Origin: Candidatus Sulfotelmatobacter sp.
GTDB lineage: Bacteria; Acidobacteriota; Terriglobia; Terriglobales; Acidobacteriaceae
Direction: 5' to 3'
Assembly: GCA_030038255.1 (NCBI GenBank)
Contig: JASHPH010000328.1
Span: 1-32,347 of the forward strand
DNA: 32,347 bases
Shown piece by piece: positions 1 through 32,347 of this stretch. The first letter of the stretch is position 1; each line of letters opens with the position of its first letter. A model generated the notes under the pieces. The model was not told the origin of the DNA. It ran no database searches and saw only the letters and a list, made by a program, of their open reading frames with translations. The translations under genes were made by a program, and so were the position numbers.

Positions 1-972
1 GCGCCGGATGGCTAGCAGAGTCAGATCGTCCTGCGGCGGGCCGCCGCCGACGAAGCCGTGCAGATCCTGCAAACAGGAAGCGACCAACTCAGCGGGTGCG
101 TGCGCAGCATGCTGGCGCACTAGGCGCGTCACGCGGTCCACGCCGTATTCATCCTCTTCGCTGGCGCCGCGGGCTTCCGAAAGGCCATCGGTAAAAAGGA
201 ACAATGCGTCTCCAGGTTCCAACTGCAGCCGCGTGGCAGAGAACTCCCCTGCATAGAACATTCCTATCGGCAAACCCGTAGATTCGACGCGCAGCACGCC
301 GCCCCGCCCGACTACGATCGCCGGTAAGTGGCCGGCATTGTGGATCTCGACTTCGCCGTTGGATTTGGCTTGGCCGCAAACCAGCGTCGCGTACTGGCCG
401 GCCAGGGCGCTTTCGCAGAAGACACGATTCGCTCGCGTGACGATCTGCCCGAGCGGCAGAGACATTCCGCTCAGACTGCGGAACAAGGCGTGCAGGTGCG
501 TCATCAGCATCGACGCAGCCACGCCTTTGCCGGATACGTCCCCAAGCGCGAAGAAAAGTTGTCCCTCGGACGGGATCAGGTCGCAGTAGTCGCCGCTGAC
601 AGGGCCGGCGGGCGCGTAGTGATAGCTCGTGTCCCAGCCACCAGCAGAGAGTCCTGCTTGAGGCAGCAACTTGCGCTGTATCTCGGACGCCAGGTCCAGA
701 TCGCGCTGCAGCGCGGCGCGTTGCAGTTCGGTCAAATGATCCAGGCAATAGCGCACCAGAGGATCAGAGAGCAAACGATCCTGTTCGACCGGATCGTGGC
801 ACGTCTCGCACAGGCCGTAGCTGCCCTTGGCCATGCGTTCCAGTGCCGAATCCACTTCTCGCAGTAGGCTGGCCAGGCCAGCGTTTTGTGGCGCGAGCGC
901 GATCGCCTCTGCCAGGCGCCGCTTACGCTCCTCGAGTTGCGTGTGCAGGAAGGAAATTTCCAGGGTAGCCAT
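1..972 (-). CDS. PP2C/SpoIIE-type serine phosphatase with N-terminal DksA/TraR-like zinc finger (3' end outside window)
   Basis: I translated this by hand from the ATG at 972; the frame stays open for 324 codons and leaves the window at base 1, so the C-terminus is missing. Residues 1-50 look helical. Residues 53-80 resemble the DksA/TraR zinc finger: YGLCETC gives C55 and C58, and YCLDH gives C76 and H79, so the last ligand would be His instead of the usual Cys. Residues 95-324 are a SpoIIE/RsbU-type PP2C phosphatase with the metal-binding acids in SGDYCD (about 126-131), LGDVSGKG (143-150), FTDGLSEA (260-267) and QDDLTLL (314-320). Such enzymes dephosphorylate anti-sigma-factor antagonists or similar Ser/Thr phosphoproteins. 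A strong GGGGAGG ribosome site lies five bases before the ATG. It is the last gene of the minus run, 86 bases after the permease. The substrate is unknown; the fusion is visible, its purpose is inference. Confidence 0.9.
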   Translation of the reverse strand, partial: MATLEISFLHTQLEERKRRLAEAIALAPQNAGLASLLREVDSALERMAKGSYGLCETCHDPVEQDRLLSDPLVRYCLDHLTELQRAALQRDLDLASEIQRKLLPQAGLSAGGWDTSYHYAPAGPVSGDYCDLIPSEGQLFFALGDVSGKGVAASMLMTHLHALFRSLSGMSLPLGQIVTRANRVFCESALAGQYATLVCGQAKSNGEVEIHNAGHLPAIVVGRGGVLRVESTGLPIGMFYAGEFSATRLQLEPGDALFLFTDGLSEARGASEEDEYGVDRVTRLVRQHAAHAPAELVASCLQDLHGFVGGGPPQDDLTLLAIRR

Positions 973-1058
973 GACGACCTCCCCAAACACTGAAGACGCT
1001 AACGTCTTAGATTAGGCAACCCGGTTTTCGATGCGCCTATTTCGAAAGGTGAGGGCTT

Positions 1059-2144
1059 CTATTTTCGGTGCGGCTGCGTGCCCATCGCATATTCGGTGAG
1101 AGGGCCGAAGCGTTTCTTTTCCGCATACAAGCGCCAGCGCCGGAACACGATGCGTAGGCTGGCCATCACCGGAATCGACAAGTAAATCCCCAGGATGCCC
1201 GCGATTTCACCTCCGGCCATCACGCCGAAGATGGCGGCGAGAGGATGCAGCTCCATGCTCTCTCCCATGATGCGCGGAGAAGAAACATAGTCCTGGACCA
1301 GGCGCCACACGACCAGGAAGACGACCAGCGCCGCCCAGTGCGGATAGCTGGTAAGCAAGGCCACGATGACGATTATGATCCCGGCGGCCAGCGGCCCGAC
1401 CACGGGGATGAACTCGAGCAATCCCCCCATCGTGCCCAGAACCAGAGAGTAAGGAACACCCATCATCCACAGAACCGCGGAATAAACGACCAGGCTGAGT
1501 CCCGCCAGAATCAGCTGCGCGCGAATGAAGTGGGCTAGCATATGGTTCAGATCGTTGAGGACGTTCTCGAAAAACTCGCGCTGCGGCCGCGACTGGATGG
1601 TGGAGAGCAGAACATCGCTGAACGATCGGCCATCCTTCAAGAAGAAAATCGCGAGCAACGGCACCACGATGAACAGCCATGCCTGTTTGGCGACGTCGGC
1701 CACGCGAAGTCCGATCCGCTGCGCCAGTTGCGTGATTTCGTCTCTATGACTCACCAGAAATGACTGCACCAGCTCAGTGCTCTTTTCGTTCCAGCCATGT
1801 TCCTGACCCAGTTGCCGGGCGAGCTGGCCGGAGCTGAGTTGGGAAAGTAGCGTCGGCAGCGACTGGCCCAAGTGTGCGCCTTCGCGCGTTACCTTGGGAC
1901 CGACAACGACGAAGAAGACGACCACCAGTGCCAGCAGCAGGGTGTAAATCGCGGCGATAGCGCGGCCTCGGCCCTTAAGCACACGTTCCAGGTGGCTGAC
2001 CATGGGACTCATCAGGTAAGCGAAAAAAATGGCGAACAGGAAGGCGATCAGAGTGTCGCGGGTGAGATACAGAAATCCTAGGCCGAGTGCAAACAGCAGC
2101 ACCGTGACGAGAATCCGTGCCGTACGTGAGTCAGCCAGCTGCAA
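1059..2144 (-). CDS. AI-2E family (PerM/YdiK-like) membrane transporter
   Basis: This is a 361-residue integral membrane protein of normal length for the AI-2E/PerM family. About eight hydrophobic segments are visible: two near residues 10-45, one near 62-83, one near 155-170, and a C-terminal cluster from about 210 to 335. Family signatures include EFIPVVGP (about 244-251) and the segment around QDYVSSPRIMGESMELHP followed by a glycine-rich GGEIAGILG membrane stretch. Members are thought to export autoinducer-2 or other small solutes, or to act as ion antiporters, so the substrate cannot be named. The start is a TTG at 2144. A TGA stop directly precedes it in frame, so no earlier start exists, and the next option is a GTG 14 codons later. 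The ribosome site is weak. It lies 49 bases after the secreted unknown protein. Confidence 0.88.
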   Translation of the reverse strand: MQLADSRTARILVTVLLFALGLGFLYLTRDTLIAFLFAIFFAYLMSPMVSHLERVLKGRGRAIAAIYTLLLALVVVFFVVVGPKVTREGAHLGQSLPTLLSQLSSGQLARQLGQEHGWNEKSTELVQSFLVSHRDEITQLAQRIGLRVADVAKQAWLFIVVPLLAIFFLKDGRSFSDVLLSTIQSRPQREFFENVLNDLNHMLAHFIRAQLILAGLSLVVYSAVLWMMGVPYSLVLGTMGGLLEFIPVVGPLAAGIIIVIVALLTSYPHWAALVVFLVVWRLVQDYVSSPRIMGESMELHPLAAIFGVMAGGEIAGILGIYLSIPVMASLRIVFRRWRLYAEKKRFGPLTEYAMGTQPHRK

Positions 2145-2193
2145 TCAGGTTTTCCCAGAACAGTTTTAATCCCGTGGCGGGAGCAGCGCCGCG

Positions 2194-2955
2194 TCAGTCC
2201 CGGACGACTTCCGTGTTGTCCGCGGGAATCGACACGCGCACGAGCTTGAACTGATCGCCGTCGTCTACCCAGACCGCCCAGTCAAAGCTTTCACCGCTCA
2301 GGTTCAGCCGCAGCAGTTCGCGATCGCTGCCGTGGAAATTGACCTTTTCCCTTCCCACGACTTGCACGCGAACGCTCATGGAGGTGCGATCCTGAGGCAC
2401 GACCGTGCCGAACTCAACCGGGCCTTGCTGACACTTGAACTCCGAACCCTCGGTCTTGCAGTCGGCGGCAAGGTAGCGCCAGAGCAGGATTTCGCGGTGC
2501 ACGAAGAAGTTGTTGTCGAGGATGAGCGATGTGCTCGGCATGAGAAAAGATTGTTCAGCCGCCTTGCTGGATGCGCTGGTCGTGATCTTCTCGATCAGAA
2601 AATCGTTGTTGGGGAAAACCGTGATCGAACCGCCCGATGCCTGGCTCCATTCATAGCGAACCAACTCGCCGGCATTGGTGATGTGCAGCTCCGACTTCTG
2701 AACGACCGCGGAGGTCGCAGCCTCTTTGAGTTGCGCCTTGATCACGCTGGTGGCCGCATCCTCCTGCGCGATGGTGAAGCTCTCGGTGATGACGCGCTGT
2801 CCCTTGACGAATACGCCGAACGACCCTGAATCGACGACTTTTGACTGCGGCTTGCCTTGATCTTTTTTGTCTGCGTTCGGATCCCGAGCGAACGCGGACA
2901 GGGAAGCGACCAGCAGAAAGCTGGCGGTCCAGCGCATTGCAGTTTCAAACTTCAC
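2194..2955 (-). CDS. secreted protein of unknown function
   Basis: I do not recognise a characterised family. The 253-residue product opens with a basic and hydrophobic stretch (residues 1-23, ending SAFARDP) that looks like a Sec signal peptide. The rest is rich in predicted beta strands, with one cysteine pair (DCKTEGSEFKCQ, about 167-178) and a tail ending in IPADNTEVVRD. A lipoprotein-localisation-like or other beta-clam fold in the periplasm is possible but cannot be shown. The GTG start at 2955 directly abuts the shikimate kinase stop codon. An AAGGAG site at 2963-2968, inside the end of that gene, is seven bases upstream, which supports GTG over the ATG six codons later. The abutting genes suggest translational coupling. 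Confidence 0.78.
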   Translation of the reverse strand: MKFETAMRWTASFLLVASLSAFARDPNADKKDQGKPQSKVVDSGSFGVFVKGQRVITESFTIAQEDAATSVIKAQLKEAATSAVVQKSELHITNAGELVRYEWSQASGGSITVFPNNDFLIEKITTSASSKAAEQSFLMPSTSLILDNNFFVHREILLWRYLAADCKTEGSEFKCQQGPVEFGTVVPQDRTSMSVRVQVVGREKVNFHGSDRELLRLNLSGESFDWAVWVDDGDQFKLVRVSIPADNTEVVRD

Positions 2956-3570
2956 CTAACTTCTCCTTCTTGTGCGAAAACCTATCGTTTCCACAATCTC
3001 GGTCGCAATGGCCTTGACCGAGCGCCCGGCGGTGTCGATGGTCAGCGATGCCTGCAGGTAGCCGCTGCGCCGCGCTTCGTATAGCTTGCGAAATTCGTCG
3101 ACGCTTCGCAGTAGCGGACGTTCGGCTCCCGCTTCCTCAGCCTGGCGGCAGCATCGGCGCCACAACTCTTCCACTGGCGCGTCGAGAAAAATCACCGGCA
3201 AGCCGGCGTTTTTCAGCGCTGCGGCATTCTGCTCCTGCACGAATACTCCGCCGCCCAGGGCTAGAACCTTTGTGGCTCCGTCGCGCATTTCCGCCAGCAC
3301 TTCTTCGAGAGCTGCGTTTTCCGCCCGCCGGAAGGCCGCTTCCCCGGAGGTCCGGAAAATCTCCGCGATGCTGCGCCCTTCGCGCCGCTCGATACAGTCG
3401 TCGAGATCCTCGAAATCGCAATCCAGCCGTTCGCCCAAAGCCCGGCCAACACTGCTCTTGCCCGCGCCCATGAAGCCGACGAGACAAACACCGGCAACGT
3501 CCGCAACCCGCCCGGGCGCGACACCAGCCCCTTTTCCCGCGGCGCCAGGTTTGCGAGAACGCTGCTTCAA
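2956..3570 (-). CDS. aroK: shikimate kinase
   Basis: Shikimate kinase phosphorylates the 3-hydroxyl of shikimate using ATP, the fifth step of the chorismate pathway, in the cytoplasm. Visible family marks are the P-loop GFMGAGKSS at residues 32-40, the shikimate-binding acids in FEDLDD (53-58), REGRSIAEIF (63-72), the GGGVF loop (106-110) and the lid arginine in RPLL (151-154). A 27-residue Gly/Arg-rich leader precedes the core, so at 204 residues it is slightly longer than the usual 170-180. The TTG start at 3570 lies 10 bases after the preceding gene. A TAA precedes it in frame, so no earlier start is possible, but no clear ribosome site is seen. Its place in an envelope-stress cluster looks incidental. 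Confidence 0.93.
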   Translation of the reverse strand: MKQRSRKPGAAGKGAGVAPGRVADVAGVCLVGFMGAGKSSVGRALGERLDCDFEDLDDCIERREGRSIAEIFRTSGEAAFRRAENAALEEVLAEMRDGATKVLALGGGVFVQEQNAAALKNAGLPVIFLDAPVEELWRRCCRQAEEAGAERPLLRSVDEFRKLYEARRSGYLQASLTIDTAGRSVKAIATEIVETIGFRTRRRS

Positions 3571-3580
3571 ACGTGTCTTT

Positions 3581-4453
3581 TTATTGCGATTGCTGTTTTA
3601 CGTTGCGTTTTCTGAGGTGGATTTTACCACTGAAGCTACGGAGAACTACCGTGGATGAGGATGCCGCCCGGCCCATGGTACCCACGAAGGCACTTCCCTG
3701 TTTCACGATGAACGAGGAGTGTGGCTTGGGTTGCAACGGAATGTCGTCGTGAACTTCGCCGCGCACCGAGCGCGCGCTCACGTCGGCGGAGGTGGATTCC
3801 GGGACGATTGCCTCAATGTCCCCGCTATGGCTGGTCAGCCGATAGAGACCGCCGCTGCCGAAGTCGCCGGTATAGTTGATGCGGCCACTGGTGGAAATCA
3901 CCTGAACCAGGGGCCCGGTCACACTGTTCAGCGTGACGTCGCCGCTCAGCGAATCGACTTCCACATGACCGTCCTGCACGTTGGTGAGAGTGACCGCACC
4001 GTTCAAGGTTTTCACGTGCACGTGTGCGTCGCTCACGTCGCGGACGTCGACGGCGGCGTTGGCGCCCTCAAGCGTCACATCACCGCTCAGGCGCTCGGCA
4101 TGTAGTGGGCCGGTGGTGGAGTGCAGCGTGACGCTGGCGTCGGCGGGCACAAAAATCTCGTAGTCTACGCGGCCGGATTCGATATCGGCGCCGGGCAGAA
4201 GATGCGATTGCACGTCAACGTGATTTCCGGACTGATTGTTGTCAACTTCTACTTTGTCAGAGTGGGTGAGCGCGCTGACCACCACCACGCTCCCCGTCGA
4301 AGGCTTGACGGAAATCGAGCCGTAGGGATTGTTGACCGAAACGCCGGCCTTGGCGCCGACGTTGAAGCGATATTCCTTGCGGCTTTCGGCGATCAGCGAT
4401 CCCATCATTACTGCGCCGATCACCATGGCAATCCTGACTGCACGCCGGCTCAT
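3581..4453 (-). CDS. DUF4097-family beta-strand repeat (adhesin-like) exported protein
   Basis: The 290-residue protein begins with an N-terminal hydrophobic signal (about residues 5-22). It then has repeating short beta-strand units typical of DUF4097: recurring patterns such as NPYGSISV, TTGPLHAERLSGDVTLEG, LNGAVTLTNV, SLSGDVTLNSVTG, STSGRINYTG and SHSGDIEAIVP, each turning on SG or NG. The fold is expected to be a right-handed beta helix or solenoid in the periplasm or on the surface. Members often sit beside ECF sigma/anti-sigma pairs, as here: the anti-sigma gene ends 23 bases upstream. This context suggests membership of the regulon or a sensing role, but no molecular function is established. 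The ATG start at 4453 has a G-rich stretch upstream (CGGGGAC). Confidence 0.88.
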   Translation of the reverse strand: MSRRAVRIAMVIGAVMMGSLIAESRKEYRFNVGAKAGVSVNNPYGSISVKPSTGSVVVVSALTHSDKVEVDNNQSGNHVDVQSHLLPGADIESGRVDYEIFVPADASVTLHSTTGPLHAERLSGDVTLEGANAAVDVRDVSDAHVHVKTLNGAVTLTNVQDGHVEVDSLSGDVTLNSVTGPLVQVISTSGRINYTGDFGSGGLYRLTSHSGDIEAIVPESTSADVSARSVRGEVHDDIPLQPKPHSSFIVKQGSAFVGTMGRAASSSTVVLRSFSGKIHLRKRNVKQQSQ

Positions 4454-4476
4454 AAGAAGTCCCCGAAGTCCCTACA

Positions 4477-5124
4477 TTACGGCAGAGAACGATCCATCGC
4501 CAAGTCAAAAAGCATGGCCTTCTGCTGACAGGCCTCCAGCAGGGAGCGCCGGGCTTCATCGTCGCTGGGATCGTCGGCTACGCTGCTCTTGGCGTCGCGA
4601 ATGTACTCGTTGACGCGGCGCAGGTTATCCGCATACTGTGCCTGAGTTTCGGCCGGAAGTTCCGATACTTCCTGCAACAGGTCGTCGTCGTTCAGGCCGG
4701 CGATGGCTGTGTCGGAAACATCCGCGGCAACTCCTGAGAGGACGGCAGGAGCGGTGTTGTTGCTCGCGAGTTGCCCGGACCGGGACTGCTGGCGCACATA
4801 AACACCCGCTGCGATAACCAGGACCGCCGCGACAGGAGCCAGCCAGCGTGTCCATCTCCATGAGCTGCTGAACGAAGGAATGAGCGAACGGCTTGGGCGC
4901 GGCGGGCGGATCAATCCCTCCCGCCGCAGCGCGATTTCAATCGAATTCCACACGCGCGGACTCGGTTCGTCCGCGGCCTGGAGCATCTTCGCCGAAGCGG
5001 CGATCACCTTCATTTCCGCAAGCAGAGCCGAGCACTGCGGACAGGTTTTCAAATGAGCCTGCTGTTCGGCCTTGCTGCCGTCTCCGCTGTCCACCAAGCT
5101 CTTTTGCAGCTCAACGCAATTCAT
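4477..5124 (-). CDS. zinc-finger (zf-HC2) transmembrane anti-sigma factor
   Basis: Residues 1-40 hold a ZAS-type zinc-binding anti-sigma domain: C3 and then H24-x3-C28-x2-C31 (HLKTCPQC). Such domains clamp an ECF sigma factor in the cytoplasm. A single membrane segment lies at about residues 93-110 (WLAPVAAVLVIAAGVYV), followed by a roughly 100-residue periplasmic tail rich in acidic residues. That matches the topology of RsiW/ChrR-like regulators released by regulated proteolysis. It lies 118 bases downstream of an ECF sigma gene on the same strand, its presumed partner. The ATG at 5124 is the first in the frame and gives the Cys-containing N-terminus. Size (215 residues) and layout are normal. 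The signal sensed is unknown. Confidence 0.9.
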   Translation of the reverse strand: MNCVELQKSLVDSGDGSKAEQQAHLKTCPQCSALLAEMKVIAASAKMLQAADEPSPRVWNSIEIALRREGLIRPPRPSRSLIPSFSSSWRWTRWLAPVAAVLVIAAGVYVRQQSRSGQLASNNTAPAVLSGVAADVSDTAIAGLNDDDLLQEVSELPAETQAQYADNLRRVNEYIRDAKSSVADDPSDDEARRSLLEACQQKAMLFDLAMDRSLP

Positions 5125-5242
5125 ACTGCTCTCCCCAAGCCTCTGCTGAATCAGTGCAATTTCGCTTCCAATCAGCTTGCAGCCTTTGCGCCTCTGCCAA
5201 CGTTACCGCCGTGTCCAGTCTGAAAGCTGGCTCAATTCCTTC

Positions 5243-5875
5243 TTACCGTTCTTGCTTCTCAGAATCTTCGACCTTTTCGGCTCGATTCATCTTGAGCAGC
5301 TCGCGCAGCTTCATGCGTGCCTTGTGCAACTGCGACTTGCTGTTGCCGATCGAGCACCCCACGATTTCGGCTATCTCATTATGCTCGTAACCTTCCACAT
5401 CGTGGAGCACAAAAATCGTGCGGTAGCCGGGAGGCAGATCGCTCACCGCCTTCTGTAACTGCATCCGGTCAATGGATCCAGCTAACGCCAGGTCTTGCGC
5501 CCCGAAATCTTTCCTCGGGAAATCGTCCTCGCTGCCTTGCGTGGTCTCTTCGAGCGAGACTGCAGGCAGGTTTTTCTTTCTCAGGTGCATTAGAACCACG
5601 TTCACCGACAACCGATGCAGCCAGGTCGAAAACGCCGATTCGCCGCGGAAGGTCCCAATCTTGCGGTAGAGCTGCAGGAACGCCTCCTGCGTCAGATCCT
5701 CCGCCTCGGCAGTGTTCGCCGTCATGCGCAGACAAAGCGAGTACACGCGCCGCTTATGCCGGTCATAGAGAGCCTGAAAGGCTTCCTGGCTGCCTTCTTT
5801 GGCTTTCTCAATGGCCTCGGCTTCGCTGAGCTCGCTGCTCGATTGCTGTCGTGCTTGTGGCTCTCGGTCGGTCAA
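5243..5875 (-). CDS. RNA polymerase ECF sigma factor (SigE/RpoE-like)
   Basis: This 210-residue ECF sigma factor has region 2 at about residues 30-100, with the core-binding [14 protein letters not shown] (about 60-73) and the -10-recognition stretch [17 protein letters not shown] (76-92). Region 4 lies at about 140-195, with the helix-turn-helix [38 protein letters not shown]. It is presumed to direct transcription of an envelope-stress regulon and to be held by the anti-sigma factor encoded next. The start is TTG at 5875; a TGA lies upstream in frame and the next ATG is inside region 2. AAAAGG a few bases upstream is a plausible ribosome site. It is the first gene of the minus run, so its own promoter, probably autoregulated, should lie in 5876-6130. 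Confidence 0.93.
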
Positions 5876-6136
5876 GTTGCCTTTTCCGGCCGCACTCCGT
5901 CAGATGCGGCTAACTATCTTTACGTTGTATGGCTTGCGGGCGGTCTGCTGGGCACGAAAGTAATCCTCATCTTCCGAATATAGGAGCCATTCTACAGAAC
6001 TTTGGATTCGCGAACTCTGTGCCATGAGCTTGAAAATCCTTTGCTCGCTGTCGGTTGAACGCCCCTGTACTAACTACTTGAACCCGATTCTGAATTTAGA
6101 GTCGCAATCTTCGGAAATTGGTAATTTTTCCGGCCG
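5876..6136. other. 261-base intergenic region upstream of the ECF sigma gene
   Basis: This stretch lies between the 3' end of the permease gene and the start of the sigma gene, both on minus. It has no convincing reading frame and is more AT-rich near 6090-6130 than its surroundings. On the minus strand a TATATT (about 5978-5983) could serve as a -10 element, but no matching -35 is visible at 16-18 bases. An ECF-type autoregulatory promoter is expected here by analogy but was not identified. No strong terminator hairpin was seen. Confidence 0.4.
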
Positions 6137-7486
6137 CTAAGCTGCGCTCTTCGCGGTTGTGATCGTCTCCAGCCCATGCGCGTGCGGTCCGGTTTCGCGG
6201 AGGCGCAGCAGAATCGACAGCGTCATTCCGACGAACCCGAGCAGCGAGAAGATCCACATGCCCAGAGCATATCCCCTGGGGTTGTCCAAGCCGGCATGGG
6301 AATAATCATTGGCCCAGCCGATGAGCAGGTTCAGCAGAAAGAAGCCAATCTGCTGGCAGAGCGTCATAAGTGCATACGCCGTGCCCAGGCGCGACTGTTC
6401 CACGATATAGGCGACCGAAGGCCACATAACGGCAGGAATGAGTGAGAAGGAGATGCCCATCAGGGATACCGGAAGGAACAGCGAAATGTTGGTGTAGGCC
6501 ATCATCAGGTAAACCGGCATCAGTAGGAGCGACCCAAACATCATGAACCACGCCCGCTTGCCCACCTTGTCGACCAGCAGGCCAAACAGCGGGGTAGCGA
6601 TCATGGCCGAGAAGGGAAGCAGGCTGTTGAAGAACCCCGCCTTTTCATGGGACAACACCCTCATGGCTTCAGACGCAGCCACCCCGCCGTGGGTGGCAAG
6701 AATCTTGTTGGTGAAAAAATCGATGGCGAAGGTGCGGAAGGGAAAGATCGCTGAATAGAAAGTGAAGCAAAGCCCAACGACCAACCAATAGGATCGGTCA
6801 TAGCGAAAGATTCCGCGAAACTCAAGCTTGTCGACCTCCCCGGCCTTGCCGAGTTCATACCTACCTTCCGCGCTGGTCTCGAGCAGCCAGTAAACAAGCG
6901 AGGTAGCTACGCTGAGCGCGCCGGCACCGACCGCCAGCAACAGCGGTCCGCGCCAGCTCGGCGGCCCTGCCGAGCCTTCGGGATAAAACACGGCATGAGC
7001 CCAGGTTGGGGAGTTGTCAGCGGCAACCGAGGCGAGGCGGGCGATGGTCAGGTTGATGCCGAAGGCGAAGCTGAGTTCTTTCCCCCGAAACCACTTGGCC
7101 AGTGCGGTGGTCACGGCCACGATCATCGACTCGGCGCCCAGGCCCAACACTGTGCGCCCAGCGATCATCAACTGGGCTTCGCCGCGGGTCGCGGTTAGCA
7201 TGGCGCCGAGCAGGCACAGAGCGGCAAAGGTGGCGATCGATTTCTTTGTCCCGATGCGGTCAATAATGATGCCACCGATCAACAGTGTCGCCACCGCTGC
7301 AACGCTATAGCTGGCGTTGAGCCATCCGAACTGGGTGGCGGAGAAGCCCAGGTGATCGATGAAGATTCGCTCAAGCGGGTTAATGCTGTCGTAGATGTAG
7401 TAATTGCCTCCCATGGCTACGCTGACGAAGATCAGCACCGCCCAGCGGTAGGGCACGGGAGGTTCAGGACGAGTGGTTTCCGGCAT
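6137..7486 (-). CDS. MFS permease, MFSD1-like
   Basis: This is a 449-residue major facilitator superfamily protein with about 12 membrane segments and the signature loop GGIIIDRIGTKKS (71-83). Several stretches match what I recall of animal MFSD1, a lysosomal dipeptide uniporter: GLGAESMIVA then KWFRGKELSFAFGINL and TIARLAS (115-153), FGLLVDKVGKRAW in the second half, and WPSVAYIVEQSRLGTAYALM near residue 360. On this basis it is an MFSD1-type carrier instead of a sugar or nitrate carrier, and peptides are a reasonable but unproven substrate. The ATG start at 7486 has a purine-rich GGAAGAGAG upstream. It is a single gene, with 201 bases separating it from the E1-like gene upstream. Confidence 0.85.
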   Translation of the reverse strand: MPETTRPEPPVPYRWAVLIFVSVAMGGNYYIYDSINPLERIFIDHLGFSATQFGWLNASYSVAAVATLLIGGIIIDRIGTKKSIATFAALCLLGAMLTATRGEAQLMIAGRTVLGLGAESMIVAVTTALAKWFRGKELSFAFGINLTIARLASVAADNSPTWAHAVFYPEGSAGPPSWRGPLLLAVGAGALSVATSLVYWLLETSAEGRYELGKAGEVDKLEFRGIFRYDRSYWLVVGLCFTFYSAIFPFRTFAIDFFTNKILATHGGVAASEAMRVLSHEKAGFFNSLLPFSAMIATPLFGLLVDKVGKRAWFMMFGSLLLMPVYLMMAYTNISLFLPVSLMGISFSLIPAVMWPSVAYIVEQSRLGTAYALMTLCQQIGFFLLNLLIGWANDYSHAGLDNPRGYALGMWIFSLLGFVGMTLSILLRLRETGPHAHGLETITTAKSAA

Positions 7487-7567
7487 TCGGACTCTCTTCC
7501 CGCAAGATTGGACTCCTGTAATTGCGAAGAAAGGAGATTAGCAGAGTTCATCGCTGAGCGGGGAGAG

Positions 7568-7618
7568 CCGGATGGTGGGTAGTGGGCTACTTTGACTTAG
7601 CCCACTACCGGATGGTGG
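7568..7618. repeat. 12-bp perfect palindrome between two 11-bp direct repeats
   Basis: GGTAGTGGGCTA (7578-7589) and TAGCCCACTACC (7598-7609) form a perfect 12-bp stem with an 8-base loop. CCGGATGGTGG occurs at 7568-7578 and again at 7608-7618, exactly 40 bases apart, so the hairpin lies between the copies and shares a base or two with each. It sits in the gap after the ThiF-like gene and before the MFS gene, both on minus. It could end or pause transcription, but there is no T-run on either side. The flanking repeats look more like a REP-type or small mobile palindrome. Confidence 0.7.
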
Positions 7619-7687
7619 CAGAGCTGCTGGACTCCACATCGGGGCGCACTGTCGCGCCTCTCATTGGCCAGAATGCCATACAGAAAT

Positions 7688-8890
7688 TCAGCTTCCCACG
7701 TATCGCGCGTAGAGGCTGCGCGCGACGGCGGTGTCGGTGGTGCCCTTGATGATGGCGCGGCCGTCTGGGAAGAGAGTGATCTCGTAAGGTTCGCGCCAGA
7801 ATTTCAGAACGAAATCGTTGTGCCGAACCATGCCATGGGGCTGAAGCCGCCGCTCCAGTTCGGCAAAATCGATCGGCCGCTGGCGCTCATGGATTTGCAC
7901 GGAATTTCTGCCGCACAGGGTAATATGTGGCCGTCCTTCGCCTGCCAGATGGACGAAATCGCGCTGGCCACAGGCGCGGCAGCCGGGCCGGGGCCTGGCG
8001 GCAGAGATTTCGGCCTGCTCGTTGGTCCACACGTCAAACGAAAGCAGCGTATCGCGCAGATGGTTTTCAGCGGCTCGGCGCTTCAACGCTGCCATAGGCG
8101 AGTCTTTCTCATCTTCAATCCCTGAAGGCATGCTGACCAGTAATTTCAGCGCCTCGGTCGCTGCAATCGATGCCACCAGATTCACGGCTGAATTCAGGAT
8201 GCCCGAAGTCTCGCAGGTTTCGACCATTCCTCGTGGCGAGTCGGGGAAAATGCAGGCTAGACAGGCGGTCTCTCCCGGAAGGACATTCAATGTGACCCCG
8301 TAACTTCCCACCGAGGCGGAGTAAATCCACGGCCGGGCACGCTCCACGGTGAAGTCGTTGATCAGATAGCGAGTCTCGAAGTTGTCGGTGCCGTCCAGGA
8401 TCAGATCTATTCCTTCGAGCAGAGCTTCAATGTTGGCCGGGACCAGGTCGTCGACTTTCGGCTCCACAACAATTTGAGAATTGAACGACGCGATCTTGCG
8501 TGCGGCAGCGATGGCTTTCGGCAGGGATTCCGCCGCATCCTGCTCGTCGAACAGACATTGTCGCTGCAGGTTGCTGGGCTCGACGTAGTCGCGGTCGATG
8601 ATGCGGAGTGTGCCCACGCCGGCGCGAGCCAGCAATCCGGCCAGCGCCGATCCGGTTGCGCCGCAGCCAACAATCGCTACGCGGGCGACCGCGAGCTTCC
8701 GCTGGCCCTCGGCGCCGATGCCGCGAAACAAGATTTGCCGCGAATACCGCGTGTCGCTTTCAGCCAAATCGCTTGTTCTCTGCGGAAAGCCGCCGGACGC
8801 CTTGCCGTGCCCGGCGGATCCATCGCCAGCTGATTGTTGCCTGGTAGGATTTCCTGCTCTCGCTTCTTCTTCCCGTGCCAAAGAGGTCAC
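7688..8890 (-). CDS. ThiF/MoeB/HesA-family E1-like adenylyltransferase
   Basis: The family activates the C-terminus of a ubiquitin-like sulfur carrier (ThiS, MoaD) by adenylation. The core starts at TRYSRQILFRGIG (47-59). The nucleotide-binding loop GCGATGS is at 75-81, DGTDNFETR at 166-174, and the conserved cysteine in ETCETSG is C226. A zinc site comes from C210/C213 (CLAC) and C304/C307 (CRAC). A C-terminal roughly 90-residue domain ending ITLFPDGRAIIKGT then a short helix occurs in many bacterial MoeB/ThiF homologues. The first 45 residues are low-complexity, so the true start may lie inside; the GTG at 8890 is simply the longest. No sulfur carrier gene is adjacent, so thiamine and molybdopterin roles cannot be separated. 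It is divergent from the outer-membrane module. Confidence 0.9.
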   Translation of the reverse strand: MTSLAREEEARAGNPTRQQSAGDGSAGHGKASGGFPQRTSDLAESDTRYSRQILFRGIGAEGQRKLAVARVAIVGCGATGSALAGLLARAGVGTLRIIDRDYVEPSNLQRQCLFDEQDAAESLPKAIAAARKIASFNSQIVVEPKVDDLVPANIEALLEGIDLILDGTDNFETRYLINDFTVERARPWIYSASVGSYGVTLNVLPGETACLACIFPDSPRGMVETCETSGILNSAVNLVASIAATEALKLLVSMPSGIEDEKDSPMAALKRRAAENHLRDTLLSFDVWTNEQAEISAARPRPGCRACGQRDFVHLAGEGRPHITLCGRNSVQIHERQRPIDFAELERRLQPHGMVRHNDFVLKFWREPYEITLFPDGRAIIKGTTDTAVARSLYARYVGS

Positions 8891-8913
8891 CAGTCCGATG
8901 CCGTAAAACCTTT

Positions 8914-8919
8914 ATTATA
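8914..8919 (-). promoter_or_regulatory. candidate -10 box for the ThiF-like gene
   Basis: On the minus strand this reads TATAAT, 24 bases before the GTG start, inside a near-palindromic AT-rich patch (8909-8925) of an otherwise GC-rich divergent gap. No good -35 hexamer sits 16-18 bases further up, so this is a weak call. Confidence 0.3.
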
Positions 8920-9030
8920 AAAGGCAGAGTGGTGGATGACGGCCTGTTTGCGGCGAGAATGCGGTGAAATGACGACGGAGCAACGGCGGACGGCCGCGTA
9001 CCCATCGAACTTCAGATAGCACTAAAACTC

Positions 9031-9035
9031 AAGGA
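9031..9035 (+). promoter_or_regulatory. ribosome binding site that favours the TTG start of the BamA/TamA-like gene
   Basis: AAGGA with a six-base spacer precedes the TTG at 9042. The alternative ATG at 9069 has only GC-rich coding-like sequence before it, so this site argues for TTG. Confidence 0.55.
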
Positions 9036-9041
9036 CCCTGT

Positions 9042-12000
9042 TTGCCACGACGGTACACGACATGTGCGATGAGCCTGCTACTCTCTGCTGTTTTATCGCC
9101 CCTGGCGGCAGCGCAGCAGACGACCGGATCCGCGCCAGCCGACACCCCAAAGGGCGCCGCCCCGCAGACAGCGCAGGAAGCGCCGGAGAAGCCGCAGCAG
9201 GCGAAGGAACCGCCTCCACAAAGTAGCCGGCCTCAACCGCCGCCAGAAGGCGCGCTCCGGTATGAGGGGAAGACGGTGAAGTCCATCGAGATTCCCTGCG
9301 CTCCGGAGCGCTACCGTGCCCACCTGCTCGATTTGCTGCCCCAGAAAATTGGCACGCCCATGGATCGCGATCAAGTTCGCGACAGCCTGCGCACGCTCTA
9401 CGCCACCGGGCGCTTCGCCGACATCCAGGCGGAAGTCGCTCCCTCGGGTGATGAGGTTGTGCTGACCTTCACCACCTCGCCGAATTTCTTTATCGGAGCC
9501 GTTGACGTTGAAGGCGCTCCCGCACGGCCGGCCCCCAACCAGATCATCAACGCCGCAAAATTCCAGCTGGGGGAGCTTTACACGCAAGACAAGCTTAACC
9601 GCGCTCTCGAAAACGTCCGCCAGTTGATGCAAGAGGATGGTTACTACCGGGCACGAGTCACCGCTGAGAGCACCAAGAACGCTTCCACCCAGCAGGCGGA
9701 CATTCTCTTCCACATCACAGCTAGCGAGCAGGCACACGTGGGCGAAGTGAAGGTGACCGGCAGCTCAAAACTCTCGCCCGGTAATGTGGAGAGCATCGCG
9801 CACCTGAGTCACGGCGATCGGGTGACTTCCGCCCGGATACGGTCTGCTCTCCAGCGCCTGCGCAAGCGATTTCAGAAGCAGAGCCGCGTTCTGGCGCAGG
9901 TTTCGAGCGAGCAGGAATACCGGCCCGAAACCAACACCGTCGATTTCGCCTTTCAGATCGACCCCGGACCCGTGGTGGTGATCTACGCCCAGGGGTTTCA
10001 CATCAGCAAGGGCGTGATGAAGAAGGAGATCCCGGTCTACGAGGAGAATGCCGTTGACGAGGACCTGCTGAATGAGGGCCAGCGCAACCTGCTCGAATAT
10101 CTACAGACCCGCGGTCACTTCGACGCCAAGGTGGAGTATCACAAAGAAAGCGACGCCCAGACGTTTCGCGTGATCTACCAGATCGATCCCGGGCCGATGC
10201 ACAAACTGGTGCTGGTGGAGATCACGGGGAACAAAGAGTTCCTCGACACCGCCAAGCTAAAGTCCTACTTGCAGATTCAGCCGGCAACACGATTTGTGAG
10301 CCGCGGACGCTTCAGCGGTGCGTTGCTCGACAGTGACGTGGCGACCTTAACCGGACTCTACCGCGCCAACGGTTTTCGCCAAGTCCGAATCGAAAGCAAG
10401 GTCGACGACAATTACCGCGGGGTGCAAAACCGGCTGGCGGTGCACATTAACATTGAAGAGGGCCCGCGCACGCGTCTGGGTCAAGTGGAGGTCATGGGCA
10501 ACCAGAAAATCCCGACCGACGCACTGCCGGAATTAAGCACGCAAAGGGGCCAGCCTTACTCCGAGCAAGAACTGGCCGGCGACCGCGAACGAATCCTCAA
10601 CTTTTACTTCAATAGCGGATTTCCCAATGCAACGCTCGAAATCACCACCAAAGCCGGAGCCCAGCCCAACCAGGAAGACGTCACCTTCACCATCGACGAG
10701 GGTGAGCGCTTCACGGTGAATCAGGTGATGGTCGGGGGCACAGAACACACGCGCGATTACGTGGTCGATCGCGAGGTGCAGGCGAAGGGAGGCCAACCCC
10801 TCAGCCAGCAAGATCTTCTCGACACGCAGACTCGCCTGTATAACCTGGGCATCTTCAGCCAGGTCGATACCGGCGTGCAGAATCCGGAAGGCACAGATCC
10901 CCAAAAGAACGTCTTGGTGCAGGTGCAGGAGGCCAAACGCTACACCTTCACTTACGGCGGCGGGCTGGAATTCGAGACCGGTCTACCAGCGGGCGCGAGT
11001 TCTCCCACAGGCTCGACCGGGGTAAGCCCGCGGGTCGAATTCGATGTGACCCGGCTCAATCTTTTTGGCCGGGACCAGACCCTTGCGTTCCAATCGCACG
11101 TCGGCCGTCTGCAGCAGCGGGGCCTGGTCAGCTACACCATTCCGAAGCTGTTCGACAACGATAGATTCAAGCTGATCTACACGGTTTTCTACGACAACAG
11201 TCTGGATGTGGCGACGTTCACTTCGGAGCGTCTGGAAGGGAAGATCGATCTGCGGCAGCAGATTGGGAGCGCCGGCACCGAGCCGGGCTCACGCCGAGGA
11301 CCGAGTTCAATCACCTACCGCCTGGAGTTCCGGCGCGTCGAGGCCAGGGACTTCGCCAAGACTTTCTCTCCCGGCGAAATCAGCCTGCTCTCACTGCCAG
11401 CGCGCGTGGGCGGCCCCGGCTTCACGTTTATCCGCGACAAGCGCGATAACCCCTTGGAGAGCACCGAAGGAAACTACTTCACTCTTGATGGCTTCGCCGC
11501 ATCCAGCTGGTTCAGTGCCCAGGCGGATTTCGGCCGGGCACTGGCGCAGAATTCCACCTATCAGGCTTTTGGCGGAAAGGGCAAGGCAGGACACCAGTTC
11601 GTATTTGCGCGCTCCACGAGCATCGGCCTGCAGCAGCCGTTCAAGGACACTAAGGTTCTCCCGCCCGGTTCGTGCCCGCTGAACTCGGCCGGCGAGCCGA
11701 CCTGCGTCAACATTCGAACCATCCCGCTGCCCGAGCAATTCTTCGCCGGGGGCGGCAACTCCCATCGTGGATTTGGGTTAAATCAGGCAGGACCTCGCGA
11801 TCCGGATTCCGGCTACCCCCTCGGCGGCACGGCCCTGTTCGTCAACAGCCTGGAGCTGCGGTTTCCTGAGACGTCGCTGCCGTATCTGGGGGAGGGATTC
11901 GAATTTGCGGTTTTTCATGATATGGGTAACGTCTTCACCGCGCCGCATGACATGCTCAAGGGGGTATTGCGCTGGCATCAGGCCAACCCCCAACCCTGTC

Positions 12001-12257
12001 TAGGTCCCACTGGTGCAGCGAACCAACAGTGTCTAACCCAATTCGACAACTCAGGATATGATTACACTTCCCACGCAGTCGGGGTGGGAGTACGCTACAG
12101 GACACCGCTCGGGCCGCTTCGGTTTGACTTCGGGTACAATCTCAATCCGACGGCTTACTTTAAATCGATCGGGCAGACCGGAACCAACGTCACTCTGTAC
12201 GAGACTCAGCGTCTTCCACATTTCAACGTATTTTTCAGCATAGGCCAGCCTTTCTAA
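9042..12257 (+). CDS. outer-membrane assembly protein, BamA/TamA family, with seven POTRA-like repeats
   Basis: The product is an outer-membrane Omp85 barrel that inserts other barrel proteins. A signal peptide (about residues 1-25, ending LAAAQQ) is followed by a Pro/Gln/Ala-rich linker (26-70). By eye there are seven POTRA-like units at about 72-147, 148-228, 231-308, 310-384, 386-474, 477-554 and 556-631. Most end in a strand such as FQIDPGP, YQIDPGP, INIEEGP or TIDEGE, and are preceded by a helix with YxxxGxF or similar. The barrel runs from about 632 to 1071 and ends SIGQPF with a terminal Phe, the beta-signal. At 1071 residues it is longer than E. coli BamA (about 800), which has five POTRAs. 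The TTG at 9042 has AAGGA six bases upstream; ATG at 9069 is the alternative. Its stop overlaps the next ATG (TAATG). The tamB neighbour favours a TamA-like role, but BamA cannot be excluded. Confidence 0.9.
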   Translation: MPRRYTTCAMSLLLSAVLSPLAAAQQTTGSAPADTPKGAAPQTAQEAPEKPQQAKEPPPQSSRPQPPPEGALRYEGKTVKSIEIPCAPERYRAHLLDLLPQKIGTPMDRDQVRDSLRTLYATGRFADIQAEVAPSGDEVVLTFTTSPNFFIGAVDVEGAPARPAPNQIINAAKFQLGELYTQDKLNRALENVRQLMQEDGYYRARVTAESTKNASTQQADILFHITASEQAHVGEVKVTGSSKLSPGNVESIAHLSHGDRVTSARIRSALQRLRKRFQKQSRVLAQVSSEQEYRPETNTVDFAFQIDPGPVVVIYAQGFHISKGVMKKEIPVYEENAVDEDLLNEGQRNLLEYLQTRGHFDAKVEYHKESDAQTFRVIYQIDPGPMHKLVLVEITGNKEFLDTAKLKSYLQIQPATRFVSRGRFSGALLDSDVATLTGLYRANGFRQVRIESKVDDNYRGVQNRLAVHINIEEGPRTRLGQVEVMGNQKIPTDALPELSTQRGQPYSEQELAGDRERILNFYFNSGFPNATLEITTKAGAQPNQEDVTFTIDEGERFTVNQVMVGGTEHTRDYVVDREVQAKGGQPLSQQDLLDTQTRLYNLGIFSQVDTGVQNPEGTDPQKNVLVQVQEAKRYTFTYGGGLEFETGLPAGASSPTGSTGVSPRVEFDVTRLNLFGRDQTLAFQSHVGRLQQRGLVSYTIPKLFDNDRFKLIYTVFYDNSLDVATFTSERLEGKIDLRQQIGSAGTEPGSRRGPSSITYRLEFRRVEARDFAKTFSPGEISLLSLPARVGGPGFTFIRDKRDNPLESTEGNYFTLDGFAASSWFSAQADFGRALAQNSTYQAFGGKGKAGHQFVFARSTSIGLQQPFKDTKVLPPGSCPLNSAGEPTCVNIRTIPLPEQFFAGGGNSHRGFGLNQAGPRDPDSGYPLGGTALFVNSLELRFPETSLPYLGEGFEFAVFHDMGNVFTAPHDMLKGVLRWHQANPQPCLGPTGAANQQCLTQFDNSGYDYTSHAVGVGVRYRTPLGPLRFDFGYNLNPTAYFKSIGQTGTNVTLYETQRLPHFNVFFSIGQPF

Positions 12258-12964
12258 TGAGAACAGTTCGCACGAAAACGAGAGCCGCCGTATCGCTGGC
12301 CATTCTGTGGACGGCATTTTCCGTGTATTGCGCGGCGCAAGCGGAAGTGTTCGACCGCATCGTGGCGACCGTAAACGGACACACCATCCTGCAAAGTGAC
12401 TGGGATGATGCCCTGAGCTATGAAGCCCTGCTGAACGGCCGCCCGCTCAGCGAGTTCACTGACGAGGACCGCAAGGCCGTGCTGGACCGCCTGATCGATC
12501 AGGAACTGCTGGGCGAGCAGATGAAGTCCAACTTTTTCCAGCACGCCTCGGAGGCGGATGCGGCTGCGCGCATTGCCGAGGCGCGCAAGCAGTATCCGCA
12601 AGCCGCGACGCCGGAAGGCTGGCAGGCGCTGTTGAGCCAATTTCAGCTGACTGAGAAAGACTTGATCGCGCACCTCGAGCAGCAGATTGATCTGATGCGC
12701 CTCGTCGATGCCCACCTGAGGCCCGCAGTGCAGATCGATTCGAAGACGGTTGAGGCCTATTATCGCGACAAATTTGTTCCGCAATTGAAAGAGTCCGGCG
12801 CCAGCGAAGTTCCTCTGGGCGAAGTCTCATCCAAGATTCGCGAGTTACTCACCCAGCAGAAAGTCAACGAGCTGCTGGTGTCCTGGCTGCAGACGCTGCG
12901 CTCGGAAGGCAAGGTAAGCGTTCCCGGCTCGTCCGCGCCTGCAGAGGGAGTGCGATCGCAGTGA
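12257..12964 (+). CDS. SurA-like periplasmic chaperone without a PPIase domain
   Basis: The 235-residue protein has a signal peptide (about 1-28, ending CAAQAE). A SurA N-terminal chaperone domain starts at VFDRIVATVNGHTILQSDWD (31-50) and continues through the helical stretch LDRLIDQELLGEQ (about 76-88). No parvulin-type prolyl isomerase domain follows; residues 160-220 form the C-terminal helical part (TQQKVNELLVSWLQTLRSEGKV). SurA delivers unfolded outer-membrane proteins to the Bam machinery. The gene overlaps the barrel gene by one base and the following tamB by four bases, so the three are translationally coupled. That supports a joint role in outer-membrane assembly, which remains an inference. 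Confidence 0.87.
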   Translation: MRTVRTKTRAAVSLAILWTAFSVYCAAQAEVFDRIVATVNGHTILQSDWDDALSYEALLNGRPLSEFTDEDRKAVLDRLIDQELLGEQMKSNFFQHASEADAAARIAEARKQYPQAATPEGWQALLSQFQLTEKDLIAHLEQQIDLMRLVDAHLRPAVQIDSKTVEAYYRDKFVPQLKESGASEVPLGEVSSKIRELLTQQKVNELLVSWLQTLRSEGKVSVPGSSAPAEGVRSQ

Positions 12965-15900
12965 CCGAAACCGCCGCCAGACCTCGACGCTGGTGGAAGT
13001 ATTTGTTAATCATGGCGGGTGCCGGTCTCGTCGCGCTGCTTACTGCCCTCTGGTACATCACCACCGATTCATTTCAGGCTTATGTCCGGCAGCGCCTCGT
13101 CGCCGAGCTGGAGCGCATTACGGGCGGTCACGCCCAGGTGGGCAGCTTCCACATTTTCCCGTTTCACATGCAGATCGAACTGCGCGACATCACGGTGCGC
13201 GGCACCGAAGCTGCGGGTGAAGCGCCGTTGCTGCATGCCGATCATCTGCTGGCCCATGTGAAGGTGATCTCGTTTCTGCGCACCGAGTTCGGTTTCCACT
13301 CGCTCAGCGTGGACCACCCTGTAGTCCACGTCGCCATTGCGCCCGACGGCTCGACCAACATTCCCGCGCTGAAAGGGATGGCGCAGTCATCGCAGTCAAA
13401 TCCCGTCGAGCCGCTCTTCGCGCTCTCCATCGATCACCTATACGTCAACAACGGCGAGTTGCTCTGGGCCGACAAGAAGATTCCACTTGACTTTGGCGTT
13501 CAAGATCTGGGCTTGCAGGCCGATTACTCCCACCTTCGTGGACGCTACGAAAGCCGCTTTACTGTGGGCAAAGTCGACGCCACGTTTCAGGACTTCCGCC
13601 CTTTTTCTTCGATGATCGCAGCGCGTTTTAGCCTGGGCAGGACGTTTGTTGATGTGGAATCGTTAAAGTGGACCTCCGGGCGGTCGCAAGCCGAGGTCAA
13701 CGGACGCATCAGCGATCTTCGCAATCCCCGGCTGGACGCGAACTATGACGCCCACTTCGGTCTGGAAGAAGTTGCCGCCATCGCCCGCAGGCACGATCTG
13801 CGGGAAGGCTCCGCCGACTTCAAAGGCAGTGGCCAGTGGTGGGTGGGCCAGGATCAGTTCACGACTTCCGGCGGCTTGACCTTGCGCGACATGGGCTGGC
13901 AGGAAGATCAATTTGTTCTCAACAAAGTTGGCGTGACCACGGATTATTCCGTGAGTGATCAGCAGATCAGGCTGGCAAAACTGCAAGGCAAAGTGTTCGG
14001 CGGCAGCGTTGCTGGCGAAGCTGAAGTCGATAACTGGCTGCACCGCGTGCCGCTTACACAGACCGGGAAGAACGCAAAAGGAGCGCAGAATCTCCCCGTC
14101 ATCAGCGCAGAGCGGCCGGTCATCAGCGCGGCTCGCCCTACGGCTAAGGGCGAAAAAGCGGGAGAGAAGACGAAAGGTGAGAAGCCGAACGCGCGGGCAG
14201 TGCAGGTCGGTGCCGTGCGGCTTCGCCTGCGCGACGTCTCCGCCTCTGACCTGGCGACGGCTCTGGACGTGCCCGCACACCCGCTGGGCCGCTTTCACCC
14301 CGCCGGCCTGGCTACGGGAAGCGTGGACGCGAACTGGCGAGGGTCCGCCGCGGATGCTGACATCACCTTCGCTCTCGACGTCACTCCTCCGACGCGCCCC
14401 GCCGCGGGCGAGCTATCGATGACCGCGCACGTCTCGGGCAAGTATCGCGGCGCGACTGATGCGCTGGAGCTTTACAAGTTCGATCTGTCCACGCTGGCCT
14501 CGCATGTGCAGGCCGCGGGAACGCTGTCGGCATCCTCTGCGATCCACCTGTCCGTTTCCACGTCCAATCTGGAGGAGTGGCGGCCGCTGGTCGCCGCGCT
14601 GGGAGGGCCTACCAACGTGCCTTTCCGCGTGGACGGCAATGCCACCTTCAGCGGAGTTGCCGGAGGCAGGCTCTCCGCGCCCACGCTCGCTGGGACCCTG
14701 GTGGCGCAGGATTTTGAGTTCACGGTGCCAGCGACCTCGCGGACTCCCGCACAGGCGGTGCACTGGGATTCGTTGGCCGCCAGCATTCAGTTTTCTTCGC
14801 ATGATTTGACCGTCCGCGGCGGTACTTTGCAGCGGGGCGAGACGAGCGCTGACTTCGACGTGACAGCCACGCTCGAAAAAGGGCACTTCACCGATGACAG
14901 CCCATTCACCGCCCACGTGAACCTGCGCAACGTCGATGTCGCGGCCACGGCTGCGCTCGCCGGTTTCGACCATCCCGTCTCGGGCCGGGCTGATGCGTCA
15001 CTGCAAATTGCCGGAACGCGCGCTGAACCTCGGGTGCAGGGTCATATTCATGCGACCGACGCTTCCGCCTACGGAGAAGAGATCGCCAAATTCGACGCAG
15101 ACCTGCACATGGCGGATGGGGAAACCGCGCTCGCCAACATTCAGCTCGCACATCAGGACGCGACTGTCACGGGCGCCGCGGCTTACACACCGGAGACGCG
15201 GGCCTTCCGGCTCGATCTCGCGGGAAAGAATTTTGACCTGTCGCGCATCCGCCAGATTCATCTCGAAGAATTGCAGGTGGAAGGCCGGGGCGATTTTACC
15301 CTCCGCGGGTCGGGCACTCTCGACGCGCCCGTGCTCAACGCTGCGGTTCACGTGCGCGATCTGAGTCTGGATGGCGAGATGTCCGGCGGGATCTACCTCG
15401 AGGCTGCGAGCCAGGGCGGGCAACTTCACGTCTCCGGCCACTCTGAACTATTGCACGGCACTTTGACTGTGGATGGCACGGTGCAAATGAGCGGCGACTA
15501 TCCCGCCCACATTTCTGCGCACGTCGACCACGCGGACCTTGACGCGCTGTGGCGCTCCTATCTAGGCGAGCAACTCACCGGACACTCCTCCGTCGTCGGC
15601 ACGGTCACGATGGACGGGCCGCTCCGCTATCCGCGCAAGTGGGCGTTGAACGGCCAGGGCGACGATATTTCCCTCGAAGTCGAGTACGCCAAGATGCATA
15701 ACGACGGTCCAGTTCGGTTCACATACGCGGATCGCATCGCTCACATCGAGCCTGCTCACATGGTGGGCGCTGGTACCGACGCGACCGTGCAAGGCACGCT
15801 TTCCTGGGCGCTCGGACGAGAAGTCGATCTCACCACCGATGGGCAGGTTGACCTCAAGCTGCTGCAAAGTTTCGACAAGAACGTCACCGCCTCGGGACCG

Positions 15901-17112
15901 ACGACGGTGCACATGAGGGTCACAGGCACGCTGGACGAGCCGCATCCGCACGGGACGATCGAGATCAAGAACGGGACCGCCACCTATGCCGGCCTGCCCA
16001 GCGGGTTGAGCGAGATCAACGGATCGGCGAACTTCACCCGTGCTGGCCTGCACATTGACTCGCTCACCGCGCGCACCGGCGGCGGCACGGTCGACTTCAA
16101 GGGCGACGCCACGATGTTCAACCATCAGCTCAGCTTCAACCTCACCGCAATTGGAAAGGACGTACGGTTGCGCTATCCGCCGGGCGTCAGTTCCACGGCC
16201 AACGCCGAACTACACTGGATCGGGACGCGGCAGTCTTCGACCGTTTCCGGCGACATCCTCGTGAACAAGCTGGCCGTGACGCCCGGATTTGATTTCGGCT
16301 CGTATCTGGAACGCAGCCGCCAGACGGCCGGGATCGCGCCGGCGAATTCGCCCCTCTATAACGTGAAGCTCGACGTCGCCGTCCGCACTGCCCCCGAGTT
16401 GCAGATGAAAACCGCTGTGGCGCGGCTTTCGGGCGACGCCAATCTGCACCTGCGCGGTTCTCTCGCGCGTCCCAGCGTGCTCGGCCGCGCCGACATTCTG
16501 GAAGGCGACGCGACCTTCAACGGGATCAAGTTTCGGCTGGAGCGCGGCGACGTCACTTTCGCCAATCCCGTCTCGATTGAACCTCAGGTCAATCTGCAGG
16601 CCACCACGCACGTCCGCAACTACGACCTCGACGTCACCGTCACCGGCACACCGGAGCGCCTCAACGTGAACTATCGCTCCGAGCCGCCGCTGCCCAAGTC
16701 GGACATCATCGCGTTGCTGGCGCTCGGTCGGACGAATGAGGAATCCCAGCAGTTGCAGGAGCAGTCCGGCCAGGTTCCGTTCACCGAGGAAGCGTCGGCC
16801 ATGATCATCAATCAAGCCATCAATTCCACTGTGAGCAGCCGCCTGCAGAAACTGTTCGGAGTCAGCCGCATCAAAATTGATCCGCAGGGCCTTACCACCG
16901 AGACCAACCCGATTGCCAAGGGTCCCCAGGTCACTATCGAGCAGCAGTTCGCCAACAACCTCTCGCTGACCTACAGCACCAATGTGTCCCAGAGCACGGA
17001 GCAGATCATCGAGGGCGAGTATTATTTCACTCGCAACGTTTCGGTCGTGGGCATACGCGACTGGAACGGCGTGGTCAGCTTCGATGTGCGCATCCGGCGG
17101 CGCAAGAAATAG
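12961..17112 (+). CDS. tamB: TamB-family translocation and assembly protein
   Basis: TamB is a large inner-membrane-anchored periplasmic beta-helical protein that works with TamA and is thought to help move lipid or proteins to the outer membrane. Here a membrane anchor at residues 12-33 is followed by about 1000 residues of repeating beta strands with AsmA-like features near the start (about 40-130). The conserved C-terminal TamB domain covers roughly the last 330 residues, including SRLQKLFGVSRIKIDP and the ending EYYFTRNVSVVGIRDWNG then FDVRIRRRKK. At 1383 residues it is near the usual 1250-1500. The GTG start at 12961 overlaps the SurA-like stop by four bases (GTGA). Residues about 380-418 form a Lys/Glu/Pro-rich low-complexity insert. 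The symbol is by family, not by proven orthology. Confidence 0.9.
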   Translation: MTETAARPRRWWKYLLIMAGAGLVALLTALWYITTDSFQAYVRQRLVAELERITGGHAQVGSFHIFPFHMQIELRDITVRGTEAAGEAPLLHADHLLAHVKVISFLRTEFGFHSLSVDHPVVHVAIAPDGSTNIPALKGMAQSSQSNPVEPLFALSIDHLYVNNGELLWADKKIPLDFGVQDLGLQADYSHLRGRYESRFTVGKVDATFQDFRPFSSMIAARFSLGRTFVDVESLKWTSGRSQAEVNGRISDLRNPRLDANYDAHFGLEEVAAIARRHDLREGSADFKGSGQWWVGQDQFTTSGGLTLRDMGWQEDQFVLNKVGVTTDYSVSDQQIRLAKLQGKVFGGSVAGEAEVDNWLHRVPLTQTGKNAKGAQNLPVISAERPVISAARPTAKGEKAGEKTKGEKPNARAVQVGAVRLRLRDVSASDLATALDVPAHPLGRFHPAGLATGSVDANWRGSAADADITFALDVTPPTRPAAGELSMTAHVSGKYRGATDALELYKFDLSTLASHVQAAGTLSASSAIHLSVSTSNLEEWRPLVAALGGPTNVPFRVDGNATFSGVAGGRLSAPTLAGTLVAQDFEFTVPATSRTPAQAVHWDSLAASIQFSSHDLTVRGGTLQRGETSADFDVTATLEKGHFTDDSPFTAHVNLRNVDVAATAALAGFDHPVSGRADASLQIAGTRAEPRVQGHIHATDASAYGEEIAKFDADLHMADGETALANIQLAHQDATVTGAAAYTPETRAFRLDLAGKNFDLSRIRQIHLEELQVEGRGDFTLRGSGTLDAPVLNAAVHVRDLSLDGEMSGGIYLEAASQGGQLHVSGHSELLHGTLTVDGTVQMSGDYPAHISAHVDHADLDALWRSYLGEQLTGHSSVVGTVTMDGPLRYPRKWALNGQGDDISLEVEYAKMHNDGPVRFTYADRIAHIEPAHMVGAGTDATVQGTLSWALGREVDLTTDGQVDLKLLQSFDKNVTASGPTTVHMRVTGTLDEPHPHGTIEIKNGTATYAGLPSGLSEINGSANFTRAGLHIDSLTARTGGGTVDFKGDATMFNHQLSFNLTAIGKDVRLRYPPGVSSTANAELHWIGTRQSSTVSGDILVNKLAVTPGFDFGSYLERSRQTAGIAPANSPLYNVKLDVAVRTAPELQMKTAVARLSGDANLHLRGSLARPSVLGRADILEGDATFNGIKFRLERGDVTFANPVSIEPQVNLQATTHVRNYDLDVTVTGTPERLNVNYRSEPPLPKSDIIALLALGRTNEESQQLQEQSGQVPFTEEASAMIINQAINSTVSSRLQKLFGVSRIKIDPQGLTTETNPIAKGPQVTIEQQFANNLSLTYSTNVSQSTEQIIEGEYYFTRNVSVVGIRDWNGVVSFDVRIRRRKK
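14098..14129 (+). repeat. short 21-base in-frame repeat inside tamB
   Basis: GTCATCAGCGC occurs at 14098-14108 and 14119-14129, 21 bases apart, giving the peptide repeat PVISAER/PVISAAR. A Lys/Glu-rich linker follows. It probably marks an expandable, poorly constrained loop in the beta helix. Confidence 0.6.
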
Positions 17113-17140
17113 GGCAGAGGAAACAGTCCGCAAGAAATAG
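17101..17140 (+). repeat. 12-bp direct repeat spanning the tamB stop codon
   Basis: CGCAAGAAATAG occurs at 17101-17112, where it encodes the end of TamB with its stop, and again at 17129-17140 in the spacer before pcm. The copies are 28 bases apart. It looks like a small duplication of the gene's last codons. Confidence 0.65.
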
Positions 17141-17176
17141 AATGATCGTGCCGGGACATTTAACCAGAGTCCGCCG

Positions 17177-17830
17177 ATGACCTCTTCTGCCGAGGCTCCG
17201 TCGTTTTCCACCGAGCGGCGGCGCATGGTCGCCGAACAGCTTCGCGCCCGCGGCATCGCCGACGAGCGCCTACTCGAAGCCATGGCGCGCGTGCCACGGC
17301 ATGAGTTCGTTCCTGCGCCCTACCGCGACCAGGCGTATGAGGACCACCCCTTGCCCATCGCCCAGGGGCAGACCATATCGCAGCCGTACATCGTCGCGCT
17401 CATGCTCGAGGAGCTGTCGCTGAAACCGGAAGACAAGGTCCTAGAGGTAGGCACGGGATCGGGCTATGTGACGGCACTGCTCGCCGAACTAGCGGCAGAG
17501 GTTTTCTCCATCGAGCGGCATGCGGCTTTGGCGGAAGAAGCGCGGGCGACGCTTGCCCGCCTCGGCTATGCGAATGTGCAACTGTTTGTTGGAGACGGCA
17601 GCCAGGGCCTTCCCGAACATGCGCCCTATGACGCCATCCTGGTTTCTGCAGCTGCTCTGAGACTGCCTCCGGCGCTCGTGGCTCAACTGGCAGAAGGCGG
17701 ACGCATGATCATCCCTGTGGGCCCGGGTGACGCGCAGCAACTGCAGCTGATTACGATCAGGAATGGTCAGCTACACGTTCAGTTGCGCGAGCTTTGCCGG
17801 TTTGTACCGCTGGTGCAGGGGCAGTCTTAG
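17177..17830 (+). CDS. pcm: protein-L-isoaspartate O-methyltransferase
   Basis: Pcm uses S-adenosylmethionine to methylate isoaspartyl residues that form in ageing proteins, starting their repair in the cytoplasm. The family's GQTISQP motif is at 64-70 and the SAM-binding VLEVGTGSGY at 88-97. The acidic loop end FSIER is at 110-114, and ILVSAAA (154-160) stands where the family usually has VTAAA. At 217 residues it is the normal size. The ATG at 17177 lies 64 bases after tamB. The reading frame ends 59 bases before the prenyltransferase start. Confidence 0.93.
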   Translation: MTSSAEAPSFSTERRRMVAEQLRARGIADERLLEAMARVPRHEFVPAPYRDQAYEDHPLPIAQGQTISQPYIVALMLEELSLKPEDKVLEVGTGSGYVTALLAELAAEVFSIERHAALAEEARATLARLGYANVQLFVGDGSQGLPEHAPYDAILVSAAALRLPPALVAQLAEGGRMIIPVGPGDAQQLQLITIRNGQLHVQLRELCRFVPLVQGQS

Positions 17831-17889
17831 GTTTCGACGCGTCAGTCCGGAACTCCTTAGAAGAAGACCCGCTGCATTACAATCAACGC

Positions 17890-18753
17890 GTGCCCACTCT
17901 CCACAACCTGCGCGTGACCCTGGAGATGATCAAGTGGGAGCACTCCATCTTCGCGCTGCCCTTTGCGCTGTGCGGCGCGATGCTCGCGGCAGGGGGCCTT
18001 CCCACCGCCCATCAGCTGATCTGGATCGTCATTGCGATGGTTGCCGCCCGCTCTGCCGCGATGGCTTTCAACCGGCTCGCGGACGCCTCCATCGACGCGG
18101 CCAATCCGCGTACGCGCACGCGCGCACTGCCCGCAGGGCATCTCACGCCGGGATTTGTAGCGACATTCGTCATGGCGTCGAGCGCAATTTTCATCTTTGC
18201 GGCCGCGCAACTGAATCGGCTGGCGCTGTGGCTGTCTCCGGCGGCGCTGGGCGTGCTGCTCCTTTATTCCTACACCAAGCGCTTCACACGCTGGTCGCAT
18301 CTGGTGCTGGGATTCGCGCTGGGCATCGCGCCGGCGGCAGCGTGGATCGCTGTGCGAGGTTCGCTCGACTGGCGCATCTTGTTGCTTACGGCGGCCGTAA
18401 CTTTCTGGGTCGGCGGCTTCGACGTTCTGTACGCCTGCCAGGATTTCGATTTCGACTGCGAGAGCGGTCTGCATTCGATTCCGCGCTACGTTGGCATTCC
18501 CGCGGCGCTCTGGATCGCGCGCACATTTCATCTGGTGATGGTCGGGCTGCTGGTCGCTCTGTTGCTGGTTTTCAGCTTGGGGAAGTTGGCAGCGTGTGGA
18601 GACGTGGTGGTGATCCTGCTGCTCTTGTACGAACATTCGCTGGTGCGGCCGAACGATTTGCCGAAGCTGAACGCCGCCTTCTTCACTATGAATGGCGTCA
18701 TCTCGATCGTATTTTTCGCATTCGTGGCCGGAGACTTGCTGCTGCGTAAATAG
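17890..18753 (+). CDS. mqnP: UbiA-family prenyltransferase, MqnP-type (futalosine menaquinone pathway)
   Basis: This is a membrane prenyltransferase that attaches a polyprenyl chain to the aromatic ring; in the futalosine route MqnP acts on 1,4-dihydroxy-6-naphthoate. Both Asp-rich motifs are present: NRLADASID (61-69) and DVLYACQDFDFD (178-189), the substrate and Mg-diphosphate sites. About eight membrane helices are visible. The opening LEMIKWEHSIFALPFALCGAMLA is typical of this subgroup. I chose the GTG at 17890 (287 residues) because family members begin this way. A longer frame from a TTG at 17794 would overlap pcm by 37 bases and add 32 residues without family features. No strong ribosome site is seen. 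The mqnE gene in this window supports the futalosine assignment over UbiA. Confidence 0.85.
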   Translation: MPTLHNLRVTLEMIKWEHSIFALPFALCGAMLAAGGLPTAHQLIWIVIAMVAARSAAMAFNRLADASIDAANPRTRTRALPAGHLTPGFVATFVMASSAIFIFAAAQLNRLALWLSPAALGVLLLYSYTKRFTRWSHLVLGFALGIAPAAAWIAVRGSLDWRILLLTAAVTFWVGGFDVLYACQDFDFDCESGLHSIPRYVGIPAALWIARTFHLVMVGLLVALLLVFSLGKLAACGDVVVILLLLYEHSLVRPNDLPKLNAAFFTMNGVISIVFFAFVAGDLLLRK

Positions 18754-18824
18754 CAACGAACGGCATTTTCCTCATTCTCTTGTCATGTTCTGTTGGCACA
18801 TAACCTGACGCGATCGGAGGAATT

Positions 18825-19757
18825 ATGAGTACTGCAATCTTCAGGACGCTCTGCGTGATATCAGTGTTCACGGCTTTTTCTGTGGCGCAACAGCCCACTA
18901 CTCCGCCGCCCGCGCCCGGCAGCCCGGAAGATCCGGTGAAGCAGGGCGAAAAACTGGCGCATGACGGCAAGCTCGACGACGCGCTCGCCATTTACCGGCA
19001 GGTGCTCGACAAGTCTCCTGATTTGTATCAGGCGCATCTGGCCGCCGGCGCGGCGCTCGACCTGAAGGGGAACTACGCCGAAGCACGCGAACACTTCACT
19101 AAGGCCATAAACCTTGCTCCCGAAGACTCCAAAGCGCAGGCCCTGCGAGCGATGGCGTTTTCGTATGCCTTCGAAGGCAATGCCTCCAAGGCCTCGGAGT
19201 TTGAGCTGAAGGTTTTCAACACCCGCCTGACAAAGAACGATCTGGTTGCAGCGGCCGAAACTTGCAACGAACTCGCGCGCATTTATCTCGAGTCGGGCGA
19301 TCCCGACCACGCCGACAAGTGGTACAGGATGGGATACGAGACGATCGGGCGCAAGACTGACCTTAGCGATGCCGACAAGAATTTGTGGCTGTTCCGTTGG
19401 GAGAGTGCGCAGGCTCGCCTTGCCGCCCGGCGGGGCCAGGCGGAAGGGGCACGGCAGCATGTGGCCGCCGCGAAAGTGGCGCTCGACAAGGCGAACAACC
19501 CAGACCAGCTCAAGTTTTATCCGTACTTGACTGGCTACGTCGCGTTCTACACGGGCGACTATAAAACTGCGATCGCGGAGCTCGAAAAGGCCGATCAGCA
19601 CGATCCGATGATTCTGGCGCTGCTCGGCGAGGCTTACGAGAAAACCGGTGACGCGGCTCAGGCTAACGATTACTACCGCAAGGTCCTGGAAATCAACACC
19701 CACAATCCCACCAATGCTTTCGCGCGGCCGCTGGCGAAGAAGAAGCTGGAGCGGTGA
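18825..19757 (+). CDS. exported tetratricopeptide-repeat protein
   Basis: The 310-residue protein has a short signal peptide (about 1-21, ending FSVAQQ) and a Pro-rich linker (23-36). TPR-type helix pairs then follow at about 38-105 (VKQGEKLAHDGKLDDALAIYRQVL; YQAHLAAGAALDLKGNYAEAREHFTKAI), 105-190, and 225-300 (ending AYEKTGDAAQANDYYRKVLEINTHNP). TPR proteins are protein-protein scaffolds; the partner here is unknown, and the position after envelope genes suggests the periplasm. A strong GGAGG site at 18816-18820 fixes the ATG at 18825. It lies 71 bases after the prenyltransferase. Confidence 0.88.
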   Translation: MSTAIFRTLCVISVFTAFSVAQQPTTPPPAPGSPEDPVKQGEKLAHDGKLDDALAIYRQVLDKSPDLYQAHLAAGAALDLKGNYAEAREHFTKAINLAPEDSKAQALRAMAFSYAFEGNASKASEFELKVFNTRLTKNDLVAAAETCNELARIYLESGDPDHADKWYRMGYETIGRKTDLSDADKNLWLFRWESAQARLAARRGQAEGARQHVAAAKVALDKANNPDQLKFYPYLTGYVAFYTGDYKTAIAELEKADQHDPMILALLGEAYEKTGDAAQANDYYRKVLEINTHNPTNAFARPLAKKKLER

Positions 19758-19776
19758 AGCCGATCTACTATCTGGC

Positions 19777-19793
19777 CACGGATTTTCACGGAT
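19777..19793 (+). repeat. CACGGAT-TTT-CACGGAT direct repeat
   Basis: Two CACGGAT copies (19777-19783 and 19787-19793) separated by TTT lie in the 114-base gap after the TPR gene. Words of this kind recur between genes in some environmental bacterial genomes, as far as I recall; here there is one unit. Confidence 0.45.
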
Positions 19794-19843
19794 GGTCTCG
19801 GATTACCGTTGTAACCTCCGCTTGGCTGGCCGGGTTGCTTGCG

Positions 19844-19867
19844 CCTCAGACCTTCCCTAGACTGAGG
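19844..19867 (+). promoter_or_regulatory. small inverted repeat that could cover the ribosome site of the PAP2 gene
   Basis: CCTCAG (19844-19849) pairs with CTGAGG (19862-19867) across a 12-base loop. The right arm contains the GAGG that precedes the GTG start at 19872, so folding could hide it. With only six pairs this is weak. Confidence 0.3.
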
Positions 19868-19871
19868 TAGT

Positions 19872-21146
19872 GTGGAATTTCCTAAGCCAAAGCCCTTGAG
19901 TCAGACAAAGTTCAGCCCAGCGTTCGTCCGCACCCGAGCTTTCAGGATCGGCGCGACGGCCGTGCTGTTTGCAGTGATCTTCGCTCTGGCCGTCAGCCGT
20001 GACTTCTATACCGGATCGATGGTCTCGGCGTATCTTTCGCTCGCGCTGGCCAGCGCCCTCATCGTTCTGGCCATGATTCGCCGCTCATGGTTCGATTTTT
20101 TGTGGGTTGCCGCAGGCGCGTTGTTATTGGCGGCCATTGACTATAAAGTGATGCACTTTCAGCCGATGTTCATGGCTGGCTTTTCTTTTGCGGGCCTGAG
20201 CGCGCTCGCCGTGCTCGGCATGCACACGATCTGGGCCGAGGGAGAAGATCAGAAGCTTCTGCTCTACGGATTTCTGCCTGCCGTTTTGTTCGTCGGTTCC
20301 GAGTGGATGGCGACCACGCTGCTCGACATCACCGAAGCCCTGCACCCGAAGACGTTCGATCTTTATCTCTATTCATTCGATTGCAGCCTGCGCGTGCAGT
20401 TCAGCTTCCTGATGGGCCAGCTTTTCTGGACGTTCCCCTGGCTACGCTTCGCCTGCCTCGTCATCTATATTGCGCTGCCGCTGCCGCTCGCGCTGGTCTA
20501 TGCCGCGCATCTGCGCGGGGAAAAGAAGAATGCGCTGGTGGTGATGCTGGCGTTCCTCGTCACTGGCCCCGTCGGCGTTCTTTTCTACAACATGCTGCCG
20601 GCCTGCGGGCCGGTGCATATCTTCGGAGCGGCGTTCCCCTGGCATCCGCTCACGCCCGAAACTGCCATGCACATGGCCGTTGCGCCCGTGCTGCTCAAGG
20701 GGGCACGCAACGCCATACCTTCGTTGCACATGACGTGGGTGTTGCTGGTGTGGTGGAACTCCCACGGTTTGCAGCGCTGGGTGCGCGCGATCGCTCTCGT
20801 CTTTCTCGTGTTGACCGCGATGGCGACGCTCGGCACCGGCGAACACTATTTCATCGACCTGGTCGTCGCTTTTCCGTTTTCGCTGATGGTGCAGTCGCTG
20901 TGCTTATTCTCCGTGTCCTTGCGCAATCCTGAAAGGCGCACGGCTTTTCTGTTCGGGACGTTCGTGACTCTGCTCTGGCTGGCGCTGCTCAGCTTCGCGC
21001 CAAGCCTTTTCTGGACTTCGCTGCTGTTGCCCTGGGCTATGGTGGTGGCGACGGTTGCGCCATCCATTTACCTGTGGCATCGCCTTCTGCGCGCCGGGAC
21101 AGAGGAACATCCGCTGCAGGCCCGAGCCGCTGCCGCAACGGCGTAG
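19872..21146 (+). CDS. PAP2-superfamily membrane phosphatase/phosphotransferase
   Basis: This is a 424-residue polytopic protein with about 12 hydrophobic segments. The PAP2 signatures are in the second half: KGARNAIPSLHMTW (about 276-289, with PSLH at 283-286) and GTGEHYFIDL (321-330, His325 and Asp329). These are the acid-phosphatase C2 and C3 histidine motifs. The arrangement, with a leading block of about six membrane segments and a DxxxF..P motif before the active site, is like the inositolphosphotransferase/aureobasidin-resistance branch, so it may move phospho-headgroups or dephosphorylate lipid carriers. The exact substrate is not readable. The GTG start at 19872 has GAGG about four bases upstream. 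It converges with the phosphate-binding gene, leaving 32 bases between them. Confidence 0.8.
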   Translation: MEFPKPKPLSQTKFSPAFVRTRAFRIGATAVLFAVIFALAVSRDFYTGSMVSAYLSLALASALIVLAMIRRSWFDFLWVAAGALLLAAIDYKVMHFQPMFMAGFSFAGLSALAVLGMHTIWAEGEDQKLLLYGFLPAVLFVGSEWMATTLLDITEALHPKTFDLYLYSFDCSLRVQFSFLMGQLFWTFPWLRFACLVIYIALPLPLALVYAAHLRGEKKNALVVMLAFLVTGPVGVLFYNMLPACGPVHIFGAAFPWHPLTPETAMHMAVAPVLLKGARNAIPSLHMTWVLLVWWNSHGLQRWVRAIALVFLVLTAMATLGTGEHYFIDLVVAFPFSLMVQSLCLFSVSLRNPERRTAFLFGTFVTLLWLALLSFAPSLFWTSLLLPWAMVVATVAPSIYLWHRLLRAGTEEHPLQARAAAATA

Positions 21147-21159
21147 CAAAAGTTGGGTT

Positions 21160-21175
21160 GCGGCGATCAGGCCGC
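21160..21175. terminator. weak GC hairpin between convergent genes
   Basis: GCGGC (21160-21164) and GCCGC (21171-21175) enclose the loop GATCAG in the 32-base space between two convergent genes. There is no proper T-run, so a bidirectional terminator is only possible. Confidence 0.25.
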
Positions 21176-21178
21176 GCC

Positions 21179-22462
21179 TTACTTCCCCGCGCTCAGTACT
21201 TCGACTTCCCGCTTGACGACTTCGCGCGGCAAAGGTGCGTAGCCGAGTTCCGAGCACTCCTTTTGCCCGTCCGTCAGGATCCACTGCAGCAGCGCGACCA
21301 TCGCGGCCTTGTGCGCGGCGTCCGCATCGCGGGGGAAAAGCAGCCAGGTAAACGAAGCGATGGGATAAGCCCCAGGCCCCGGAGCATTCGTAATCGAAAC
21401 GCGAGAATCCGATCCCATGCTGGAGGCCGCATTGGCAGCGGCCGCGGTTACGCTCGACAAGTCGGCACGCACGAACTGGCCTGAAGCATTGCGCACCGCG
21501 CCGAAGCTCAACTGATGCTGCAGGGCAAAAACCATCTCCACGTAGCCAACGGAGTTGGGCGTGTCGCGCACCATCAGCGCAACGCCTTCATTGTGCTCCG
21601 CGCCATTGCCTACCGGCCATTTCAGTTCGCTACCGCGGCCAATCGTGTTTCTCCATTCCGGGCTGACCTTCGAGAGGAAATCGCTCCACACGAACGTGGT
21701 TCCACTGCCGTCGGAGCGGTGAACCACTACAATGTCGGTGTCGGGCAGGCTCACGCCGCGGTTCGAGGCGCGAATTTTCGAATCGCTCCAGCGTTTGATC
21801 TTGCCCAGATAAATCTCGGCCAGGGTTTCCGGCGTGAAGTTGAGCGGACGCACGATTCCCGGGAGATTGTAGATCGGCACCACCGCGCCCAGCACCGACG
21901 CAAAGTGACGGAAGTTCGCCCCAAGTTGCGCCATTCGCTCGTCCGAGATGGGCATGTCGGAAGCAGCAAAATCCACCTTGCCCTCGGCCAACAGATGAAT
22001 GCCCGCTTCGGAGCCGACGCCGTCGTAGCTGATGCGCGAATTCGGCTGCTGCTCCTGAAACGACTGGAACCACATCTGGTACAGGGGCGCCGGGAATGTG
22101 GCCCCCGCTCCATGCAGGGTCGGGGCCGCGACGTCCGGCGAATGGCCGCCTGCAACCGTGTCTCGGCGTTCAGTGCGCGCCTCAAGCAGCTTGGCAGCGA
22201 GGTTGTCGGCCAGGTCGTGAACAATGCCACCCCAGGCGAATTTTCGCGGCGTGACCAGGTAGGACCACACGACTTCGTTGTCCTTGCTGGTCACGCGGGC
22301 GGAGAGAAAACCGCTGTAGACCGGTTCAGTCGTCGAAGGCGCCCGTGGGTTTCGCGAGACGTATCCTGTGATCCAGATCTCGGCCGTGCCGCTCATCACT
22401 GCGTCTGCCTGGGCGGGAGTGTCGACCAAATCGAGGCGGCCATCCTTGCGCAGTCGTGCCAC
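21179..22462 (-). CDS. PstS-like phosphate-binding protein with N-terminal domain (downstream part of an interrupted frame)
   Basis: Residues 116-425 are a PstS-type periplasmic phosphate-binding protein: GAGATFPAPLYQMW (118-131), the phosphate loop GVGSEAG (148-154), VDFAASDMPIS (163-173) and HRSDGSGTTFVWSDFL. Residues 1-110 are a separate domain, with TPAQADAVMSGT and VVWSYLVTPRKF, of unclear function; it resembles small periplasmic or lipoprotein domains of LptE/CsgG type. As it stands the first usable start is GTG at 22462, without a ribosome site and without any signal peptide. The signal peptide lies upstream in the same frame, beyond an amber codon at 22496-22498 (see the fragment entry). 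No pstC/A/B genes are nearby. Either the gene is broken, or the base is a sequencing error or is read through. Confidence 0.8.
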   Translation of the reverse strand: MARLRKDGRLDLVDTPAQADAVMSGTAEIWITGYVSRNPRAPSTTEPVYSGFLSARVTSKDNEVVWSYLVTPRKFAWGGIVHDLADNLAAKLLEARTERRDTVAGGHSPDVAAPTLHGAGATFPAPLYQMWFQSFQEQQPNSRISYDGVGSEAGIHLLAEGKVDFAASDMPISDERMAQLGANFRHFASVLGAVVPIYNLPGIVRPLNFTPETLAEIYLGKIKRWSDSKIRASNRGVSLPDTDIVVVHRSDGSGTTFVWSDFLSKVSPEWRNTIGRGSELKWPVGNGAEHNEGVALMVRDTPNSVGYVEMVFALQHQLSFGAVRNASGQFVRADLSSVTAAAANAASSMGSDSRVSITNAPGPGAYPIASFTWLLFPRDADAAHKAAMVALLQWILTDGQKECSELGYAPLPREVVKREVEVLSAGK

Positions 22463-22495
22463 GACACGCTCGCGAAATTCATCCCCCAGCTTTCC

Positions 22496-22657
22496 CTAGC
22501 CGAGCGCCTCGACGTAGATTTTCCGGACCTGCGACAGACTCCGCGCGTGGGACTCGCCCGCCGCGGCGGAGGGGCGCAACAACAGGCCTGTAGCCACGAC
22601 TCCGCAGGCCACGGCGAAGATAAAGGGAGTCCGCAATCTCAGTAGGGATGGGTGCAT
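22496..22657 (-). pseudogene. signal-peptide-bearing 5' part of the PstS-like gene, ended by in-frame TAG
   Basis: ATG at 22657 has AAGGAA a few bases upstream, the best ribosome site of this locus. It encodes 53 residues: a basic start, a hydrophobic stretch (about 12-29, FIFAVACGVVATGLLL), a likely cleavage near SAAAGES, then SLSQVRKIYVEALG and TAG at 22496-22498. Reading past the TAG in the same frame gives GKLGDEFRERV and joins directly to the PstS-like protein with no shift. Uninterrupted, the protein would have about 492 residues. The fragment alone would be an exported peptide of no obvious use. Confidence 0.75.
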
Positions 22658-22812
22658 CTGTTCCTTTGTGCAGCGAACGATGGCATCACCGGACTGTAAA
22701 GGACGCGTTAACCTTTGCACGGACTTCTGCCCGCTGCTAGCATCGAAGTGCTCGGGAACCGGCGCGCGAAGCGTCAGTGCACGTCGCTTGTTGATCCGCT
22801 CTTCCCCAGTTC

Positions 22813-23217
22813 ATGGATCGGCGACCTATGCCTTATCATTTTGAATTCGATTCTGAGCACCGGATCCTGCTGGTTGTTTTAGAAGGCGACGTAGATGGCG
22901 AACAGATGCGGCGAGCCAATGGGGATCTGCAGCCGCACAAAAGCCGGCTTCAGGCCTCGGCCGTAGTCACGGACGCGTCGACGGTGACGACCTTCGATGT
23001 GTCCAGTCAGACCGTGCGCGATCTTGCCTCGCGGGCTTCACGCCCTGCCGAGCAAACTCCGGGCTTTCTGGTTGCGCCGTCCGATCACCTGTTTGGCATG
23101 GGCCGCATGTTCCAGATTCTCGCCAATCGCGAGCAGGTCCATGTCGTCCGCAGTAGACAGGAAGCTCTGGCGGCCCTGGGTGTACAGAACGCAAATTTTC
23201 AGAGGCGGGAAGCGTAG
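22813..23217 (+). CDS. small protein of unknown function, possibly STAS/SpoIIAA-like
   Basis: I cannot place this 134-residue protein in a named family. Its pattern HFEFDSEHRILLVVLEGDVDGEQM, then ASAVVTDASTVTTFDVSSQTVRDLAS, is an alternating strand/helix arrangement of the sort seen in SpoIIAA-like or STAS-like proteins, but that is weak evidence. The C-terminal half (GFLVAPSDHLFGMGRMFQIL, then VHVVRSRQEALAALG) fits a strand-helix ending of the same fold. ATG at 22813 is the longest start; ATG at 22828 (MPYHFEF) is equally plausible, since the fold begins there. It is divergent from the PstS-like gene and followed 86 bases later by mqnE. Confidence 0.7.
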   Translation: MDRRPMPYHFEFDSEHRILLVVLEGDVDGEQMRRANGDLQPHKSRLQASAVVTDASTVTTFDVSSQTVRDLASRASRPAEQTPGFLVAPSDHLFGMGRMFQILANREQVHVVRSRQEALAALGVQNANFQRREA

Positions 23218-23303
23218 CTCGGTGCGCTTTCGCTCAGGATGACGCCGTCGAAAGAGTCAGCCTCCTGTGACTTCCCCCGCATTCCTGCGATATCATCGAA
23301 AAG

Positions 23304-24443
23304 ATGCCAGTTCAGCGCCAGTATCATCCATTTCAGACGGACGACCGGCGACTTGAGGCCATTCATGCCAAGGTGATGGCTGGCGAGCGCCTTGACGCCG
23401 ATGATGCCCTTGCGCTTTACCGCACCGGCGACATTCTCGCCATCGGCTGGATGGCCAACCACGTCCGCGAGCGCCTGCACGGCGACAAAACGTATTTCAA
23501 CGTCAACCGCCACATCAATCCCACGAACGTCTGTGTGGCCTCCTGCCGGCTCTGCGCGTTTGGTCGAAAGAAAGACGCTCCGGGCGCGTACACCATGGCG
23601 CTCGAGGAGGCCTTCTCGACCGCGGCCTCCGGCTATACGGAAGCAGTCACCGAATTCCACATTGTCGGCGGACTGCATCCCGACCTTCCGTTTCAATACT
23701 TCCTCGATCTATGCGCCGGCCTGAAACAGCGCTTCCCGCAGGTGCATCTGAAGGCCTTCACCATGGTGGAAGTTGCTTATCTGGCGCGCCGTGCCAAACT
23801 TTCCATCCGCGAGACGCTCGAACAATTGAAGGCCTCAGGCGTGGATTCGCTGCCCGGCGGAGGCGCGGAAATTTTTTCGGACCGCGTCCGCCACATCATC
23901 TGCGACCACAAGATTGACGGCGACCAGTGGCTGGAAACTGCCAAACTCGCTCACCAGATCGGATTGAAATCGAACGCGACCATGCTTTACGGCCACGTTG
24001 AGAACGACGAGGACCGGGTCGATCACCTGCTCAAGCTGCGCGCGCTGCAAGACGAAACCGGCGGCTTCCAGACGTTCATTCCTCTAGCCTTCCATCCCGA
24101 CAACACGCCGCTGCAGCATCTGCCGAAAACTACGGGCATGCTCGATATCAAGCAGATTGCGGTGAGCCGGCTCGTGCTCGACAACTTCCCGCACATCAAG
24201 TCGTACTGGCAGATGATGACGCCGAAGATCGCGCAAATTTCATTGCGCTTCGGCGCCGACGATATGGATGGCACGGTGATTGAAGAAAAGATCTACCACG
24301 ACGCCGGAGCCACGACGCCGCAAGGCATGCGCCGTCAGGAGCTGGAGCGGCTGATCCGCGCCGCTGGCCGTGAGCCGATCGAACGCGACACGCTCTACCG
24401 GCCAGTCACCCGCACGGAGACCTCGGTTACGGTTGCGGTGTAG
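23304..24443 (+). CDS. mqnE: aminofutalosine synthase (radical SAM, menaquinone biosynthesis)
   Basis: MqnE joins the MqnA product, 3-enolpyruvyl-benzoate, to S-adenosylmethionine to make aminofutalosine. The radical SAM cluster motif CVASCRLC gives C77, C81 and C84, preceded by NVNRHINPTNV (66-76), which is typical of MqnE and MqnC. SLPGGGAEIFSDRVR lies at about 184-198. The ending ELERLIRAAGREPIERDTLYR and the 379-residue length fit MqnE better than MqnC. The ATG at 23304 is the only good start; the ribosome site (GAAAAG) is weak. The gene's last 17 bases overlap the 3' end of the convergent M20 gene. Together with the MqnP-type gene it indicates the futalosine route; mqnA, B, C and D are not in the window. 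Confidence 0.92.
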   Translation: MPVQRQYHPFQTDDRRLEAIHAKVMAGERLDADDALALYRTGDILAIGWMANHVRERLHGDKTYFNVNRHINPTNVCVASCRLCAFGRKKDAPGAYTMALEEAFSTAASGYTEAVTEFHIVGGLHPDLPFQYFLDLCAGLKQRFPQVHLKAFTMVEVAYLARRAKLSIRETLEQLKASGVDSLPGGGAEIFSDRVRHIICDHKIDGDQWLETAKLAHQIGLKSNATMLYGHVENDEDRVDHLLKLRALQDETGGFQTFIPLAFHPDNTPLQHLPKTTGMLDIKQIAVSRLVLDNFPHIKSYWQMMTPKIAQISLRFGADDMDGTVIEEKIYHDAGATTPQGMRRQELERLIRAAGREPIERDTLYRPVTRTETSVTVAV

Positions 24444-25764
24444 CCGTCAGCTTCTGCAATTCCTCCGGCGAGGTGTTCAGCAAATTCCGCAACACGGTCA
24501 CTTCCGCGGTGATCCCCACGTGCAGGGCCGGGTCCACGTCCGGGGCGAACAGCGGAGAGTGATTCGACGGGAGATGCGTTCCTGCCGCCTTGGCCTCGGC
24601 ATACTTTTGCGGATCGGCTCCGCCCAGGCCGAAATAAAAGCCGGGAACGCCCTGGGCGATGAAATACGAGAAATCCTCTGAAGCCGAGCTGGGTTCTGAG
24701 ATCACCACTTTATCTTTACCGAGGGCGGCTTCCAGAGTAGTTCGCAAGTGCTCGGCGAGCGCCGGATTGTTGTATACCGCGTCCGTGGCTTCGTAGTGTT
24801 CGACCAGCGGTTCCTGTGGAGCACCGGCCCCGGCCGCCTCTGCCTTCGCAAGGCGGGTGATCGCCGCCAGAATTTGCTGGCGCACTTCCTGCTTGAAAGT
24901 TCGTACGGTCAGGCCCATCTCAGCCTGATCGGGAATAATGTTGCTCTTCGTTCCGGCGTGAATGTAGCCGACGGTGATCACCCCCATCTCGCCCGGCTTG
25001 ACTTCGCGCGACATGATGGTTTGCAGCGAAAGAATCGTCCGCGCTGCGATCACGATGGGATCCACCGTCGTATGCGGATACGCCCCATGCCCGCCCTTGC
25101 CGTAAATCGTGATGCGGACCGAGTCCGAGTTCGTGGTCAGAACGCCTGGAACCATCGAGACCATGCCCGCAGGCTCGTAGTTTCCCACGTGTAGTGCGAC
25201 GGCTACGTCGGGCTTGGGAAAGCGCGTGAACAGGCCGTCGCGGATCATCCCTTCTGCCCCTCCGATCGTCTCTTCAGCCGGCTGGCCGATCACCATGAGC
25301 GTCCCATGCCAGGTGTTCTTGCTGTGGGCCATGATTTCGGCCGTGCCCACCAGCGACGCCATGTGCAAGTCGTGCCCGCAAGCGTGCATCACCGGGACAT
25401 CGTGCCCGGCGTCATCTTTTGCGTGCACCTTGCTAGCGTACGGAAGGCCAGTTTTCTCTTCCACGGGCAGCGCGTCGAGCTCCGTACGCAGCATGATAGT
25501 CGGCCCGGCGCCGTTCTTCAGAATGGCCACTACACCGGTCCCGCCAACATGTTCAGTGACCTCGTAGCCAGCGCCGCGCAGGTGCGTCGCCAGCTTGGCC
25601 GCAGTCTGCATCTCATGGCCTGATAACTCCGGATTCTGGTGCACATCGAGGTACAGTGCATAGGCGTCGGGATAAACGGTTTCAACTTCTTTTTTCTGAG
25701 GCGGAGCTTGGGCAAAGGCCGTGGCAGTGAGCGAGATCACCAGCAATAATTTGTGAGCTTTCAT
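24427..25764 (-). CDS. exported M20-family amidohydrolase (aminoacylase/IAA-amino acid hydrolase-like)
   Basis: Members split amide bonds of N-acyl amino acids or similar substrates using a binuclear metal site. From the ATG at 25764 the product has 445 residues. A signal peptide (1-19, ending ATAFAQA) is followed by the M20D metal ligands in MHACGHDLHM (126-135), QPAEETIGGAEGM (161-173) and ALHVGNYEP, and the C-terminal SNHSPLF. The dimerisation domain (about 215-330) includes GKGGHGAYPH. I chose this start because it gives a clean signal peptide; the frame stays open upstream to 26352, but that part is antisense to the next gene and has no family features. Its substrate is unknown. It converges on and overlaps mqnE by 17 bases. 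Confidence 0.9.
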   Translation of the reverse strand: MKAHKLLLVISLTATAFAQAPPQKKEVETVYPDAYALYLDVHQNPELSGHEMQTAAKLATHLRGAGYEVTEHVGGTGVVAILKNGAGPTIMLRTELDALPVEEKTGLPYASKVHAKDDAGHDVPVMHACGHDLHMASLVGTAEIMAHSKNTWHGTLMVIGQPAEETIGGAEGMIRDGLFTRFPKPDVAVALHVGNYEPAGMVSMVPGVLTTNSDSVRITIYGKGGHGAYPHTTVDPIVIAARTILSLQTIMSREVKPGEMGVITVGYIHAGTKSNIIPDQAEMGLTVRTFKQEVRQQILAAITRLAKAEAAGAGAPQEPLVEHYEATDAVYNNPALAEHLRTTLEAALGKDKVVISEPSSASEDFSYFIAQGVPGFYFGLGGADPQKYAEAKAAGTHLPSNHSPLFAPDVDPALHVGITAEVTVLRNLLNTSPEELQKLTATPQP

Positions 25765-25882
25765 GGCGTGGGGATCATAGCGGCTTCGATCCACCGCTGG
25801 CAACAGCGGCTGGCAGAAGTCGCCGGTCTCTTTTGGGAAATGGGCATCGTTTTGCAGGCAAAGGGAAGCTGCAATTCTCCGC

Positions 25883-25909
25883 TTGCCTCTTTTCCGCCGG
25901 GTGTACAAT
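25883..25909 (+). promoter_or_regulatory. candidate promoter of the HPF-sigma gene
   Basis: TTGCCT (25883-25888) and TACAAT (25904-25909) are separated by 15 bases and lie about 70 bases before the ATG at 25978, in a divergent gap. The spacing is short of the ideal 17, so this is tentative. Confidence 0.3.
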
Positions 25910-25977
25910 TCGGCGTAGAGAGGGTTTTGTAAGACAGCACTTGGTTGCGCACTTCGTACAGCAAGGCCGAGGCGCTC

Positions 25978-27030
25978 ATGAACGTCCACGTAAGTTACAG
26001 GCTTCATAAAACTCCTGCCGTCGAAAAAGATATCCAGCATCAAATCGAAAAACTGCGGAAGCGCCTGCAGGTCTTCCGTCCCGAACTCGTTCACCTGAAA
26101 GGAGTGGTGGAGGAGGTCTCGCAGCGCGAGGGAATCAATGTTTCGCTGAATCTGCGCTTGCCCTCGGGGCAGATGGCTGTCCAGGCTGCAGCTCCAACAG
26201 CGACCGCAGCCGTGAAGAGCGCGTTTGAAGATCTGCTGCAGCAGCTCAACAAGCACAAAGAAATCTTGCGTTCGTCGCACAAATGGATTCGCGGACGTCG
26301 CGGAGACAGCGCGCGCGCGGCTGTGCCCGTGCGCGAGGTTCCTTTCGAACAAACGATGGCCGCGGTTTTTCCGGCGGCGGTGTCAGCGGACGATGTTCGT
26401 TCCTACGTCAATGCCAACCTGGCGCGGCTCGAACGCTTCGTGGAGCGCGAAATCTACTTCCGTGAGACTCAGGAGGGCGTCAGTCCCGACAGGCTCACCA
26501 AAGAAGAGGTCATTGACGAAACCATCGCCGCCGCCCTCGGCGATGGTCAGGAGAAGCCCGAGCGGCTGGCGCTCGAGCCCTGGCTCTACCGGCTGGCTCT
26601 GCGGGCGCTCGATGAGCTCTCCCGCACCGACGAGAGCAACGAGAACGCCTTCTGCCTGGAAGAGTCGGCGCGGCGGCCCAACGTCAAGGCCAGCGACGAA
26701 CCGGAGTTGCAATTCCATCAGCCCGATGAATCCATCACGGGTGAGACCGTAATCCCCGACTCCCGGGTGGCCACACCGGAGCAAATCATGGCTTCGGACG
26801 AGATATTGCGCCTGATCGCATCCGCGCTGCGCGATCTGGGCTCGGGGCCGCGCGAAGCTTTCATCCTCCATGCGGTGGAAGGCTTCAGCATCGAACAGAT
26901 CACGGGGATCACCGGTCTTACACCGGAACGGGTAGTCGATTTTATTTCGGCGGCGCGCGATCACCTGCGCAAAGCGCCCGGCCTTTCCCGGGACCTTCGC
27001 AGTCGGCTCGCTCCAACCGGCGCCGCTTAA
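25978..27030 (+). CDS. ribosome-hibernation factor (HPF/RaiA-like) fused to sigma-70-like regions 2 and 4
   Basis: The 350-residue product has three parts. Residues 1-103 resemble HPF/RaiA: an opening strand NVHVSYRL, a helix with VEKDIQHQIEKLRKRLQVF (15-33), strands 37-71, and a long helix TAAVKSAFEDLLQQLNKHKEIL (76-97) ending HKW. This domain sits in the ribosome's A/P-site region in the known proteins. Residues about 137-216 resemble sigma region 2: RSYVNANLARLERFVEREI (141-159), LTKEEVIDETIAAAL (173-187) and EPWLYRLALRALDEL (200-214). Residues about 277-333 resemble region 4: LRDLGSGPREAFILHAVEGFS, then the helix-turn-helix-like IEQITGITGLTPERVVDFISAARDHLRK. A Glu/Pro-rich linker joins them. 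ATG at 25978 has GAGG five bases upstream; an in-frame TTG at 25945 adds only 11 residues. The next gene follows after 30 bases. The domain assignments are by eye, and the combined function is unknown. Confidence 0.8.
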   Translation: MNVHVSYRLHKTPAVEKDIQHQIEKLRKRLQVFRPELVHLKGVVEEVSQREGINVSLNLRLPSGQMAVQAAAPTATAAVKSAFEDLLQQLNKHKEILRSSHKWIRGRRGDSARAAVPVREVPFEQTMAAVFPAAVSADDVRSYVNANLARLERFVEREIYFRETQEGVSPDRLTKEEVIDETIAAALGDGQEKPERLALEPWLYRLALRALDELSRTDESNENAFCLEESARRPNVKASDEPELQFHQPDESITGETVIPDSRVATPEQIMASDEILRLIASALRDLGSGPREAFILHAVEGFSIEQITGITGLTPERVVDFISAARDHLRKAPGLSRDLRSRLAPTGAA

Positions 27031-27060
27031 ACTCTTTATTCAATTCTGGGGAGATGACCC

Positions 27061-28293
27061 ATGAGCATTACGCGCGAACAAATCCGAGAGTTAGCTGAAT
27101 TGCAGGACACGAATGGCTGTGCCGTCAGTTTCTATTTCCAACCATCCACCCCACGCAACAAGGCTCACAAGGAAGACACGATTCTGGTCAAGGATCTGGT
27201 GCGCGAAGCACTGCAGCGTCTGGAAGACAAAGGCAAGAAAGAGAGCGCGAGGGCCGACATGGACCGCATTCTGCGCCTCTCGGCCGATCTGCGCAGCAAC
27301 GGAACCCACGCCAAAGCTGTATTCGCTTGTGCCGCTCACAAGTTCTGGCGCGAATACGATCTGCCTGCGGTCATCGCGAGCACTCAGCTTGCCGTCGATC
27401 GCCATTTCCATCTCAAGCCGCTGGCTCAGCTGCTCGGAGCTTTCCCCCGGCTTGGCGTGGTCCTGGCGGATCGCCACCGCGCCCGCTTCTTCGATCTCCG
27501 TCTCGGTGAATTAACCGAACGCGAAGGCTTGTTTCAGCCGCTCTCCCGCAAGGGACGCAGCGACGGCTATGCCGGCTACGATGGCGGCCACGCCCAGCGC
27601 CGTGTCGATGACGAAGCCCGCCAGCATTTCAAGGCCATCGCCGATGTGCTGAAACAGTCGCTGGAAAAAGGGGTGTTCGAAAAATGGATCCTCGGCTGCC
27701 AGGATTCGCACCGTTCGCAGCTTGAGCCGCATTTGCATCCCTACGTCAGTCAGGCCTTGCTGGGCCGGTTCCAGGCCGATGTGGCCCACATCTCGCGGGA
27801 CGAAATCCGCTCGCACGCACAACATATTCTCGAGAAGTGGCAGAGCGATCGCTGCCGCCAACTGGTCGGCCAGGTCATCAATGAGGCCCGCAGCAAGGGG
27901 CGTGGCGTCACCGGATTGCGCCGCGTGCTGCGCTCGCTCGAACTCGGCGAAGTGCAGACTTTGCTGATCGGGGAACACTTCGTCGCCCACGCGGTCGAAT
28001 GCTCCGGCTGCGGACATCTCGACGCGCACGTCGTCAACTTCTGCCCGGTGTGCGGCCGCGCGACGAAAGAGATTGTCGACGTGGGCGAGGCGATTTTGCC
28101 CCGCGTCATTCATCGCGACATCGAGACCTTTTACGTGAAAGACAACCCGGAGTTTGACACAGTGGGCAACATCGCAGCCTTGCTCCGATTCCGGATCGAG
28201 AATGTCGAGCCGATCGACGCCGCCGTCGCCGACCGGCTCATCAAGGCGGGCGCGGCGTATCCAGGACGCTTGCGCCGCTTCGCTAGCCGGTAA
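27061..28293 (+). CDS. bacterial eRF1/Pelota-like (baeRF-type) protein with zinc ribbon
   Basis: The 410 residues follow the three-domain plan of archaeal/eukaryotic release factor 1. Domain 1 is about 1-125. Domain 2 (about 128-265) starts with a strand LGVVLADRHRARFFDL and carries a loop GGHAQRR at 175-181, then a long helix VDDEARQHFKAIADVLKQSL. Domain 3 (about 270-385) has LRRVLRSLELGEVQTLLI. An inserted zinc ribbon has C314, C317, C328 and C331 (CSGC, CPVC), as in archaeal RF1. The catalytic Gln of the canonical GGQ would be His177 here, with Gln at 179. Burroughs and Aravind described such bacterial 'baeRF' proteins and proposed roles in ribosome rescue; I rely on memory for this. A GGGGAG site at 27048-27053 supports ATG 27061. 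It follows the HPF-sigma gene by 30 bases, so the two are likely cotranscribed. Peptidyl-tRNA hydrolysis is inference. Confidence 0.75.
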   Translation: MSITREQIRELAELQDTNGCAVSFYFQPSTPRNKAHKEDTILVKDLVREALQRLEDKGKKESARADMDRILRLSADLRSNGTHAKAVFACAAHKFWREYDLPAVIASTQLAVDRHFHLKPLAQLLGAFPRLGVVLADRHRARFFDLRLGELTEREGLFQPLSRKGRSDGYAGYDGGHAQRRVDDEARQHFKAIADVLKQSLEKGVFEKWILGCQDSHRSQLEPHLHPYVSQALLGRFQADVAHISRDEIRSHAQHILEKWQSDRCRQLVGQVINEARSKGRGVTGLRRVLRSLELGEVQTLLIGEHFVAHAVECSGCGHLDAHVVNFCPVCGRATKEIVDVGEAILPRVIHRDIETFYVKDNPEFDTVGNIAALLRFRIENVEPIDAAVADRLIKAGAAYPGRLRRFASR

Positions 28294-28335
28294 GAGGTAG
28301 CCATCGGGGGCTGGTTGCATGTTCCTCCTCGAAGG

Positions 28336-28453
28336 CGTCATCCCGAAGACCCGCGCTTGCACCAGCGCGGCCGAGGGATCTCGCGCGGACCAACGTGGCG
28401 CTCCACGCGAGATCCCTCGCTCCGCCTGAAACCCAGCTGCGCCCGGGATGACG
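28336..28453. repeat. multi-arm palindromic intergenic element (REP/MITE-like)
   Basis: Three perfect inverted pairs occur within 118 bases. CGTCATCCCG (28336-28345) pairs with CGGGATGACG (28444-28453). CGAGGGATCTCGCG (28372-28385) pairs with CGCGAGATCCCTCG (28406-28419). A short CCGCGCT/AGCGCGG hairpin lies at 28351-28370 inside the left arm. The folded form would be a long branched hairpin. It sits in the 253-base gap between the eRF1-like gene and the asparaginase-like gene. The 'GTCATCCCG ... GAGGGATCT' wording looks like a dispersed element. There is no reading frame and no T-run for a plain terminator. Confidence 0.75.
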
Positions 28454-28468
28454 TCGTTCCTCTGGTAC

Positions 28469-28496
28469 CCTCCGTGAATTTCTTCATTCCTCCGTG
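28469..28496 (+). repeat. CCTCCGTG direct repeat, 20 bases apart
   Basis: CCTCCGTG occurs at 28469-28476 and 28489-28496 just after the palindromic element, within similar contexts (GGTACCCTCCGTG and TTCCTCCGTGGTATCC). It may belong to the same dispersed sequence family; the function is unknown. Confidence 0.45.
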
Positions 28497-28546
28497 GTAT
28501 CCTTCGCGTTCGCCTGCAAATAGGAGCATCTTCCCAGGGGGACCTC

Positions 28547-29794
28547 GTGACATTCTCACGCCGTGATTTCGTGAAAACCTCCGTTCTTGGCGCCGTGGCC
28601 GCCAAAGTGGGCGCGCCAGCCGCGCTCGCCGAATTTCCGGCGCAGGATCACGCTGCTCAAGGCAGTGCGCCGAAGCGTCCCATCATCATCTGTGCGAACG
28701 TCGGTTACCCTTTCGTTGAGCCGGCGTATGCGTTCCTCAAAGGCGGCGGCGATACGCTCGATGCCGCGATTCGCGTAGTCAAAGGCGCCGAGGACGATCC
28801 CAACATCGACACCGTCGGCTTGGGCGGGTTGCCCAACGAGGAAGGCGTAGTCGAACTCGACGCCAGCTGCATGCATGGGCCGACTCGGCGCGCCGGCTCG
28901 GTCGGAGCCGTGCGCAACATCAAGAACGTCTCCATGGTCTCCAAGGCCGTGTTCGACCACACTGGGCACGTCATGCTGGTGGGTGAGGGCGCAGAACGGT
29001 TTGCCGTTGCGGTCGGCTTTCCCCGCGAAAACTTGCTGACCGAACGCTCGCGCAAAATCTGGCTGCTGTGGAAAGAATTCAATTCCGACCGCGATTGGTG
29101 GGGGCCCGGCATGGCGGATCCGAACTGGCATCCGCCCGCGCCGTACTCCAAGCCGCAAGCTGAACTGTGGCGGGACCGCATTGAGCAACTGCGCCGGCGT
29201 GCCGCCGAACTGGGCATCGAACCGGAGTTCCAAATGGCGGCGGTTCGCCGTGTGCTGTTCCCGCCCACAGGCACCATCCACTGCTCGGCGCTTAACGAAA
29301 AGGGAGAAATATCGGGCGTCACCAGTACCAGCGGGTTGGCCTTCAAACTGCCCGGCCGTTGCGGCGACTCGCCGGTGATCGGGGCGGGCTGCTACACCGA
29401 CCAGGACGTGGGCTCCGCCGGCGCGACCGGCGCCGGGGAAGAGAACATAAAGGTTGCCGGCGCTCATACCATCGTCGAAAACATGCGCCGCGGTATGTCT
29501 CCGCAGGAAGCCGGCATGGACGCGCTGAAGCGCATCGTGCGGAACTACAACGGCGACATGAACAAACTGCACTACATGGACATGACTTATTACATTTTGC
29601 GCAAGGACGGCGCCTATGCGGGAGTGTGTTTGTGGGAGGGATACTCCGCCGGCCATCCGCACAAGTTCGCCGTGCATGACGGGACCCTGCGCTCGGAAGT
29701 GGCGACTCCGCTGCTGAAGGGATATTCGCAGGAGTGGCCGCCATTCCCCGCAATTCCCGAGGAGTTGAAGAAGGACTCGGAGTACCTGAAGTAA
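28547..29794 (+). CDS. Tat-exported glycosylasparaginase / isoaspartyl-peptidase family (N-terminal nucleophile) hydrolase
   Basis: The family cleaves asparagine side-chain amides, such as N4-(GlcNAc)-asparagine or isoaspartyl peptides, after self-cleavage exposes an N-terminal Thr. A twin-arginine signal is visible (SRRDFVKTS, residues 4-12, hydrophobic to about 28), so export is folded, via Tat. GGDTLDAAI (68-76) and GLGGLPNEEGVVELDA (91-106) are the alpha-subunit marks. The nucleophile region TGTIHCSALNEKGEI (241-255) continues into SGVTSTSGL, and RCGDSPVIGAGCYTD (271-285) is the substrate loop. Thr243 is the likely nucleophile, where better-known members have a DTIG-type start. A long insert (about 160-240) separates the halves. 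The GTG at 28547 has AGGGGG five bases upstream. The gene stands alone after the palindromic element. Confidence 0.87.
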   Translation: MTFSRRDFVKTSVLGAVAAKVGAPAALAEFPAQDHAAQGSAPKRPIIICANVGYPFVEPAYAFLKGGGDTLDAAIRVVKGAEDDPNIDTVGLGGLPNEEGVVELDASCMHGPTRRAGSVGAVRNIKNVSMVSKAVFDHTGHVMLVGEGAERFAVAVGFPRENLLTERSRKIWLLWKEFNSDRDWWGPGMADPNWHPPAPYSKPQAELWRDRIEQLRRRAAELGIEPEFQMAAVRRVLFPPTGTIHCSALNEKGEISGVTSTSGLAFKLPGRCGDSPVIGAGCYTDQDVGSAGATGAGEENIKVAGAHTIVENMRRGMSPQEAGMDALKRIVRNYNGDMNKLHYMDMTYYILRKDGAYAGVCLWEGYSAGHPHKFAVHDGTLRSEVATPLLKGYSQEWPPFPAIPEELKKDSEYLK

Positions 29795-29800
29795 ACAGTA

Positions 29801-30832
29801 CTACGAGAACCTCACCTTCACGTCAGGCCCTTTCTCGAGGTGAATGCTGTCGATGAACCGTACCTTGCCGGTGCGCAGGGTCATGATTACCGACGACGTT
29901 CTGGTTCCTTCGCCGAAGAAGCGCACGCCCTTGAGTAGCGCGCCATCAGTCACGCCAGTGGCGGCGAAAATCAGTTGTTTGCCAGGGGCGAGATCTTCTG
30001 CTTCATAAATGCGGTTCTTGTCTTTAATTCCCATGCGCGCCAGGCGCTCTTCCTGATCCGGTTTCACTACCAACCGGCCGAGCATATAGCCGTTCAGGCA
30101 ACGGATTGCGGCGGCCGTGATGACGCCCTCCGGCGCGCCGCCCGATCCCATGACCGCGTGCACGCCCGTACCGATGACGGCCGCCGCGATGCCAGCCGAA
30201 AGATCGCCGTCGCCAATCAGGCGAATGCGCGCTCCCGCCGCGCGAATGTCGGCAATCAATTTTTCGTGGCGTGGACGGTCGAGCACGATCACCACTAGAT
30301 CTTCCACATCGCGCTCAAGCCTTTTTGCAATGTTCTTCAGATTGTCGGCGACGGGCGCGTCCATCTCGACGGCGTTCTTGCAGGAAGGACCGACAACAAT
30401 TTTTTCCATGTAGCAGTCGGGCGCGTTGAGCAGGCCTCCGCGTTCCGAGGCAGCGAGCACGGTGATGGAACCGGGTGCTCCAGTGGCGCACAGGTTCGTG
30501 CCCTCGAGCGGATCGACGGCAATGTCGACCTCGGGAACTTCGGTGCCGTCGGGAAAATCAGCGCCCACCTGCTCGCCAATGTAGAGCATCGGCGCCTCGT
30601 CGCGCTCGCCCTCCCCGATCACGATCGTCCCGTGCATGGGGACGGTGTCCATGGTCTTGCGCATGGCTTCCGTGGCCACTTCATCGCTCAGCTTGCGCTC
30701 GCCCTGGCCCATGGTCCGCGCGGACGCGATGGCGGCGACTTCGACCACGCGCAGAAACTCCAACGCCAGATCGCTTTCAATGTTTTCCCCGAAGCCGCGA
30801 ACTTTGCCTTGTACATGTGGATGCGCTTCCAT
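29801..30832 (-). CDS. glpX: class II fructose-1,6-bisphosphatase
   Basis: GlpX removes the 1-phosphate of fructose 1,6-bisphosphate, the committed step of gluconeogenesis. The class II marks are [19 protein letters not shown] (72-90) and the metal-binding [12 protein letters not shown] (102-113) with Asp103, Asp107 and Glu110. Others are [14 protein letters not shown] (about 206-219) and [21 protein letters not shown]. At 343 residues it is of normal family length. ATG at 30832 has GAGAGG a few bases upstream. It is convergent with the asparaginase-like gene (six bases between the stops) and divergent from the ATP-grasp gene. Confidence 0.95.
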
Positions 30833-30998
30833 CGGACACCTCTCACGGCGCTTTCCGCGCCGGCCTGAGACTATAGCGCAACTGGAGTGCGCATGAAAAG
30901 AAGCAATCGTCCTTATTGCAAACGTGGATACACGTCGACGCTACCTCCGTGATATTCTCCTAACCCTGATTCGGAACGCTGATTCGAAAACCCAGCTC

Positions 30999-32204
30999 AT
31001 GCCTGAAGCGCGCCCGCTGACTTTCCTCTGCATCACGACTTACGAAAAGGGCCAGGAATTCATGCGCGAGTGCAAGCGTCAGGGCTGCCGCGTCCTCCTG
31101 CTCACGGCGGAGAAACTGCGCGATGCCGACTGGCCGCGCGAGAGTCTCGACGACACTTTTTATCTTCCGGCGGAAATTCCTCTGGCTGACATTGTGAAGG
31201 CCGTGACTCACCTGGCGCGAACGCAGAAACTCGACCGCATCGTCGCGCTCGACGAATACGACATGGAGACCGCTGCCACGCTGCGCGAGCACCTGCGCAT
31301 CCCGGGCATGGGACTCACCACCATGCGGTATTTTCGCGACAAGCTCGCCATGCGCATGCGCGCGCTCGACCGCCACGTGCGGGTGCCTGATTTCGTTCCG
31401 GTTGTGAATCACCAGGACATCCGTTACTACATGGAGCACGTGCCGGGTCCATGGGTACTGAAGCCGCGGCAGGAAGCGTCGGCGATCGGAATAAAGAAAA
31501 TCCAAGCTCCAGATGAACTGTGGCGCGTGCTCGAACAGCTGGGCGACAAGCAATCCTCGTTCCTGCTGGAAAAATTCGTTCCTGGCGAGGTCTACCACGT
31601 GGACTCGGTCGTGTCGGAAAACGAAGTTGTGTTCGCCAACGTCAGCAAGTATGGCAAGCCCCCGATGAACGTCGCGCAGGGCGGCGGGGTCTTCACCAGC
31701 TACACCGTGCCGCGCGGCAGCGACGCCGAATCCGGCCTGCGCGCCATCAACCGCGATCTGATTGCGGCTCTCGGTCTGGTACGAGGAGTCGCCCACGCTG
31801 AATTCATTCAGGCGCACGCCGACGGGAATTTTTATTTTCTGGAATGCGCGGCGCGCGTGGGCGGAGCTTATATCAATGAGATGGTCGAGGCCGCCACCGG
31901 AATCAACCTGTGGCGTGAGTGGGCCAGCATCGAAATTGCCGGCGGTGACGGTACCTATAGGCTGCCGCCCGTACGCGAAGAATATGCCGGCGTGATTCTT
32001 TCGCTGGCGCGGCAGGAAGATCCGGATACGTCGGCCTACAACGATCCCGAAGTGTGCCTGCGCATCAAGAAGCACCACCACGCCGGTCTGGTGCTCAAAT
32101 CGGCAGATCCCGAGAGAATCCCGGCAGTACTCGAGAATTACGCCCGCCGCTTCGCCGAAGAATTTACTGCTGTGCAGCCGCCGCGCGACAAACCCACCGC
32201 GTAA
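30999..32204 (+). CDS. ATP-grasp domain ligase of unknown substrate
   Basis: ATP-grasp enzymes form an acyl-phosphate and join it to an amine, often making peptides or amides. Visible core parts of this 401-residue product are an N-terminal preATP-grasp region (residues 5-95, LTFLCITTYEKGQEFM), PWVLKPRQEASAIGIKKI (ATP-binding lysine), FLLEKFVPGEVYHVDSVV (adenine-side strand) and FLECAARVGGAYINEMVEAATG (metal-binding Glu and following basic residue). The substrate cannot be read. I chose ATG at 30999; a longer frame from GTG at 30924 adds 25 residues with no family features, but neither start has a good ribosome site. It ends immediately before the TonB receptor's convergent stop codon, with no spacer. 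Confidence 0.85.
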   Translation: MPEARPLTFLCITTYEKGQEFMRECKRQGCRVLLLTAEKLRDADWPRESLDDTFYLPAEIPLADIVKAVTHLARTQKLDRIVALDEYDMETAATLREHLRIPGMGLTTMRYFRDKLAMRMRALDRHVRVPDFVPVVNHQDIRYYMEHVPGPWVLKPRQEASAIGIKKIQAPDELWRVLEQLGDKQSSFLLEKFVPGEVYHVDSVVSENEVVFANVSKYGKPPMNVAQGGGVFTSYTVPRGSDAESGLRAINRDLIAALGLVRGVAHAEFIQAHADGNFYFLECAARVGGAYINEMVEAATGINLWREWASIEIAGGDGTYRLPPVREEYAGVILSLARQEDPDTSAYNDPEVCLRIKKHHHAGLVLKSADPERIPAVLENYARRFAEEFTAVQPPRDKPTA

Positions 32205-32347
32205 TTAGAACACATACCGCGCGCTCAGCTGAATCTGCCTGGGCGGCTTGTCGCTATAGTTGTTTGCCGAAAGTATTCTTGAGAAGCTCCCTCCACCGTA
32301 AGGTACGTACACAGGTGAGCCCACACTCGAGCCGCAAAGCTGAGGAG
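32205..32347 (-). CDS. TonB-dependent receptor, C-terminal fragment (5' part outside window)
   Basis: Translating the minus strand from the right edge gives 47 codons including a TAA stop at 32205-32207, ending in DKPPRQIQLSARYVF. A terminal Phe after alternating hydrophobic residues is the outer-membrane beta-signal. The R-Q-I-Q-L-x-x-R-Y-x-F pattern is how many acidobacterial Oar-like TonB-dependent receptors end. The upstream part is missing, so plug and barrel cannot be checked and the transported substrate is unknown. Confidence 0.7.
   Translation of the reverse strand, partial: PQLCGSSVGSPVYVPYGGGSFSRILSANNYSDKPPRQIQLSARYVF

Follow-up and report, generated by a model that had tools for sequence, protein, structure and literature searches.

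Several ribosome-hibernation factors are known, among them HPF/RaiA, long HPF, RMF, Balon and HibA of archaea. The stretch of DNA that we analysed (the window, 32,347 nucleotides from a Candidatus Sulfotelmatobacter sp. contig) contains a gene whose product a first-pass annotation read as an HPF/RaiA-like domain followed by a sigma-factor-like module. This raises two questions: whether both halves of the protein are what they appear to be, and what a sigma fold would do on a protein that docks on ribosomes.

Domain architecture of the fusion protein

25978..27030, + strand: HPF/RaiA–sigma-like fusion gene (P0001), 350 aa, one open frame from ATG to stop
25978..26286, + strand: HPF/RaiA (S30AE) domain, residues 1-103, with an HPF-like Q-x-x-KHK-x-x-LR tail (PF02482, fold, alignment with HPF chains)
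26287..26385, + strand: variable linker 1, residues 104-136 (pLDDT <50 at 103-130; highest median dN/dS, 0.22)
26386..26637, + strand: sigma2-like module, residues 137-220 (TIGR02937 from residue 171, model helices, alignment with PDB 8z6g and 6in7)
26686..26763, + strand: conserved acidic linker motif (SDEPELQFHQPDE...), residues 237-262 (QPD[ED] count, conservation)
26764..26976, + strand: sigma4-like module, residues 263-333, with a degenerate recognition helix at 316-332 (PF22233 above, PF08281 below cut-off)

We confirm that the gene at 25978-27030 joins an HPF/RaiA domain to a sigma-70/ECF-derived sigma2-linker-sigma4 module. PF02482 matches residues 9-97 of P0001 (E 2.3e-8; 35.1 bits, cut-off 23.7), which bears out the earlier assignment of residues 1-103 to the HPF/RaiA family. 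In the AlphaFold model this half has the beta-alpha-beta-beta-beta-alpha fold and is matched by Foldseek to HPF chains with TMt up to 0.85 (4hei, 2rql). Searching the PDB with a 19-sequence profile of the HPF part gives 23 matches at E<=0.01, the alignment reaching through the KHK tail. The dimerisation domain of long HPF (PF16321, S30AE_C), which the first-pass annotation took to be lacking here, gives no match in P0001 at E<=1 in our search either. P0001 is therefore unlike the known forms: it shares the fold, the PF02482 match and the Q-x-x-KHK tail with short HPF/RaiA (YfiA) but has about 250 extra residues carrying a sigma-derived module, and it shares an HPF domain, a linker and an extra C-terminal module with long HPF (PF02482 plus PF16321), except that this module is sigma-like and not S30AE_C. 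Archaeal HibA (HPF-CBS) also has HPF fused to an unrelated module, as given in the available text of PMC13324472; its module is CBS and its HPF domain is C-terminal, whereas P0001 has a sigma fold instead and no CBS match at E<=1.

The C-terminal half is sigma-derived and the boundaries first proposed for it are about right, but the two Pfam models named for it did not fare as expected: PF04542 (sigma region 2) has no match in P0001 at E<=1 and PF08281 (region 4) falls just under its cut-off (E 5.1e-5, 23.3 bits vs 25.7). TIGR02937 (sigma70-ECF) spans residues 171-333 at E 4.8e-8, below cut-off (32.8 bits vs 42.9), and PF22233 (PhyR_sigma-like) passes its cut-off (E 4e-7, 30.2 bits vs 27). The PF22233 and PF08281 matches fall in residues 285-328; the sigma2 part is visible only inside longer sigma alignments and as model helices. 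TIGR02937 is above cut-off in four of eight relatives scanned (L062, L097, L098, L100). Of the Pfam models, PF04545 passes in L098 and PF08281 in L062 and L102, as well as in L002, L044, L055, L071, L101, L138 and L143. With these members scoring above the thresholds of ordinary region 4 or ECF models, the fold is plainly that of a sigma factor. In the family alignment (A1, 42 members), PF08281 matches 42, PF22233 40 and PF02482 39 at E<=0.01, and the A1 profile run against PDB sequences finds sigmaE best (1or7_A, E 2.1e-13) together with the HPF chains 4v8h_AX (E 7.1e-6), 6h4n_x (E 2.4e-5) and 2rql_A (E 4.7e-5).

The model of P0001 consists of three confident modules, namely HPF, helices 137-220 and helices 267-347, with disordered linkers. 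Ten-residue means of pLDDT are 85-95 in HPF, 75-93 over 131-220, 75-92 over 271-340, 66 in block 261-270 and 36-46 in the linkers. The pTM is 0.33 and the domain arrangement is therefore undefined. The structural comparison suggested at the outset came out clearly for the HPF half and in part for the other: ECF sigmas are retrieved at E<=1e-3 but with TMt of about 0.3-0.4 and large rmsd, as expected because the domain packing is undefined. Neither of the outcomes named as fatal to the fusion, a lack of HPF or sigma matches or a single known fold throughout, was seen.

The fusion recurs in other genomes, which had been named as support for it, and because the architecture is found in so many of them it is not an assembly artefact. 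Conservation, linker and contact counts below come from a single automatic alignment of 79 fusions. Its rows are the window protein with its kin (58 distinct proteins), 13 members from further classes of Acidobacteriota and 8 encoded on proteobacterial plasmids. Four relatives were left out of alignments and counted in synteny (truncated L019, L025 and L026, and L027, in two frames); six identical proteins and L037, L089 and L092-L094 (repeats or sigma-only) were removed, and L099 was translated and kept outside the counts. L027 (1724-2715) is split near residues 79-96, by a broken copy or a sequencing error.

Conservation of the two halves

The HPF half is the best-conserved region of the 79 aligned fusions (mean 0.452), and across 24 close relatives it has the lowest median dN/dS (0.06, with 0.09 for sigma2, 0.10 for QPDE and 0.14 for sigma4). 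Among the 58 kin fusions, the HPF residues K/R25, Q89 and K/R94 are present in all 58, H93 and K/R98 in 57 and K/R92 in 55. The tail is divergent in other Acidobacteriota classes (Q89 in 3/13, H93 in 1/13, R98 in 3/13), and the plasmid fusions diverge as well (K/R25 in 1/8, K/R94 in 0/8).

In family f2, which belongs to the same order as the window, 13/14 genomes have the fusion and in 12/14 it is the sole PF02482 protein found, the exceptions of that search being one genome with none (G667) and one with two partial matches (G670). The fusion is also the sole PF02482 protein found in the three f8 fusion genomes. "Only HPF" may overstate these counts because the PF02482 genome search is incompletely sensitive, leaving the HPF half of known fusions in G352 and G147 unreported, and because part of the f2 and f8 assemblies fall short of completeness (54% at the lowest). 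With no HPF protein besides it found in 12/14 f2 genomes, the fusion is probably a working hibernation factor. PF16321 is found in 28/29 fusion genomes of f1, 0/8 of f2 and f8, and 1/1 of f6. The genome of the window has a separate canonical long HPF on contig C33 (L036; PF02482 plus PF16321 at 25.3 bits vs 25), whose gene follows a frame that resembles RpoN by eye. HPF-only relatives also occur: L075-L086, twelve proteins of 112-135 aa, match the HPF half of the window protein, some of them in f8, where others are fused.

The sigma half is under purifying selection (dN/dS 0.09-0.14) and is not decaying. We take R171, R173 and R176 of sigmaE to be its -35 contacts and scored the equivalent positions in the region 4 recognition helix. 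We found that at least two of the three are basic in 4/78 fusions vs 9/11 PF08281 proteins from the window's own genome (p 5.6e-8, inflated by relatedness and thus only indicative). Position 322 is basic in 1/78 fusions vs 7/11 controls, and the mean charge of the recognition helix is +0.6 vs +3.2. P0001 itself has V320, D321, F322 and A325 in this helix. The controls are the 11 of 16 own-genome PF08281 loci that could be aligned, just two of them in the sigma2 part. At 4477-5124 and 5243-5875 (-) of the window lie an ordinary sigma gene (PF08281 E 6.6e-17), which is one of these controls, and then, by eye, an anti-sigma-like frame. Additionally, the Q of region 2.2, presumably a core-binding signature residue, is replaced by D in 71/79 fusions. 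The loss of contact residues in most members, and the better Pfam score of P0001 with the PhyR sigma-like domain than with region 4, suggest that the sigma half is probably not reading promoters. PhyR is an example of a sigma-like protein without DNA binding.

The linker between sigma2 and sigma4 contains QPD[ED] in 67/79 fusions, where 0.008 is expected per protein. Mean conservation of this acidic motif is 0.436, close to that of the HPF half, and the model has low confidence there. The motif is absent from 12/79 (L062, L065, L066-L074 and L144), which include the f2 and f8 members, and is therefore not essential everywhere.

Gene neighbourhood and distribution

27061..28293, + strand: Balon-like/baeRF family 10 protein P0002, 410 aa (PF18854 E 1e-21, cut-off passed)
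25883..25909, + strand: putative promoter TTGCCT, 15 nt, TACAAT (GTGTANAAT recurrence; TTGCCT by eye, spacer short)
25936..25977, + strand: conserved 5' leader with Shine-Dalgarno-like GAGG at 25969-25972 (conservation)

The downstream gene, P0002, starts 30 nt behind the fusion gene and is probably co-transcribed with it. Its model (pTM 0.73) has the aeRF1/Balon fold, the top Foldseek matches being mycobacterial Balon 8v9j and 8v9l (TMt 0.83). P0002 resembles Balon/baeRF in fold and in adjacency to an HPF gene but differs in its NCBIfam scores: it matches Rv2629 (E 2.5e-14), Msmeg1130 (E 9e-14) and Balon (AOC03_06830, E 3.9e-11), all under the hibernation-factor equivalog cut-offs (53.2 vs 320, 51.2 vs 480 and 43 vs 330 bits). 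P0002 has four cysteines (C314, C317, C328, C331) that never vary among 32 aligned relatives; they are a possible zinc ribbon, zinc-ribbon Pfam models matching at E 0.14 or worse.

We examined 62 fusion loci including the window, 58 of which have at least 700 nt downstream, and observed a Balon-like gene adjacent to the fusion in 47 of these 58; the 11 loci with no adjacent partner are L046, L048, L060, L061, L062, L066-L070 and L072. An HPF-only relative (L078) also has a Balon-like gene beside it, which hints that the partner follows the HPF half. Adjacency of Balon/baeRF genes to HPF/RaiA genes is described in the available texts of PMC10901736 and PMC6514570. In PDB 8rd8 a single 70S holds both RaiA and Balon. 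The neighbours of Balon genes given in the available text of PMC10901736 include alternative sigma70 factors, and fusions like P0001 may be among them.

Upstream of the fusion gene, GTGTANAAT occurs within 110 nt in 43/49 leaders vs 0.07% of shuffles, and the leader is strikingly conserved in 15 close relatives. Folds of single leaders suggest a hairpin, with z-scores between +0.6 and -2.4 for 8 of them. A hairpin sequestering the Shine-Dalgarno sequence was considered and rejected: RNAalifold gave a different weak structure, the proposed one has no covariation, and mean GAGG accessibility over 43 leaders is 0.323 vs 0.343 in shuffled leaders (p 0.50). Rfam gives no match over 25400-28600.

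Scanning genome contigs with the window protein yielded 28 loci, all from MAGs of Candidatus Sulfotelmatobacter, Acidobacteriaceae, Acidobacteria or Terriglobia. Across 399 genomes of the class, 123 match at E<=1e-5, with the fusion in 38 and one half only in 85 by that search. A search of 297 genomes of the phylum gave 14 strong matches outside the class, and both halves are covered in 11. L142 has no open frame, whereas the remaining 13 loci could be translated. Five of the 13 were scanned and all five have PF02482 and PF08281 at E<=0.01, PF02482 being under cut-off in L143. In a quick-method tree of 49 of the 79 rows, class members other than L074 cluster together (SH-aLRT 96), with weak and long deep branches. 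We also looked for a fusion paralogue in the genome of the window and rejected the candidates: single-sequence matches are all at E 0.0036 or worse, and an extra match found by profile on C62 (E 4.5e-14) covers the sigma half only and is a plain sigma by its range.

Two further neighbours were observed. A gene with an OB-fold and an HD domain precedes the fusion in other Acidobacteriota classes (L140:3192-4181; L133, L134 and L139 are similar by eye), a layout that we take to be that of YhaM-type exoribonucleases. YhaM targets hibernation-factor mRNA in Staphylococcus, according to the available text of PMC11347170. In several families the fusion or HPF gene is immediately preceded by a gene for a protein of ~270-330 aa (L068:3894-4757; by eye L067, L070, L071, L075 and L078); Pfam gives nothing at E<=0.001 for the single example scanned.

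Spread beyond Acidobacteriota was followed through plasmid and E. coli collections. At E<=0.01 the window protein matches 27 plasmid records, and in 20 the match covers at least 80% of its length. Eight such plasmid proteins, including two enterobacterial orf11, give a profile that aligns end to end with the acidobacterial one (prob 100, E 1.5e-45, 328 columns). Stress genes lie beside 7/8 of the aligned plasmid fusions. In plasmids from Burkholderia, Shinella, Paracoccus, Sphingomonas and Paraburkholderia, the set varies by plasmid and is drawn from hsp20, AAA-ATPase, ftsH, groEL, dnaK, hdeD, yfdX or antiporter genes. The M. extorquens record has only a predicted yfdX1 nearby and the Cupriavidus record has no annotation there. 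The plasmid fusions are annotated as sigma-28, sigma-70 family, FliA, sigma-like HTH or hypothetical protein. A phage origin was considered, and the plasmid member L097 has no match in the phage collection.

An island on a Klebsiella plasmid carries tLST/LHR orf11 (L103:12001-13146), annotated as hypothetical. Profile comparison identifies enterobacterial tLST orf11 as a divergent relative of the window protein: it aligns end to end with the window-family profile (prob 98.9, E 2.5e-17, 324 columns) and has a QPDD motif, but it is 381 aa long and Pfam does not detect an HPF half in the two orf11 proteins scanned. Because that half is unseen by Pfam and weak when compared alone (prob 21.8), the HPF label of orf11 rests on intermediates. 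The orf11 protein finds 302 plasmid records, mostly near-identical, and its DNA matches 152/5426 complete E. coli genomes; no Balon-like gene is among the annotated neighbours in orf11 islands. In the available text of PMC8407380, 7/13 tLST deletions lowered heat or chlorine survival, orf11 not among them, and deletion of orf11 left lipid oxidation unchanged in a laboratory strain.

Possible roles of the fusion

We consider it likely that P0001 is an HPF/RaiA ribosome-hibernation factor whose ECF-derived sigma fold became a protein-docking module. Family membership and the conserved tail suggest that the HPF domain would occupy the mRNA/tRNA channel on the small subunit when a ribosome is idle, like HPF and RaiA. 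The Balon-like neighbour product would take up the A site of that ribosome. The C-terminal half descends from an ECF-type sigma, with its sigma2-linker-sigma4 layout held by selection and its promoter-contact residues mostly gone, and would dock a protein partner, flexibly tethered to the hibernating ribosome. Core RNA polymerase is our first, tentative candidate for what is docked; self-association or a second ribosome contact is a more doubtful second, and an anti-sigma factor bound in the manner of PhyR is an unlikely third.

If the partner is core RNA polymerase, the sigma-like half would bind it promoter-blind and ribosome and polymerase would be parked together in dormancy, a possibility that we regard with considerable doubt. 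The sigma modules and the mostly conserved acidic linker are kept in order, as if a bipartite sigma-binding surface were in use, and promoter contacts are mostly lost under selection on both halves; the D at the presumed core-binding position of region 2.2 argues against it. A fuller version is rather unlikely as a whole: the HPF half would lock the ribosome, the promoter-blind sigma half would capture core RNA polymerase or its regulators, the acidic QPDE would replace the sigma2-sigma4 linker, the Balon-like partner would complete a hibernation cassette, and relatives would travel on mobile stress-tolerance islands.

The sigma fold could also replace the C-terminal domain of long HPF, either by self-association into its own type of 100S or by a second contact that clamps the 70S, which we regard as somewhat unlikely. 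The C-domain of long HPF is not found in those f2 and f8 genomes that show no HPF besides the fusion, and the fused module of HibA touches the large subunit in the available text of PMC13324472. However, a separate C-domain is kept in nearly all f1 fusion genomes (28/29), both sigma2 and sigma4 are retained beyond the needs of a dimer, and the model shows no domain packing.

PhyR resembles P0001 in the PF22233 match, which is above cut-off in P0001 and present at E<=0.01 in 40/42 members, and in its degenerate sigma4 helix, so the sigma-like half might sequester an anti-sigma factor and free a stress sigma. We find this improbable: PhyR has a receiver domain where P0001 has HPF, P0001 has no receiver domain match, and NepR was found in 0/101 class genomes by a search whose control was positive.

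It is quite improbable that P0001 functions as an ECF-type sigma factor with its activity gated when the HPF half binds ribosomes. P0001 shares the sigma2-sigma4 order and a profile match with ECF-type sigma factors (sigmaE and others), sigmaE being the best PDB match of the profile, several relatives pass sigma models, and plasmid members are annotated as sigma factors; but the -35 contact residues and charge are lost in most members, PF04542 is unmatched in P0001, and the linker is long with a conserved acidic motif. The few members that keep two of the three basic positions (4/78) could differ in this respect. Finally, a generic stress protein whose HPF half does not bind ribosomes is very unlikely, since this half is best conserved and has the lowest dN/dS in close kin and 12/14 f2 genomes show no HPF besides the fusion, even though the HPF half of two orf11 proteins escapes Pfam and is weak by profile, tail residues differ in other classes and plasmids, and orf11 deletion has no acute heat or chlorine phenotype in the available text of PMC8407380.

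In the open-access literature searched we found no published description of an HPF-sigma fusion. The combination of HPF with a sigma-derived module would be a new architecture, present in several Acidobacteriota classes and on proteobacterial plasmids, and the uncharacterised and widely transferred tLST orf11 gains its first testable hypothesis. The role of the fusion can be tested directly in genomes that show no other HPF. Altogether, the fusion may represent a new way to tie dormant ribosomes to a second partner, and if the sigma half does bind RNA polymerase, the dormancy of both machines would be physically linked.
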